Source of the DNA: a virus
Direction: 5' to 3' (one strand)
Virus record (IMG/VR): IMGVR_UViG_3300030101_004092
Span: 2,223-55,202 of that record
DNA length: 52,980 nt
The translations under genes and the position numbers were made by a program. The notes under the pieces were generated by a model. It was not told where the DNA came from. It saw only the letters and a program-made list of their open reading frames with translations, and did not search any database. Shown here piece after piece: positions 1 through 52,980 of this stretch (positions are counted from its first letter, which is position 1; each line of letters starts with the position of its first letter).

Positions 1-1
1 C

Positions 2-499
2 TATGATGATTGGTACTATTCTTCGACAGATGAAAATGGTAATGATTTTTATGATTGGTATTGGACAGACCCTAATGGACAAATAGTTGCATACACAGAC
101 AGACAATTTAGAGACCTGGTCTTTGGTGACTTAATGAACCGTTATAATCAAGAAAGGTGGGCAGAGCTCGACGCATTTGCCGAATATGCTCCTATAGTTG
201 GTTTTGATTTTTATCACTACAAATCAAAGTTTTGGCTACACACTTATGCTAACTGGATTTTGCCATACCATAAATATTTCAAGGGTAATGTCGACTTCAG
301 TTATTTACATCGCGATAGCTGGGGGCTCGGGGGCCACAACAATTTACTGAAAGGTAAACAGTGGAGCGACTATCAAGGTGGGTTGATAGTAGGATGGAAA
401 ATTACAAAAACACTTGGTATTTTTATAGAAGGTGAGTATACTAAATTTTGGGATTCAGAAATATATAACAGCAGTGTTGGGCTGAACGTTAGATTATGA
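2..499 (+). CDS. Outer-membrane beta-barrel-like protein (5'-truncated by window edge)
   Basis: The reading frame is open from base 2 with no start codon before the ATG at 134, so this is the C-terminal part (about 165 residues) of a longer gene. The visible part has alternating aromatic and polar strands, for example FYHYKSKFWLHTYANW, followed by short turns and a final strand ending in GLNVRL. This pattern is typical of a small outer-membrane beta-barrel of Gram-negative bacteria. The N-terminal visible part is acidic and Tyr/Trp-rich (DDWYYSSTDENGNDFYDWYW). The gene overlaps the next (M15 peptidase) by 4 nt, so it belongs to the lysis/late operon. Possible roles are in outer-membrane disruption or superinfection exclusion; neither is shown by the sequence. 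The barrel reading is an inference from strand pattern only. Confidence 0.55.
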   Translation, partial: YDDWYYSSTDENGNDFYDWYWTDPNGQIVAYTDRQFRDLVFGDLMNRYNQERWAELDAFAEYAPIVGFDFYHYKSKFWLHTYANWILPYHKYFKGNVDFSYLHRDSWGLGGHNNLLKGKQWSDYQGGLIVGWKITKTLGIFIEGEYTKFWDSEIYNSSVGLNVRL

Positions 500-957
500 T
501 TAAGATAAGTAAAAACATTACATATAAAGAAGCTGTACATTCAAACACAGCAAAACGATTTGATATAAAAAATGAGCCTAATGCTGAACAAATAGCTAAT
601 ATGATGAGTATTGCAGAAATGATATTTCAGCCTTTAAGAAGTTATGTTGGTGGTCCTATTAAAATAACATCTTTCTTTAGGTCACCTAAACTAAACAAAG
701 CTATAGGTGGTAGTACAACAAGTCAACATTGTAAAGGACAAGCTATGGATATTGATGATGTATATGGATATAAATCTAATGCAGAAATGTATAAATATAT
801 AAAAGAAAATTTAGATTTTGACCAACTAATATGGGAGTTTGGAGATGATAAGAACCCGTCTTGGGTACATGTATCTTATGTAGATGCACAAGAAAATAGA
901 AACAGATGTTTACAAGCTTATAAAGATAATGGTAAAACAAAATATAAAGTAATATGA
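496..957 (+). CDS. Peptidase M15-type endolysin
   Basis: A 153-residue protein of the zinc D-Ala-D-Ala carboxypeptidase/L-Ala-D-Glu endopeptidase (M15) family, expected to cut peptidoglycan cross-links at lysis. The zinc motif is visible: H78-x6-D85 (HCKGQAMD), the catalytic Glu region WEFG near 113-116, and the C-terminal SWVH at 122-125 that supplies the second His. The TSFFRSPKLN segment upstream is also characteristic. There is no signal peptide, so export would depend on the holin encoded by the next gene, which overlaps by 4 nt (ATGA). The length is normal for single-domain phage M15 enzymes. Confidence 0.88.
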   Translation: MIKISKNITYKEAVHSNTAKRFDIKNEPNAEQIANMMSIAEMIFQPLRSYVGGPIKITSFFRSPKLNKAIGGSTTSQHCKGQAMDIDDVYGYKSNAEMYKYIKENLDFDQLIWEFGDDKNPSWVHVSYVDAQENRNRCLQAYKDNGKTKYKVI

Positions 958-1355
958 AAGATATATTAGCTAAATTATTTGGTAATGCTGCGGGAGGGGT
1001 AGCGGATAAACTCAGCTCAGTAGTTGATAAATTTGTTATAACAAAAGATGAAAAAGCAGCTTTTGAAAAAGAGATGACACAAATATTTATTGATGCAGAA
1101 GCAGCTCAACAAAAAAATGTTACAGAGAGATGGAAAGCCGACATGGCTTCAGATAATAAACTGTCAAAAACAGTAAGACCTTTAAGTTTAATTTTTGTAT
1201 TGGTCAGCACGGTTGTGCTTATCTTTATTGATTCAGGATTTATTAACTTTGCAGTAGATGATAAATGGAAAGATTTACTCCAACTTTTGCTTATAACTAT
1301 TGTAGCAGCATATTTTGGAGGCAGGTCCTACGAAAAGGGTAAATCAATAAAATAG
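954..1355 (+). CDS. Putative holin (three-helix type)
   Basis: A 133-residue protein with an amphipathic, charged N-terminal half (residues 1-70). A conserved-looking WKADMASDNKLSKTVRPLSL segment leads into two clear hydrophobic helices (about 76-95 and 105-122) and a basic tail ending GKSIK. This layout matches the phage holins that carry a WxxDxxSDxxxxRPLxL signature before the membrane segments (Holin_3TMs-like). It starts inside the stop of the M15 endolysin (ATGA), the usual lysis pairing. It probably forms the inner-membrane lesion that releases the endolysin. Confidence 0.75.
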   Translation: MKDILAKLFGNAAGGVADKLSSVVDKFVITKDEKAAFEKEMTQIFIDAEAAQQKNVTERWKADMASDNKLSKTVRPLSLIFVLVSTVVLIFIDSGFINFAVDDKWKDLLQLLLITIVAAYFGGRSYEKGKSIK

Positions 1356-1359
1356 ATAA

Positions 1360-2100
1360 ATGGCTAAAATATCCACATACGTAAAGGACACTAACGTCGT
1401 TGGTGCAGATAAATGGATTGGTTCGGATTCTCAAAATAATTTTCAAACCAAAAATTTTACTGCTCAAGACGTGGCTAATTTTATAAACAAAAAAGCCTCA
1501 GAATCTCAACTGTTAAGATATCAGTACGACATGATAAATCCTACAATAGGTTTTCCAAGACCAGATGAATCTATTACATTTACTAATGGTGGAGCTTTTA
1601 ATGTTCCGTTTTCTGGAATTTCAACTTTTGTTTTAAGTGCTTATGCAGAAAATCAAGGAGGATTACTTATAGATGTTTCAACATGGTACACCGCACCCTT
1701 AACTGGTTCCGATGTATTAATAACTCAAGCAGACGATATAACACAGTGGGCAATATATAAATGGGATTCTGCCGCACTGAAGCAAGGAACATTTTATGAT
1801 ATTAATTTAACATACATAGCAGGCAATGGGGGCTTAACAGACAAAAAAGATTATTTTATATCTTTGCTACAATATGTTGGGAGCAGCGGAGATAAGAATG
1901 AAGTAAGTACATTACTAACTGGAAACTCCAGTTATATTGTAACTCATAGTTTAAACAAGTTCCCAGCAGTGAGCGTTACTTTAGTTGACGGGTCAAATAA
2001 CCCGACAGAAGAAGTAGAATGTGTGGTAACATATTTAGATGTTGACCGAGTACAATTAGACTTTACAAGTAATTTCACGGGCAAAGCAGTTTTTAATTAA
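1360..2100 (+). CDS. Tail-fibre-associated protein with shared N- and C-terminal modules
   Basis: A 246-residue protein in the fibre cluster. The first 45 residues (MAKIS...DKWIGSD...TKNFTAQDVANF) resemble the start of the protein at 7305-7841, suggesting a common virion-attachment peptide. The last 55 residues (YIVTHSLNKFPAVSVTLVDG...VQLDFTSNFTGKAVF) match the C-terminal fold seen in the fibre at 2117-4555 (ITVNHGLGTRDVMVQLYD...VTVDFTTAP). This terminal fold is widespread in phage fibres as a trimer tip or receptor-binding module. No catalytic motif is visible. It is probably a minor tail fibre or appendage subunit. Confidence 0.6.
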   Translation: MAKISTYVKDTNVVGADKWIGSDSQNNFQTKNFTAQDVANFINKKASESQLLRYQYDMINPTIGFPRPDESITFTNGGAFNVPFSGISTFVLSAYAENQGGLLIDVSTWYTAPLTGSDVLITQADDITQWAIYKWDSAALKQGTFYDINLTYIAGNGGLTDKKDYFISLLQYVGSSGDKNEVSTLLTGNSSYIVTHSLNKFPAVSVTLVDGSNNPTEEVECVVTYLDVDRVQLDFTSNFTGKAVFN

Positions 2101-2116
2101 AAAAAATTTATAAGAA

Positions 2117-4555
2117 ATGGCAATAAGATTTTTAAACGCACTTAATATAGACGGTACGGTTACCGCAACAATAAACGCAAGGGGCACAAACACCTATGAT
2201 GGTATATTGGTCTCTACATCAGGATTAATTGAAAGAAGGTCCAAAAGTGAAATAAGAAGTGATATAGGAGCTGGAACAATGAGTAGTTTTACTTTAGCTG
2301 GCTCATCAGGTAGTAGTTCAACTATTTCCAATGGAGATACTGTAACACTAATTGCAGGTTCTGGTATAACTACGGTTGGTAATGGCTCTGGTGGAGTAAC
2401 AATTACAGCAACTGCAAGTGGTTATTCGGGATGGGAACTTGCTGGTGACTCAGGTTCTGCACAAGCTATAGATTCTGGTAATACAGCTACGTTTGCTGGA
2501 GGCGATGTAATTAATACAGTAGCCAGTGCAACAGATACTTTAACTATTAATCATGCTGCCGTTTCAAGAAATGATACTACAAGTTCAGCTTCACCTGGTT
2601 ATGGTGGAACAGTAGATGTAGTAAACACAGTTTCAACTTCTTCTGAAGGTCACGTTACTGCGATAGACCTACAAACAATTACTTTCCCAGCAGCAGAAAA
2701 TTATTCATGGAGTTTTGAGGGAGATACAGGTGCTACACAAACTGTTGCTTCAGGTAATAATGTTACATTGGGAGGAGGTACAGCTATTTCTACTGTCTCA
2801 AGTAACACTGACACCTTAAAAATTAACTTAGATGACACCGCAGTAACTCCAGGTTCATACACATTAGCAAGTATAACAGTAGACCAGCAAGGTAGAATTA
2901 CAGCCGCAAGTAGCGGTTCTTCTGGTTCGATGTCAAGCTGGAAGATTGGTTCTACAACAGGTACCGACCAAAGTGTAACGAATGGACAAACTGTCGATAT
3001 AGTAGGAGGTACAGGTATTTCTGGTAGTGTAGGTGGAACAAGAACAGTAACATTATCTTTAGATAACACTGCAGTAACTGCAGGCTCATATACATCTGCA
3101 GATATTACTGTAGATGCTCAAGGTAGAATTACTGCAGCATCTAACGGTGGTGCAGGAACAATGAGCTCTTGGAAACTTGCAGGTGATAGTGGTACTCAAA
3201 CTGTTACAGATGGTGATACAGCTACATTTATTGGAGGCACTGGTATTACTACAGCTGCATCAGCAACTGATGATTTAACAATTACAAACTCTTTACCATT
3301 TAACAGTATAACATTAGCCGCTTCAACTGGTAGTAATTCAACAATTACAGACCAAGACACTATAACTATAGCAGCTGGCTCAAATATATCTACTACAAAC
3401 AATGGTAGTGGACAAGTAACAATAGCATATACTGGAGGTACTGGTTCAATGTCATCATGGACTATAGCAGGTGACTCTGGTTCAAGTGCAGTTTCTAATG
3501 GCCAAACAGTCACAATAGCTGGTTCAGGCACAGGAGTAAACGCAGGTATTGATACTTCCGAATCAGGAAGAACGGTAACTGTAAAGCTTGATTTAAATGA
3601 AATTACTACAAATTCTACAATAGATGGTGATAACGATTCATTAGTATTTTTTGATAGTAACGCAAGTGGTAATGCTAAAATTACTCCAGATGATATACAT
3701 TTAGACCAATGGGGTGATGCAGAAGCAGATGTAGACTTTGGAGGAAATAAACTATTAGATGTAGCAACAGGATTTAATGCAACAGACGGTGTTAATTTAG
3801 CACAAGTTCAATCAATAGCGGCTGGAGTAGGTTTATTCCAAGGAGGATATAATGCGACTACAGGTCAAACTGTAGACCTTTCAACGAATGGTTCTTTAGA
3901 TGGAGCAGCTAATATAGCTTTAGATAAGGGTGACTTCTTCGCTGTAACGGTTGCAGGTACTGCATTCTTCTCAGAAACTCTGGAGCCAGGCGATATGATT
4001 TATGCTAATGATGATATTGCAGCAAACTCAAACCCAGCTGTAACAAAATATACAGTAGTTATTCAAGACGAAAACATAGCAGGTGAAGGAGCATCAGATG
4101 CAGTAACCAAAAAAGGTGTAGCAGGATTTGACAGTGGTAACTTCGGTGTAACTGCAAATGGATTTGTTACATTAGATAATACTGGTGTATCAGCGGGTTC
4201 TTATGGTAGTGCAAATAGGTCGCTTTCTGCTACCGTAACTGCAAAAGGTTTATTAACTTCGTTAAGTGACCAAGCGATTAACATTACAGCATCACAGGTA
4301 AGTGATTTCTGTACTGCAGTAAGCACCTGTATAGCGGCAAATGAGCAATATTCAGATGATATTGGTGGGGCTACTTCTATAACAGTAAACCATGGACTGG
4401 GTACAAGAGATGTAATGGTTCAGCTTTATGATAATACAACTTTTGACACTGTTTATGCAGATGTAACAAGAAACGCAGTTGGACAGGTAACAGTAGACTT
4501 TACTACAGCTCCTGCCGCAGATGCAATAAGAATATTGATTACAAAGGTGTCATAA
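2117..4555 (+). CDS. Long tail fibre with tandem beta repeats
   Basis: An 812-residue low-charge, Gly/Ser/Thr-rich protein. After an N-terminal MAIRFLNALNIDGTV segment and an RSDIGAGT motif near residues 48-55, the body is a series of degenerate repeats of about 55-60 residues. Each opens with a form of SSWxxAGDSG, continues with xVxxGxTVxIxGGTGI and ends in xTVTLxL. A second repeat type, PGSYTLASITVDQQGRITAAS, alternates with it. Such repeats form the triple beta shaft of phage fibres. The C-terminus (VNHGLGTRDVMVQLYD...) is a fibre tip module shared with the preceding gene. It was annotated from repeat pattern and position between the lysis and packaging genes. Confidence 0.8.
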   Translation: MAIRFLNALNIDGTVTATINARGTNTYDGILVSTSGLIERRSKSEIRSDIGAGTMSSFTLAGSSGSSSTISNGDTVTLIAGSGITTVGNGSGGVTITATASGYSGWELAGDSGSAQAIDSGNTATFAGGDVINTVASATDTLTINHAAVSRNDTTSSASPGYGGTVDVVNTVSTSSEGHVTAIDLQTITFPAAENYSWSFEGDTGATQTVASGNNVTLGGGTAISTVSSNTDTLKINLDDTAVTPGSYTLASITVDQQGRITAASSGSSGSMSSWKIGSTTGTDQSVTNGQTVDIVGGTGISGSVGGTRTVTLSLDNTAVTAGSYTSADITVDAQGRITAASNGGAGTMSSWKLAGDSGTQTVTDGDTATFIGGTGITTAASATDDLTITNSLPFNSITLAASTGSNSTITDQDTITIAAGSNISTTNNGSGQVTIAYTGGTGSMSSWTIAGDSGSSAVSNGQTVTIAGSGTGVNAGIDTSESGRTVTVKLDLNEITTNSTIDGDNDSLVFFDSNASGNAKITPDDIHLDQWGDAEADVDFGGNKLLDVATGFNATDGVNLAQVQSIAAGVGLFQGGYNATTGQTVDLSTNGSLDGAANIALDKGDFFAVTVAGTAFFSETLEPGDMIYANDDIAANSNPAVTKYTVVIQDENIAGEGASDAVTKKGVAGFDSGNFGVTANGFVTLDNTGVSAGSYGSANRSLSATVTAKGLLTSLSDQAINITASQVSDFCTAVSTCIAANEQYSDDIGGATSITVNHGLGTRDVMVQLYDNTTFDTVYADVTRNAVGQVTVDFTTAPAADAIRILITKVS

Positions 4556-4567
4556 ATTTAATTTAAT

Positions 4568-7018
4568 ATGCCGATTCGATTTTTAGCAGACCAGTCGATT
4601 GACCATCAACTAACGATTCAAGGCTCTACTTCAGATCCTTTATTAAGGTTATACAACACTAATAATGGTGGGACAGCTGCGATAGAATTTAGTGACCACT
4701 CAGCAGGCCAAGCTCAAAGAGGTACATTAAAATATGTCCATAGTAATACCGTTTCTTATGGTAGTGGTGAAGCGTTTATTTTAGAAGGCACTGAAACCAC
4801 AACTTCTATTCTTGCAGATGGTAAATTACTTTTCAAAGAAGGTTTATTTATAAAACCATCAACTGGTACTGGTGCAGGTACTGAATTAATATCATCCGCT
4901 GGTGCATATAAGATTCCATCCATAGTAAATGCAGGTACAGATACTGACCAATTCTTGGTTAGAGATTCATCAGGTAATGTAGATTTTAGAACAGGAGATG
5001 AGGTTAGAAGTGATATAGGGGCTGGAACTGGAAGTGGAACGGTAACAGGTGTAGGTGCAACCAGTCCAATAAATTCATCAGGAGGAACAAGTCCTACAAT
5101 TAGTATTGACAACGCAACTGGCACTACAGTTGGTGCTTGTGCAGTTCAAGCAAGTGGTGTAGGAATTAGTGTTTCCGACTCAAATGGTGTTTATTCTATA
5201 TCTAATAGTGGAATGATTTCTTGGACGGTTCGTGGGGATTCAGGTAGTGATATTTCTATTGGAAACGGAGGAACAGTAGACATTGCAGGTGGTACTGGAA
5301 TTAGCACTGTTTTGGGTACAAGTGGTGTTATACCAACACTAACAATAACAAACGATGCACCAGACCAAACAGTTGCTTTAACTGGAGGAACAGGCATTTC
5401 AATATCAGGAACCTATCCTAATTTTACAATAACAAACTCTTCTCCAAGTAGTGGAGGAACAATGTCAACCTGGAAACTTACTGCCGATAGTGGAGGAACT
5501 GCAACCATTGATGATGCAGAAACCGTAGATATTGCTGGTGGCACTAATATAACTACAGTTCGTTCTGGAAACACTGTAACTATAAATACATCTGCAACTA
5601 CAAATACTGGTACAGTTACCAGTGTAGGCATAACTCCTGGCACAGGTATATCTGTTTCAGGCTCACCAATTACAGGTTCGGGTAGCATAACAGTAACAAA
5701 TTCAGCTCCCGACCAAACAGTTGCTTTGACAGCTGGTACAGGCATTTCAATATCTGGTACTTATCCAAACTTTACTATAACCAATAGTTCACCAAGTAGT
5801 GGTGGTACAGTTACAGGTTCAGGAACATCAGGTAAGGTAGCGAAATTTACAGGCAGTACATCTATTGGTGATGGAGACATCACTTTTGGAACAAACACAA
5901 TAACATTGGGCGATCCAACAAGTAGTAGCACAGCCACAATGTTTGTTGATACACAAAACAGAAGAGTGGGCTATAGAACTACAAATCCTACATCGGCTTT
6001 TGAAGTAGTAGGAACAATCAACACACAAGGATTGAATTGTAACGAAAAACAGTTTTTTAGCCCAAAAGATGATAATTATATACAGGGAGGCAACTATGGT
6101 AAAGGAGAATATTTTGGTATGTCAGGATTTGGTAATAGTGACAAACAGCCTAAATATACAGCTGCGTATGGTAACACAGGTATATTTGTAGAACATGAAA
6201 GAATAGAAACTATAAAAATAGAAGGAGCAGGGTTTTATAATTGGTTTACTAACGGAGTTATTTTAATTCCAGCTCAAGGAACAAACACACTTATTGTTGT
6301 AAAAGATATACTTGTATGGAAAAGTGCAGGTAGCAATCCAAACATGGGCTCTGTTTATTTTGGTTTTTGTGAGAACGCTTCTCCAACTTCTAACTGCCAG
6401 ATGTTTGGAAACCAAGAACAATTTGATTTTTGGGGTAAAATGAATAGTAACATTGTTACTAAAACAGGAACTTGGTTGTGGCAAGCTCAAAGAACTATGG
6501 ATGCTCCAGGAAATGAAGGCTCAGATGTTTCCTCAAGACTGAACAGGCCTTTTCTTATGAGAAATGGTCAAGGCGGCCAAGTAACCTCGGGAACATTTAA
6601 CGCCCCTTGGTATATTCAAATAACATATCAAAATATAAATTATTTAGCAGGATTACAAAATAATGTTGATAGAACAATTACTGCAACTGGAAGTGGACAA
6701 AATTCAAGGACAAGTTATCTTTCATCTACAAGTCAGGTGTTTAGTGCAATATGTCCTGGTAGTCCAAATACTGCTCCAGCTGTTACCACTCAATTTTTCT
6801 TTGATAATACATCGGGTTGTAATGGAAACAACGGTTACCCTGCTTCTGGCGACAAGGTATATACAACAGCTACAGGCTCAACAGTTGCGTCTGCTGGTTA
6901 TTACTTCTTGTATTCAGGTGGAGGCTCACGATATTATATACAGATAGGGGGTAGTGGTGTGGTACAAGGTACATCTTGTACGGATAGTGTTAGAGAATGT
7001 ACTCAGCCTACCGATTAA
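4568..7018 (+). CDS. Long tail fibre, paralogue of the preceding fibre, with Cys-terminated tip
   Basis: An 816-residue fibre whose first residues (MPIRFLADQSIDHQL) and EVRSDIGAGTG motif near residue 140 parallel the neighbouring fibre, indicating a duplicated attachment region. The middle carries SGS-rich repeats, including two copies of AGTGISISGTYPNFTITN. A SSTATMFVDTQNRRVGYRTTNPTS segment then resembles the linkers that introduce fibre heads. The C-terminal 250 residues form an aromatic-rich globular head. The last 70 residues (YPASGDKVYTTATGSTV...GGGSRYYIQIGGSGVV...C) match modules at the ends of the 1608-aa and 432-aa tail proteins further right. The likely role is host-surface adsorption. 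Confidence 0.8.
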   Translation: MPIRFLADQSIDHQLTIQGSTSDPLLRLYNTNNGGTAAIEFSDHSAGQAQRGTLKYVHSNTVSYGSGEAFILEGTETTTSILADGKLLFKEGLFIKPSTGTGAGTELISSAGAYKIPSIVNAGTDTDQFLVRDSSGNVDFRTGDEVRSDIGAGTGSGTVTGVGATSPINSSGGTSPTISIDNATGTTVGACAVQASGVGISVSDSNGVYSISNSGMISWTVRGDSGSDISIGNGGTVDIAGGTGISTVLGTSGVIPTLTITNDAPDQTVALTGGTGISISGTYPNFTITNSSPSSGGTMSTWKLTADSGGTATIDDAETVDIAGGTNITTVRSGNTVTINTSATTNTGTVTSVGITPGTGISVSGSPITGSGSITVTNSAPDQTVALTAGTGISISGTYPNFTITNSSPSSGGTVTGSGTSGKVAKFTGSTSIGDGDITFGTNTITLGDPTSSSTATMFVDTQNRRVGYRTTNPTSAFEVVGTINTQGLNCNEKQFFSPKDDNYIQGGNYGKGEYFGMSGFGNSDKQPKYTAAYGNTGIFVEHERIETIKIEGAGFYNWFTNGVILIPAQGTNTLIVVKDILVWKSAGSNPNMGSVYFGFCENASPTSNCQMFGNQEQFDFWGKMNSNIVTKTGTWLWQAQRTMDAPGNEGSDVSSRLNRPFLMRNGQGGQVTSGTFNAPWYIQITYQNINYLAGLQNNVDRTITATGSGQNSRTSYLSSTSQVFSAICPGSPNTAPAVTTQFFFDNTSGCNGNNGYPASGDKVYTTATGSTVASAGYYFLYSGGGSRYYIQIGGSGVVQGTSCTDSVRECTQPTD

Positions 7019-7028
7019 ATTAATTTAG

Positions 7029-7036
7029 TATATTTG
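7029..7036 (+). promoter_or_regulatory. Putative Bacteroidota-type -7 box (TATATTTG)
   Basis: TATATTTG fits the Bacteroidota -7 consensus TAnnTTTG. It lies 30 nt before the ATG of the next gene, in one of the few true gaps of the left arm. No TTG-type -33 element is visible at the expected distance. The same box recurs in four other left-arm gaps, which is the main support. Confidence 0.45.
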
Positions 7037-7066
7037 TAATTATATAAAACAATTAAATTTAATACA

Positions 7067-7321
7067 ATGAAAAAAATATCGGAAGATCAATTAAAAGAAA
7101 TACAAGGTATTAATGGTAAGTTTTTGCAAGCCAAAGTTGGCATTGCAGATGCTGAACTAAATAAAGCCAAATTAATTGCTGAAATAAACACTTTACAAAG
7201 TGAGTTTAAAGCTGTAGAGCAAAAGCTTATTAAAGAATATGGGCAAGATGCAGTAATTGACTTAAAAACAGGAGAAGTAAAACCTCCAGAAAAAAAAGAA
7301 GAAAATGGCAAAAATAAGTAA
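7067..7321 (+). CDS. Small coiled-coil protein of unknown function
   Basis: An 84-residue, highly charged and helical protein with a heptad-like middle (residues 20-58: IADAELNKAKLIAEINTLQS), followed by EYGQDAVIDLKTGEV. The EYG...IDLxTGE ending recurs in small proteins of many tailed phages, usually annotated as hypothetical. It starts after a Bacteroidota-type -7 box and its 3' end overlaps the next gene by 17 nt, so the two are probably translated together. It could be a fibre-assembly chaperone given its position between fibre genes; that is inference. Confidence 0.7.
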   Translation: MKKISEDQLKEIQGINGKFLQAKVGIADAELNKAKLIAEINTLQSEFKAVEQKLIKEYGQDAVIDLKTGEVKPPEKKEENGKNK

Positions 7322-7841
7322 CACTTCAGCATATCCTAACTTGGCTACACCAGTAGCTACAGATTATTTAATATTAACTGACCAATCAGATAATTTATTA
7401 ACTAAATCATGCACATTAGGAGATGTTCAAAAGTTATTTGGCGTTGATACATTGGTTTCAAAAGTACAAATAAGCAGTGCTGCTTTACTAACACTTAACA
7501 CTACTGCGGCAACTTTAGTCAATGCTCCAGGTTCAGGAAAAGTTATTGATGTAATTAGCATTATGTTTTACTTAGATGCTGGCTCACAAGCTTATGATTT
7601 TGGTACAAGTTCATTATCTATAAACATAGGAAGTGAGCAAATAGCAAGTATTCCAAATAGTAGTTCTGTTATAAATTCAGCTACTGATGTGGTTTTTAAA
7701 CCTGAGGTTCCAAATACAAACGAGGTTATAGCTCAAAATACAGCACTAACATTATCAGCAGCAGCAAATCCTACGCAAGGAACAGGCATATTGTATGCAA
7801 ATGTATTTTATAGAGTTCTTTCGGTAGGATCAACATTTTAA
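7305..7841 (+). CDS. Small fibre-type virion protein
   Basis: A 178-residue beta-rich protein. The first 45 residues (MAKIS...ATDYLILTDQSDNLLTKSCTLGDVQKLF) align with the N-terminus of the 246-aa fibre-associated protein at 1360-2100, suggesting the same docking site. The rest is hydrophobic beta-strand sequence with few charges (TLNTTAATLVNAPGSGKVID... YANVFYRVLS), like a jelly-roll appendage domain. The start ATG overlaps the preceding gene's 3' end. No catalytic motif is visible. Confidence 0.6.
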   Translation: MAKISNTSAYPNLATPVATDYLILTDQSDNLLTKSCTLGDVQKLFGVDTLVSKVQISSAALLTLNTTAATLVNAPGSGKVIDVISIMFYLDAGSQAYDFGTSSLSINIGSEQIASIPNSSSVINSATDVVFKPEVPNTNEVIAQNTALTLSAAANPTQGTGILYANVFYRVLSVGSTF

Positions 7842-7845
7842 TTAA

Positions 7846-8070
7846 ATGGACATAAGAAAAATTTCTATAGGTGCAGACTATAAGTCTGGAGCAATGCATT
7901 ACATTGTAGGGCAAGAAGTATTAGGGGGTAATTATTCTATTCATTTAATTCAGCAAGACATTCAAAACGAATCTTACAAAATTTGGATTGTTCAAAAAGA
8001 GGAAGTGGTTTTATGGAAAGAGTTTAAAACTACACTTCCAATTTCTTTAGAATATAACATAAACTTTTAA
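7846..8070 (+). CDS. Small conserved phage protein of unknown function
   Basis: A 74-residue protein, MDIRKISIGADYKSGAMHYI and onward, with alternating beta strands and an FKTTLP stretch near the end. I associate similar small proteins with other marine phages, but know no function. It overlaps the next gene by one base (TAATG), so it is probably co-translated with the GroES-like gene. Confidence 0.65.
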   Translation: MDIRKISIGADYKSGAMHYIVGQEVLGGNYSIHLIQQDIQNESYKIWIVQKEEVVLWKEFKTTLPISLEYNINF

Positions 8071-8633
8071 TGCGTTCACCACACTATTTCATAGTTACTC
8101 CATTGAAAAATAGGAGATATGATAATATAAAAAAAATAGGTGATATTGATTTTATAACCAGTACATCAGAAGAAGACCACAAGTCTGCTAATAGATTTGC
8201 AAGGGTTGTAGAAACGCCATTAGGGTATAAAGGGGAAATTGAAAAGGGAGACATTATGGTGGTTCATCATAATGTTTTTAAGTTTTATAACGATATGTAT
8301 GGCAGAAGAAAAAGCGGAAGAAGTTATCTTAAAGAAAATTTATTTCTTATAGATTATGACCAGTTTTTCTTATATAAAAAAAATGGCAATTGGATAGGTC
8401 ATGATAAATATTGTTTTGTAAAACCATCTGATAAAAAAGATTCTTATTTACAAAAATCTGGTAGCAAAGAACCTTTAGTTGGTACAATAAAATATATAAA
8501 TAATGAGCTGTTAAGTTTAGGTTTAAAAGTTGGAGATGAGGTGGTTTATAAACCTGATAGTGAATATGAATTTGTAATAGAAGATGAGGTTTTGTATAGA
8601 ATGTTTACAGACCACATAACAATAAAATTATGA
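8070..8633 (+). CDS. GroES-like co-chaperonin candidate
   Basis: A 187-residue beta-rich protein. The N-terminal part YFIVTPLKNRRYDN and the central GDIMVVHHNVF resemble the beta-barrel core of GroES/gp31-type co-chaperonins. The C-terminal segment LKVGDEVVYKPDSEYEFVIEDEVLYRMFTDHITI has the family's closing pattern (GDxVhh...hxhxGExhhhhxxxxIhhh). It is longer than host GroES (about 97 residues), as phage versions can be; a long insert with NGRSYLKEN-like sequence separates the halves. If correct, it would help the host GroEL fold phage capsid protein. It overlaps its neighbours (TAATG upstream, ATGA downstream). The assignment rests on pattern recall and needs a profile or structure search. 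Confidence 0.5.
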   Translation: MRSPHYFIVTPLKNRRYDNIKKIGDIDFITSTSEEDHKSANRFARVVETPLGYKGEIEKGDIMVVHHNVFKFYNDMYGRRKSGRSYLKENLFLIDYDQFFLYKKNGNWIGHDKYCFVKPSDKKDSYLQKSGSKEPLVGTIKYINNELLSLGLKVGDEVVYKPDSEYEFVIEDEVLYRMFTDHITIKL

Positions 8634-9127
8634 TTATAATAAATATGTATGAGGATGTAATTAAGAATCCAAATAAATATGTGTCTGAAATTTTAAATAA
8701 ATCTTTTGAGGATGTGGAGGCTTACAACGAAAAAGGGGAAAAGATTATTTTTAAAAATTTACAAATGAGGGAGGGTGATGAGTTTGCTGAATTTTTAAAC
8801 CAACATTTACCTAATTTTGAAATTAAATATAATTTTGTTAGGCAGTCTCCTTTGAAGCAAAAAGAACCTAATTTTATTCACAAAGATGATATGATGGGAG
8901 ATGTAACTTGTTTGTTGTATTTAAATAAATCTCATCCTCAAGATTATGGTACTACAATCTATGATAATAATAAGAAAAAAACATTTACTTATTATGCAAA
9001 ATATAATAGCCTATTTATTTTTGATTCACGATTAAATCATTCTCGTAACATAGAAAATAATTTTGGCACTGAAGATAAATCAAGATTAGTACAAGTAGCG
9101 TTTTTAAAATATAAAAATGGAGATTAA
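8630..9127 (+). CDS. 2-oxoglutarate/Fe(II)-dependent oxygenase
   Basis: A 165-residue protein with the double-stranded beta-helix iron site: H84-x-D86 (IHKDD), distal H137 (LNHSRN) and R152 (SRLVQV), which would bind 2-oxoglutarate. The order and spacing fit phage 2OG-Fe(II) oxygenases. Such enzymes hydroxylate proteins, nucleotides or nucleobases; the substrate cannot be told here. The start is inside the stop of the GroES-like gene (ATGA) and the end overlaps the next gene by 11 nt, placing it in the packaging operon just before the terminase genes. Confidence 0.8.
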   Translation: MIIINMYEDVIKNPNKYVSEILNKSFEDVEAYNEKGEKIIFKNLQMREGDEFAEFLNQHLPNFEIKYNFVRQSPLKQKEPNFIHKDDMMGDVTCLLYLNKSHPQDYGTTIYDNNKKKTFTYYAKYNSLFIFDSRLNHSRNIENNFGTEDKSRLVQVAFLKYKNGD

Positions 9128-9392
9128 AGAAATTAAATTAGAAATTATAAAAGCAGGTGAAAGAGCTGTAAGGCAGTTAATAAAAGTAGCTAAAGAAGAA
9201 ATTATAAAGCCTGACCCTGAAGATGAGTTGGCTGCAGATAGATTAAAAAACGCAGCTGCTACAAAGAAGTTGGCTATCTTTGATGCTTTTGAAATACTTA
9301 AAAGGATAGAAGATGAAAAATCAATTTTAGATGGTAATGAAATTAAAAAAACAAATACACCAAAAGGATTTGCAGAATCACGATCCAAATAA
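9117..9392 (+). CDS. Small helical protein upstream of terminase (possible small terminase subunit)
   Basis: A 91-residue, highly charged all-helical protein (RAVRQLIKVAKEEIIKPDPE, then a long helix with AATKKLAIFDAFEILKRIED). It lies directly upstream of, and overlaps, the large terminase gene. Position and helical make-up fit a small terminase subunit or packaging accessory factor, but it is shorter than most small terminases and no DNA-binding helix-turn-helix is evident. Confidence 0.6.
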   Translation: MEIKEIKLEIIKAGERAVRQLIKVAKEEIIKPDPEDELAADRLKNAAATKKLAIFDAFEILKRIEDEKSILDGNEIKKTNTPKGFAESRSK

Positions 9393-11613
9393 ACTTTATG
9401 TTTTATTGGACAATGTAATTCCTAAAAATGTTTTATCCAGAAAAAACAAAGCACACGCTTGGCAACCAGGATATAACGAAAAGTATGATATTATTATAAT
9501 ATCAAGAGATGGCACTATTGGTGATATTTATTTTATTAATAATTTAAAAATAGCACTTCCATCTACACCAACACTTTCTTCAGACAAAAAACCAAAAGAC
9601 CAATACTGGAAAGCATCTGTATATCCAAAAGAGTTAAAACGAATACAAACAATATTTCAATGGTATGATGCACCACCTAATTTTAAAGATAAATGGATAA
9701 ATTATATTGAAGAAGAATTTAACAGAAGAGAGAATGGGCATTGGTTTTTAAATAATGGTGAGCCTACATATGTAACTGGCACTCATTATATGTACTTACA
9801 GTGGACTAAAATTGATGTGGGTCATCCAGATTTTAGAGAAGCAAATAGATTGTTTTATATATTTTGGGAGGCTTGTAAAGTAGACAAAAGAAGTTTTGGA
9901 ATTTGCTATTTAAAAATAAGAAGGTCTGGATTTTCGTTTATGAGCTCTTGTGAGGGTGTAAATACAGCTACACTTTCTCGTGATTCAAGAATTGGTGTAC
10001 TATCAAAAACAGGGTCAGATGCAAAAAAAATGTTCACTGATAAAATAGTTCCAATTTCAAACAATTATCCGTTCTTTTTTAAACCTATTCAAGATGGTAT
10101 GGATAAACCAAAAACAGAATTGGCTTATAGAATACCAGCCTCAAAGATTACAAAGAAAAATATGTATGACCAGGGTGAAGAAGATTTAGATGGTTTAGAC
10201 ACAACAATAGATTGGAAAAATACATCAGACAATAGTTACGATGGAGAAAAATTACAACTGCTTATACATGATGAAAGTGGTAAGTGGGAAAGGCCAGAAA
10301 ATATTTTAAATAATTGGAGAGTAACTAAAACTTGTTTAAGATTGGGTAGTAAAATTATTGGAAAATGTATGATGGGCTCAACATCAAACGCATTAGACAA
10401 AGGCGGAAGTAATTTCAAACAATTATTCTACGATTCAGACACATCTAACAGAAATGCAAACGGTCAAACTAAAAGTGGTCTTTATAATTTATTTATTCCT
10501 ATGGAATGGAACATGGAGGGCTTTATAGATAAATATGGTAACCCAGTATTACAAAATCCAGAACAAGAAGTAAAAGGTATTGATGGGGAAGCGATATATC
10601 AGGGAGCAATTAATTATTGGGAAAATGAAGTAGAATCGTTAGCATTAGACCCTGATGCTTTAAATGAATATTACAGACAATTTCCTCGTTCAGAATCCCA
10701 TGCATTTAGAGATGAAAGCAAACAATCTTTATTTAATCTAACAAAAATATATCAGCAAATAGATTACAATGATAGTTTAATTATAAAAAGACATGTGGTG
10801 CAGGGTAAATTTTATTGGAAGAATGGAGTAAAAGACACTGAAGTTTTATGGAGCCCAGATACAAGAGGTAGATTTTTTGTATCTTACTTGCCTAAAAAAG
10901 AACAACAAAATAAATTTGAAAAAAGAAATGGCAGGTTTTATCCAGGTAATGAGCATTTAGGCTCTTTTGGATGTGACTCTTATGATATTTCAGGTGTAGT
11001 TGTTGGTAAAGGGTCAAACGGTTCTCTACATGGAATGACCAAGTTCAACATGGACGAATGGCCATCTAACCAGTTTTTTTTAGAATACATAGCAAGACCA
11101 CAAACTGCTGAGATATTTTTTGAAGAAGTATTGATGGCTTGTGTATTTTATGGCATGCCAATATTGGTTGAGAACAACAAACCCAGACTATTATATCATT
11201 TTAAAAATAGAGGATATAGAAATTTTTGTATGAATAGACCAGATAAAGTATTTAACAAACTTTCAAAAACTGAAAGAGAGCTGGGTGGTATACCAAACAC
11301 TTCTGAAGATGTAAAACAAGCACACGCTTCCGCAATCGAATCTTATATTGAGAAATATATTGGTTATGATATGGAAGGTTTATTTAGAGAAAAAGGTGAT
11401 GTTGGTAATATGTTTTTCCAAAGAACATTAGAAGATTGGGCAAGGTTTGATATAAACAATAGAACTAAATTTGATGCCGCTATAAGCAGTGGTTTGGCAA
11501 TAATGGCTAATCAAAAACACCTATATACACCGACTAAAGAAAAGTCGAAAATTAGCATTAACTTTGCAAGATACAGTAATAAGAGTACAGTAAGTCAACT
11601 ACTTAATAGATGA
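9331..11613 (+). CDS. terL: Terminase large subunit
   Basis: A 760-residue packaging motor ATPase-nuclease. The ATPase part shows an IRRSGFSFMSS segment near residues 193-202 in the place of the Walker A region (atypical, as in many Bacteroidota phage terminases). LLIHDESGKW near 310-319 is Walker B with its catalytic Glu. The nuclease half has GCDSYDISG near 546-554 supplying the first metal-binding Asp, ILVENNKP near 612, and a later DVKQAH segment. GTHYMYLQW near 150 is also typical. The annotated ATG overlaps the preceding gene by 62 nt; an in-frame TTG at 9369 is a plausible alternative start. The stop overlaps the portal start (ATGA). Confidence 0.88.
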   Translation: MVMKLKKQIHQKDLQNHDPNKLYVLLDNVIPKNVLSRKNKAHAWQPGYNEKYDIIIISRDGTIGDIYFINNLKIALPSTPTLSSDKKPKDQYWKASVYPKELKRIQTIFQWYDAPPNFKDKWINYIEEEFNRRENGHWFLNNGEPTYVTGTHYMYLQWTKIDVGHPDFREANRLFYIFWEACKVDKRSFGICYLKIRRSGFSFMSSCEGVNTATLSRDSRIGVLSKTGSDAKKMFTDKIVPISNNYPFFFKPIQDGMDKPKTELAYRIPASKITKKNMYDQGEEDLDGLDTTIDWKNTSDNSYDGEKLQLLIHDESGKWERPENILNNWRVTKTCLRLGSKIIGKCMMGSTSNALDKGGSNFKQLFYDSDTSNRNANGQTKSGLYNLFIPMEWNMEGFIDKYGNPVLQNPEQEVKGIDGEAIYQGAINYWENEVESLALDPDALNEYYRQFPRSESHAFRDESKQSLFNLTKIYQQIDYNDSLIIKRHVVQGKFYWKNGVKDTEVLWSPDTRGRFFVSYLPKKEQQNKFEKRNGRFYPGNEHLGSFGCDSYDISGVVVGKGSNGSLHGMTKFNMDEWPSNQFFLEYIARPQTAEIFFEEVLMACVFYGMPILVENNKPRLLYHFKNRGYRNFCMNRPDKVFNKLSKTERELGGIPNTSEDVKQAHASAIESYIEKYIGYDMEGLFREKGDVGNMFFQRTLEDWARFDINNRTKFDAAISSGLAIMANQKHLYTPTKEKSKISINFARYSNKSTVSQLLNR

Positions 11614-14045
11614 AGCAGGTAAATATAGACATAAAGGCGGCAGCTTTTCCAGATCAATTTGTTTCAGATTCAGAAAAAAACACTTCGGAGTATGGATTAC
11701 AAATAGGTCAAGCCATACAATACGAATGGTTTAGAAGAGACAATGGCTCATGTCGATTTTATAATCAATGGGCTGAGTTCAATAAACTCCGATTATATGC
11801 TCGTGGAGAGCAGTCTGTAGCTAAGTATAAAAATGAATTAGCTGTAGATGGAGACTTATCTTATCTTAATTTAGATTGGACACCAGTTCCAATCATTCCA
11901 AAATTTATTGATATAGTGGTAAACGGAATGTCTGACAGGCTTTTCAAAGTAAAAGCATATGCACAAGACGCATTGTCTGCAGAAAAAAGAACACAGTTTC
12001 AAGAAATGGTAGAAGCTGATATGGTGGCAAAACCAGTTTTAAGTCAAATGACACAAGACTTTGGTATTGATGTATTTAATGTACCAGAAGAAGAATTGCC
12101 TGAAACATCAGAAGAGCTGGAATTATTTATGAATTTAAAATATAAACCAGCAATTGAGATAGCATGTGAAGAAGCAATCAATACTTTATTAGACGAAAAT
12201 CATTACGAAGAAACACGAAAGCGTGTTGATTATGACATCGCCACATTAGGGATTGGTATTTGTAAACACAACTTTTTATTAGGCCAGGGTGTAACGGTTG
12301 AATATGTTGACCCAGTAAATGTTGTTTACAGTTATACAGAAGACCCTTATTTTAAAGACTGTTTTTATTGGGGTGAAATTAAAACCGTACCAATGACTGA
12401 GTTGGTAAAAATAGACCCTGAACTTACTAACGCTGATTTATCTGAAATATCTAAATACAGTCAATCTTGGTACAATTATTATAACACTGCACAAATATAT
12501 GAGAACTCTATGTTCTATAGAGACACAGCAACTTTATTATATTTTAACTATAAAACCACCAACTCTTTTGTTTACAAAAAAAAGAGAATGGCAGATGGTA
12601 CATATAAAACAGTTGCAAAAGATTCATCTTTTGACCCGCCTGAAGAAATGCAGCAAGAAGGAGATTTTGAAAAAGTAGAAAAGAAAATTGATGTATGGTA
12701 TGAGGGGGTAATGGTCATGGGTACAAATATACTGTTACAGTGGCGATTAATGGAGAATATGGTTAGGCCGAAATCTGCAAATCAATTTGCAATGCCAAAC
12801 TATGTTGCATGTGCACCGAGAAGTTATAAAGGCATTATGGAGTCTTTATGTAAAAGAATGATTCCTTTTGCTGATTTAATTCAGGTAACACATTTAAAAA
12901 TACAACAAGTAGTGGCAAGGGTCGTGCCTGATGGTGTCTTTATTGATGCCGATGGATTAAACGAAGTTGATTTAGGTACAGGTGCAGCATATAATCCAGA
13001 GGATGCATTAAGATTGTATTTTCAAACTGGTAGTGTTGTTGGTAGGAGTTATACAGGCGATGGCGAGTTTAATAATGCAAGAGTTCCAATTCAGCAGCTA
13101 ACGACAAATAGTGGTGCAAGTAAATTGCAAATGTTGATTGGAAACTATAATCATTATTTAGATATGATACGAACCGTTACAGGTTTAAATGAAGCTCGAG
13201 ATGGTTCAACACCAGACCCCAACTCTTTAGTTGGTGTTCAAAAACTTGCAGCACTTAATTCTAATGTTGCTACAAGACACATATTAAATGGTAGTTTATA
13301 TATCACAAGAACATTATCTGAATGTTTAGCAATACGAACTGCAGATGTTTTGAAATATGCAGATTTTGCTGATGAGTTTGCGATGCAAATTGGAAAATTC
13401 AACACAGCTATTTTAAATGATATAAAAGAGTTGTATATATATGACTTTGGTATTTTTATAGAATTAGCACCCGATGAAGAGCAAAAGGCTATGTTGGAGC
13501 AAAATATACAAATGGCTTTATCAAAGCAAGATATAAATCTTGAAGATGCTATTGATATTAGAGAAATTCACAACATAAAAATGGCAAATCAATTGTTAAA
13601 ACTTAAACGAAAAAGAAAACAAGAACAAGAGCAGCAACAGCAAATGCAAATGCAACAGATGCAGGCACAACAGCAAATGGAGATTACTCAAATGAAATCT
13701 CAAGCAGAACAACAAAAGGTTGCTATGGAAACAGAAAGTAAAATGGCTTTAGAAAAAGCCAAGGCAGAATATGAAGTTCAAAAACTTACTGCAGAAAAAG
13801 AATTAAAATTAGCACTGATGGCTGAAGAGTTTGCATATAATATGCAACTTAAAGGAATGGAACAGTCACAAATAGATGCAAGAGAAAACGAAAAAGAAAA
13901 GGGCAAATCCAAAAGAATTAGCCAACAGTCTACACAAACATCAAAAATGATTGAACAGAAAAAGAACGATTTACCTGCAATTGATTTTGAATCCAACGAA
14001 GATAGCTTAGATGGTTTCGATATGGCAGAATTTGATCCAAGATAA
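11610..14045 (+). CDS. Portal protein
   Basis: An 811-residue protein with the pattern of large portals of Bacteroidota and crAss-like phages. The N-terminal region holds WAEFNKLRLYARGEQSVAKY, followed by LDWTPVPIIPKFIDIVVNGM (about residues 89-108). A helical crown and stem region spans about 430-560 (including TGLNEARDGSTPDPNSLVG). The C-terminal third has a Gln-rich coiled coil (QEQEQQQQMQMQQMQAQQQM, about residues 672-691). It forms the dodecameric DNA channel and docking site for the terminase encoded just upstream. Its stop overlaps the next gene's start (TAATG). Confidence 0.88.
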   Translation: MKQVNIDIKAAAFPDQFVSDSEKNTSEYGLQIGQAIQYEWFRRDNGSCRFYNQWAEFNKLRLYARGEQSVAKYKNELAVDGDLSYLNLDWTPVPIIPKFIDIVVNGMSDRLFKVKAYAQDALSAEKRTQFQEMVEADMVAKPVLSQMTQDFGIDVFNVPEEELPETSEELELFMNLKYKPAIEIACEEAINTLLDENHYEETRKRVDYDIATLGIGICKHNFLLGQGVTVEYVDPVNVVYSYTEDPYFKDCFYWGEIKTVPMTELVKIDPELTNADLSEISKYSQSWYNYYNTAQIYENSMFYRDTATLLYFNYKTTNSFVYKKKRMADGTYKTVAKDSSFDPPEEMQQEGDFEKVEKKIDVWYEGVMVMGTNILLQWRLMENMVRPKSANQFAMPNYVACAPRSYKGIMESLCKRMIPFADLIQVTHLKIQQVVARVVPDGVFIDADGLNEVDLGTGAAYNPEDALRLYFQTGSVVGRSYTGDGEFNNARVPIQQLTTNSGASKLQMLIGNYNHYLDMIRTVTGLNEARDGSTPDPNSLVGVQKLAALNSNVATRHILNGSLYITRTLSECLAIRTADVLKYADFADEFAMQIGKFNTAILNDIKELYIYDFGIFIELAPDEEQKAMLEQNIQMALSKQDINLEDAIDIREIHNIKMANQLLKLKRKRKQEQEQQQQMQMQQMQAQQQMEITQMKSQAEQQKVAMETESKMALEKAKAEYEVQKLTAEKELKLALMAEEFAYNMQLKGMEQSQIDARENEKEKGKSKRISQQSTQTSKMIEQKKNDLPAIDFESNEDSLDGFDMAEFDPR

Positions 14046-14584
14046 TGTTTGATAAATTTTCTATTGATAAATACAAATATCTAAAGTATCCCAAAAGCGG
14101 CTCAATGAAAGAGCTTCAAGAGCTTATGGCTATTAATGACATTCCTTTAGATACACACTATGCTACTAAGTATGATAAAATAAGTCAAGTATTTGAACGG
14201 ATTTTTGATAAAAGAAGGCTAAAATACCCAAGACAATTGGTTAATGATTTAATAGTTAAATCAAAGCCAATAATTATGAAAATAAAAAATTATCACAATA
14301 GAGCAAGACCACGCAAAGCTGCCGAGCAATTTGGAATTAAGGTGCAGCAATTTTATATGAGCAGTGCTCAAACTCCAGCTTTTCCCTCAGGACATTCTGC
14401 ACAGGCTAAGTTGGTTGCAAATGTATTAGCGGATATATACCCAGTACATACTGCAGAATTTCAACAAGCAGCAAAAAACATTTCTAATAGCAGACTTGTA
14501 GGTCATGTTCATTATAAATCAGATACGGATGCGGGAGAAAAATTAGGCGAAGATTTGTATCAATACTACAAAAAAAACGCTTAA
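14045..14584 (+). CDS. PAP2-type (class A acid) phosphatase
   Basis: A 179-residue soluble protein with all three signature motifs of the PAP2/vanadium haloperoxidase superfamily: K81-x6-R88-P89 (KNYHNRARP), P114-S-G-H117 (FPSGHSAQ), and S149-R150-x5-H156-x3-D160 (SRLVGHVHYKSD). H117 would be the acid/base catalyst and H156 the nucleophile. There are no membrane helices, so unlike lipid phosphatases it probably acts on a soluble phosphate or on a virion- or envelope-associated substrate. The gene sits between portal and scaffold with a 1-nt overlap to the portal gene, suggesting it is co-expressed with, and perhaps packaged in, the head. Confidence 0.85.
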   Translation: MFDKFSIDKYKYLKYPKSGSMKELQELMAINDIPLDTHYATKYDKISQVFERIFDKRRLKYPRQLVNDLIVKSKPIIMKIKNYHNRARPRKAAEQFGIKVQQFYMSSAQTPAFPSGHSAQAKLVANVLADIYPVHTAEFQQAAKNISNSRLVGHVHYKSDTDAGEKLGEDLYQYYKKNA

Positions 14585-14604
14585 AATTTAAATAAATAAA
14601 TGTA

Positions 14605-14612
14605 TAACTTTG
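14605..14612 (+). promoter_or_regulatory. Putative Bacteroidota-type -7 box (TAACTTTG)
   Basis: TAACTTTG followed by TAAA fits the TAnnTTTG consensus. It stands 22 nt before the scaffold ATG in the only gap between the portal and scaffold genes. No -33 element is visible. It may give extra transcription of scaffold and capsid genes. Confidence 0.45.
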
Positions 14613-14634
14613 TAAAAACTAAAAATTAAATCTA

Positions 14635-15771
14635 ATGGAAATAAAAGTAAGAGCTGTTGAAGGCAGCGAAAATAAATCAAAAGCGGAAGTAGAAGAACAA
14701 CTTCTACAAAAGCATGAAGAAGAGCAAGCTCAATTAGAGCAAAATGCTGAACCAACTGAAACTGAAAAAGTTGAAGTTGAGGCAGAAGAGACCTCTCAAG
14801 AGGTAGAAGAAAAAACAACTCCCTCATCAGAGTTAAGTGATGAAGATGTTCTTTCATATTTAAAGAACAGATATGATAAAGACATAAATTCGGTTGATGA
14901 CCTTTTCGCAGAAAAAGAAGCAAATGAGCCATTACCCGAAGATGTTTCTACATATCTAAAGTACAAACAGGAAACTGGTCGTGGTATCAATGATTTTTAT
15001 GAATTACAAAAAGATTATGATAGCATGGAAGATGATGTTGTACTCGCTAACTATGTAGCCAGTCAAGAAGATGGACTGGATGCAATTGATATTCAAGATA
15101 TCTTGGATGATAAGTTTTCATATGATGAAGAACTTGATGACCCTAAAGATATTAAGAAAAAAAAGTTAGCAAAAAAACGAGAACTTGCGAAAGCAAAAAA
15201 GTTTTTTAATGAACAAAAGGATAAGTATAAAATCCCTCTTGAGTCAAGTGGGGGTGGATTATCAGAAGATCAAGAAAAACAATTAAATGCTTATAGGAAG
15301 TATATCGAGGAATCTGAAACTGCTAATGAGGCAAACAAAAAGCGGTATGATTATTTTCAAGAAAAAACTAAAGAAGTTTTTTCAGATGAATTTAAAGGTT
15401 TTGAGTTCAGTGTGGGAGATAATAATATTACTTATAAGCCTGGAGCTAAGGATGAACTTTATAATATGCAAAAGGATTTTAGTAACTTCCGTAAGAAGTT
15501 TTTAGATGACCAAGGTCTTCTTAAAAATCCATCAGCATACCATAAAGCTTTATCAGTAGCATTAAACCCAGACAAGTTTGCTAAACATTTTTATGACTTA
15601 GGTGTTTCACAGGCTGTTGAAAAGGTTAGTAAAAAATCTAAAAATATCAACATGGATGTGAGAAAAGCACCAAGTTTTGTTACAAAGGATGGCTTAAAAA
15701 TTAGGTCTGTTCAAAGTGACACATCTAACAGTGGAAGAGGACTCAAGATTAGAAGTATTAAAAAAGTGTAA
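14635..15771 (+). CDS. Capsid scaffold / assembly protein
   Basis: A 378-residue, strongly acidic, helical protein directly upstream of the capsid gene. Residues 15-75 are almost all Glu, Gln, Ala and Lys with low-complexity runs. A central part (VLSYLKNRYDKDINSVDDLF, then VSTYLKYKQETGRGINDF) repeats a 'helix-turn-helix then YLK' pattern. A coiled coil spans roughly 170-205. The C-terminal tail is basic (GRGLKIRSIKKV), as in scaffolding proteins that contact the capsid shell through a basic helix. It has no catalytic motif. Assignment rests on composition, length and position. Confidence 0.75.
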   Translation: MEIKVRAVEGSENKSKAEVEEQLLQKHEEEQAQLEQNAEPTETEKVEVEAEETSQEVEEKTTPSSELSDEDVLSYLKNRYDKDINSVDDLFAEKEANEPLPEDVSTYLKYKQETGRGINDFYELQKDYDSMEDDVVLANYVASQEDGLDAIDIQDILDDKFSYDEELDDPKDIKKKKLAKKRELAKAKKFFNEQKDKYKIPLESSGGGLSEDQEKQLNAYRKYIEESETANEANKKRYDYFQEKTKEVFSDEFKGFEFSVGDNNITYKPGAKDELYNMQKDFSNFRKKFLDDQGLLKNPSAYHKALSVALNPDKFAKHFYDLGVSQAVEKVSKKSKNINMDVRKAPSFVTKDGLKIRSVQSDTSNSGRGLKIRSIKKV

Positions 15772-15792
15772 AACAATTTAAAATTAAAAAAA

Positions 15793-17259
15793 ATGGCAGT
15801 AAATGTAACTCCAGGTTTTGATTTGCAACCAAGTAGCCAACAAGTACCGTTGTCTACAAATTATATTACAGACTTTAATTTCTTGAATCAGTATCTACCT
15901 GATACTTATGAAAAAGAGTTTGAAAGATATGGCAATCGATCTATAAGTTCCTTCCTAAGAATGGTTGGAGCTGAAATGCCTTCTAACTCTGACCTTATAA
16001 AATGGGCAGAGCAAGGAAGACTACATGTTAAATATCAGTCTTGTACTTCAGGTGGTGCAGCAGCAGCACTTTCAGCACAATGGACTATACCTAACAACAT
16101 AAGCAACTTTAACCCTGCATTAGCTGGAACACCAAATTCTGCAGCTCTTAGAGTTGGACAAACAGTTGTTATCTCTGATAGTACCCCAGGTTCTAACTTA
16201 GTTAACAAAGGTATTGTAACTGAAGCTCCAGGCTCGGGTGGTAACGCAGTAAACCAAGTAACAATTGCGTACTACGAAGCAGCAGGTCAAGCAGTAGCAG
16301 CAGGTGTAGCGTGTGATATTTTCATTTATGGTTCTGAATTTAACAAAGGAACTAACGGAATGGTAGGCTCTTTAGAAGCTGATGATTTCATTTTTGACAA
16401 TAAGCCAATTATAATCAAAGACAAATATTCTGTTTCTGGTTCTGATATGGCTCAAATTGGCTGGATTGAAGTCACAACTGAAAACGGAGCAAGTGGATAT
16501 TTATGGTATCTAAAATCTGAGCATGAAACAAGATTAAGATTTGAAGACTATTTAGAAACTGCAATGATTGAAGCGGTTCCTGCAGAAGCAGCATCAGGTG
16601 CTGGTGACTTCTTACAAGGAGTTGGAGCAGGTGCTTCTGTTGCAAACCTAAATGGTTCTGATGGAATTTTCTTCTCTGTTTCTAATAGAGGTAATGTTTA
16701 TGGTGGAGGTAATCCTTCAACATTATCTGAGTTTGATTCTATTATTTCAAGATTAGATAAGCAAGGTGCAATTGAAGAAAATGTTATTTTCTTAAATAGA
16801 AACTTCTCATTTGATATTGATGATATGTTAGCGGCACAAAACTCTTATGGAGTTGGTGGTACTTCATATGGTCTATTTGACAATGATGAAGAAATGGCAC
16901 TAAATCTTGGATTCAGTGGATTCAGAAGAGGTTATGATTTTTATAAGTCAGACTGGAAATATCTAAATGACCCAACAATGAGAGGTGGATTAGTAGGTGG
17001 TAAAATCAATGGACTATTAGTTCCAGCTGGTTCTACTACAGTTTATGACCAAATCCTTGGTAAAAACGCTAAGAGACCATTCTTGCATGTTAGATATAGA
17101 GCTTCTGAAACTGAAGACAGAAGATATAAAACTTGGATCACTGGTTCAGCTGGTGGAGCAAGAACTTCTGACTTAGATGCGATGGAAGTCAACTTCTTGA
17201 GTGAGAGAGCTGTATGTACTTTAGGTGCAAACAACTTCTTCTTATTCCAAGATGCATAA
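15793..17259 (+). CDS. Major capsid protein
   Basis: A 488-residue protein immediately after the scaffold gene and immediately before a strong terminator, the usual setting of an abundant capsid protein. Features include an N-terminal PSSQQVPLSTNYITDFNFL, an SISSFLRMVGAEMPSNSDLIKWAEQG segment, and a long beta-rich middle with KPIIIKDKYSVSGSDMAQIG. The C-terminus contains FLHVRYRASETEDRRYKTW and FLSERAVCTLGANNFFLF. The composition (balanced, Gly/Ala-rich, few Cys) fits an HK97-fold shell protein of Bacteroidota phages. Confidence 0.85.
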   Translation: MAVNVTPGFDLQPSSQQVPLSTNYITDFNFLNQYLPDTYEKEFERYGNRSISSFLRMVGAEMPSNSDLIKWAEQGRLHVKYQSCTSGGAAAALSAQWTIPNNISNFNPALAGTPNSAALRVGQTVVISDSTPGSNLVNKGIVTEAPGSGGNAVNQVTIAYYEAAGQAVAAGVACDIFIYGSEFNKGTNGMVGSLEADDFIFDNKPIIIKDKYSVSGSDMAQIGWIEVTTENGASGYLWYLKSEHETRLRFEDYLETAMIEAVPAEAASGAGDFLQGVGAGASVANLNGSDGIFFSVSNRGNVYGGGNPSTLSEFDSIISRLDKQGAIEENVIFLNRNFSFDIDDMLAAQNSYGVGGTSYGLFDNDEEMALNLGFSGFRRGYDFYKSDWKYLNDPTMRGGLVGGKINGLLVPAGSTTVYDQILGKNAKRPFLHVRYRASETEDRRYKTWITGSAGGARTSDLDAMEVNFLSERAVCTLGANNFFLFQDA

Positions 17260-17274
17260 TAAGCAATAGTAATT

Positions 17275-17304
17275 AGGGGTGGGAAACCACCCCTGATTAT
17301 TTTT
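17275..17304 (+). terminator. Intrinsic terminator after the major capsid gene
   Basis: A perfect 8-bp stem AGGGGTGG / CCACCCCT closes a GAAA tetraloop (17283-17286). It is followed by GATTATTTTTAAAT, giving a short T-run. It begins 15 nt after the capsid stop codon. Transcription is probably reduced here, separating capsid expression from the downstream tail genes. Confidence 0.85.
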
Positions 17305-17332
17305 AAATTAAATTAAATTAAAATTAAATAAA

Positions 17333-18091
17333 ATGAAAAATAAAAAATTATTAGTAGAAAAATTCTACAAATTAAAAAGAGATACAGCTCCCTTAACCTA
17401 CATGCTGGCATCTCGAAATTCAGCAAGATATCCTTTACTTTGGTTTGATGAAGATAAAGGAATCAATAGACCTTTAAGATATGCAAGAAACCAAAAGTCT
17501 CCTTTCGAGGATGAACAAGATGGTAATGCTATATTAGAACCTATAGTATTTGAAGATGGAGTATTACATGTTCCTAAATCAAATCAAGTGCTTCAAAAGT
17601 TTTTATATTATCACCCTCAAAGAGATATGGTCTTTGAAGAAATTAATAGAGAAAGAGATGCAGCAGAAGAATTAGAATATGTTGAGTCAGGATTAGAGGC
17701 ACAAATTTTAGCTAAAAACTTAGAGTTTGATAAACTGGTATCAGTATGTAGAGTATTGATGGGTGCTAATGTTGACAAAATGTCTTCTATAGAATTAAGA
17801 AGAGATATACTTATATATGCAAAACAAAACCCAGAAGACTTTATAAATACTCTTAACGATCCAATGCTGGAAATGCAAGACACTGTTTATAGGTTTTTTG
17901 ATAAAGCTTATTTAGTATTTAAAAACTCTTCAAAAGATGTATATTTTAATTTACCAAAAAACAAAAAGAAACTATTGACAGTTCCTTTTGGTGAAGACCC
18001 ATATTTTATTGTGGCTTCTCATTTTCAAAGTGATGATGGCATAGAACTATATAAGCTTCTGAAAAAACGCTTAGATGGTGATAAAAAATAA
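17333..18091 (+). CDS. Conserved structural-region protein, unknown function
   Basis: A 252-residue protein following the capsid terminator, behind a long AATTAAATTAAA leader. The N-terminal part is basic with YMLASRNSARYPLLWFDEDK near residues 24-43 and QVLQKFLYYHPQRDMVFEEI near 83-102. The rest is mostly helical, with a C-terminal YFIVASHFQSDDGIELYKLL. It is not recognised as a known family by motif. The place between capsid and adaptor genes makes a head-completion or internal head role possible. Confidence 0.7.
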   Translation: MKNKKLLVEKFYKLKRDTAPLTYMLASRNSARYPLLWFDEDKGINRPLRYARNQKSPFEDEQDGNAILEPIVFEDGVLHVPKSNQVLQKFLYYHPQRDMVFEEINRERDAAEELEYVESGLEAQILAKNLEFDKLVSVCRVLMGANVDKMSSIELRRDILIYAKQNPEDFINTLNDPMLEMQDTVYRFFDKAYLVFKNSSKDVYFNLPKNKKKLLTVPFGEDPYFIVASHFQSDDGIELYKLLKKRLDGDKK

Positions 18092-18094
18092 TGG

Positions 18095-18119
18095 TATCTT
18101 TGTATTGAGAATATTCTCA
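18095..18119 (+). promoter_or_regulatory. -7 box (TATCTTTG) with a 14-bp palindrome at the start site
   Basis: TATCTTTG at 18095-18102 fits the Bacteroidota -7 consensus. Three bases later begins a perfect palindrome, TGAGAATATTCTCA (18106-18119), covering the expected transcription start. This is the classic place for a repressor operator, though an mRNA 5' stem is also possible. No -33 box is visible. The next ATG is at 18143. Confidence 0.5.
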
Positions 18120-18142
18120 CATAACCCTTAAATTTTTTAACT

Positions 18143-18466
18143 ATGCAAAAGTTTTTAAGTATCCCAGTTCTAAATGAGGATAATCAGTTGTTAGCGTTAG
18201 ATGGATTAGTGTTAGTTGAGCAGGCCTCAACATCTACTGTTGTATTTCACTACCAGTCTGGTGCGGTTGCAACTGTTACTCACGAAGTAATGGCAGCAAA
18301 CAATGAGGAGGTAAGAAATAAGTTTCAAGACGCAATCTTAACCGTTCTTAAGCAGAGTTGGCAACACCCTTCTATTCAAGTAAGCCTTAGTGGTTTAACA
18401 GATGCGGCAGGTGGTGCAGTAACTATATCAGGAATTGTATTCTCGATTGTAGTTCCTAACTCATAG
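18143..18466 (+). CDS. Small beta-rich virion protein (possible decoration protein)
   Basis: A 107-residue protein with alternating beta strands (FLSIPVLNEDNQLLALDGLV; STVVFHYQSGAVATVTHEV) and one helix (EEVRNKFQDAILTVLKQSW). It has its own putative promoter and its own strong terminator, a monocistronic unit that suggests high and separately timed expression, as for a capsid decoration or head-surface protein. It is not recognised by motif. Confidence 0.65.
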   Translation: MQKFLSIPVLNEDNQLLALDGLVLVEQASTSTVVFHYQSGAVATVTHEVMAANNEEVRNKFQDAILTVLKQSWQHPSIQVSLSGLTDAAGGAVTISGIVFSIVVPNS

Positions 18467-18487
18467 TCAGCTCGTATTAGAGATTAA

Positions 18488-18523
18488 GAAGAGGTTACAA
18501 AAAAAAGTGACCTCTTTTTTTTT
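18488..18523 (+). terminator. Strong intrinsic terminator after the 107-aa gene
   Basis: The stem GAGGTTAC (18491-18498) pairs with GTGACCTC (18507-18514) with one G-U pair and an A8 loop. It is followed by nine T residues (18515-18523). It is directly followed by a -7 box for the next gene, forming a compact terminator-promoter junction. Confidence 0.9.
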
Positions 18524-18525
18524 GT

Positions 18526-18533
18526 TATCTTTG
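18526..18533 (+). promoter_or_regulatory. Putative Bacteroidota-type -7 box (TATCTTTG)
   Basis: TATCTTTG lies three bases after the terminator T-run and 16 nt before the ATG at 18550. The region where a -33 element would be is occupied by the terminator stem, so recognition would rest on the -7 box or an additional factor. Confidence 0.5.
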
Positions 18534-18549
18534 TAGAAACATATTTCAC

Positions 18550-19560
18550 ATGATAAATGAAGTTAGAAACACCGTATTGGCTATCGCCAATAAAAACAAT
18601 TATGGATACATATCTCCACAAGATTTTAATTTATATTGTGAACAAGCTCAATTAGATATATTTGAAAACTATTTTTATCAATATAATAGTTGGCTTATTA
18701 AAGAAAATCAAAGAGTTTCTGGTACAGGATACGCAGACATAGTAAAAGGATTAGAAGAAGTAATAGATAGTTTTTCAACACAAGTATTTTTAGATCAAAC
18801 AGTTGCTAATTTAAATAATGCAAGTTTATATGAGTTACCATTAGACTATTATTTAATTAATAAAGTATTATATTATCCAACTGCTCTATTTGCAGGAACA
18901 ACTACAGCTCAACAAGGGTATAAACTAATAGACTCAACTGGTGGATTTGCTTCGTATCCAGTAACATCTACTTTTTTACAAAACCCTCCCATTGGTAGTA
19001 TAGTTGTAAACACATCATCTAATCCAATATCTCAGGCTTTTGTAACTGCAGTTGATAGCGACACTACTCTTAGTTTGAGTGAAGATATTATGGCTAATGG
19101 TCAGAACTATGTTATTTATAATGGAAAAAATATAACAGATGTTGAAAGAGTGCACCAGCAAAAACTTAATTATTTATTAAGTTCTAACCTTACAACACCA
19201 ACTACGCAGTTTCCTGCGTATATATTAAGCGGTGCTTCTTCCAACCAACAACCTGGGCCAACATCTAATATAGGAAACACCATAACAGTTTATCCAATAG
19301 AGATTAGACAAAAAGGTGCTATACAAGTACAATATGTAAGATATCCTGTAACACCTAATTGGACATTCACTACATTGGTAAGCGGTGAGCCATTGTTCAA
19401 CCAAGCAGCTGCAGACTATCAGGATTTTGAATTACCTATATCAGACCAAACAGGTTTGATTGCAAAAATATGTCAATATATAGGTATTGAAATAAGAGAA
19501 GCAGATGTATATAAATTTGGACAAACAGAAATAGCAGAAGATAACCAAATACAATCATAA
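18550..19560 (+). CDS. Head-tail adaptor / ring protein
   Basis: A 336-residue protein with an all-helical start (MINEVRNTVLAIANKNNYGY, then PQDFNLYCEQAQLDIFENYF, residues 22-41). A beta-rich middle follows, with GQNYVIYNGKNITDVERVHQ, and a late QVQYVRYPVTPNWTF. The helical N-terminus that begins with short transverse helices and ends in ENYFYQYN resembles tail-ring adaptors of crAss-like phages. It lies directly upstream of a second adaptor-like gene and the stabilisation-type protein, which supports a head-tail connector role. Confidence 0.65.
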   Translation: MINEVRNTVLAIANKNNYGYISPQDFNLYCEQAQLDIFENYFYQYNSWLIKENQRVSGTGYADIVKGLEEVIDSFSTQVFLDQTVANLNNASLYELPLDYYLINKVLYYPTALFAGTTTAQQGYKLIDSTGGFASYPVTSTFLQNPPIGSIVVNTSSNPISQAFVTAVDSDTTLSLSEDIMANGQNYVIYNGKNITDVERVHQQKLNYLLSSNLTTPTTQFPAYILSGASSNQQPGPTSNIGNTITVYPIEIRQKGAIQVQYVRYPVTPNWTFTTLVSGEPLFNQAAADYQDFELPISDQTGLIAKICQYIGIEIREADVYKFGQTEIAEDNQIQS

Positions 19561-19563
19561 ATT

Positions 19564-20478
19564 ATGGCTTATATAACACAATATACATATTACGAAAACA
19601 ACGGTACAGTACCTACAGATTCTTTACAGGGTTCATATCAATATGTTTCTTTACAAGATATCGTAAATAATTTTATGTTAATGTATCAAGGTAATCATGA
19701 ATTATTAAATAACCTTGAAAGATATCAAGTATTGTTTCACGCAAAGCGAGGTATACAAGAATTAAATTACGATGCGATGAAGGAAATAAAAATCCTTCAA
19801 CTTCAGTTAGACTACCAATTTAGTTTTACATTACCATCCGACTATGTTAATTGGGTTAGGATATCACAATATAAAAATGGTGTATTATATCCACTTTCGG
19901 AAAACATACAAACTAATTGGGCATCTGCATATTTGCAGGATAATAATAGTAATATACTATTTGACCAAGATGGTAATGCACTAAGGCCACAAGACTCAGA
20001 AGTAGATTTGAGTAGGTCACAAAGATCCATATACTTAAATCCAAATAGTATTTTCCATGGTTGCGAGGGATTTTGTGTTGATGGGTGTTGGTATTTTGAC
20101 TATCAGGTTGGTTCCAGGTTTGGGCTCAATACTGAAACTGCTAATCAAAACCCTACATTTAAAATAGACAAACAAGCTGGTAAAATATATTTTAGCACTT
20201 CTGGAGGTCAGGATTCTATTGTTTTAGAATATGTATCTGATGGTATGGAAAATGGTGATGATTCCCAGGTGAGTGTAAATAAATTATTTGAAGAATTTAT
20301 TTATGCATATATTAAATATGCAATACTTAACAGTAGGGTAGGTGTTCAAGAATACATAGTAAATAGAGCTCGTAAAGACAAATCCTCACTACTTAGAAAT
20401 GCTAAATTAAGATTAAGTAATATACATCCTGGTAGACTCTTGATGAATTTAAGAGGCCAGAACAAATGGATTAAGTAA
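19564..20478 (+). CDS. Tail tubular / ring adaptor protein
   Basis: A 304-residue protein with the pattern of T7 gp11/crAss ring-type adaptors: SLQDIVNNFMLMYQGNHELL near 30-49, RYQVLFHAKRGIQELNYDAM near 53-72, then FTLPSDYVNWVRI near 90-102. In this family the helical bundle docks on the portal and the beta part lines the tube. The last 30 residues are basic and helical (LLRNAKLRLSNIHPGRLLMN). It lies between the previous adaptor and the large tail protein with 3-nt spacing, so all three are likely co-translated. Confidence 0.72.
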   Translation: MAYITQYTYYENNGTVPTDSLQGSYQYVSLQDIVNNFMLMYQGNHELLNNLERYQVLFHAKRGIQELNYDAMKEIKILQLQLDYQFSFTLPSDYVNWVRISQYKNGVLYPLSENIQTNWASAYLQDNNSNILFDQDGNALRPQDSEVDLSRSQRSIYLNPNSIFHGCEGFCVDGCWYFDYQVGSRFGLNTETANQNPTFKIDKQAGKIYFSTSGGQDSIVLEYVSDGMENGDDSQVSVNKLFEEFIYAYIKYAILNSRVGVQEYIVNRARKDKSSLLRNAKLRLSNIHPGRLLMNLRGQNKWIK

Positions 20479-20480
20479 TT

Positions 20481-23400
20481 ATGGCTCACAACGAAAAGGA
20501 TTTTGTATCATTTGTTAAAGGCAGAATGAATAAGTCTGTAGATGAAAGACTTATACCTCCTGGAGAATATGTTGATGGGCAAAATATAAGATTAGGTTCT
20601 ACCGAAACTACAGAAATAGGTGCGGTAGAAAACAGCAGGGGTAACACTCAACTTACCACATTATCTTTTGATGGTTCAAATTTATCAGCGTCTGCTGTAT
20701 GTATTGGTGCATTAGAAGATGGAGCTAACGAAACTATTTATTGGTTTGTGCATGACCCAGTATTTCCACCAACAGGAAAGCCTTTAGATTTAATAGTTTC
20801 GTATAATACACAAAATACACAATTAAGATACCATGTTGTATCTATATCAGTTTTAAAGTTTGACCCTGAATTTTTAATTACAGGAGTAAATAAGATTGAA
20901 AATTTATTATTTTTTACAGATGATAAAAATCCGCCAAGAAGAATCAATGTAAACGAAAACTATCCTTTTCCACTTGCGGGTAATGATAACTTGCAAGAGG
21001 AAGATATATCCGTAGTTTTAAAACCACCAGGGTTTGAAGATGGTTCCGCAACAGGCGATACTCCTTTACCCGCACCTATTTTTAGTTTAATAAATGTTGC
21101 GGGTGGCGAAAACTATATAGAAGACAGATTTATAAGTTTTGCGTATAGGTATAGATATAAAAATGGAGAGTATAGTGCAACATCATTATTTACATTACCA
21201 ACCTTTCAGCCTGGTAATTTTCAATTTGATACCAGAAACTATGACAATAGTGGTATGCAAAATAGATTTAATGGCGTTAGAGTTCAATTTAGCACAGGAA
21301 GTGAAAGAGTAACAGAAGTCGATTTATTATTTAAAGACTCTAACACGAATAGCATATATGTTATTGAAAGGTTCAACAAATTAGATTTTGGTTGGGGTAA
21401 TAACCAGCATCAAGAATATGTTTTTACAAACAGTAAAATATATTCTGTTTTAGGTTCTGATGAACTATTGAGGCTATATGATAATGTACCACATAAAGCA
21501 CAAGCCCAAACCATAATGGCTAACAGGCTTATGTATGGTAATTATACAGATGGTTTTGATATTACAAATGAGGCTGGTCAGAAAATTGCTGTAAATTTTA
21601 ATGCAAGTTTGTTAACAGAAAATATTGATTTAACAGTATTACCCGCAGGTGTGCTTTCCACAGGTATTGATTATACAATTAATGCAGCACAAACAACATC
21701 TGTGCCTAATTCTCGTGCTACCTTTGATTTATCAAACATAGCTAATAAGTTAAAAAAAGGATCTATTCTTACACTATCACTTAGATTTGAACATTCGACA
21801 CTAAATGGCACAAGTGCTACGCAGTGTTTTATAGATAATGCAGGATTTCAACAACCTGACATTACAATTGAAACAAGCATACTATTAACTAATGATTACT
21901 CAAGTGTCTTTGACTTTGCTACAAGCGGTGATTTTGAAAACGCAATAGGAACTATTGAGGGAACTAATTTTGAACCTATAGCTACTGCCAGTAGCGGTAA
22001 CTCTTTGACTGATTTTTTTAATTCAGCTTTAGTTGCTCCATCAATAAATTGTGGTTTTACTATTCCCTTAACATCTATTAATAACAATACAGCACAACAA
22101 GGTATAAGAATTGTAACAACCAGTGGTTCAGACGATATAGGTTTGCAGTTGTTGGCTGCAAAATACACCACTAATGACAATGGTCAAAATACTGAAATGT
22201 ATGAATATTTTCAAATAATTAGAGCTGGAGCAGAGTTTTCTTTAGATGCAAACAAATCATCATTACATAGTAATAGAGATTTTGAAGTAGGTATTGTATA
22301 CATGGATGAATACGCAAGGGCCTCTACTGTGTTGGTATCTGAATATAATACAGTCTTTGTGCCAGTAGAGAATAGTGTAACAAGAAATAAAATACAAGTA
22401 TCAATACAAAACTTTGCCCCATCATGGGCTAAAAAATATAAGTTTGTATTAAAGCCAAGTAAAGCAGGTTACGAAACAATATACACAAACTTTTTCTACA
22501 CTGACCCATTTGACAATGTAACTCATTTTAAATTAGATGGAGACAATCAACAAAAGGTGGCTGCAGGTGATAGGCTTATTGTAAAAAAAGACACAAGAGG
22601 AGCACTTGCGAGTTTAGTTGAGGCTACAGTTTTAGATGTAAAAGCACAGCCTACCAACTTTTTAGATAATGAGCAATCGCTTGGTGCTAACTCAGAACAG
22701 TTAGCGGGGCTATATATGCAGATGAAAGTATCTAATTTTACTGCAGTTATAGAGGATGATTCTATAGTAGATTATGGTAAAATGAGTTCTGACTCAAGAT
22801 CCGAAACTCATTGCACTAATAGACTCACAAACTCATATCCTTTATACTCTTTTGACTCTGCAACTAATACCACTGAAAACTATTCTATACCAGGTGGTTC
22901 GATAATTCAATTAAGATTTGGTTTTAAAAGGAATGGTAATAGTTTTTATAACCTTCCTCATAGAGAAATAGACTTCGACAAAACATTTGTAGCAGCACAA
23001 GACTATACTGATTTTAGAGACTGGTTTAACAATACAAATATTGACTTAAATGATTTTGTAACACAGATAGGTGTTGGAGGCAGCACACCAGTTATATACT
23101 ACCCTGCTGTAGTTACAAGAAGCGGCCCAGGTGGTCTTGACCCAACAATTGCAAATACGGGAACACAAGGAAATGCAGTGTCTAACAATGGACATAATAT
23201 AACCTGTAGAAATGTATTGTTTACATTAGATTTACAATTTATTCAGGATGTTCCTGGCGATGTAAGCAGTCCTTTATTTTTAGGTGCGAGATGTACTGGT
23301 AAAGGGTCAGATAGTTGGCCAAAAAAAGATATGCAGGTATTTATAGAAATTGTTGTTCAAAGAGCTGACTCTACATTAGTGTTTGAGACCTTACCTGCTG

Positions 23401-25307
23401 ATGCCAGCGATGATTTATTTTTTGATGCATCAGAGGCATTTGACATTGTAAAAGATGGTGGGTCAATAAATTATCTGCACCAGTCTGGAGGCGATGTAGA
23501 TGCGGGTGAACAAGATCAAACCACCTCGCAGGATGCGGTAGTCAATTTGAGTTTTATGGATTGCTACACTTTTGGAAATGGGGTAGAAAGTTTTAAGATA
23601 TTAGATAGGTTAGCAACCAGGTCTGTAGTGATAGGACAAAGAGCTTTGGCTGTTTCAAATCAAGATTTCAAAGAAGCAGATAGATTTGCCTCGATAACCT
23701 ACAGCGGTATTTTTGGTTTTGAAGCGGGTGTCAATAATCTAAACGAATTTAACTTAGGGCTTGTAAACTTTACTGATGTAGAGACTTCTTATGGGCCAAT
23801 TCAAAAATTACATTCAAGAGAAACAGATGTGCTTTGTTTACAAGAGGATAGAATAACTTATGTTTTTGCAGGTAAAGACCTTTTAAGCGATGCAGTGGGT
23901 GGTGGGGCAGTTGTTTCTACGCCTCAAGTATTAGGCAAACAAGTTGCAAGAATAGAAGAATATGGAATTAGTTTTAACCCAGAGAGCTTTGTGCAGTGGG
24001 GTAGATATATGTATTTTACAGACACAAAAAGATTGGCCGTATTGCGGTTAGGTTCTGCAGGCGGTTTAAATTCTGAGCTCACAGTAATATCAGACACTGG
24101 CATGAGGTCTTGGTTTAGAGATGATTTTATAGAAAAACTCAATACTCAAAAATTAGGAGCATTTGACCCGTATATGGATGAATATGTATTAAGCACCAAC
24201 ATAATACCAGTTCCTGTTCCACAGCAACAGATAGCCTGTGGTGCAGAAATAAATTTAAGTTCTTTAGACTCAGCTATTTCATACACAGTGGTGTTTGGAA
24301 ACACTGTAGGAACAGGCACTATAAATTACAATATAACAGGAACAGCTACCATAGTGGTTACATGGAATGGTATAAATACAAGTTCAGGAGCAGTAAGTGG
24401 CTCTGGTTCATTTACATGGAATAAAACTGCAGGGTCTCCAGATACTGCGGTGATTACAATAACACCAGCTGTAGGAACAACTCCTGCTGTAACATTTACT
24501 CCAGAGTGTATTCCAGAGGTAGAAATAACAGTTATTAAAGGCACTATAAACTCTCCTAATAACAATGGAGAAGATATTCATGTAGAATATTCCTGGAATG
24601 ATGGAGTAACATTTAGCCCTGTAGATAGTGATTTAGCAACATTAGGTAATAACCCTTTAATTTTTAGCGAATATCAATCTCAAACAGGTGTTAGATCTCA
24701 GGGAGTTTTTCCATATGATGGAATAGATTTAACTATTAGATTAAATAAAGTTGGTTTTGATAACTATGATTTTGTGTTTCCTTCTGATAATTTTAAATAT
24801 TTATCGTCAAACACGCTGTATGCAAACAATGCTACTGATGTGGCAGCATTATTGGCTGCGGCCACAACAATACCAAATGTTGATGTAACAAACCCATCGC
24901 CAGGGCTTAACCAGGCAACGGTAAGCAGTTTAAGTATACCTATTAATAATCAGTATTTATATATAATATATGATTTAAGAACTATATCTTTACAGCAATT
25001 GTGTTATGATGCAAGTTCAGCTTCAGACGCATGTTGTTTATGCACCTGGTCTTGTACTGCATTTACTGGTAGCTCTAAGATTGAGACTCCTTCACAAGCT
25101 TGTGCATTGGTGGTCAGCTCTACTTATTATCACAATGGTTCAGCGGCTCAACCTGCAATAGGAGATTTGGTATACTCAAGCTCTAATTGTCAAGATGCTG
25201 TAAGCGGTACGGTTCAGTATGCAGAAGAGGGTTATTATAAAATAACAGGTAATCAATACATACAGATTGGTGTAGATGGATTAGTAATAGATAAACAAAA
25301 TTGTTAA
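20481..25307 (+). CDS. Tail stabilisation-type protein fused to surface-binding modules
   Basis: A 1608-residue tail protein. Its first 45 residues (KDFVSFVKGRMNKSVDERLI PPGEYVDGQNIR) match the start of P22 gp10/crAss-like stabilisation proteins. The following 1200 residues are beta-rich with propeller-like segments (ENLLFFTDDKNPPRRINVNE; LCLQEDRITYVFAGK; NPESFVQWGRYMYFTDTKRL). From about residue 1253 there is an Ig-like insert (VTWNGINTSSGAVSGSGSFT). The end, from about 1545, is a Cys-terminated module (YYHNGSAAQPAIGDLVY...YIQIGVDGLV...NC) found also in neighbouring proteins. It probably closes the tail tube while displaying receptor-binding tips. Confidence 0.75.
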   Translation: MAHNEKDFVSFVKGRMNKSVDERLIPPGEYVDGQNIRLGSTETTEIGAVENSRGNTQLTTLSFDGSNLSASAVCIGALEDGANETIYWFVHDPVFPPTGKPLDLIVSYNTQNTQLRYHVVSISVLKFDPEFLITGVNKIENLLFFTDDKNPPRRINVNENYPFPLAGNDNLQEEDISVVLKPPGFEDGSATGDTPLPAPIFSLINVAGGENYIEDRFISFAYRYRYKNGEYSATSLFTLPTFQPGNFQFDTRNYDNSGMQNRFNGVRVQFSTGSERVTEVDLLFKDSNTNSIYVIERFNKLDFGWGNNQHQEYVFTNSKIYSVLGSDELLRLYDNVPHKAQAQTIMANRLMYGNYTDGFDITNEAGQKIAVNFNASLLTENIDLTVLPAGVLSTGIDYTINAAQTTSVPNSRATFDLSNIANKLKKGSILTLSLRFEHSTLNGTSATQCFIDNAGFQQPDITIETSILLTNDYSSVFDFATSGDFENAIGTIEGTNFEPIATASSGNSLTDFFNSALVAPSINCGFTIPLTSINNNTAQQGIRIVTTSGSDDIGLQLLAAKYTTNDNGQNTEMYEYFQIIRAGAEFSLDANKSSLHSNRDFEVGIVYMDEYARASTVLVSEYNTVFVPVENSVTRNKIQVSIQNFAPSWAKKYKFVLKPSKAGYETIYTNFFYTDPFDNVTHFKLDGDNQQKVAAGDRLIVKKDTRGALASLVEATVLDVKAQPTNFLDNEQSLGANSEQLAGLYMQMKVSNFTAVIEDDSIVDYGKMSSDSRSETHCTNRLTNSYPLYSFDSATNTTENYSIPGGSIIQLRFGFKRNGNSFYNLPHREIDFDKTFVAAQDYTDFRDWFNNTNIDLNDFVTQIGVGGSTPVIYYPAVVTRSGPGGLDPTIANTGTQGNAVSNNGHNITCRNVLFTLDLQFIQDVPGDVSSPLFLGARCTGKGSDSWPKKDMQVFIEIVVQRADSTLVFETLPADASDDLFFDASEAFDIVKDGGSINYLHQSGGDVDAGEQDQTTSQDAVVNLSFMDCYTFGNGVESFKILDRLATRSVVIGQRALAVSNQDFKEADRFASITYSGIFGFEAGVNNLNEFNLGLVNFTDVETSYGPIQKLHSRETDVLCLQEDRITYVFAGKDLLSDAVGGGAVVSTPQVLGKQVARIEEYGISFNPESFVQWGRYMYFTDTKRLAVLRLGSAGGLNSELTVISDTGMRSWFRDDFIEKLNTQKLGAFDPYMDEYVLSTNIIPVPVPQQQIACGAEINLSSLDSAISYTVVFGNTVGTGTINYNITGTATIVVTWNGINTSSGAVSGSGSFTWNKTAGSPDTAVITITPAVGTTPAVTFTPECIPEVEITVIKGTINSPNNNGEDIHVEYSWNDGVTFSPVDSDLATLGNNPLIFSEYQSQTGVRSQGVFPYDGIDLTIRLNKVGFDNYDFVFPSDNFKYLSSNTLYANNATDVAALLAAATTIPNVDVTNPSPGLNQATVSSLSIPINNQYLYIIYDLRTISLQQLCYDASSASDACCLCTWSCTAFTGSSKIETPSQACALVVSSTYYHNGSAAQPAIGDLVYSSSNCQDAVSGTVQYAEEGYYKITGNQYIQIGVDGLVIDKQNC

Positions 25308-25308
25308 T

Positions 25309-26607
25309 ATGGCAGCAATAGGAAATTATTATTTTAATGGGTCAAGCTTTGCACAGGCAACTGCGATATATACAGATGCAGGACTTACAACTCTTGCACC
25401 CGATGGTTTTTATTCAAACGCTGGTATAGTAAGGCAACAATTAAATGGTGTATTATTAAATGCACAAACATGTACTTCTTGTGCAACACCATGTGGAAGC
25501 GGTGTTTCAGCATCAAACAATGGTAATGGAATGTATTCTGCAACTGTAGACTTGGCAAATGATACAGGTGCTGTTGTGTTCTATGGATTTTTTGGTAGCA
25601 CTGTTCCTGATGGCGTAAGGCTAACATGGAACTCGGGGGTAGTAAATAGATTTACGACTGACGACAACCACAATGGAGTAACCATACAGGATGGTTCAGG
25701 CACGACAGTAGATTATGCTGGTCTAAATAATGCTGCTGGAGAATATACTTATATGGGAAGAAACAATACTAATTTGATAGGTGACAGCCCTTACAACAAC
25801 ACGCCAAGTGGTGGTGCGTGTCAGGCTGGAGACCAGCCAGAAGATTTTGTTTTAACAGGGGGAAATTATGTTGCTCAAGGAACTTTTCAAAATGTTACCG
25901 TTAGCAATAATATGGTGGGAACATGTGGTTCTGCTACAGCAGTATTTGCCACAGTAGTTCCAAAATCTAACATTACGCCTACGATATTATTGGTTGAAGT
26001 TTCAGCACCTATGTGTGGTACATTTTTTCAATGGCAAGTAGATTGCCCAACAACACTACCAAGTTTTCTTGGGTCTGCATTACAAGCAACTACTGCGTGT
26101 GCCAATGCAGATGAAACATACTACTTTGTTCCAAACGCTACAAGAGTAGGCCAAACTATAACTCCTGACACCAATACAACTCCAGAAATAGGCAATTTTG
26201 TATATACACAATCAAATGGTAGTATATATTTAAATGATACAAATACCCTACAATATATTATAGTGGGAGGCACAACAGCCCTTGGCATCAGAAATGGTGT
26301 GGTGGTTAGCAGTGCGTCTTGCTCGGGGTCACCAAGTTTAACTGCATTCTTTGCAAGTGTTTCTCAAACATTTAATCAGATATGTGGCCCAGGTGCGGTA
26401 CCAGCTCCATCTGATGAAACTTATTACCATTCAGGTAGTGCATCTTATCCTATTGCTGGTGACACCGTATATACTACCAGTGCAGGTACAACAGCTCTTG
26501 CGGCAGGATTGTATTTCACATTTGGTGGCGGTGGCTCAAACACTTATTTTGAAATTCAAGGCAGCGAAGGAATAGTAACAACAGTAACCTCATGTATACC
26601 AGAATAA
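25309..26607 (+). CDS. Receptor-binding-type tail protein with repeated Cys-terminated modules
   Basis: A 432-residue protein built from related modules. The first 50 residues (YYFNGSSFAQATAIYTDAGL TTLAPDGFYS, ending QTC) form one copy. A second lies near 265-340 (DETYYFVPNATRVGQTI...GVVVSSASC). The third is the C-terminus (DETYYHSGSASYPIAGDTVY...IVTTVTSC). Between copies 1 and 2 is a beta-sandwich-like domain (residues 65-230) with DLANDTGAVVFYGFFG and RLTWNSGVV. The modules recur in the 816-aa fibre and the 1608-aa tail protein. It is likely part of the adsorption apparatus; no catalytic motif is visible. Confidence 0.65.
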   Translation: MAAIGNYYFNGSSFAQATAIYTDAGLTTLAPDGFYSNAGIVRQQLNGVLLNAQTCTSCATPCGSGVSASNNGNGMYSATVDLANDTGAVVFYGFFGSTVPDGVRLTWNSGVVNRFTTDDNHNGVTIQDGSGTTVDYAGLNNAAGEYTYMGRNNTNLIGDSPYNNTPSGGACQAGDQPEDFVLTGGNYVAQGTFQNVTVSNNMVGTCGSATAVFATVVPKSNITPTILLVEVSAPMCGTFFQWQVDCPTTLPSFLGSALQATTACANADETYYFVPNATRVGQTITPDTNTTPEIGNFVYTQSNGSIYLNDTNTLQYIIVGGTTALGIRNGVVVSSASCSGSPSLTAFFASVSQTFNQICGPGAVPAPSDETYYHSGSASYPIAGDTVYTTSAGTTALAAGLYFTFGGGGSNTYFEIQGSEGIVTTVTSCIPE

Positions 26608-26608
26608 T

Positions 26609-27403
26609 ATGTCAGTAAATTATACATTATCATACAGCGATAAATCAGAAGGATGGCCTTCATTTTATTCTTTCATACCAGACTATATGATTGGTATGAA
26701 TAGTTATTTTTATTCTTTTAAAAACGGTAACCTATATAGGCACAATACGAATGATACTCGTAACCAATATTACGGAGTAAATTACTCTTCAAGTATTACA
26801 AGTGTATTATCTCCAAGACCTATAGTAGATGTTAAATTATTTAAAACTCTTACTTATGAAAGTAATGCGGCATGGGCAGCAACCAATCTAATAACTGATA
26901 TTAATGATGGTAACCCTGCATCAATATCGGCAAGCTTTTTTGTTCAAAAGGAAGGAGAGTGGTTTTCATTTATAAGAACAGATGCGGGAACAGTAAACTT
27001 TTTAGAAAGATCTGCAAACGGTGTGGCTAATAGCACAGCAGTAGATAGCACTGTACCCGCAGCAACAATAGTTTCTTTTGCTAATCCTACGGGAAGTATT
27101 ATAAGTATCGGTGATAACTTATTTTCTTATCCTGCTACTCCAGCTCCAGGCGATGTTCCTGTTTTAGCGGGCGAAATAACTGCTATAGATAATACATCAC
27201 CCGATTTTAGTATTACAATAGATACAACAATTGCAGGTGCTGTGGTGCCAACTGTAGGAGATTTTATAATAAATGTTAAAAATGCTGTAGCCGAATCACA
27301 TGGGGCAAGAGGATACTATTTAGAATTTACCCTAACCAATAGTAATACAGACCCAGTGGAGTTGTTTTCAGTAGGTTCACACATCATGAAAAGTTATCCA
27401 TAG
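26609..27403 (+). CDS. Tail structural protein (stabilisation-protein C-terminal-type domain)
   Basis: A 264-residue protein opening with KSEGWPSFYSFIPDYMIGMN and SYFYSFKNGNLYRHNTNDTR. I associate this sequence with the C-terminal part of crAss-like and other Bacteroidota phage stabilisation proteins. Here it is a separate gene, two genes downstream of the 1608-aa protein. The C-terminal two thirds are beta-rich (TGSIISIGDNLFSYP; DPVELFSVGSHIMKSYP). It probably assembles with the 1608-aa protein in the tail. Whether the split is ancestral or derived cannot be told from this window. Confidence 0.62.
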   Translation: MSVNYTLSYSDKSEGWPSFYSFIPDYMIGMNSYFYSFKNGNLYRHNTNDTRNQYYGVNYSSSITSVLSPRPIVDVKLFKTLTYESNAAWAATNLITDINDGNPASISASFFVQKEGEWFSFIRTDAGTVNFLERSANGVANSTAVDSTVPAATIVSFANPTGSIISIGDNLFSYPATPAPGDVPVLAGEITAIDNTSPDFSITIDTTIAGAVVPTVGDFIINVKNAVAESHGARGYYLEFTLTNSNTDPVELFSVGSHIMKSYP

Positions 27404-27410
27404 TTTTTCT

Positions 27411-27418
27411 TATCTTTG
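27411..27418 (+). promoter_or_regulatory. Putative -7 box (TATCTTTG), nearly leaderless
   Basis: TATCTTTG ends only six bases before the ATG at 27425, so a transcript starting at the usual distance would be leaderless or nearly so. It lies in the 21-nt gap between the tail module and the internal-protein module. No -33 element is visible. Confidence 0.45.
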
Positions 27419-27424
27419 TGGTAA

Positions 27425-27835
27425 ATGCAATTTAATATACTACCACTTAAGGGTACTGATTATGAAGAGGTTCTTTGTAATTGGTGGAAAGACTGGAGAT
27501 GGACACCTCCTCCAAAAAATTTTTTACCAGAAAACGGTACTGGAGGATTGATGATTTATATAGATGATGCCCCTGTTGTGGCGGGTTTTTTATATAATAC
27601 CAACTCAGATGTGGCTTGGGTAGATTTTATCATTTCAGATTTTCATTACAAGAATAAAGAAAACCGAATGATAGCTATAGACATGTTGTTGAAATCTTTA
27701 GAAGAAAGAGCAATTGCATTGGATAAAAAATTTTTATATGCACTTACAAAACATGAATCGTTGATTGCGACATACAAAGTAAATGACTATGTGGCAGCTG
27801 GTGTGTATAATATAGAACTAATAAAAAATTTATAA
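27425..27835 (+). CDS. GNAT-fold-like protein of the internal-protein module
   Basis: A 136-residue protein beginning MQFNILPLKGTDYEEVLCNW, followed by WRWTPPPKNFLPENGTGGLM, AGFLYNTNSDVAWVDFIIS and a helix with AIDMLLKSLEERA. The order (helix, beta hairpin with GGLMIYID and AGFLY, then a long helix) resembles the small GNAT-like proteins that sit next to internal virion genes in T7-like phages. It has its own -7 box and lies 1 nt before the next gene. Enzymatic activity is doubtful because no clear acetyl-CoA loop (R/QxxGxG/A) is visible. Confidence 0.55.
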   Translation: MQFNILPLKGTDYEEVLCNWWKDWRWTPPPKNFLPENGTGGLMIYIDDAPVVAGFLYNTNSDVAWVDFIISDFHYKNKENRMIAIDMLLKSLEERAIALDKKFLYALTKHESLIATYKVNDYVAAGVYNIELIKNL

Positions 27836-27836
27836 T

Positions 27837-28505
27837 ATGGCAGCATTTACAACAATAGCAGCTGGTGTAGGAGTAGCATCCAGTCTTGGTGGGGGGCTTA
27901 TGTCTTTTGGCCAAGCCAAAGCAGCAAAAAGAGCTGCAGCTGACGCTAAAAGAAAATCAGATAAACTTATGAAAGAAGCTCGAGAAAGAGCTGAAACTAA
28001 TTTTTATGAAGGATTAAATGTAAGATTAGATGCTTTTGGAGAACAGTACAGACAAAATTTAGCAAATCAAACTCAACAAATTGAAGCCTTACAAGGAGCT
28101 GACCCAAGACTACTTGCAGCTGGTATAGGTAAAGTTGCTGCAGCTGGTACAGAAGCAACAGAAAAAACAAGAATAGGTATGCAACAAGATTTAATGGAGC
28201 TGGATAAAACTAAAGCTGGTGCAGCTGAAGATATTAAACAACAAACCATTGCTATGGATGTAGGTGCAGCTGCAGACCAGCAAAAGATAGCAGCAGAGAA
28301 AGAAGCTGAACAAGCCAAGGCAATGACAGCTGCCATAAATCAAGGCGTAAGTGGTGTGATTGGTGGAGCAACTATGGCTGCCCCATTATTTAGTAAAGAT
28401 GCAACAGCCATTAAAGATATGTCGCCAGAAATGTTAAAGCAAGTTATGGGTATTATAGGTGGTAGTAGTTTTGGAGATTCTTTTACCCCAAGCTCTGATG
28501 ATTAA
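27837..28505 (+). CDS. Internal virion / ejection protein (T7 gp14-type)
   Basis: A 222-residue protein. A hydrophobic Gly/Ala-rich N-terminus (TTIAAGVGVASSLGGGLMSF) leads into a long Ala/Lys/Glu coiled coil (residues 26-170), and a second Gly/Ala-rich hydrophobic stretch follows near 175-190 (NQGVSGVIGGATMAAPLF). This pattern is that of short-tailed phage internal proteins that are ejected and insert in the outer membrane (T7 gp14, P22 gp7). It precedes two larger helical proteins, in the same order as ejection proteins elsewhere. Confidence 0.72.
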   Translation: MAAFTTIAAGVGVASSLGGGLMSFGQAKAAKRAAADAKRKSDKLMKEARERAETNFYEGLNVRLDAFGEQYRQNLANQTQQIEALQGADPRLLAAGIGKVAAAGTEATEKTRIGMQQDLMELDKTKAGAAEDIKQQTIAMDVGAAADQQKIAAEKEAEQAKAMTAAINQGVSGVIGGATMAAPLFSKDATAIKDMSPEMLKQVMGIIGGSSFGDSFTPSSDD

Positions 28506-28515
28506 AAAATAAATT

Positions 28516-30543
28516 ATGGCTAAAACAGTAGACCCAAAACAGTATCAAATATATGTAGATAGGCAAGGCTCTAATTATATAGATTATCAAAAAATAACTG
28601 AAAGAGCAAATAAGCTTCTTACTGATGAAGTAGACAGAAGACAAGGTATAAAAGATGATTTAGATGCAAGAGCAAACGATCTGTACGACCAGTTAGGTAC
28701 AGTCGAAATGAACTCTGATTCTAAGTTTAGCGACCAGGTGTTAGATGCCGCAGCTCAACTTAGAAAAAGTTTGATGGCTGACCAAAAACTTTTAAAATCT
28801 GGTGCTATATCAGTAAACGAATACAAGCAACAATTAGAAAGAGCAAAATCACAAATGGCTGAATGGGGTGCCATTACTAAAGGTTTTGGCTCATACAAAG
28901 ATAATTACAATACAAGAATAAAGTTAGATGATGAGACAGGGGAAATGATTATGGCTCCAGATGAGGCTGTTATCAAAGAATCCTCTTTAGGATTTTCATA
29001 TACATATGATAAACAAATTTATGTAGACCCTGTTACAAAAAACACATACTATTATCAACCCAACAAGGATGGAGGTATACCAGACTTCAATAAAGAGCCA
29101 GATAAATTTATGGCAATGTCAAATGCTCGTAATAGATTTCAATATGAAAATGACAGAAAAGCATATGACATAGGGTTTCAAGTCAACAAAGAAAAAGATA
29201 TGCTTGGAACTATTGTCGATTCGTATGTAGCAAAATTTAAAGGCATTAACAGAGTAGGTACATATGTAATGACTGAATCAGATTATACTGTTTTAGAGCA
29301 AGAAGGTTTATTAAATGACTTTGTAGACACAGTATATGCTAAAACTTCAGGAACTGACAGGGGTCTGGCAAATTCTGCTGATGTAATGGGTGAATTTACT
29401 ATAGCATTAAGCTTAGAACAATTTAAAAAGACATGTAAGGGTGGTGAGTTTTGTGATGAGAAATATTTCATTAAAGTAAACCCAAATGACCCAAGTGGTA
29501 TGACTTACGAGTTTAGCGACAAAGACTTTGTCCAAGAAAAAGTAAAGGCGGATATTAAATCTAAAGCAAATATGCAGCTGGGCAGAAAAGAAGAAATATC
29601 AAGCAAAGCATATGACCCAAATGAAGATATAGGTGCGGGTGCTAAAAATGATGAAGATTTAGAATTTGGTTCTTACTTCAATGATTTGAAAAATTTAAAT
29701 GGTGGTAACCAAACTACATTTAATGCTGCTGAAAGAGATTTAAGAGAAAGAGCTAATAGAAGACTTGCAGAAGAAGACCCTGACAATAATAATGGTAGGC
29801 TCGAAAATATAACCAGAGATGAAAATGAATTTACATTTACTTTCAAAGATAAGGATGGTGTAGAAAGAACAGAAACAGTAGATAGGTATGAAAAGAAAGC
29901 GGATAATACATACGATAGAGAAAAGCCGATACCAATGAATATTATTTTCCAGGAATTAAATACTAAATTAAGACCATCAGGTTTCAACGATTCATTTGAA
30001 ACATTAGAAGAAAGAGCACAAAGATCTGGTAAATTTAAATATGAATATGATGAGGGAACTAATTTTAGTGATGAAAGCGTGGGAACTCAAAAGGCATTTA
30101 AAAACATTCAACATACTTCTTTTAATGATGCGAATAAAAGAGCTACATTAGATCCAAATGATACTGACAAAATTATTACATATAGAAGTAAATTATCGAC
30201 AGAGTCAGAAGCTGCGGCAAGCAATGGAGGATTTAGTAATCAAACAGCGTATTTCAAATCTGCAATACCAAGAGAATTAAATATGGCTTTCCAAGATTAT
30301 AATATAACACCTCCAAAATTTACAATCAAAGGTTTTGATGAGCCTTATGCGAATAATAATACTTATTTTATAGAATATATGAATCCATATACAAAGCCAC
30401 CAGTTAAAGAAACTGTAGAGTTTAAATTTGACCAAGGGTCAGATAAAACCAGTATGAACAATTGGCTTAATGCAATGGATGAAGCAGTTAATAAAGTAGT
30501 GGGTGCGTACAACAGTTCTGAGGGTAAATCAGCTGCACCATAA
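28516..30543 (+). CDS. Internal virion / ejection protein, large helical
   Basis: A 675-residue highly charged protein with a helical first third (DYQKITERANKLLTDEVDRR; SVNEYKQQLERAKSQMAEWG). The middle is mixed (YTYDKQIYVDPVTKNTYYYQ near 155-174), with acidic linkers (NEDIGAGAKNDEDLEFGSYF). The C-terminal domain has FKSAIPRELNMAFQDYNITP. It has no catalytic motif that I recognise. It stands between the small gp14-like protein and the giant polyvalent protein, a position normally filled by proteins packaged in the head and ejected with the DNA. Confidence 0.65.
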   Translation: MAKTVDPKQYQIYVDRQGSNYIDYQKITERANKLLTDEVDRRQGIKDDLDARANDLYDQLGTVEMNSDSKFSDQVLDAAAQLRKSLMADQKLLKSGAISVNEYKQQLERAKSQMAEWGAITKGFGSYKDNYNTRIKLDDETGEMIMAPDEAVIKESSLGFSYTYDKQIYVDPVTKNTYYYQPNKDGGIPDFNKEPDKFMAMSNARNRFQYENDRKAYDIGFQVNKEKDMLGTIVDSYVAKFKGINRVGTYVMTESDYTVLEQEGLLNDFVDTVYAKTSGTDRGLANSADVMGEFTIALSLEQFKKTCKGGEFCDEKYFIKVNPNDPSGMTYEFSDKDFVQEKVKADIKSKANMQLGRKEEISSKAYDPNEDIGAGAKNDEDLEFGSYFNDLKNLNGGNQTTFNAAERDLRERANRRLAEEDPDNNNGRLENITRDENEFTFTFKDKDGVERTETVDRYEKKADNTYDREKPIPMNIIFQELNTKLRPSGFNDSFETLEERAQRSGKFKYEYDEGTNFSDESVGTQKAFKNIQHTSFNDANKRATLDPNDTDKIITYRSKLSTESEAAASNGGFSNQTAYFKSAIPRELNMAFQDYNITPPKFTIKGFDEPYANNNTYFIEYMNPYTKPPVKETVEFKFDQGSDKTSMNNWLNAMDEAVNKVVGAYNSSEGKSAAP

Positions 30544-30553
30544 AAATTTATAG

Positions 30554-33500
30554 ATGGATTACTTAGAGCAATTATATACATGGATAAGTTCAGAAGATAA
30601 TACTTTTACCCAAAGGTATACTCTTGAGGATTTTAAAAACAATATGCAAAAAGAAGATTATGTATCTTCTATGTATACTTGGATTAGCAGTAAAGATGAA
30701 ACTTTTCCTGACAGATACACTTTAGACTTTTTCACTGAAAAAGTAAAAAAAAAAGATACATCTATCCAAGAAGAAATGGAGCCTCCAGTCAATGTTCCAT
30801 CTATTACTACAGAGATGGAAGAGGTTGGGTTATCGGAAGATACAGAAGAGGAGTCTACACAAGATACAGAATTGCCTGTTGGTTCAGAAGAGAACGAATC
30901 CGATGAGGTAGTAGAGGAAACTCAAGAAGTAGTAATACCTGAAACAGATTCCCAATTTTCTATTGAGGGCGGAGAAGTTGACCAAGAAACTTTTGACCAA
31001 TACACTAAACTGCAAGAAGAGCAAGAAGCTGATGAAGCAAATCCTTTTCAAGATGCACTTAACAATTTAAGAATAGACACTGATGAAGATATAATCAGTG
31101 CTGAGTTTAATTACAATTTAAATGACTTTGGGTTCAGTGTTGAGGAGGCAGTGCCAGGTGTAGATGCTTTACGAATAGTATCTTCAGATATAGATCCAAA
31201 AACTCAAAAACCATATGAGTTAACCGTTAGTATAGACACTAAAAGTGATAAGCAAAATGAATCAAAGCTTACAGAAATAAAAGACTTTCTTACAAAACAT
31301 AAAAAAGAAAACGAAACAATAAACAAATTAGAAGAAAGTATTGCAGTTAGAAATACCAAATTTAGAAATCAAGAAGATATAGATAACGCTATAGGTTTAT
31401 TGAATACCGAGGCTGGTGCTTTTAATAATAGGATTAAAGCATATGCAGAAAAAAGGATGCTCTTTAATAGAAAGCAAGAGCTTATTAAAGGTATGAGTCA
31501 ATCTGAAAAAAATTCTGTTTTAGGAAGAACGCTTTTGGAAGATAGAGACAGAATGTCTCTTGAACTTAAACAAGAAAAAAAAGATTTACTTACACAAGAT
31601 AATATTCTTAAAAACAGGGGCACTGAGATAGATAGGTTGGCTGGTCAATATGCTGCGTTAAAAGCAGAGATGGGTAGTGGATATGGTATTACACAAAGAG
31701 CCTTACTAAAAGGACAGGGCAGAATTACTTCATTTTGGGCAGACCTTATGTCAGACATTCTTGTTTCTGATTTTAGCCCGTTAGATGCTGTATCGGGTGG
31801 TAGAGTAAAATATGGAGTTGACAGGCAAAAGTATGAAAATATGTTTGTTGCAAAAGCAATGAAGGATGGTCTCCTTCAAGACTCAGAAGGTAACCTCATT
31901 AGAAACTGGGATGAAGCAATGGCGGCACAGGAAAAAGGAACTTTAAAACCTTTTGAAAATTTTGAAAGCATGTATAAGTATTTGGGTAACAAGCAGTCTT
32001 CTATGATAGATTCATATGTAAAAGATATTCTTAGAAAAGATGTTAAATATGATAATGTTGAAATTAGTGAATTAGGTGAGGTTACTTTTAAAAGACCAGA
32101 GGCTGTAGCAAGGTATTCCGATGCTGCATTAAAAAAGGAGCTTGAAAAAATTACCGAAGATGGTATGGTTCCTTTAGCAAGAAAAGGATTAGACTTGGTA
32201 TTGGGAGACAAAGACACCACAGATGAATATTATGATTTAACAAAACAAGGATTTTGGGGTGGAGCCTGGATAGGGTTAGCAGAATCTGTTCCTGCAATGA
32301 TTGGCGGTAAAGGTAAAGTGGGTTGGGCTATGAGGACTGCAAATATGTTTGCACAGGTTAGCGATCATTTAAATGAAGAAATGATGAATGACCCTGACTT
32401 TGCTGAAATATCAGAGAATGAAAAAAGAATGGTATCACTGCCCATAGGTATAGTTGTGGGTACATTAGAAGCTGTAGGTTTAAGAAATGTATTAAACTCA
32501 AGAGGCTTGGTAAACAATATACTTTTGAAAAGCATACAAAAATTCGGGCCTACATCAGTTGCTCGAACAAGAGGATTAACATTTCAACAAGTGGTTAGAA
32601 ATGAGGTAGACAATATGATTGCTAAAGGAACACTCATTATTGGAGCTGGTGGACTTGCGGAATTTGAAACTGGATTAGCTCAAGAGATTGCAGATATTGG
32701 TGGTAAAATGATATATAATGAGATTAAAAAAGCAGATATGTTTCAAACTCCAGAAAGTTTTGCAGCAGGAGTTGCTCAAGTTATAAGGGCTGGTGGTCAA
32801 GAAATGGTTGGTGGTTGGGTTATGAGTACAATACCAGCAACAGGTACAGCGTTTGCTGGTAAAGATTATGAAGCTTTATCAGACCCAATATTCAAAACCT
32901 TTGAAGCAATAAGTCAAGACAATACATTTTTTAAATTAAATGTTCAGAAAATTAAAGACCAAATAAACGAAGGAACAAAAACAAAAGAAGAAGGTGAGGC
33001 TGAAATAAGTTTGATAAATGATATTAGAGGATTGATTCCTAAAGTTCCTACTGACTTAGAAACAGCAGATAAAAAAAGAGCTATAGCATTACTGTTAAAT
33101 AAAAAGGATTTATTAAAACAAAGAGATAAATTAGCTCCAGAACTAAGAGGCAAGATTGATAAAGAGATTGACAAAGTAGATAAACTATTGGATGATTTAT
33201 TAGATGGTGCACAAAAAGTAGACCCAACAAAAGCAAGGGTTGAAGAAGAGGAAATAACTGATGAACAAGCTGAACAAGTTATAAAAAATGCAAATGCTGG
33301 AAGAGCAGCTTTTGGTTTACCACCGATTGAGATTACTCCAGAAAGCATTGCGGAAATGAAAGTTAAACTAAAAAAACAACAAGATGCCCGTAAGAAGCAA
33401 GGCCCAGTTCAGGAAACTGGCGAAGTCAAACCCAAAGCTACTGAAGAAGTGGATGAGGGAATATCCAACGAATTACAAGACACTACCAGAGAGGGTGACC

Positions 33501-36500
33501 AAGACCAAAGCCAGGATACCTCGAAGAAAAAAAAGAAAATAAAAGAGGAGGTCGATGAGATATCAGCTTTTGAGGGTGACACTGAACAAGAAGGTGAAGT
33601 GGTGGTAGAAGAAAAGGTTGATTATGAAACAGAAAATGTTACTAAAGATGGTAAGGTTAAAAAAACAAAACTTACAATACCTAAAACTGTAGCAGAAACT
33701 GAGGTAGACACAAAAACTTTTGAACCTGTAGTAAGGTTTGCGAAAAGAGCATCCAGGGCAATTAGTAAAATTTTACCTAATGTAAGTATTGTATTACATG
33801 AAAGTTCAACAAACTTTCAAGATGCCACAGGAACAACTGGTAGAGGTTTTTATGACCCGAGTTCTCAGACTATTCATGTGGATCTAATGAAGGGCAATAA
33901 CAAAACTGTTGCACATGAAGTTTTTCATGCATTACTATTGAACTCTGTTAAAACCAACGCACAGGCAAGAGCATTAACAAAAAGAATGGTTGCGGCTGTA
34001 GCCAAAGCTAAAGGCTTGACCGCACAACAAAAGAAAAAGATAGATGACTTTGTTTCAAACTATGACCAAGATATACAGAATGAAGAGAAACTGGCAGAGG
34101 TATTAGGAATATTAGCAGATGGCTATACTAAATTAGATGCTCCTACCAAAAGCAGAGTTAGAAGATGGATAGAAGGAATAGCTAAAAGATTAGGTATTGA
34201 CATAGAACAGTTTACTAAAACCGACCAAGATGTAATTGATTTATTAAATACTGTTGCATCTAAAATAAGAGAGGGTAAAGTTATTACACAAAAAGATGTA
34301 AAGGCAATTAAAACTCCAAAGAAAACACAAAAACAACAAGTTAAAGATGTTTTAGGTGAAGTTCAGGTTGCATCCATAAAAGAAATAACAAGACTCACTG
34401 GCTTACCAGAGCCAACTGTTAGAAGAATATTAGGGCAAGGTGCTAAAAATGGTGAGCTTACAAGAGTATCTGCTGGTGTTTACACAATAAAAACACAGGA
34501 TGGTAAAACCGCAGCTATTATTCAAGGGGCTGATGCGTTAGTAGAAATAAAAAAATTAGTTGAAGAGGGAGTCAAATTTGATATGATTTTCTTAGACCCT
34601 CCATACGATGCTCCTGGTATAACAGGCGGTAATAGAAATTTAGCAAAGTACGATAAGTTGTCGCCAGAACAATTTTCTGATTTTGTAGGAGATGTGGTTA
34701 AGCTATTAAAAACTCCTGACACACCTGTATTTTTTATGTTTAGTGCAATGCCAAGCAACAAGGGTAAACTTAAAGCATATTCTGCTGCCTTCACAAACAA
34801 TGGTTTAAAAAAATCTGGTATTGCAATTGAAAGTGGTAAACTTACTAAGGATGGAAAGAAACAAAAACAGATGTTTGGTAGAGATCTAACTGAATGGGTA
34901 TTTTCATTTACTCAAAGTGGTAATCAAAGACAAGATGTAGGTTTTGTTTTTCCTGAAAAACTTCTATTTAAACAAGACTCAAAATATCAAACTGCCAAGC
35001 CCGTTGCTCTTTTAGAAGCTATTATAAAAGCTTCAACAAAAGCTGGAGAACTTATCCTTGACCCATTTGCTGGTAGTGGTTCAACCGCAAAAGCCGCAGC
35101 AAGAACTGGCAGAAATGTAGTTACTATTGAAAAGGATACTAAACAAGCAAAAAAAATAAAATCAGAAATAAAAAAACAAGAACCTAAGAAAAAAGTTCCT
35201 GAACAACAATATAAAAATGGTTATAAAATATATCCAAAAGAACAAGAAGGCCAGTTAGATGAAGATGGTTATTTAAAAATTTATGATGGAGATTTAAAAT
35301 CTTATCAAAAAAGAGTTACAAAAACCCCGAGGTCAAAAGAAAAGGGCAGGCCTTTGAAAGATATAATAGCAGAAAGAATAAAAATTGCAGCAGATGGTTA
35401 TGTTGATACTGTAACAGGAATGTATTACGGAAATTATGGATATCCTTATTTTAATCCTAATGTAAAAAATGTTGCTCAGATAGAAACACAGGCTGAACTA
35501 AAAGAATATCTTAGACAAAGTTTGGAAAGCGGAACACAAGTTATTCCTCTCAATTTAGAATTTCAGGCGAAAGAGTTTCAGAAATTAAATATAAACCCGC
35601 AAGAGTTTGGTAACAATCAGTTTAATGTAAAAACTGAAGGTCGTAAAGTAATTAGTGTAACACCAAAACCTGTATCAAAGGACAGCAAGTTTAAAGGAAG
35701 AGAGCAAAAAGATATTCCAAAAAGGTCAAGAAAATTAGCTGAAATGTATATGATGAATCCAAGAGGGTTTATTAGTGCAAGAGCTATGTTTGACCCAGGT
35801 GCATTACGAAGACAATTAGAAATCTTAGGCATGAGATTAGGCACAGCTCGTGATGAATTTACTGGACAAATTACAGGGTATTATTTCCAAAGGGTATCAA
35901 GAAATGGTAGACCATATTTTTATAATCCATTTGCAAGACAACAAAAAGATCCAGACTCAGCAGTTGGAGCAATATCTGATATAGTAAGTATTGTAACAAG
36001 ATTAAGAGACAATAACTTTAGTCCAGAAGCAATACAAGCATATCTGGTTGAAAAAAAGAATTTTGACAAAAAGACTGTAGATGCAATATTGAGTGTAGAT
36101 AACTTTGTATTAAGCAGAGTGCCTGAATCTTTTTCAAAAATAGAAGGTGGTATTTTGGCGGGTATAAAATTATTTAGTAAAATAAATAATTATAGAAAAA
36201 GATTAATTGATAATAATCTTACACCTTACGGTAAAAAAATAACCAAACTAAATCAAGAGTTAGAAATATTAAAAAGCCAAAAAAATAAAAAGAGGGCAAT
36301 ACAGAGAGTAGAAAAACAAATAGCAGATCTAAGCAAAAGAAACAGAGACGCTAAAATATTCAAAAACACACAAACTGAAATTACAGATAAAGTAATTAGA
36401 TTTATGGAAAGCCAACCTGCTTACATAGCGGCACGAACCGCAAAAGGTCTTTCTACACTACAGGCACAAATGCAAATGCAAATAGCAAAATCATTTGATG

Positions 36501-39500
36501 CTACTCCATCTGTCAATATGGCTAACAAAATAAGATTGGCAACTGCACTTGTAAATATAAGTGCACGAGAAAAAGATTCTTCGAAATTAAAATTAGCTTT
36601 AAGAAAGTTTGTTAGAGTTGTTTTGCCTCCAGAGGATTATAGTAAACCAGAAACTATTTCTCTGATTAAAGAAATACAGGATGCTACGCCAGAAAATTTG
36701 CAGAAGGTTAAAGAAAAAATATTAGGCATAGCTACGACAAAAATAGTCAAAGGTTTAGAAGGTAAGATAAAAAATATATTAAATAAAAACTTTGCAAAAA
36801 TAGAAGGTGGAAGGGTAAAGGCAAATATTGTTAGTGCATCAGCTATCAAAATTTTAGACCAATTAAAGTCTGAATTTGCAACCATACAGAAATCTAAAAA
36901 TGGAGAAGCACTTGCAGCTTATGAGCAGAAGATAAGATTAAAACTACAAAAACTTTCAGAAAAAACTATACAAGACAACGATGCATTTGCTGAACAAGCG
37001 GCACTTGAATTAATACTGCAATATGCTGGTGCACAAGAAATGGATAATGCTGATATAGGTAAGGTAGGGGCTTTAAATCAAATACTTACTAATTTAAATA
37101 GTATAATATCAGAAGGTCGAAGTGAGTTAGAACAACAGAAAAGAGAAGCATACCACACTTATCTCAAAGATTTTGAAATAGCATGGTATAGTATTACGGG
37201 AAAGAAGATAGAGATGTTGATACAGAATCCATATTTTGATCCACAACTTCCTGTTTCTAAATCTAACGAACAAATGATACTAAATCCAAATGCAAATAAA
37301 TTAATGGATGAGTTTTCTTCATTGACTGACGCTAAGAAAAATAAAGCAAGAAGTTGGCCTGTGAGAAACTTAATAAACTTGAAAACTGGATTGAAAAGAT
37401 TTTTAATTACAAAAAGATTAGATCTACCAACAGCAATAGAGTACATAACTAAAATACCTGGTAAAATGTTTGAAGGTGAATTTGCTGAAATTACAAGTGA
37501 TTTGGTTGACCAAGCCTCAAATGATTACAAGTTTTTCCAAATGCAAGACAAAGAATCTTTAATAAATATTTTAAGAGAAATATATGGTAAAGATTATCAA
37601 AAGGCAGTTAAAGAAGAAAGTCTTGTAAGAGACACTGGTATAGCAAAAGATTTAGAAGCTTACGAGAAAGCTAAAAAAGAATATGAAGCGAACAAGACTG
37701 AAGAGAATAAAGCCAAATTAGAAATTACTACTTTAAGATTTTCTCCTATGGAAATGGCTTACCTTGTTTATCAATATAAAGACCCAGCAAATAGAGCTGG
37801 TTTTGAAACTAAATTTGGTGAACAGTATGAAAGAATCATGTATCAAATGGAGCAGCTTATGGAAGAGAAACACTCTAAAACAATGGCACTGGGTGAGTGG
37901 ATGAGAAGTGAAGCCTATCCTTCCTTGTATAACAGGTACAATACTACATACAAAAAAGTATTTAGAGTTGATATGCCATGGAATCAATATTATATTGGGC
38001 CTATTAGAAGAGTAGATCAAGAAGTTCAAGACATTAATTTGTTAGGTACAGGTGCAGACTCGTGGCAAAACACAGCAGCTCCTGCATCTACAAAGGTTAG
38101 AATACAAAATAAACAAGCATTGGCTACGGAAAATCTTTTAGAAAGTTTTGTTTCTTATCAAGAAAAAATGAATTGGTTTGCAGCATATTCACCAACAGTA
38201 AATAGGGTAAATAAATTAGTCAAAAATCCTCGTCTTAAAAAGATAATAGAAATTAATTTCCCAGAGGGAACATATGGAGCAGTTATTCAAATTATAGAAA
38301 AAATAGCTAATAAAGGTTTGAATAAACTTAGTCAGGGCGATATATTTTTTAATAAAGCTACATCATTATTTGTTGTAGGTAGACTTGGTGTTAACCCAAC
38401 TATATATTTAAAACAGCTGGTCTCAGTCCCAACATACATGAACGAAATAGGTTTTAGAAATTGGGCAGCAAACGCATTAAAGGCAATGAAGGAGATGAGT
38501 TCTTTAGCAAAAGAGATAACAGAAAACTCTGTTTACATACAAGATAGATATGGAAAAGACATAATAAGAAGTTTAGAAAACTATAAAAACTCAAAATCTT
38601 CAGATTTTACTTTAAACAAATCAAGGATTTTTACAAACCCATACCAAAGATTATTAAATGCTCAAATGTTTTTGGTGAAAGCTGGTGATAAAGGTGCAAT
38701 TTTAATTGGTGGTTTACCTGTTTACCTTTATTATAAAAATCAATACAAGAAATCAAATCCTGGGGCTACCGAACAACAAGCGATTGACTATGCTATAAAA
38801 AGATTTGAAAAAGCTACAAGAACTACACAGCAATCTACTGACTTACAAAACAGAGATTACTATCAGGATGGTGGAGTTTTAGCAAGAACATTTAATATGT
38901 TCAAGACCTCTATCATACAATATTTAAGAAAAGAGATAATATATGCAAGAAATATGTATAAGATTTTAAGATCGTTTGGCAAGGAAGGTAGGGGTTCATT
39001 TGGTCAAAACCTAAGAGGTCTCTTTGTATACCACACTGTTTTACCTGTCTTGTTTCAATACATATCAAATGGGTTACCAGGAGTATTAGCTCCATGGGAT
39101 GAAGAAGACGGAGAGGATTTGACAAGAGCTGCAATAATGGGTAACATAAACGCATTATTCTTTGTGGGAGATTTAATATCAATAATAGGAGACATTTATT
39201 ATAAAAAGCCTTGGTCAAAAGAGATTACCAACTTACCATTATTGGAGCAAATAAATGCTTTGTTAGATAAATTCAGCAGATATACATCAACTACCAACCC
39301 CGAAAAAGCATCAGAACTATTATTTGAAATAATGTACGAAGATGCCCCTGGTGTTGTTGGTTTGAACACTAAGTCTATGATTAGATGGTTTAACAATATA
39401 CAAACATTAGTCGATGAAACCAACGACCCTAAAGAAGCTTTACTTAGATTATTTAATTTTAGTGACTATCAAATAGAATCACAAGAAGACAGAGATGCTA

Positions 39501-39679
39501 AGAAAAAAAGGAAAAAAGGTTTAACAAAAAGAGAGTTGAGGTCTTTATATCCTGATTTATATAAAGAGCTTGATGAGTCTCGACCTATATTACCGCAAGA
39601 CTTACAAGACCAACTTGATGAAATAAAAGAACAGAGGAAAAGACTAAGAGAAGAAGTATTAGAAAGTGTGAGAAAATAA
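30554..39679 (+). CDS. Giant polyvalent protein: metallopeptidase + wHTH + beta-class DNA methyltransferase
   Basis: A 3041-residue protein. Residues 4-70 hold two tandem copies of a 33-residue motif (LYTWISS.D.TF..RYTL..F). An acidic linker (75-150), helical regions and Gly-rich hydrophobic segments near 629-645 and 691-710 follow. A zincin HEVFH lies near 1120. A winged-helix-like segment (IKEITRLTGLPEPTVRRIL) is near 1275. DPPYD lies near 1348, followed by DPFAGSGST near 1502; this order (IV before I) defines beta-class N6-A/N4-C methylases. The C-terminal 1400 residues are helical, with QQSTDLQNRDYYQDGG near 2760 and hydrophobic stretches near 2715, 2822 and 2865. The domain mix fits 'polyvalent' ejected proteins that protect incoming DNA and act on the host. 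Confidence 0.82.
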   Translation: MDYLEQLYTWISSEDNTFTQRYTLEDFKNNMQKEDYVSSMYTWISSKDETFPDRYTLDFFTEKVKKKDTSIQEEMEPPVNVPSITTEMEEVGLSEDTEEESTQDTELPVGSEENESDEVVEETQEVVIPETDSQFSIEGGEVDQETFDQYTKLQEEQEADEANPFQDALNNLRIDTDEDIISAEFNYNLNDFGFSVEEAVPGVDALRIVSSDIDPKTQKPYELTVSIDTKSDKQNESKLTEIKDFLTKHKKENETINKLEESIAVRNTKFRNQEDIDNAIGLLNTEAGAFNNRIKAYAEKRMLFNRKQELIKGMSQSEKNSVLGRTLLEDRDRMSLELKQEKKDLLTQDNILKNRGTEIDRLAGQYAALKAEMGSGYGITQRALLKGQGRITSFWADLMSDILVSDFSPLDAVSGGRVKYGVDRQKYENMFVAKAMKDGLLQDSEGNLIRNWDEAMAAQEKGTLKPFENFESMYKYLGNKQSSMIDSYVKDILRKDVKYDNVEISELGEVTFKRPEAVARYSDAALKKELEKITEDGMVPLARKGLDLVLGDKDTTDEYYDLTKQGFWGGAWIGLAESVPAMIGGKGKVGWAMRTANMFAQVSDHLNEEMMNDPDFAEISENEKRMVSLPIGIVVGTLEAVGLRNVLNSRGLVNNILLKSIQKFGPTSVARTRGLTFQQVVRNEVDNMIAKGTLIIGAGGLAEFETGLAQEIADIGGKMIYNEIKKADMFQTPESFAAGVAQVIRAGGQEMVGGWVMSTIPATGTAFAGKDYEALSDPIFKTFEAISQDNTFFKLNVQKIKDQINEGTKTKEEGEAEISLINDIRGLIPKVPTDLETADKKRAIALLLNKKDLLKQRDKLAPELRGKIDKEIDKVDKLLDDLLDGAQKVDPTKARVEEEEITDEQAEQVIKNANAGRAAFGLPPIEITPESIAEMKVKLKKQQDARKKQGPVQETGEVKPKATEEVDEGISNELQDTTREGDQDQSQDTSKKKKKIKEEVDEISAFEGDTEQEGEVVVEEKVDYETENVTKDGKVKKTKLTIPKTVAETEVDTKTFEPVVRFAKRASRAISKILPNVSIVLHESSTNFQDATGTTGRGFYDPSSQTIHVDLMKGNNKTVAHEVFHALLLNSVKTNAQARALTKRMVAAVAKAKGLTAQQKKKIDDFVSNYDQDIQNEEKLAEVLGILADGYTKLDAPTKSRVRRWIEGIAKRLGIDIEQFTKTDQDVIDLLNTVASKIREGKVITQKDVKAIKTPKKTQKQQVKDVLGEVQVASIKEITRLTGLPEPTVRRILGQGAKNGELTRVSAGVYTIKTQDGKTAAIIQGADALVEIKKLVEEGVKFDMIFLDPPYDAPGITGGNRNLAKYDKLSPEQFSDFVGDVVKLLKTPDTPVFFMFSAMPSNKGKLKAYSAAFTNNGLKKSGIAIESGKLTKDGKKQKQMFGRDLTEWVFSFTQSGNQRQDVGFVFPEKLLFKQDSKYQTAKPVALLEAIIKASTKAGELILDPFAGSGSTAKAAARTGRNVVTIEKDTKQAKKIKSEIKKQEPKKKVPEQQYKNGYKIYPKEQEGQLDEDGYLKIYDGDLKSYQKRVTKTPRSKEKGRPLKDIIAERIKIAADGYVDTVTGMYYGNYGYPYFNPNVKNVAQIETQAELKEYLRQSLESGTQVIPLNLEFQAKEFQKLNINPQEFGNNQFNVKTEGRKVISVTPKPVSKDSKFKGREQKDIPKRSRKLAEMYMMNPRGFISARAMFDPGALRRQLEILGMRLGTARDEFTGQITGYYFQRVSRNGRPYFYNPFARQQKDPDSAVGAISDIVSIVTRLRDNNFSPEAIQAYLVEKKNFDKKTVDAILSVDNFVLSRVPESFSKIEGGILAGIKLFSKINNYRKRLIDNNLTPYGKKITKLNQELEILKSQKNKKRAIQRVEKQIADLSKRNRDAKIFKNTQTEITDKVIRFMESQPAYIAARTAKGLSTLQAQMQMQIAKSFDATPSVNMANKIRLATALVNISAREKDSSKLKLALRKFVRVVLPPEDYSKPETISLIKEIQDATPENLQKVKEKILGIATTKIVKGLEGKIKNILNKNFAKIEGGRVKANIVSASAIKILDQLKSEFATIQKSKNGEALAAYEQKIRLKLQKLSEKTIQDNDAFAEQAALELILQYAGAQEMDNADIGKVGALNQILTNLNSIISEGRSELEQQKREAYHTYLKDFEIAWYSITGKKIEMLIQNPYFDPQLPVSKSNEQMILNPNANKLMDEFSSLTDAKKNKARSWPVRNLINLKTGLKRFLITKRLDLPTAIEYITKIPGKMFEGEFAEITSDLVDQASNDYKFFQMQDKESLINILREIYGKDYQKAVKEESLVRDTGIAKDLEAYEKAKKEYEANKTEENKAKLEITTLRFSPMEMAYLVYQYKDPANRAGFETKFGEQYERIMYQMEQLMEEKHSKTMALGEWMRSEAYPSLYNRYNTTYKKVFRVDMPWNQYYIGPIRRVDQEVQDINLLGTGADSWQNTAAPASTKVRIQNKQALATENLLESFVSYQEKMNWFAAYSPTVNRVNKLVKNPRLKKIIEINFPEGTYGAVIQIIEKIANKGLNKLSQGDIFFNKATSLFVVGRLGVNPTIYLKQLVSVPTYMNEIGFRNWAANALKAMKEMSSLAKEITENSVYIQDRYGKDIIRSLENYKNSKSSDFTLNKSRIFTNPYQRLLNAQMFLVKAGDKGAILIGGLPVYLYYKNQYKKSNPGATEQQAIDYAIKRFEKATRTTQQSTDLQNRDYYQDGGVLARTFNMFKTSIIQYLRKEIIYARNMYKILRSFGKEGRGSFGQNLRGLFVYHTVLPVLFQYISNGLPGVLAPWDEEDGEDLTRAAIMGNINALFFVGDLISIIGDIYYKKPWSKEITNLPLLEQINALLDKFSRYTSTTNPEKASELLFEIMYEDAPGVVGLNTKSMIRWFNNIQTLVDETNDPKEALLRLFNFSDYQIESQEDRDAKKKRKKGLTKRELRSLYPDLYKELDESRPILPQDLQDQLDEIKEQRKRLREEVLESVRK

Positions 39680-39951
39680 TGAGGCTTAAAAAATTTGACA
39701 TAGAAGGTTTTGATGCAGATAAATGTTTTTTATACAGTTATCTTGTGCTTACATATCAGTTTTCTTATCGTGAATTATTAGAAGGTGATGAAAACGCAGC
39801 CTTCATATTTGACCCAACTAAACCGTATGTACCCATGGAAGATGATGTATACGATATATTAATTGACCATTACACAGAGCAAGAAGATTATGAAAAATGT
39901 GCTAAATTAGTGAAAGCAAAAAAACTTGCAGAAGTTATGTCTGTTTCTTGA
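39679..39951 (+). CDS. Small unknown protein ending the left arm
   Basis: A 90-residue acidic protein (MRLKKFDIEGFDADKCFLYS; ENAAFIFDPTKPYVPMEDDV; HYTEQEDYEKCAKLVKAKKL). The ATG starts on the last base of the giant gene's stop (TAATG), so translation is coupled. The 3' end overlaps the converging - strand gene by 17 nt. It has no recognised domain. Confidence 0.65.
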   Translation: MRLKKFDIEGFDADKCFLYSYLVLTYQFSYRELLEGDENAAFIFDPTKPYVPMEDDVYDILIDHYTEQEDYEKCAKLVKAKKLAEVMSVS

Positions 39952-40282
39952 AGTTGTGTTTATAATTTTTTCTTTCAGCCTCTAACTTATAATACTGAAA
40001 AGCATAAAACCCATGCAGATGTGAATCGGTGGGGAAAAAATATTTCCAACCTTTAGATCTACCTCTATTTATATAATAGCAAAAAGCAACAGCTATTTTT
40101 CCTGACTGTACTTTATCTGAAGTTTTTTTAAAATTAATAACAGCACTATCATCTGATATTGGTATTACTTCTTCTACTGAAAAGGTTTCATGATTTTGGT
40201 TTCCTACTCGAGTAGGATTAGAAAAGCGGTCTGCAATGGTTTGTGCAAACTCTTTTAGTTCTTGAGCTCGGTCTCTATTCAT
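39935..40282 (-). CDS. Unknown protein, last gene of the leftward arm
   Basis: A 115-residue protein (MNRDRAQELKEFAQTIADRF; SVEEVIPISDDSAVINFKKT; KIAVAFCYYINRGRSKGWKY; FPTDSHLHGFYAFQYYKLEA). The middle reads as beta strands, followed by an aromatic SHLHGFYAFQYYK helix. It overlaps the upstream gene by 4 nt (ATGA) and the rightward 90-aa gene tail-to-tail by 17 nt. No convergent terminator hairpin is visible. I do not recognise the family. Confidence 0.65.
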   Translation of the reverse strand: MNRDRAQELKEFAQTIADRFSNPTRVGNQNHETFSVEEVIPISDDSAVINFKKTSDKVQSGKIAVAFCYYINRGRSKGWKYFFPTDSHLHGFYAFQYYKLEAERKNYKHNFKKQT

Positions 40283-40470
40283 ATTTCATCGGAAAGTGAT
40301 TGGATTAAATCCGCACATATCCGACATATATCTTGGGCTTTATCTTTGGCAGCTTTATTATCTCTATCCATAAGCTCTTCATAAAGGTCGTTCACAGAGT
40401 CATGAAGATTGTTAGCGACATAATTAATATGTGCTATCGCATTTACATCTTCCTCCGATATTTTATTCAT
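40279..40470 (-). CDS. Small helical protein of unknown function
   Basis: A 63-residue acidic helical protein (MNKISEEDVNAIAHINYVAN; DLYEELMDRDNKAAKDKAQD; CRICADLIQSLSDEI). It overlaps the downstream gene by 4 nt and lies 5 nt after the DnaA domain IV-like gene. No domain is recognised. Confidence 0.65.
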   Translation of the reverse strand: MNKISEEDVNAIAHINYVANNLHDSVNDLYEELMDRDNKAAKDKAQDICRICADLIQSLSDEI

Positions 40471-40475
40471 ACAGT

Positions 40476-41132
40476 TTAATCCATTGATTGTAAGAAGAGA
40501 TTCCCAGCCCCTTCATCTAATGTTTTTATTGTTCTGTATATAATTTTTGATTTTTGTTTTACATCCTTTCTATCTGCCATCGTGGAGTCTAAGCCTAAGT
40601 TACTATACATTGCACAATCAATATGCAAAAGAGTATCAATTTTTTGTTTGTCAGTCCAAGTTTTATACTTCAAAATTTTACTTACATCATCTACTGTATA
40701 CTTGCACTCATGAACATCTTCATTAGCCCAAACCATAAGTTTTATCTTTTTTAATAGTATGTTGTGCGACAATTTAAGTAAATTATTTTGTTCTCGCAAA
40801 GATTTTATCTGTTTTTGGTAATTTTCTGGAATACTTTTAGAAGATTTATGTGAAAACCCTAACCATAATTTTTGAATTACCTCATATTTGTTTTTCAAAC
40901 TGGGGTTATGTTTTTCTAAATATGGGTATTGATTATATGCATGTAACACAGTTGCATGATTCTTTCCAAATATCTGTCCGATTCTGGCGAAAGTAAAATA
41001 TAAATGATCTCGAAGTAAAACATATATAACTGAACGAGCTTCAATGTATTTTAATTTTCTACTGTTTGATTTGATATTAGATAGCAAGAACACTTCGCTT
41101 GTTATCTGTAATAGATTGTCTACTGCTTTCAT
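40476..41132 (-). CDS. DnaA domain IV-like DNA-binding protein
   Basis: A 218-residue protein. Residues 28-75 resemble the DNA-binding domain IV of DnaA: EARSVIYVLLRDHLYFTFAR IGQIFGKNHATVLHAYNQY, where FGKNHATVLHA stands for the GRDHTTVxHA signature that contacts the DnaA box. There is no AAA+ ATPase. A coiled-coil segment (105-130) and a helical C-terminus (WTDKQKIDTLLHIDCAMYSN) follow. It could bind the phage or host origin, as an initiator-like factor or as a competitor of host DnaA. The ATG overlaps the upstream gene by 56 nt, so the start is uncertain. Confidence 0.72.
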   Translation of the reverse strand: MKAVDNLLQITSEVFLLSNIKSNSRKLKYIEARSVIYVLLRDHLYFTFARIGQIFGKNHATVLHAYNQYPYLEKHNPSLKNKYEVIQKLWLGFSHKSSKSIPENYQKQIKSLREQNNLLKLSHNILLKKIKLMVWANEDVHECKYTVDDVSKILKYKTWTDKQKIDTLLHIDCAMYSNLGLDSTMADRKDVKQKSKIIYRTIKTLDEGAGNLFLQSMD

Positions 41133-41448
41133 TTGATTTAATATAGCAATTTAAATTAATTAAATCCAAATATTCATCCATCGAAATGAATATAAGATTT
41201 GTTAAACTAACTAATAAACCTTTTTGTTTTACAAGCTCTAAGGCAAATGTAACGGGTTTATTTTCATACATAACAACACCACCCAAGACATGAGACCGTA
41301 ATGAATTATCAGGAACTTCCTTAACATTATCCTCGATGTATTTACCTATTCTGTATGCTAACACTGGGTCTACTTTATGTAGAATATCAGTGAAATCATC
41401 ATCCAGGTCATACCCGCTATCCCGAATATACTTCTGTTTTAATACCAT
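41077..41448 (-). CDS. Unknown protein between nuclease and DnaA-like genes
   Basis: A 123-residue protein (MVLKQKYIRDSGYDLDDDFT DILHKVDPVLAYRIGKYIED; SHVLGGVVMYENKPVTFALE). A central beta segment with VVMYENKPVTFALELVKQKG is followed by a helical MDEYLDLINLN. It overlaps the upstream nuclease gene by 32 nt and the downstream gene by 56 nt. No family is recognised. Confidence 0.6.
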   Translation of the reverse strand: MVLKQKYIRDSGYDLDDDFTDILHKVDPVLAYRIGKYIEDNVKEVPDNSLRSHVLGGVVMYENKPVTFALELVKQKGLLVSLTNLIFISMDEYLDLINLNCYIKSNESSRQSITDNKRSVLAI

Positions 41449-41656
41449 GTTCTTCTAATTCTTTAATCCTATACTTTTGTAAAGCAGAGACCTTTTGTAG
41501 TGGCCTCTTTACTTCGCTAAACAACGCATCACAATTTTGAGGTAACGCAATTAAGTCTGGTATACCATTCTTATTTGTTTGAATTAGCTTGATAACATAG
41601 TAGCCCTGCTCCTCTAACTCTTTAATTCTTTTAGATTGGATTTGTTGCTCAGTCAT
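41417..41656 (-). CDS. VRR-NUC type endonuclease
   Basis: A 79-residue stand-alone VRR-NUC nuclease of the PD-(D/E)XK superfamily. Visible motifs are N30-GIPD34 (metal-binding Asp), S47-E48-V-K50 (ExK catalytic pair) and the following Q60 in SALQKYRIKELEEHG. It is the usual size for phage forms. It lies 1 nt after the SF2 helicase gene; such pairs are common in phage replication modules, where the nuclease may process branched or stalled DNA. TAACTTTG overlaps the end of the helicase gene 4 nt before this ATG and could be chance. Confidence 0.83.
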   Translation of the reverse strand: MTEQQIQSKRIKELEEQGYYVIKLIQTNKNGIPDLIALPQNCDALFSEVKRPLQKVSALQKYRIKELEEHGIKTEVYSG

Positions 41657-41657
41657 A

Positions 41658-42887
41658 TTACAAAGTTAGCAAATCCTTTTTGAAGTGTCTTAATGTATAA
41701 TCTTTCTTCTTTACAACAGTTTTATATATACTTTCTTCAATCCCCCCTTTTGCAAATATCCAGTATATTTTATTATACATTCTATCTTTTGTGGTCATAC
41801 GATCTCTTGATTGCCAGTAGCTTGTAGCACTAAAATCTATGTTATAATATATCAAGGCTTCAGCTTGTCTTAGGCTTATACCCTCTCTTCCACTTACTAT
41901 TTGCAAAGCAATGTTTTTGTCTGTGTTACAAAACTCATCAAGCGTGTTACAAATACTGTCTGCGTAAACTTCTTTCAATGCTTGGTATTCGGCAGTGAAT
42001 TTATAAAAAATTGCTATCTTTTTATTTGCAAATCTTTGTTTTATATAAAGGGCTTTAGACAAGTCTAATACCATTGCCTTGCCACTTTCAAACTTTACTG
42101 TTCCTGAATACAGCTGATGTGTTTTAGACATAAGTTTGACCCCAGTATCTGCCAGAATAACATCATCTTTTCCCTCTACAACTCTATCGGTTGATAGTCT
42201 TTTAATTAACTTTCTAATTTTACTTTCTATATCTACATATAATATTTGCTCATTAGTCTCAACTTCAAAGCCCGCATCTTTTTGTGTAAACGAAATAGTG
42301 AAAGGCTGCATTTTGTGTATAATACTTTCCAGGCCTTTACTATAATCTCTAATACTAATACCACCAATTGGCTTTACACGAACACTGACATAATCATCTG
42401 AAAATCTATAAAAGTTTTTGTATTTATTAAATGGATTTAAAGGTATACCATAAACCTGATGATACATTTGGCTATAAGATTCTGGAGTTGGTGTGCCAGA
42501 TAATAAAATAACATAAGGCAATCTTTTATTTATAATTGTTCGTACTTGCTTGGCTCTTTTACTGGCTTTGGGAAATGCTCCTAAACTATGAGCTTCGTCC
42601 AATATCAAGCAATCCCATTTTAGATTTGGTATCTTATGAAGACTCTCATAATTTATAACAAGTAAATTATAATTTAACTTAAGTTTTTGAAAATCACTTT
42701 CAATACTTGATATCGCTTTCTTTTTGGTTACAAATAAACAGTTCGATACTGGCAGAGAACTAACCATACTCAAACTCGTAGCTGTCTTGCCAGTCCGAAC
42801 TTCCATAGCAAGATACACAAATTTATATTTATTTAGTATAGGTAAAGATTTCTCAACAATCTCTGCCTGGTATTTTCTTAGTTTCAT
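41658..42887 (-). CDS. SF2 DEAH/DEAD-like helicase
   Basis: A 409-residue helicase: KYQAEIVEK (Q-motif-like) near 5-13, Walker A EVRTGKTATS near 29-38 with GKT at 33-35, DEAH at 97-100 (LILDEAHSLG), motif III LSGTP at 129-133, and motif VI WQSRDRM near the C-terminus (SATSYWQSRDRMTTKDRMYN). This is the SNF2/SSL2-like phage helicase type, often beside a VRR-NUC nuclease as here. It probably remodels branched DNA or displaces bound proteins during phage replication. It lies 1 nt after the primase-helicase gene. Confidence 0.87.
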   Translation of the reverse strand: MKLRKYQAEIVEKSLPILNKYKFVYLAMEVRTGKTATSLSMVSSLPVSNCLFVTKKKAISSIESDFQKLKLNYNLLVINYESLHKIPNLKWDCLILDEAHSLGAFPKASKRAKQVRTIINKRLPYVILLSGTPTPESYSQMYHQVYGIPLNPFNKYKNFYRFSDDYVSVRVKPIGGISIRDYSKGLESIIHKMQPFTISFTQKDAGFEVETNEQILYVDIESKIRKLIKRLSTDRVVEGKDDVILADTGVKLMSKTHQLYSGTVKFESGKAMVLDLSKALYIKQRFANKKIAIFYKFTAEYQALKEVYADSICNTLDEFCNTDKNIALQIVSGREGISLRQAEALIYYNIDFSATSYWQSRDRMTTKDRMYNKIYWIFAKGGIEESIYKTVVKKKDYTLRHFKKDLLTL

Positions 42888-42888
42888 A

Positions 42889-45297
42889 TTAAAAAGGAAA
42901 ATCAGTTTGCTCTTCCATTGAATGTTTAGATCTAAATACTAACCACTTACCCCTCTCATCTCTTCCCTCTTCGGGCAAACAATTATATTTAAACTCACTA
43001 TAAGCGTTGAGCCATTTATAATACCTTGTACGAGAAACAGTCATTTTTGACTTTGGTGCATAGTCAGGATTTTCTTCAACAAAATCTAAATACAAATCGT
43101 TCTTGTAAAGTTTTGTTTTAATTTTTAATTTTTCATTTGGTATGCCGCCCACGACACCGCACCACTCAATAAATTCATGGCAAGTTTCAGCAGATAGTTT
43201 TCTAATTTTTAGGTTTACAAAATCAGATTTGATAAGTCCATGTTTTAAATAAAGCTGTAAGCACTCTATCATAAAGTTATCAAACTGACACCATTCTTCA
43301 TCATCCCACTCTCCAAACATCATTTTACCAAACTCTCTTAGTGGAGTATAGTCTTTAGTATAATGTTGAGCAAGTTCTAACTCCCACTTTCTTCTTTCAA
43401 AAGAAGACCCCTTACCTTTTATGGCATAGTTTGTGGTTATTGCTACTTTAGGGCTTTTTGCAAATGGTATCTTAATTGCATCTTTGTTTTTCTTTTCTAA
43501 GGTTAAGCCCTCAGTTACAACAGAAAATAATCTTTCAAAATTAAAATGCTTACTCACATCATCAAAGCATAATATCTGTGTATCGGCACTGACTAATTGA
43601 TAAGCAAAACTTCTTTCAAAATTAAAAGACTTGCCATCAATTACTACAACCTTTTTCATTTTTGCAATACCATTCATAAACAATCCTTTACCAGTTCCAC
43701 CCTCAGGGTTGTCTGATATAACCTCATCATTTAAAATTGTGGCGGGGCAGTATGCAAGATTTTTATATGCATGAAGAAGATAACCTATTGTAGATTTCAT
43801 TGAATTTATTCTGCTTTCCTCTTGACCGCATATGTTTCCAATAAAGGTTCGGTAATCACATTCACTCGGTTCGCAAAGAACAAAAGTTCTGTCAATTACA
43901 TGGTCTTTCCATACATACCCGCCAATATCTAAGTAGTCTATTAGTGTGGTATTTTCGTGTGTAACTTTGACTGCACCATTTTTATAATACAAATAAGCAG
44001 TATCTTTATCATCTTCTATAAAGTATACATCAATAGAAGACAATAGTGTAAGAAACTCTTCTCTAAAATACCTGGTGTTTTCTGCAAAATAATTATAAAT
44101 AGATAAATCATCCATGTCTTGCAGATATTCTAATATAAAATCTTTTATTTCTTTTTCGCTTGTGTGGTCAATAAGATTGTTGGTTACCCTAACAAACACA
44201 TAATTCTTACTGCCTTGCGGATTAAATTTATAAAAACCATTTTCTTCAAGAAAGTGTTTGAATAAGATGTGTACTATCTTTATAGTTCCTTTATCATTCT
44301 TTGTCCAAAACTTGTGATTGCTTTGTTCTTCTTCTATATGGTTTATTACACTATCAATCGTATGATCTTCAATATTAGAATCCTGAAGCTGTAATCTTAT
44401 TTCTTTTTTAGACACACCTCTTTTTAATTTGTGTCTGATTTGATTTACCTTGTCTTCATCTTCATAATATTTTGTACCAAAATTTTGTCGTTGAGCATAT
44501 GCAGATTGTATTGTTCTTTTTATTTCTCCTTGGTCAAAGTTTCTTGACTCGTATTGATTTAGAATATATTCGGCTAAGTTTTGATTAATACCATAATCAT
44601 TAAACGCAGCTGCCAGTACATATGTGTGGTGGTTTCTTTGACCCTCATTCATAGGATATTTTTTCTCCCACCATTTTACAAGTATATCTACTATTTTATT
44701 TTCATCAGTAACTGGTATAGTGGGCTTGTCTACATGCTTAATAACTTCATTATATTCTTGCTCTTCTTCTTTATCCCAAACACTGGAGGTTTCGTTAATG
44801 TAAATTAGAGGGTCATAGCTTTCATAACAAACCCTTGATAAATTTTTACTTGTTGTATCAAATTGAGGAGATTTAAAGTGTTTACCTAAACTATTAAAAT
44901 AACTTGTGTGTTTATCAGGTTGCGTTGGTATCTTTATCAGGGCTTTGAGACCTTTACCACTTGGAGAAACAAAAACTGTGAACACATACTTGTCTTTTGT
45001 AAGTCTCTCTTTTTCTTGTAGCAACTCTCTGTTTGTACTATACCCATCAAAATCTAAACAAATTAAACCACTATGAACATTTAAAGATTTATCGTTTCTT
45101 TTTGTAAATGTTCCAGAAAAACAAATAGCGGGTAATTTTTGCTTTAATTTATTTTTTTGATCCTTATCCTTGGTTGCTCTTATTTTTTTTATTAATTCTT
45201 TAGATGCACCATCTTTTATCCTTTGAAGTATGATATCAACATTTCGATAAAAAGGCTGAGAGGTGTCTTTTATATCCTTAAATATTGTTATTTGCAT
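42889..45297 (-). CDS. Primase-helicase fusion (VirE-N/BT4734-like + SF3/D5-like helicase)
   Basis: An 802-residue replication protein. The N-terminal 165 residues look like the BT4734/VirE-N primase-type domain: LICLDFDGY at 78-86 (two Asp), FVSPSGKGLKALIKIP at 109-124, and FDTTSKNLSRVCYESYDP at 146-163. A helical PriCT-like segment follows near 200-260 (WWEKKYPMNEGQRNHHTYVL). The helicase part has Walker A GGTGKGLF near 530 and an ILCFDDVSKHFNFERLF Walker B region about 45 residues later. KVAITTNYAI (motif C/sensor) and SFERRKWELEL (arginine finger-like) follow. It should prime and unwind DNA at the phage fork. A terminator and possible promoter lie upstream. Confidence 0.87.
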   Translation of the reverse strand: MQITIFKDIKDTSQPFYRNVDIILQRIKDGASKELIKKIRATKDKDQKNKLKQKLPAICFSGTFTKRNDKSLNVHSGLICLDFDGYSTNRELLQEKERLTKDKYVFTVFVSPSGKGLKALIKIPTQPDKHTSYFNSLGKHFKSPQFDTTSKNLSRVCYESYDPLIYINETSSVWDKEEEQEYNEVIKHVDKPTIPVTDENKIVDILVKWWEKKYPMNEGQRNHHTYVLAAAFNDYGINQNLAEYILNQYESRNFDQGEIKRTIQSAYAQRQNFGTKYYEDEDKVNQIRHKLKRGVSKKEIRLQLQDSNIEDHTIDSVINHIEEEQSNHKFWTKNDKGTIKIVHILFKHFLEENGFYKFNPQGSKNYVFVRVTNNLIDHTSEKEIKDFILEYLQDMDDLSIYNYFAENTRYFREEFLTLLSSIDVYFIEDDKDTAYLYYKNGAVKVTHENTTLIDYLDIGGYVWKDHVIDRTFVLCEPSECDYRTFIGNICGQEESRINSMKSTIGYLLHAYKNLAYCPATILNDEVISDNPEGGTGKGLFMNGIAKMKKVVVIDGKSFNFERSFAYQLVSADTQILCFDDVSKHFNFERLFSVVTEGLTLEKKNKDAIKIPFAKSPKVAITTNYAIKGKGSSFERRKWELELAQHYTKDYTPLREFGKMMFGEWDDEEWCQFDNFMIECLQLYLKHGLIKSDFVNLKIRKLSAETCHEFIEWCGVVGGIPNEKLKIKTKLYKNDLYLDFVEENPDYAPKSKMTVSRTRYYKWLNAYSEFKYNCLPEEGRDERGKWLVFRSKHSMEEQTDFPF

Positions 45298-45357
45298 TAG
45301 TATTAAATTAGATTTCTGTTAATTATGTTAGTTTTTATATAAAAAATAAACACAAAA

Positions 45358-45388
45358 AAAATATATAAATAAATTTTGTGTTGGTCAA
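45358..45388 (-). promoter_or_regulatory. Possible promoter for the primase-helicase operon
   Basis: On the - strand TTGACC (45388-45383) is followed after about 20 nt by TATATTTT (45365-45358). It is an approximate match to the Bacteroidota -33 TTG/-7 TAnnTTTG arrangement, with the final G replaced. It sits about 60 nt before the primase ATG and just downstream of the SSB terminator, where a new promoter would be expected. The region is AT-rich, so the match is weak. Confidence 0.35.
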
Positions 45389-45393
45389 TTAAT

Positions 45394-45417
45394 TTGGAAA
45401 TATCTCAACATTTCCAA
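45394..45417. promoter_or_regulatory. Inverted repeat, possible operator
   Basis: TTGGAAAT and ATTTCCAA form a perfect 8-bp inverted repeat with an 8-nt spacer. It lies between the SSB terminator and the possible primase promoter. There is no T-run directly after it, so a regulatory site is more likely than a second terminator. Confidence 0.4.
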
Positions 45418-45420
45418 CAT

Positions 45421-45451
45421 AAAAAAAGGGAGAGGTAACCACACCTCTCCC
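45421..45451 (-). terminator. Intrinsic terminator after the SSB gene
   Basis: A perfect 9-bp stem GGGAGAGGT / ACCTCTCCC (45428-45451) with a 6-nt loop is followed on the - strand by seven T residues. It begins 11 nt after the SSB stop and divides the leftward arm into at least two transcription units. Confidence 0.9.
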
Positions 45452-45462
45452 ATAACCAAACA

Positions 45463-45732
45463 CTAAAATGGTAAATCCTCAGTTTCAGTTGCCTGAACTG
45501 GGGTTTCTTTTGTATCTGTATTTTGTGGTTTTGGTACAAATGTATCTAACTCCACATATGGTTTACCTGATGATGCTGTTAATACATTTAAATTAACCCA
45601 CCCATTACGAGCATTACTTTTTAAAAAAGGAATCGCATCTTCAACTTTGATACTTAGATTTCCGATTACAAAATCGGGTGCATTTTCTCTTCTCTTGAAA
45701 GAAAACCCATCTGCAAAAACTTTATCTGCCAT
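45463..45732 (-). CDS. ssb: SSB-like single-stranded DNA-binding protein
   Basis: An 89-residue protein with a compact beta-rich domain (KVFADGFSFKRRENAPDFVI GNLSIKVEDAIPFLKSN; GWVNLNVLTASSGKPYVELD). It is followed by an acidic, disordered tail that ends EDLPF. This tip closely resembles the DDIPF-type C-terminus by which SSBs recruit host replication and repair proteins. It is shorter than bacterial SSB but in line with small phage versions. It is transcribed with the exonuclease/annealing protein module and ends in a strong terminator. Confidence 0.78.
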   Translation of the reverse strand: MADKVFADGFSFKRRENAPDFVIGNLSIKVEDAIPFLKSNARNGWVNLNVLTASSGKPYVELDTFVPKPQNTDTKETPVQATETEDLPF

Positions 45733-45733
45733 A

Positions 45734-45928
45734 TTATTTATTTTTAATATTTATGTTTTGTTCCATTAACTTAATTGTTTTGGCTACACATTCTTCATAG
45801 CCCTGGACATCATCAATCTCTAATGGAACTTCAAGAGAAAAATGAGTCCTTTTTTTCTTTAATTTTGCTTTAACAAACTTATAGAGTTTGTTTGTGTATA
45901 TAGGTATGTATATCACTAACTGCTTCAT
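45734..45928 (-). CDS. Small protein between exonuclease and SSB genes
   Basis: A 64-residue protein from the ATG at 45928 (MKQLVIYIPIYTNKLYKFVK; LEVPLEIDDVQGYEECVAKT). The C-terminal half (KLKKKRTHFSLEVPLEIDD onward) reads like a small conserved helical-acidic domain. The N-terminal 20 residues overlap the exonuclease gene and may be partly out of the true gene. An upstream in-frame start at 45967 would lengthen it by 13 residues. I do not recognise the family. Confidence 0.55.
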   Translation of the reverse strand: MKQLVIYIPIYTNKLYKFVKAKLKKKRTHFSLEVPLEIDDVQGYEECVAKTIKLMEQNINIKNK

Positions 45929-46616
45929 CACTAAAAAATTTATTATAAACTTCTGTGGCTTGTTCAACTTTGTTTTGACCTGACTTTATAAATTCAGCAG
46001 AGCAATCAAATATTCCTAATCTCATTGTTGCCTTACATATGACAAAAAACAACATAGGTTTTCCAAACATTCTTTGATATATATATGCTTGTGAATCATA
46101 ATTATATGTACGACAGCTATACTGAAATTTATCAAGGTCGGAACTGGTTTTCAGGTCAATAACAAAATCATCATGAATGATATCTGCTTTTGCTTTCCAC
46201 CAGTTGCCCATAATTACATCAACCATTGGTTGTTCGTACTTGTTATTATCTGCATAAATTAAGTCATACATTTCCATTGTTCCTTTCATTTTATCGACCA
46301 ATGCTTGTATGTAGTCCGCCTCTTTTTGAAGAAGCATAATGTCTTCATTGTTTTCAATTAGTGCCTCTTTATATAATTTTGTTGATCGTGATGCACAATC
46401 TATGATTTTAAAATTATCTTTTTTTTCAGGCTCTAACATAAGCGTATGAAAATATCCACCCTCTATCAAAGGTTTTGTCTTTTCAATTGGTACTTTGAAT
46501 TGTGTAGGATTTTTTAACAAATAAATTATATCTGAATTAGATAAATATTTACTGCCAAAATCTCCATAATAATTCTTATCATCGAAGAGTTCTTTGATTG
46601 CTTTTGCTTTATCCAT
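45879..46616 (-). CDS. RecE-like PD-(D/E)XK exonuclease
   Basis: A 245-residue nuclease of the RecE/Cas4-like (DUF3799-type) group. The family's early landmark GGYFHTLMLEPE is at 53-64. The active site shows E128 (YEQPMVD), D145 in KAKADII, D154-L-K156 (VIDLKTS) and Q176 (DSQAYIY). It probably degrades one strand of linear duplex DNA to expose ssDNA. It overlaps the annealing-protein gene by 8 nt, giving the standard phage recombination pair (exonuclease plus SSAP) next to an SSB. Confidence 0.85.
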   Translation of the reverse strand: MDKAKAIKELFDDKNYYGDFGSKYLSNSDIIYLLKNPTQFKVPIEKTKPLIEGGYFHTLMLEPEKKDNFKIIDCASRSTKLYKEALIENNEDIMLLQKEADYIQALVDKMKGTMEMYDLIYADNNKYEQPMVDVIMGNWWKAKADIIHDDFVIDLKTSSDLDKFQYSCRTYNYDSQAYIYQRMFGKPMLFFVICKATMRLGIFDCSAEFIKSGQNKVEQATEVYNKFFSDEAVSDIHTYIHKQTL

Positions 46617-47199
46617 TAATAGCAGATTTAATTTGCTTTTTAACTGGAGCAGTAATTTTATATTTAGTTTGTAAGTTTTTAATAATCTTTTCTAAACCTA
46701 AATTTTTATTAGCAACTACATACTTCATTACTTTTACCCAATCATCTCCATCTGCTTTTAATGTATATGTACCAGGTGTAAGTTTCTTAGCGGGTGTTTC
46801 TCCACTAACAGAATTTATATCTTCTCCAACCCACAAAGAAAGACCTAATCCATGCATAGCAACTGCTTTCGCAGTAGACCTTTGTATGGCAGTATTAACA
46901 TCCATTGATGTAATTTTCTCTACTCTTATTGAGTTGTTTCGATAATCCATAATAGGTAAATAATCTATATGCTCTAAATCATTTACAACAATACCCACTT
47001 TAACATAAGCAGTTTTACCATCAGTAAAGAAATTTAATCCAGTATGTGGATCTTCGTAAACATTTCTCTGTGCTTTTGGATATTTAAGTTTTATTAAACT
47101 CCAGGCATTTGCCCAAGATAGATAATCGAAATTACCTTTCTTTTCAACTTTGTCTTTGACTGGAACTTTCGCAAGTTCCTCGAAATAATTTTTACTCAT
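46609..47199 (-). CDS. Single-strand annealing protein (Sak3/DUF1071-like)
   Basis: A 196-residue protein matching the DUF1071/Sak3 pattern. The opening YFEELAKVPVKDKVEKKGNF DYLSWANAWSLIKLKYPKA is followed by TDGKTAYVKVGIVVNDLEH, then DVNTAIQRSTAKAVAMHGLG LSLWVGEDI near 100-128. These proteins anneal complementary single strands during phage recombination and DNA replication. The C-terminal 55 residues (basic, KKQIKSAI) are less conserved. It is paired with the exonuclease just downstream (8-nt overlap) and with SSB. Confidence 0.85.
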   Translation of the reverse strand: MSKNYFEELAKVPVKDKVEKKGNFDYLSWANAWSLIKLKYPKAQRNVYEDPHTGLNFFTDGKTAYVKVGIVVNDLEHIDYLPIMDYRNNSIRVEKITSMDVNTAIQRSTAKAVAMHGLGLSLWVGEDINSVSGETPAKKLTPGTYTLKADGDDWVKVMKYVVANKNLGLEKIIKNLQTKYKITAPVKKQIKSAING

Positions 47200-47605
47200 T
47201 TTTATTTAATTTTAATTTATTTAATTTAATTGTATGTTTTGAATATTTATTCAAAATGCTTTCTCTTTTGTTTTTTAAATTCTGTATGTGCTTATCATTC
47301 TTCCTGGTATTTACTTCTGTTTTTATTTTCTGTTCTATCAGGTTTAATTTATAAGCATAATTAGATAATGCTAATTTGATAGCACCTATCTTCCACCCAT
47401 CTTTAAAAAAAAAATTATATTCCTCTTCATTCAGTTCTTGAAAATAATCTCCACCTTTCGCAGTATTTAAAATTTCAATCTTATGCTCAAACCTTTGTAT
47501 CTTTACACCCATTCCTAAAATACTTTCTCCTTTTGGTAATGTGGTTGGAGCAGACATAATATCATTCTCAGCTTGTTGCCAAATATCTTTTAAATTATAC
47601 TTCAT
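47192..47605 (-). CDS. Unknown helical protein upstream of the annealing protein
   Basis: A 137-residue protein from the ATG at 47605 (MKYNLKDIWQQAENDIMSAP; GVKIQRFEHKIEILNTAKGG DYFQEL). An alternative TTG start would be at 47620. The last third is a Lys/Asn-rich coiled coil ending KLNKNE. It overlaps both neighbours by 8-11 nt. I do not recognise it; it may help load or regulate the annealing protein. Confidence 0.65.
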   Translation of the reverse strand: MKYNLKDIWQQAENDIMSAPTTLPKGESILGMGVKIQRFEHKIEILNTAKGGDYFQELNEEEYNFFFKDGWKIGAIKLALSNYAYKLNLIEQKIKTEVNTRKNDKHIQNLKNKRESILNKYSKHTIKLNKLKLNKNE

Positions 47606-47891
47606 TTTTGATTTTGTCAATCATCTCTTTATAATCAGAATCTTCACTGACTAATTTCTTTGCTCTTTCATATCCATGCAATATACTTGACATTGGAACA
47701 TCATAGCCATGTTCCTCTAAATATTGTTTTATAAAGGTTAATCTTATAGGTCTTTCCATGCAGAGCAAATATAAAATTTGCCTGGCATCAACCAAGTTTC
47801 TTCTTTTTGATTTCTCAAATAGTTTATCTATTTCTAAATGAAATGCTTTCGCAACCGCAAGTGCATACTTGTCAAATATAGGTTTCTTCAT
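47595..47891 (-). CDS. DnaA domain IV-like small DNA-binding protein
   Basis: A 98-residue protein with the fold pattern of DnaA domain IV: NLVDARQILYLLCMERPIRL near 32-51, then IKQYLEEHGYDVPMSSILHG at 54-73, where SSILHGYERAKKL stands in the place of TTVLHAxRKI. It is a second DnaA-C-like protein besides the 218-aa one. It overlaps the next gene by 4 nt (ATGA upstream) and the next downstream gene by 11 nt. It may bind DnaA-box-like sites for phage replication. Confidence 0.68.
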   Translation of the reverse strand: MKKPIFDKYALAVAKAFHLEIDKLFEKSKRRNLVDARQILYLLCMERPIRLTFIKQYLEEHGYDVPMSSILHGYERAKKLVSEDSDYKEMIDKIKNEV

Positions 47892-48244
47892 AAATCTTTT
47901 AATTTTTCGTTTTTACTTTTAATAAGTTTATCTTTTATTTTATTTTCTTCTTTTACTATTTGAACTTTCAATAATATAAGATAACCAATCAGATCCTTTA
48001 GTGTGTCTTCTGATTGTGTAGGATTGTCAAACCCTAATTTTTTTATCCTGGAAAGTTTATCATCTATTCGTGCAAGTATACCCTCTTTAGCGGTAAGTTT
48101 GCTAAATATTTGTGGTGGATGATTTGCAGTATCTCCATAATCTGCATTTTTTTTTAGCAGAAGAGTTACAATTTCTCTTGCTACCTCTTTAATTAAATCT
48201 GATGTTTTCATTATTTCGATATCTTTTTTATTTAATAACTTCAT
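47888..48244 (-). CDS. DUF1599/MazG-like nucleotide-modification-associated protein
   Basis: A 118-residue helical protein with the DUF1599 pattern: TLLLKKNADYGDT near 32-44, KEGILARIDDKLSRIKKLGF near 57-76, and SEDTLKDLIGYLILL near 83-97. This is the four-helix, MazG-like fold (also called nucleotide-modification-associated domain 1) that binds or hydrolyses nucleotides. The start overlaps the upstream small membrane gene by 4 nt (ATGA), and the end overlaps the DnaA-like gene by 4 nt. It may influence nucleotide pools or modified bases. Confidence 0.78.
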   Translation of the reverse strand: MKLLNKKDIEIMKTSDLIKEVAREIVTLLLKKNADYGDTANHPPQIFSKLTAKEGILARIDDKLSRIKKLGFDNPTQSEDTLKDLIGYLILLKVQIVKEENKIKDKLIKSKNEKLKDL

Positions 48245-48375
48245 TTAAATAATAGTATAATAAGCAATGTAATTATTAAGCCAATATAAGAAAGTCCAAC
48301 CAACTTCATGTCTCTTTTATATTTTTCTGTACCTCTACCCGAGTAATTGTTGTCCTGAAACTTCTTTTTTTTCAA
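48241..48375 (-). CDS. Small single-pass membrane protein
   Basis: A short frame whose stop TGA overlaps the DUF1599 ATG (ATGA at 48241-48244), a junction used by many true genes here. From the ATG at 48309 it encodes 22 residues, MKLVGLSYIGLIITLLIILLFK, one clear membrane helix. From an in-frame TTG at 48375 it would be 44 residues with a basic N-terminus (MKKKKFQDNNYSGRGTEKYK). The longer form overlaps the upstream gene by 41 nt. The role is unknown. Confidence 0.5.
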   Translation of the reverse strand: MKKKKFQDNNYSGRGTEKYKRDMKLVGLSYIGLIITLLIILLFK

Positions 48376-48547
48376 ATCTTTCACTTCTTAATTTTTTAAT
48401 TATTCTTTTTGCTTGATCCATCTTTTTATTATGGTGTCTTTGTATTGCATCTATTCTGTCTCTTAGAAATTGTAGTTCTTGTTCTTGATAATTCATTTGT
48501 TCTTTTGTTTGTTTAAGTTCGTTAAATATTTTTTCTATACTACCCAT
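48335..48547 (-). CDS. Small coiled-coil protein
   Basis: A 70-residue, fully helical and charged protein (IEKIFNELKQTKEQMNYQEQ ELQFLRDRIDAIQRHHNKKM). It has heptad spacing from about 5 to 60 and a basic end. An AAAGGAC sequence two bases before the ATG is one of the few SD-like sites in the window. It is not recognised. Confidence 0.68.
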   Translation of the reverse strand: MGSIEKIFNELKQTKEQMNYQEQELQFLRDRIDAIQRHHNKKMDQAKRIIKKLRSERFEKKEVSGQQLLG

Positions 48548-48563
48548 AGTCCTTTACCACCAA

Positions 48564-48585
48564 AAGCCCACATTGTGGTGGGCTT
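48564..48585 (-). terminator. Hairpin, possible weak terminator
   Basis: AAGCCCAC and GTGGGCTT form a perfect 8-bp stem with a 6-nt loop. On the - strand it is followed by only TT before GGTGG, so the T-run is short. It lies in the 90-nt gap between the 47-aa gene and the 70-aa gene, and may attenuate transcription or act as an RNA stability element. Confidence 0.45.
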
Positions 48586-48637
48586 ATTGGCTTGAATTAA
48601 CAACTAACTAAATTAATGTACGAGCCATATGAGAAAT

Positions 48638-48781
48638 TTAAATAAAAAGATGTGGCTCTTCATTCTTCTTATCAGATTTTACTTTTATTTTTTCTTTAGA
48701 TTTTGGTTTATCTAAACTCTCTATAAACTTACCGAACACAATATCTTGATATTGCATTACTTTATTTTTTTTCCATTTCAT
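48638..48781 (-). CDS. Small basic protein, 47 residues
   Basis: A 47-residue frame from the ATG at 48781 (MKWKKNKVMQYQDIVFGKFI; KPKSKEKIKVKSDKKNEEPH; ends LFI), rich in Lys. It follows an AATTAAATTTATTATA leader like those of its neighbours. It is too short for firm assignment; the leader and position in an otherwise gene-packed stretch support it. Confidence 0.5.
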   Translation of the reverse strand: MKWKKNKVMQYQDIVFGKFIESLDKPKSKEKIKVKSDKKNEEPHLFI

Positions 48782-48826
48782 TATAATAAATTTAATTAAA
48801 TTAACCATTATGCAAAACTAATGTTT

Positions 48827-49048
48827 TTACAACTTCTTTCCAAATCTTTTCTTAATTATTTCAAATTTCTTAGCCCCAAGCGGTGCTAATTGCTTTGCTT
48901 TTAAGATAGCTTGGCGAGGGCTTATAGCCCCCACCTCAACTCTATCATAGTCATAGCCACAATCCTCATCTCCAATAAAATGCAGATACCAATATTCTAC
49001 TTCATAAATAGTTAATGGTTTTTTATTTTGATTGTCTACTATTTTCAT
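48827..49048 (-). CDS. Small unknown protein, 73 residues
   Basis: MKIVDNQNKKPLTIYEVEYW begins a compact alpha/beta protein (YDRVEVGAISPRQAILKAKQ) with a basic tail (KKRFGKKL). The segment ISPRQAILKAKQLAP resembles an SPEEA-type short helix seen in many small phage proteins. It overlaps the upstream gene by 4 nt (ATGA). Confidence 0.65.
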   Translation of the reverse strand: MKIVDNQNKKPLTIYEVEYWYLHFIGDEDCGYDYDRVEVGAISPRQAILKAKQLAPLGAKKFEIIKKRFGKKL

Positions 49049-49254
49049 TGCTCTACATTATTTATTATTTCATTAGAATGTAGGTCTCGGTCAATTTCAA
49101 ACATATCTTCTATATAGTTTTGAATATCATCTATTTTGCCCAGAGCATCCATAGTATCTTCATCTTCCTCTCTTCCATATGTCATTATTACAGAATAGAC
49201 CTCATCTAATCTATCTATACACTCTTTTAATATTTGTATGTCTACTTTTTTCAT
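49045..49254 (-). CDS. Small acidic helical protein, 69 residues
   Basis: MKKVDIQILKECIDRLDEVY opens a strongly acidic helical protein (EEDEDTMDALGKIDDIQNYI; MFEIDRDLHSNEIINNVEQ). The acidic composition recalls DNA-mimic or inhibitor-type small early proteins, but nothing specific supports that. It overlaps the 73-aa gene by 4 nt. Confidence 0.62.
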   Translation of the reverse strand: MKKVDIQILKECIDRLDEVYSVIMTYGREEDEDTMDALGKIDDIQNYIEDMFEIDRDLHSNEIINNVEQ

Positions 49255-49256
49255 AA

Positions 49257-49388
49257 TTATTTATTTATTTGTTTGATTACACTTCCTCCCCATAGTAAGG
49301 CAAGTTCTCTTGCCTCCTCTATGTTTTCTGCATCAATGTAGAATATCTCATTGTGTTCAATACATTGATAGGTATTTAATTTATTCAT
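49257..49388 (-). CDS. Small protein, 43 residues
   Basis: MNKLNTYQCIEHNEIFYIDA followed by ENIEEARELALLWGGSVIKQ. A short beta-alpha-beta pattern with ENIEEARELA helix is common in very small phage proteins. A typical AAAATTAAATAAAT leader precedes the ATG and only 2 nt separate its stop from the next ATG, which supports it as a real gene. Confidence 0.58.
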   Translation of the reverse strand: MNKLNTYQCIEHNEIFYIDAENIEEARELALLWGGSVIKQINK

Positions 49389-49400
49389 ATTTATTTAATT

Positions 49401-49823
49401 TTATATTGTGGTTTCTGTACTTCTAAAATAACTTTTTTTCCAAATTGAGGTTTGTTCCTGAATCCTATCCTCTAAGTTCAAGTCATATATTTCATATGTA
49501 GTATAAACACCTACATAGTCAAAATAATCCCCTATCTCTGTGTGAATCTCGCCATCTTCACCTAAACCCACCAAAAAAGTATTATCTTCATTTTTTTTCC
49601 AAGTTTCAGTTACAAACTTTTCAATTGCCTTAACATCCTCATATGAGGGATACCATTTAAGGTATAAGCCCTCATAGATCGCTATGTCTTTATTATATTT
49701 TGTTTGTACCAAGTTTTTGTGAACAAAAACATCTAAATCAGGAAAATGTTGTTTGAGCAATTTTTCAAATGCTTTTACTTTTTTCTTTGGTATACCAATT
49801 ACCATATCACTTCTATATCCCAT
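49401..49823 (-). CDS. Conserved unknown protein (MGYRSDM-type), 140 residues
   Basis: MGYRSDMVIGIPKKKVKAFE opens the protein, followed by PDLDVFVHKNLVQTKYNKDI and AIYEGLYLKWYPSYEDVKAI. Later come FLVGLGEDGEIHTEIGDYFD and YVGVYTTYEIYDL. The MGYRS start is common to a group of phage and bacterial hypothetical proteins with an alternating beta sheet. No catalytic residues are evident. It overlaps the upstream gene by 11 nt. Confidence 0.68.
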   Translation of the reverse strand: MGYRSDMVIGIPKKKVKAFEKLLKQHFPDLDVFVHKNLVQTKYNKDIAIYEGLYLKWYPSYEDVKAIEKFVTETWKKNEDNTFLVGLGEDGEIHTEIGDYFDYVGVYTTYEIYDLNLEDRIQEQTSIWKKSYFRSTETTI

Positions 49824-50286
49824 TTTTAAAAACTTTAGTTAATACTTTCATTCTTGTTTCTGAATATGTAGGCATACCCCACTCCTTTATATTTTCCTCT
49901 TCCCTTTGTCTTACATATTCATCTTTCATTAATAGCAGAAAAACCTTTTCGCTAATATCTATCCAACCCTCAACATATTCGGGATTTGGCTCATCTCCAT
50001 TTTCTCCATATCTTGTTGGACTCATTACATCCCACAAAGAATTGTCTGCATAATCCCCCTCAATCGTGATTGAATCTCCACTCCAACTGCCAATTAAATT
50101 ATCTTCATCTTCATGTCGGAAATCTCCGCCACCTCTACCATTACCATTAGCTAACAGGAGTGATAATCCTTGTAACACTCCAGATCCATCAGAAGTAAAC
50201 TCCATTAACTTTAAGCCATTGCCGAAAGTGTGTGGGTTTAAATACTCCTTTTTTGTCTTATTACATATTTTATAATATTGACCCAT
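49813..50286 (-). CDS. Conserved unknown protein (MGQYY-type), 157 residues
   Basis: MGQYYKICNKTKKEYLNPHT FGNGLKLMEF, with a Gly-rich NGNGRGGGDFRHEDE and GSWSGDSITIEGDYADNSLW, and the end WIDISEKVFLLLMKDEYVRQ. This MGQYYK...GLKLMEF...GNGRGGGD pattern is a widespread hypothetical family in bacteria and phages with no known function. The upstream gap (50287-50410) holds the hammerhead-like remnant. Confidence 0.7.
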   Translation of the reverse strand: MGQYYKICNKTKKEYLNPHTFGNGLKLMEFTSDGSGVLQGLSLLLANGNGRGGGDFRHEDEDNLIGSWSGDSITIEGDYADNSLWDVMSPTRYGENGDEPNPEYVEGWIDISEKVFLLLMKDEYVRQREEENIKEWGMPTYSETRMKVLTKVFKNGI

Positions 50287-50342
50287 TTTATTTATTGTAT
50301 TTGATTAAACTTTAACTGGCTGATTATATCCTTTGCTATTAT

Positions 50343-50405
50343 CATTTAGGGAATATTTATAGGACTATCCCCACCAGTTTTCATGCTATTTCAAGCAATC
50401 ATCAG
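50343..50405 (-). ncRNA. Hammerhead-like sequence, probably degenerate
   Basis: On the - strand CUGAUGA (50405-50399) is followed by a 4-bp hairpin TGCT/AGCA with a T-T mismatch at its base. GAAA (50382-50379) follows, then a 7-bp hairpin GGGGATA/TATTCCC, then TAAATG. The order matches the two intact ribozymes nearby. However, the third helix is separated from GAAA by six unpaired bases and helix I cannot pair, so activity is unlikely. Confidence 0.25.
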
Positions 50406-50410
50406 AAGTT

Positions 50411-50686
50411 TTATAATCTACAAGCACACTGATAATCTTTAATTGTAGTAAATAAAGCACCACCATCATTACCCTCTTCATCCACTGTTGGATACATCCA
50501 AAATTTATCTCCATTTGGTTTTTGCATCAACATACAAAGAGGAGAATAATGCCACATCCAATCCTCTCTTTCATCATCAGGCATATATTCTACTCTTAAT
50601 ATTTTAGCACCCTCTAAATGTTTTCTTGCTTTATTAATCCAATATTTAGAAATTGGTATTCCATCTATTTTGTGTTCAGTTTTCAT
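50411..50686 (-). CDS. Unknown protein, 91 residues
   Basis: MKTEHKIDGIPISKYWINKA, then AKILRVEYMPDDEREDWMWH and KPNGDKFWMYPTVDEEGNDG, ending YQCACRL. The layout (KILRVEYM... ending in DEEGNDGGALFT) is that of a small beta-rich phage hypothetical family. Its start overlaps the upstream gene by 11 nt. A hammerhead-like remnant follows its stop. Confidence 0.67.
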   Translation of the reverse strand: MKTEHKIDGIPISKYWINKARKHLEGAKILRVEYMPDDEREDWMWHYSPLCMLMQKPNGDKFWMYPTVDEEGNDGGALFTTIKDYQCACRL

Positions 50687-50885
50687 TTTTATAATGGTTA
50701 TTTAGTTCAACATAATAATTTGTAATCTGTTCAACCGCAAGTGCAAAATCTTCACAATCAATTACATGGTCTGAAAGACATTCTAATTGAAAGTTCACAT
50801 CCTGTATCATAAGCTGAACAAGTTCGTTCTGTTTTAAAAAGGTTTGCTCTTTATCGCACCACACCCCTACTATATTTTTTTTCAT
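50676..50885 (-). CDS. Small unknown protein, 69 residues
   Basis: MKKNIVGVWCDKEQTFLKQN, then MIQDVNFQLECLSDHVIDCE DFALAVEQITNYYVEL. It is acidic and helical with three Cys residues. It lies 5 nt after the stop of the membrane gene at 50891-51034 and overlaps the next gene by 11 nt. Confidence 0.62.
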   Translation of the reverse strand: MKKNIVGVWCDKEQTFLKQNELVQLMIQDVNFQLECLSDHVIDCEDFALAVEQITNYYVELNNHYKNEN

Positions 50886-50890
50886 AATGT

Positions 50891-51034
50891 TTAAAAGATT
50901 AAGTTATAAATTAATACACTCTCTCCTAATATGAATAATACAATCAGGAATGTTAAAAAGGATCTGAAAATCCATTTTACAATAGGGTTTTGTATTTCAT
51001 TTAATGAAAGTACACCCAATAAATAATTTTTCAT
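50891..51034 (-). CDS. Small membrane protein downstream of hammerhead ribozyme 1
   Basis: A 47-residue frame: MKNYLLGVLSLNEIQNPIVK, then WIFRSFLTFLIVLFILGESV and LIYNLIF, one strong membrane helix at about 21-46. Its ATG follows a leader, AAATTTAATAAA, that begins at the predicted ribozyme cleavage site 23 nt upstream. The frame is short, so the coding call rests on the leader, the spacing to the next gene and the ribozyme position. Possible roles are a membrane-active early protein or toxin. Confidence 0.58.
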   Translation of the reverse strand: MKNYLLGVLSLNEIQNPIVKWIFRSFLTFLIVLFILGESVLIYNLIF

Positions 51035-51052
51035 TTTATTAAATTTAAGTTT

Positions 51053-51108
51053 ACATTTACCCCTTTGTTAAGGGGTTTCGTTTGAATTTCACAAACTCAT
51101 CAGAATGT
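51053..51108 (-). ncRNA. Type I hammerhead ribozyme 1
   Basis: Read on the - strand: helix I ACATT (51108-51104) pairs with AATGT (51057-51053). Core CUGAUGA is at 51103-51097. Helix II GTTTG/CAAAC has a 7-nt loop (51096-51080). GAAA is at 51079-51076. Helix III CCCCTT/AAGGGG has a 4-nt loop (51075-51060). Then U51059 and A51058 form the UH site, with cleavage after A51058. All conserved core nucleotides are present. The open end is in helix I (type I). It fills the space between the stop of the 46-aa gene (51112) and the ATG at 51034. Confidence 0.9.
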
Positions 51109-51111
51109 TTA

Positions 51112-51252
51112 TTACTCATTATAATATCGGCTATACCAATTAGCATATATTTGAGAGTGTTCCCTCATTAACCAACTTTCAAGATTTTCTAAATCTTCGA
51201 TTTCTTCTATTAGTTCTTGTGTGGATTTTCGCCACCTTTCGTTATATCCCAT
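51112..51252 (-). CDS. Small unknown protein, 46 residues
   Basis: MGYNERWRKSTQELIEEIED, then LENLESWLMREHSQIYANWY, ending SRYYNE. It is helical and acidic with many aromatic residues at the end. Its stop lies 4 nt before helix I of ribozyme 1, so cleavage would remove the following cistron without touching this gene. Its start lies 2 nt after the 88-aa gene's stop. Confidence 0.58.
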   Translation of the reverse strand: MGYNERWRKSTQELIEEIEDLENLESWLMREHSQIYANWYSRYYNE

Positions 51253-51254
51253 AA

Positions 51255-51521
51255 TTACCTGTTTAAATAATATTTACCATTTGTTTTAATTAAATCCTGT
51301 ACGAATAGATCCGATTCTTTTGCTCTATCACAACACAACCAACAAGAGAATTTACATACATCTCCAAATTCATAAGGCGGTATTATTGCATGAAGATTTG
51401 TTAGTAACCAATTTGATAAACTTATATCAAAATTGATATTGTGTGTTGAAAATCTGACAAAATCTTGTTCCCTATCATCATGATAGGTAACAATTATTTC
51501 TAAAAAGTTTTGTTTTTCCAT
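51255..51521 (-). CDS. Small unknown protein with Cys-rich centre, 88 residues
   Basis: MEKQNFLEIIVTYHDDREQD, with FVRFSTHNINFDISLSNWLL, then CKFSCWLCCDRAKESD and a polar C-terminus. Four Cys within nine residues could bind a metal, although no second pair is seen. It is preceded by an AAATTAAATAAA leader. It is not recognised. Confidence 0.63.
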   Translation of the reverse strand: MEKQNFLEIIVTYHDDREQDFVRFSTHNINFDISLSNWLLTNLHAIIPPYEFGDVCKFSCWLCCDRAKESDLFVQDLIKTNGKYYLNR

Positions 51522-51540
51522 TTTATTTAATTTTAGTTAT

Positions 51541-51726
51541 TTAATTTTCATAATTTTCTCTGTATAAATCTGCTCGGTAGGAAACTTCACTACCGCTTAC
51601 TAATACATGAGTATCGTTATTTACTTCTACATATACACTCGTTTTGTCGGTGTCTGCCCACGCTACTATATCGTTCATTTCAAACCATTTAATAGCATCT
51701 TTTGTTTCTTGAATATATTGTTCCAT
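51541..51726 (-). CDS. Small unknown protein, 61 residues
   Basis: MEQYIQETKDAIKWFEMNDI VAWADTDKTSVYVEVNNDTH, then VLVSGSEVSYRADLYRENYE. A helix is followed by a beta sheet, with an overall negative charge. An AAAATTAAATAATT leader precedes the ATG. It is not recognised. Confidence 0.63.
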   Translation of the reverse strand: MEQYIQETKDAIKWFEMNDIVAWADTDKTSVYVEVNNDTHVLVSGSEVSYRADLYRENYEN

Positions 51727-51738
51727 AATTATTTAATT

Positions 51739-51924
51739 TTATTTATTTAATTTCAAACCAAATGACTCACAAGCATTATCTATTGTTGCCCAAGTAATAC
51801 CATAATTGCAGTCGTGATACTCTTTTAACATTTCCAATACTTCCATACCCTGTTGGTCTGTGCAGATATACCCTAAAGATCGAATATCATCTACTGACCA
51901 AATTATTTCTATTTGCTTTTTCAT
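51739..51924 (-). CDS. Small unknown protein, 61 residues
   Basis: MKKQIEIIWSVDDIRSLGYI, then CTDQQGMEVLEMLKEYHDCN and YGITWATIDNACESFGLKLN. The WSVDDI...TDQQGMEVL...GITWATI pattern recurs in small proteins of many phages, function unknown. A helical core with a short sheet is likely. Confidence 0.65.
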   Translation of the reverse strand: MKKQIEIIWSVDDIRSLGYICTDQQGMEVLEMLKEYHDCNYGITWATIDNACESFGLKLNK

Positions 51925-51926
51925 AT

Positions 51927-52025
51927 TTATATATATTGTCTTATTAATTTAATTTTTTCTGCATCTGTTAATTCTTCATTATCCAATATATTTATTAGAT
52001 AACATTCAAATTCTTCTGTATTCAT
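51927..52025 (-). CDS. Very small acidic protein, 32 residues
   Basis: MNTEEFECYLINILDNEELT, followed by DAEKIKLIRQYI. The stop lies 2 nt before the ATG of the 61-aa gene and its own start lies 2 nt after the 75-aa gene's stop, the same spacing as its neighbours. This supports a real gene despite its size. Confidence 0.48.
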   Translation of the reverse strand: MNTEEFECYLINILDNEELTDAEKIKLIRQYI

Positions 52026-52027
52026 AG

Positions 52028-52255
52028 TTAGTTAAATTTTATTTTTAATTTTAAATCGGTTATTAATAAGTGTTCTATTTCATCATATTTATTGTTGAAA
52101 TATTCTTGTGCATCAGGCGAATATTCAAAATATTCACACACCCCATCAATATCTTGTTTTGCTATCCAAGTATTTTCCCCAAACCTTTCTGTCGTTATTT
52201 GACAAGCGATTTCGGTTACTACTTCTTTAAATGTTTGGTTATCTATTTTATTCAT
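52028..52255 (-). CDS. Small unknown protein, 75 residues
   Basis: MNKIDNQTFKEVVTEIACQI, then WIAKQDIDGVCEYFEYSPDA and QEYFNNKYDEIEHLLITDLK. It is helical with a C-terminal Lys-rich tail. No recognised domain is present. Confidence 0.63.
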   Translation of the reverse strand: MNKIDNQTFKEVVTEIACQITTERFGENTWIAKQDIDGVCEYFEYSPDAQEYFNNKYDEIEHLLITDLKLKIKFN

Positions 52256-52268
52256 AAGTTTTTTAATT

Positions 52269-52514
52269 TTAATGTTTTATTGTTTTACTTAACAGATCCA
52301 TTATGGTATATTTTTTTATATAATCTGTTTGTTTAAGTTTTTCTTTATATTTATTTAACTGAATTACTATTCCAAACAACAACCCAATTTCTTTATCTTC
52401 ATGTTTTTTCAAATAGTTATACAGGTTTTTAAAATCCTGAATTGTTTTTTTATCCAAATTGTAATAAGTATATCTATTTGCTTTTACTTTAGATAGCATT
52501 TCTTTTACTTTCAT
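52269..52514 (-). CDS. Small unknown helical protein, 81 residues
   Basis: MKVKEMLSKVKANRYTYYNL, then KKTIQDFKNLYNYLKKHEDK and FGIVIQLNKYKEKLKQTD. It is strongly basic and helical. It lies 1 nt after the DUF8033-like gene's stop, so it is co-transcribed and probably co-translated with it. Confidence 0.62.
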   Translation of the reverse strand: MKVKEMLSKVKANRYTYYNLDKKTIQDFKNLYNYLKKHEDKEIGLLFGIVIQLNKYKEKLKQTDYIKKYTIMDLLSKTIKH

Positions 52515-52515
52515 A

Positions 52516-52800
52516 TTAATTGTTTAGGTCGGTTAATATATATTTTCCCTCTTTTATATCTTTTTCAATTTCTCTCTTACTCTTATCAATGTTTAGAAAT
52601 TGCTTTAAATATTTTAAAGTAGTTCTCGAATAATCCCAATAATAACTATCTAAATATATTTTTCTTGACACTTTACATTCTTTAGCAATTATTGACTGAT
52701 ATGACTGAAAGAAAATTTCTTTCGGTGTGTTTATCTCGTACTGATTAGCTACCGCATTATAAGTTCGAGGACTTAATAAATTTTTCACTCTTGTTTTCAT
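52516..52800 (-). CDS. DUF8033-like small domain protein downstream of hammerhead ribozyme 2
   Basis: A 94-residue protein from the ATG at 52800 (MKTRVKNLLSPRTYNAVANQ; EIFFQSYQSIIAKECKV; YWDYSRTTLKYLKQFLNIDK). The PRTxNxVANQ, FQSYxxIIAK and YWDYSRTTxKYxxxFL pattern is shared by small plasmid and phage proteins of Bacteroidota and Firmicutes. The reading frame continues upstream to 52920 but that part reads through the ribozyme; the ATG at 52800 with its TTAAATTAAATATA leader is preferred. It is the first gene after the cleavage site of ribozyme 2. Confidence 0.7.
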   Translation of the reverse strand: MKTRVKNLLSPRTYNAVANQYEINTPKEIFFQSYQSIIAKECKVSRKIYLDSYYWDYSRTTLKYLKQFLNIDKSKREIEKDIKEGKYILTDLNN

Positions 52801-52820
52801 TATATTTAATTTAAGTAGGT

Positions 52821-52885
52821 TAAAATTTACCCCCCAATATTGAGGGGTTTCGTAGGTGTTTAAACCTTTACTCATCAGAATTTTA
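52821..52885 (-). ncRNA. Type I hammerhead ribozyme 2
   Basis: Read on the - strand: helix I TAAAATT (52885-52879) pairs with AATTTTA (52827-52821). Core CUGAUGA is at 52878-52872. Helix II 52871-52852 has 3+3 bp around a 2-nt AA bulge and a 6-nt loop. GAAA is at 52851-52848. Helix III CCCCTC/GGGGGG has one U-G pair and an AATATT loop (52847-52830). U52829 and A52828 form the UH site, with cleavage after A52828. The core is identical to ribozyme 1 while all three helices differ in sequence but keep their pairing. The stop codon of the upstream gene (52885-52883) lies within helix I. Confidence 0.92.
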
Positions 52886-52980
52886 TTCCCTATTAAGTAC
52901 CTCTTCCGCTTTCTCTCCAATTAGTTCACAAATGAAATCTTCTTCAAACCAAAAGAGATCGTTTAAATGGGTTTCGCTTA
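52883..52980 (-). CDS. Partial gene (3' end of an upstream cistron)
   Basis: The last 31 codons of a gene that enters from the window edge on the - strand: SETHLNDLFWFEEDFICELI, then GEKAEEVLNRE. It is acidic and helical. The stop codon TAA (52885-52883) overlaps helix I of ribozyme 2, so the ribozyme begins at the end of this gene. Confidence 0.55.
   Translation of the reverse strand, partial: SETHLNDLFWFEEDFICELIGEKAEEVLNRE

Follow-up and report, generated by a model that had tools for sequence, protein, structure and literature searches.

A type I hammerhead ribozyme between two genes of a phage related to flavobacterial podoviruses and its counterparts at other phage gene junctions

Introduction

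Type I hammerhead ribozymes have been described in bacteria and phages, where clustered copies flank small phage genes (PMC3088659; PMC6155905). Perreault et al. (2011) proposed that phage hammerheads cut long transcripts into mRNAs of operon or gene length. In that study, clusters of phage hammerheads cut themselves while being transcribed in vitro, and a group of three did so in E. coli (PMC3088659). What hammerheads do in prokaryotes is still given as an open matter in a later review (PMC6155905).

Here we describe a hammerhead, ribozyme 2, in a window of 52,980 nucleotides (bases 2223-55202 of the 55202-base virus record IMGVR_UViG_3300030101_004092). The phage that carries it is related to flavobacterial podoviruses. 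Judged on its sequence, the minus-strand element at 52885-52821 is a true hammerhead of type I, expected to be self-cleaving, and lies between two phage genes. It is one of three in an early leftward transcription unit, and the reading that we consider likely is that it splits a polycistronic early mRNA cotranscriptionally.

Structure and setting of ribozyme 2

Ribozyme 2 reads UAAAAUU CUGAUGA GUAAAGGUUUAAACACCUAC GAAA CCCCUCAAUAUUGGGGGG U A / AAUUUUA from 52885 to 52821 on the minus strand, with the predicted cut at the slash (Table 1). All bases of the type I core are present (C3 U4 G5 A6 N7 G8 A9, G12 A13 A14, A15.1-U16.1 and H17), and the cleavage triplet is GUA, H17 being A. Helix I is open and helices II and III are closed by loops, with 7, 6 and 6 base pairs, helix II being interrupted by an AA bulge. 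Helix I pairs UAAAAUU (52885-52879) with AAUUUUA (52827-52821), stem II is GUA-AA-GGU[UUAAAC]ACC-UAC (52871-52852), and helix III joins CCCCUC to GGGGGG in six pairs, one of them U-G, in addition to A15.1-U16.1. The G10.1-C11.1 pair that closes stem II is present in ribozymes 1 and 2 and is U-U in ribozyme 3.

The initial annotation had placed a type I hammerhead at 52821-52885, with exactly these three helices and beginning at a stop codon; each of these features is found on the minus strand, including the UAA at 52885-52883. Its distance of 27 nt to the ATG at 52800 holds when counted from the cleavage site, but from the end of helix I the distance is 20 nt. On its 5' side ribozyme 2 lies 95 nt from the end of the contig, so the upstream gene is incomplete. 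A Pfam search of the flanking proteins assigned no function.

Table 1. Positions of the hammerheads, their parts and associated features. Positions refer to the window unless a record is named.
Feature	Position	Strand	Remark
Hammerhead ribozyme 2, type I, whole motif	52821..52885	-	Model R1, 43.4 bits, E=4.3e-11
Ribozyme 2 helix I, 5' strand UAAAAUU	52879..52885	-	Bases 1-3 are the UAA stop of the upstream gene
Ribozyme 2 catalytic core CUGAUGA (C3-A9)	52872..52878	-	
Ribozyme 2 stem II module GUAAAGGUUUAAACACCUAC, AA bulge	52852..52871	-	Near-invariant in 14 other viral contigs
Ribozyme 2 GAAA (G12-A15.1)	52848..52851	-	
Ribozyme 2 helix III hairpin CCCCUC-AAUAUU-GGGGGG	52830..52847	-	
Ribozyme 2 U16.1 (52829) and A17 (52828)	52828..52829	-	Cut predicted at 52828/52827, from homology (NUH rule of hammerheads)
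Ribozyme 2 helix I, 3' strand AAUUUUA	52821..52827	-	Predicted 5'-OH start of downstream mRNA
27-nt leader of downstream gene after predicted cleavage at ribozyme 2	52801..52827	-	
Gene downstream of ribozyme 2, 94 aa	52516..52800	-	phrog_21575, E=2e-22
Hammerhead ribozyme 1, type I	51053..51108	-	R1 E=3.5e-12; stem II loop UGAAAU
Hammerhead 3, type I	50307..50411	-	Geometry scan; synteny with L127:3499
Type I hammerhead, Flavobacterium phage elemoA_7-9A	record 17347-17290 (L407:2791-2848, MT497017.1)	-	R1 E=1.4e-11
Type III hammerhead, elemo phages	record 19139-19083 (L407:4584-4640, MT497017.1)	-	Rfam Hammerhead_3, 36.3 bits, E=9e-5, sub-threshold

Detection of the hammerheads in the window

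As Rfam gives weak, sub-threshold matches only, 32 hammerheads of other contigs, and no sequence from the window, were used to build a covariance model of our own, R1. Four of the 32 share the stem II of ribozyme 2. Apart from ribozymes 1 and 2, nothing in the window scores better than an E-value of 0.1. A scan for type I geometry over the whole window gave three real matches, against one in 200 shuffles.

The best scores with the Rfam models RF00008 (Hammerhead_3) and RF03152 (RAGATH-1-hammerhead) were 26.2 bits for ribozyme 1 and 20.1 bits for ribozyme 2, neither of which reaches the gathering scores of 48.5 and 56.3. Clear hammerheads at ten related loci likewise fall below these thresholds, so the failure reflects the reach of the models; RF00008 represents the type III permutation whereas ribozymes 1 and 2 are type I. 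Routine annotation will thus miss ribozymes of this kind. BLASTN with ribozymes 1 and 2 as queries returned only chance-level matches among isolated phages.

Nearest-neighbour folding, which ignores tertiary contacts, favours another structure over the hammerhead (-17.4 against -13.2 kcal/mol). This and the missing Rfam call are what one would cite for an inactive element, either decayed or a chance resemblance, a reading that we find scarcely credible given the E-value of 4e-11 with an independent model, the conserved orthologue and the compensatory changes in relatives.

Matches in the window to the Rfam families L20_leader, mcrA and alpha_tmRNA were far below threshold and were rejected. 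Two hairpins on the minus strand are recorded here as separate observations. At 45416-45460, where there is a weak match to the L20 leader, a GGGAGAGGU/ACCUCUCCC hairpin is followed by a U run and is likely to be an intrinsic terminator; at 48560-48600, in the early region, a AGCCCACCACAATGTGGGCTTTT hairpin is a possible further terminator.

Ribozymes 1 and 3

Ribozyme 1 has its predicted cut at 51058/51057, which leaves 23 nt to the ATG at 51034, and an upstream UAA is at 51114-51112. Hammerhead 3 reads AAACUU CUGAUGA U-UGCU..AGCA-U GAAA, after which come a long helix III, closed by ACUGG/CCAGU, and then UUA and AAGUUU. Its predicted cleavage site, UUA, lies at 50313/50312 and leaves 26 nt to the ATG at 50286, with an upstream UAA at 50413-50411. 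It scores only 9.3 bits under R1, presumably because of the long helix III and the U-U mismatch at 10.1/11.1.

Hammerhead 3 is supported by synteny, as a hammerhead in another contig (L127:3499) lies between homologues of its two flanking genes. Both have the U-U mismatch and A17, and their helix sequences are entirely different. The junction has kept a ribozyme despite complete turnover of the helices, which points to selection on structure at that place. Homologues of the 157-aa gene at 49813-50286 lie directly 5' of hammerheads in L127, L130, L132, L204, L206, L209, L234 and L238.

Conservation in relatives

The element is conserved in evolution, with compensatory base changes. A contig fetched via the protein downstream of ribozyme 2 (L211) is 85.6% identical across 478 bp and contains an orthologue, which differs within the ribozyme only at one loop III base and by A17 to C. 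Every core and paired base is kept while the flanks diverge, with a 3-nt insertion just outside helix I.

In order to avoid circularity, all viral contigs were searched by core and stem II only. This gave 14 contigs, in 13 of which helices I and III are both present, compared with 29 of 6000 shuffled flanks. A 32-row alignment is 97.9% paired and has a covariation score of 0.98, against 0.21 in shuffles; its pair counts are given less weight as the rows were chosen by pairing and the measure is partly circular. About 100 further type I hammerheads with differing helices are found at gene junctions of viral contigs, many of them in related phages.

The initial annotation had counted two hammerheads and seen in them a selected RNA structure, to be checked by a covariance scan and a comparison with related phages. 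Both copies are strong, although a third (50411-50307) was overlooked. R1, made from the hammerheads of other phages, recovers ribozymes 1 and 2, and the proposal of selection is supported by the structure retained in L211, by compensatory changes in stem II of the elemo phages (below) and by the further junction hammerheads.

The distribution is patchy. Among 34 related records, many of them fragments, 15 had no match in the hammerhead search, and the element may therefore be dispensable. There was no match in Maribacter phage Panino or Cellulophaga phi14:2 and none above chance in MW202828. The stem II module had one match in bacterial and archaeal genomes, in Pseudomonas, which lacks the helices and was rejected as chance. 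A possible decayed copy at L240:10836 has the core and stem II module and is missing helix III. At L225:7930, upstream of a homologue of the 94-aa gene, a hammerhead has C-A in place of G-C at 10.1/11.1; this contig has Shine-Dalgarno-like leaders.

Placement at gene junctions

Together with hammerheads at numerous other gene junctions, ribozyme 2 forms a set whose phages are related to those of marine Flavobacteria. In 94 type I hammerheads checked, the distance from the cut to the ATG has a median of 26 nt and is mostly 19-38 nt. The upstream stop codon lies at -11 to +19 nt of the core in most of the 94, and in some it is part of the core (C-UGA) or of stem II (G-UAA). The orientation is sense in 85 of 92. 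The set follows a clear positional order, in which a stop codon is followed by the ribozyme and then, after about 26 nt, by the start codon. Most junctions in the window have no ribozyme.

One phage, G016 (L396, L397), has about nine hammerheads at successive junctions. It gives nine matches at early small-gene junctions, of which eight pass the geometry scan. Some of its hammerheads have helix III inserts of 41-65 nt.

The placement suggests that one cut yields two finished mRNA ends. Folding as RNA polymerase passes, the RNA would cut itself at a point 27 nt ahead of the start codon that follows. The upstream message would then carry the hairpins of stem II and helix III and a 2',3'-cyclic phosphate at its 3' end, and the downstream message would start with a 5'-OH, followed by a leader that is short and AU-rich. 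The main role of the cut would probably be to resolve a polycistronic early transcript into single-gene messages with defined, protected ends, letting neighbouring genes be expressed and decay separately. Cleavage in the cell, and its effects on expression and stability, are inferred; the cut may likewise stabilise the mRNA ends.

Alternatively, the ribozymes could be active but serve mainly as travelling cassettes, short pieces of homology that relocate from junction to junction or act as recombination points at which small early genes are shuffled, mRNA cutting being a tolerated by-product. The unit formed by ribozyme 2 and its leader (~91 bp, 81% identity) does recur at a different gene junction in L127, its stem II module is found upstream of several unrelated genes, and the distribution is patchy. 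We nevertheless regard this as unlikely, because the distance to the ATG is narrow and the junction shared by ribozyme 3 and L127:3499 retains a ribozyme after complete helix turnover. Separation of early messages is the reading that we prefer.

The stem II module and the U-U mismatch

The 20-nt stem II module of ribozyme 2 is near-invariant across 14 contigs in which helices I and III are not the same, whereas stem II is free to vary in other hammerheads. This constancy could indicate a regulated switch, with stem II as the binding site of a protein, an RNA or a metabolite that switches cleavage on or off. This appears quite improbable: the contact between loop II and stem I in fast hammerheads already predicts a conserved loop II, helix I has conserved A residues on either side, the module is rather short to act as a receptor, and its members may share recent common descent. 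The A directly outside helix I occurs in 87% and 83% of copies on the two sides, positions that are unpaired by definition, which somewhat favours A. We also considered a possible pseudoknot in which loop II (UUUAAA) would pair with the UUUAA that follows helix I; loop II hardly varies. The more specific proposal that GUAAAGGUUUAAACACCUAC is a receptor and the ribozymes are natural switches, through which a phage or host factor times the separation of early genes, seems to us highly improbable.

The U10.1-U11.1 mismatch is a previously reported rare variant (PMC3088659; PMC6155905). All four hammerheads with U-U have A17, compared with 8 of 110 with G-C, in a small and related sample (Fisher p=7e-5). 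A search of viral contigs with the pattern CTGATGAT..TGAAAC gave no additional U-U hammerhead with the required geometry, so the class stays at four, and resting on four sequences the coupling is a lead only.

Hammerheads in cultured phages

The cultured elemo phages of Flavobacterium contain both a type I and a type III hammerhead (Table 1). The type I region is present in 68 of 68 records and the type III hammerhead is present in 68 records. Four aligned type I copies have two stem II haplotypes, GACTTTAATAGTC and GGTTTTAATAACC, each fully complementary, related by natural double exchanges (A-U to G-C and C-G to U-A); the only other core change among the four is at N7, the sole free core position. 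A hybrid stem II variant in elemoF_6-3D has two broken pairs. The type I copy of elemoA_7-9A lies in a gene gap that holds a reverse-strand ORF from the record's gene caller. Such an ORF is annotated over this copy in most records looked at, and the hammerheads themselves are unannotated.

Comparison with known systems

The core and topology of ribozyme 2 are like those of the known bacterial and phage type I hammerheads, and the arrangement itself was described in 2011 by Perreault et al.; its genomic setting is new. HHphage of haloviruses HF1/HF2 also lies close to the start codon of a phage gene, 13 nt upstream of it, but it has core insertions and precedes a helicase gene, whereas the core of ribozyme 2 is consensus (PMC3088659).

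The present set differs from the hammerheads of Perreault et al. in several respects. It is found in contigs related to flavobacterial podoviruses, it is tied to a stop codon and an ATG over ~90 loci, and it reaches up to about nine copies per phage. It includes the near-invariant 20-nt stem II module, and in this sample U-U is seen only alongside A17 (4/4 against 8/110). The module, this coupling and a test system that can be cultured are the details that are new here. The role of phage hammerheads has been at issue since 2011; the present set shows one phage with ribozymes at several consecutive junctions, and the cultured elemo phages with their Flavobacterium host provide a system for a direct test of that role.
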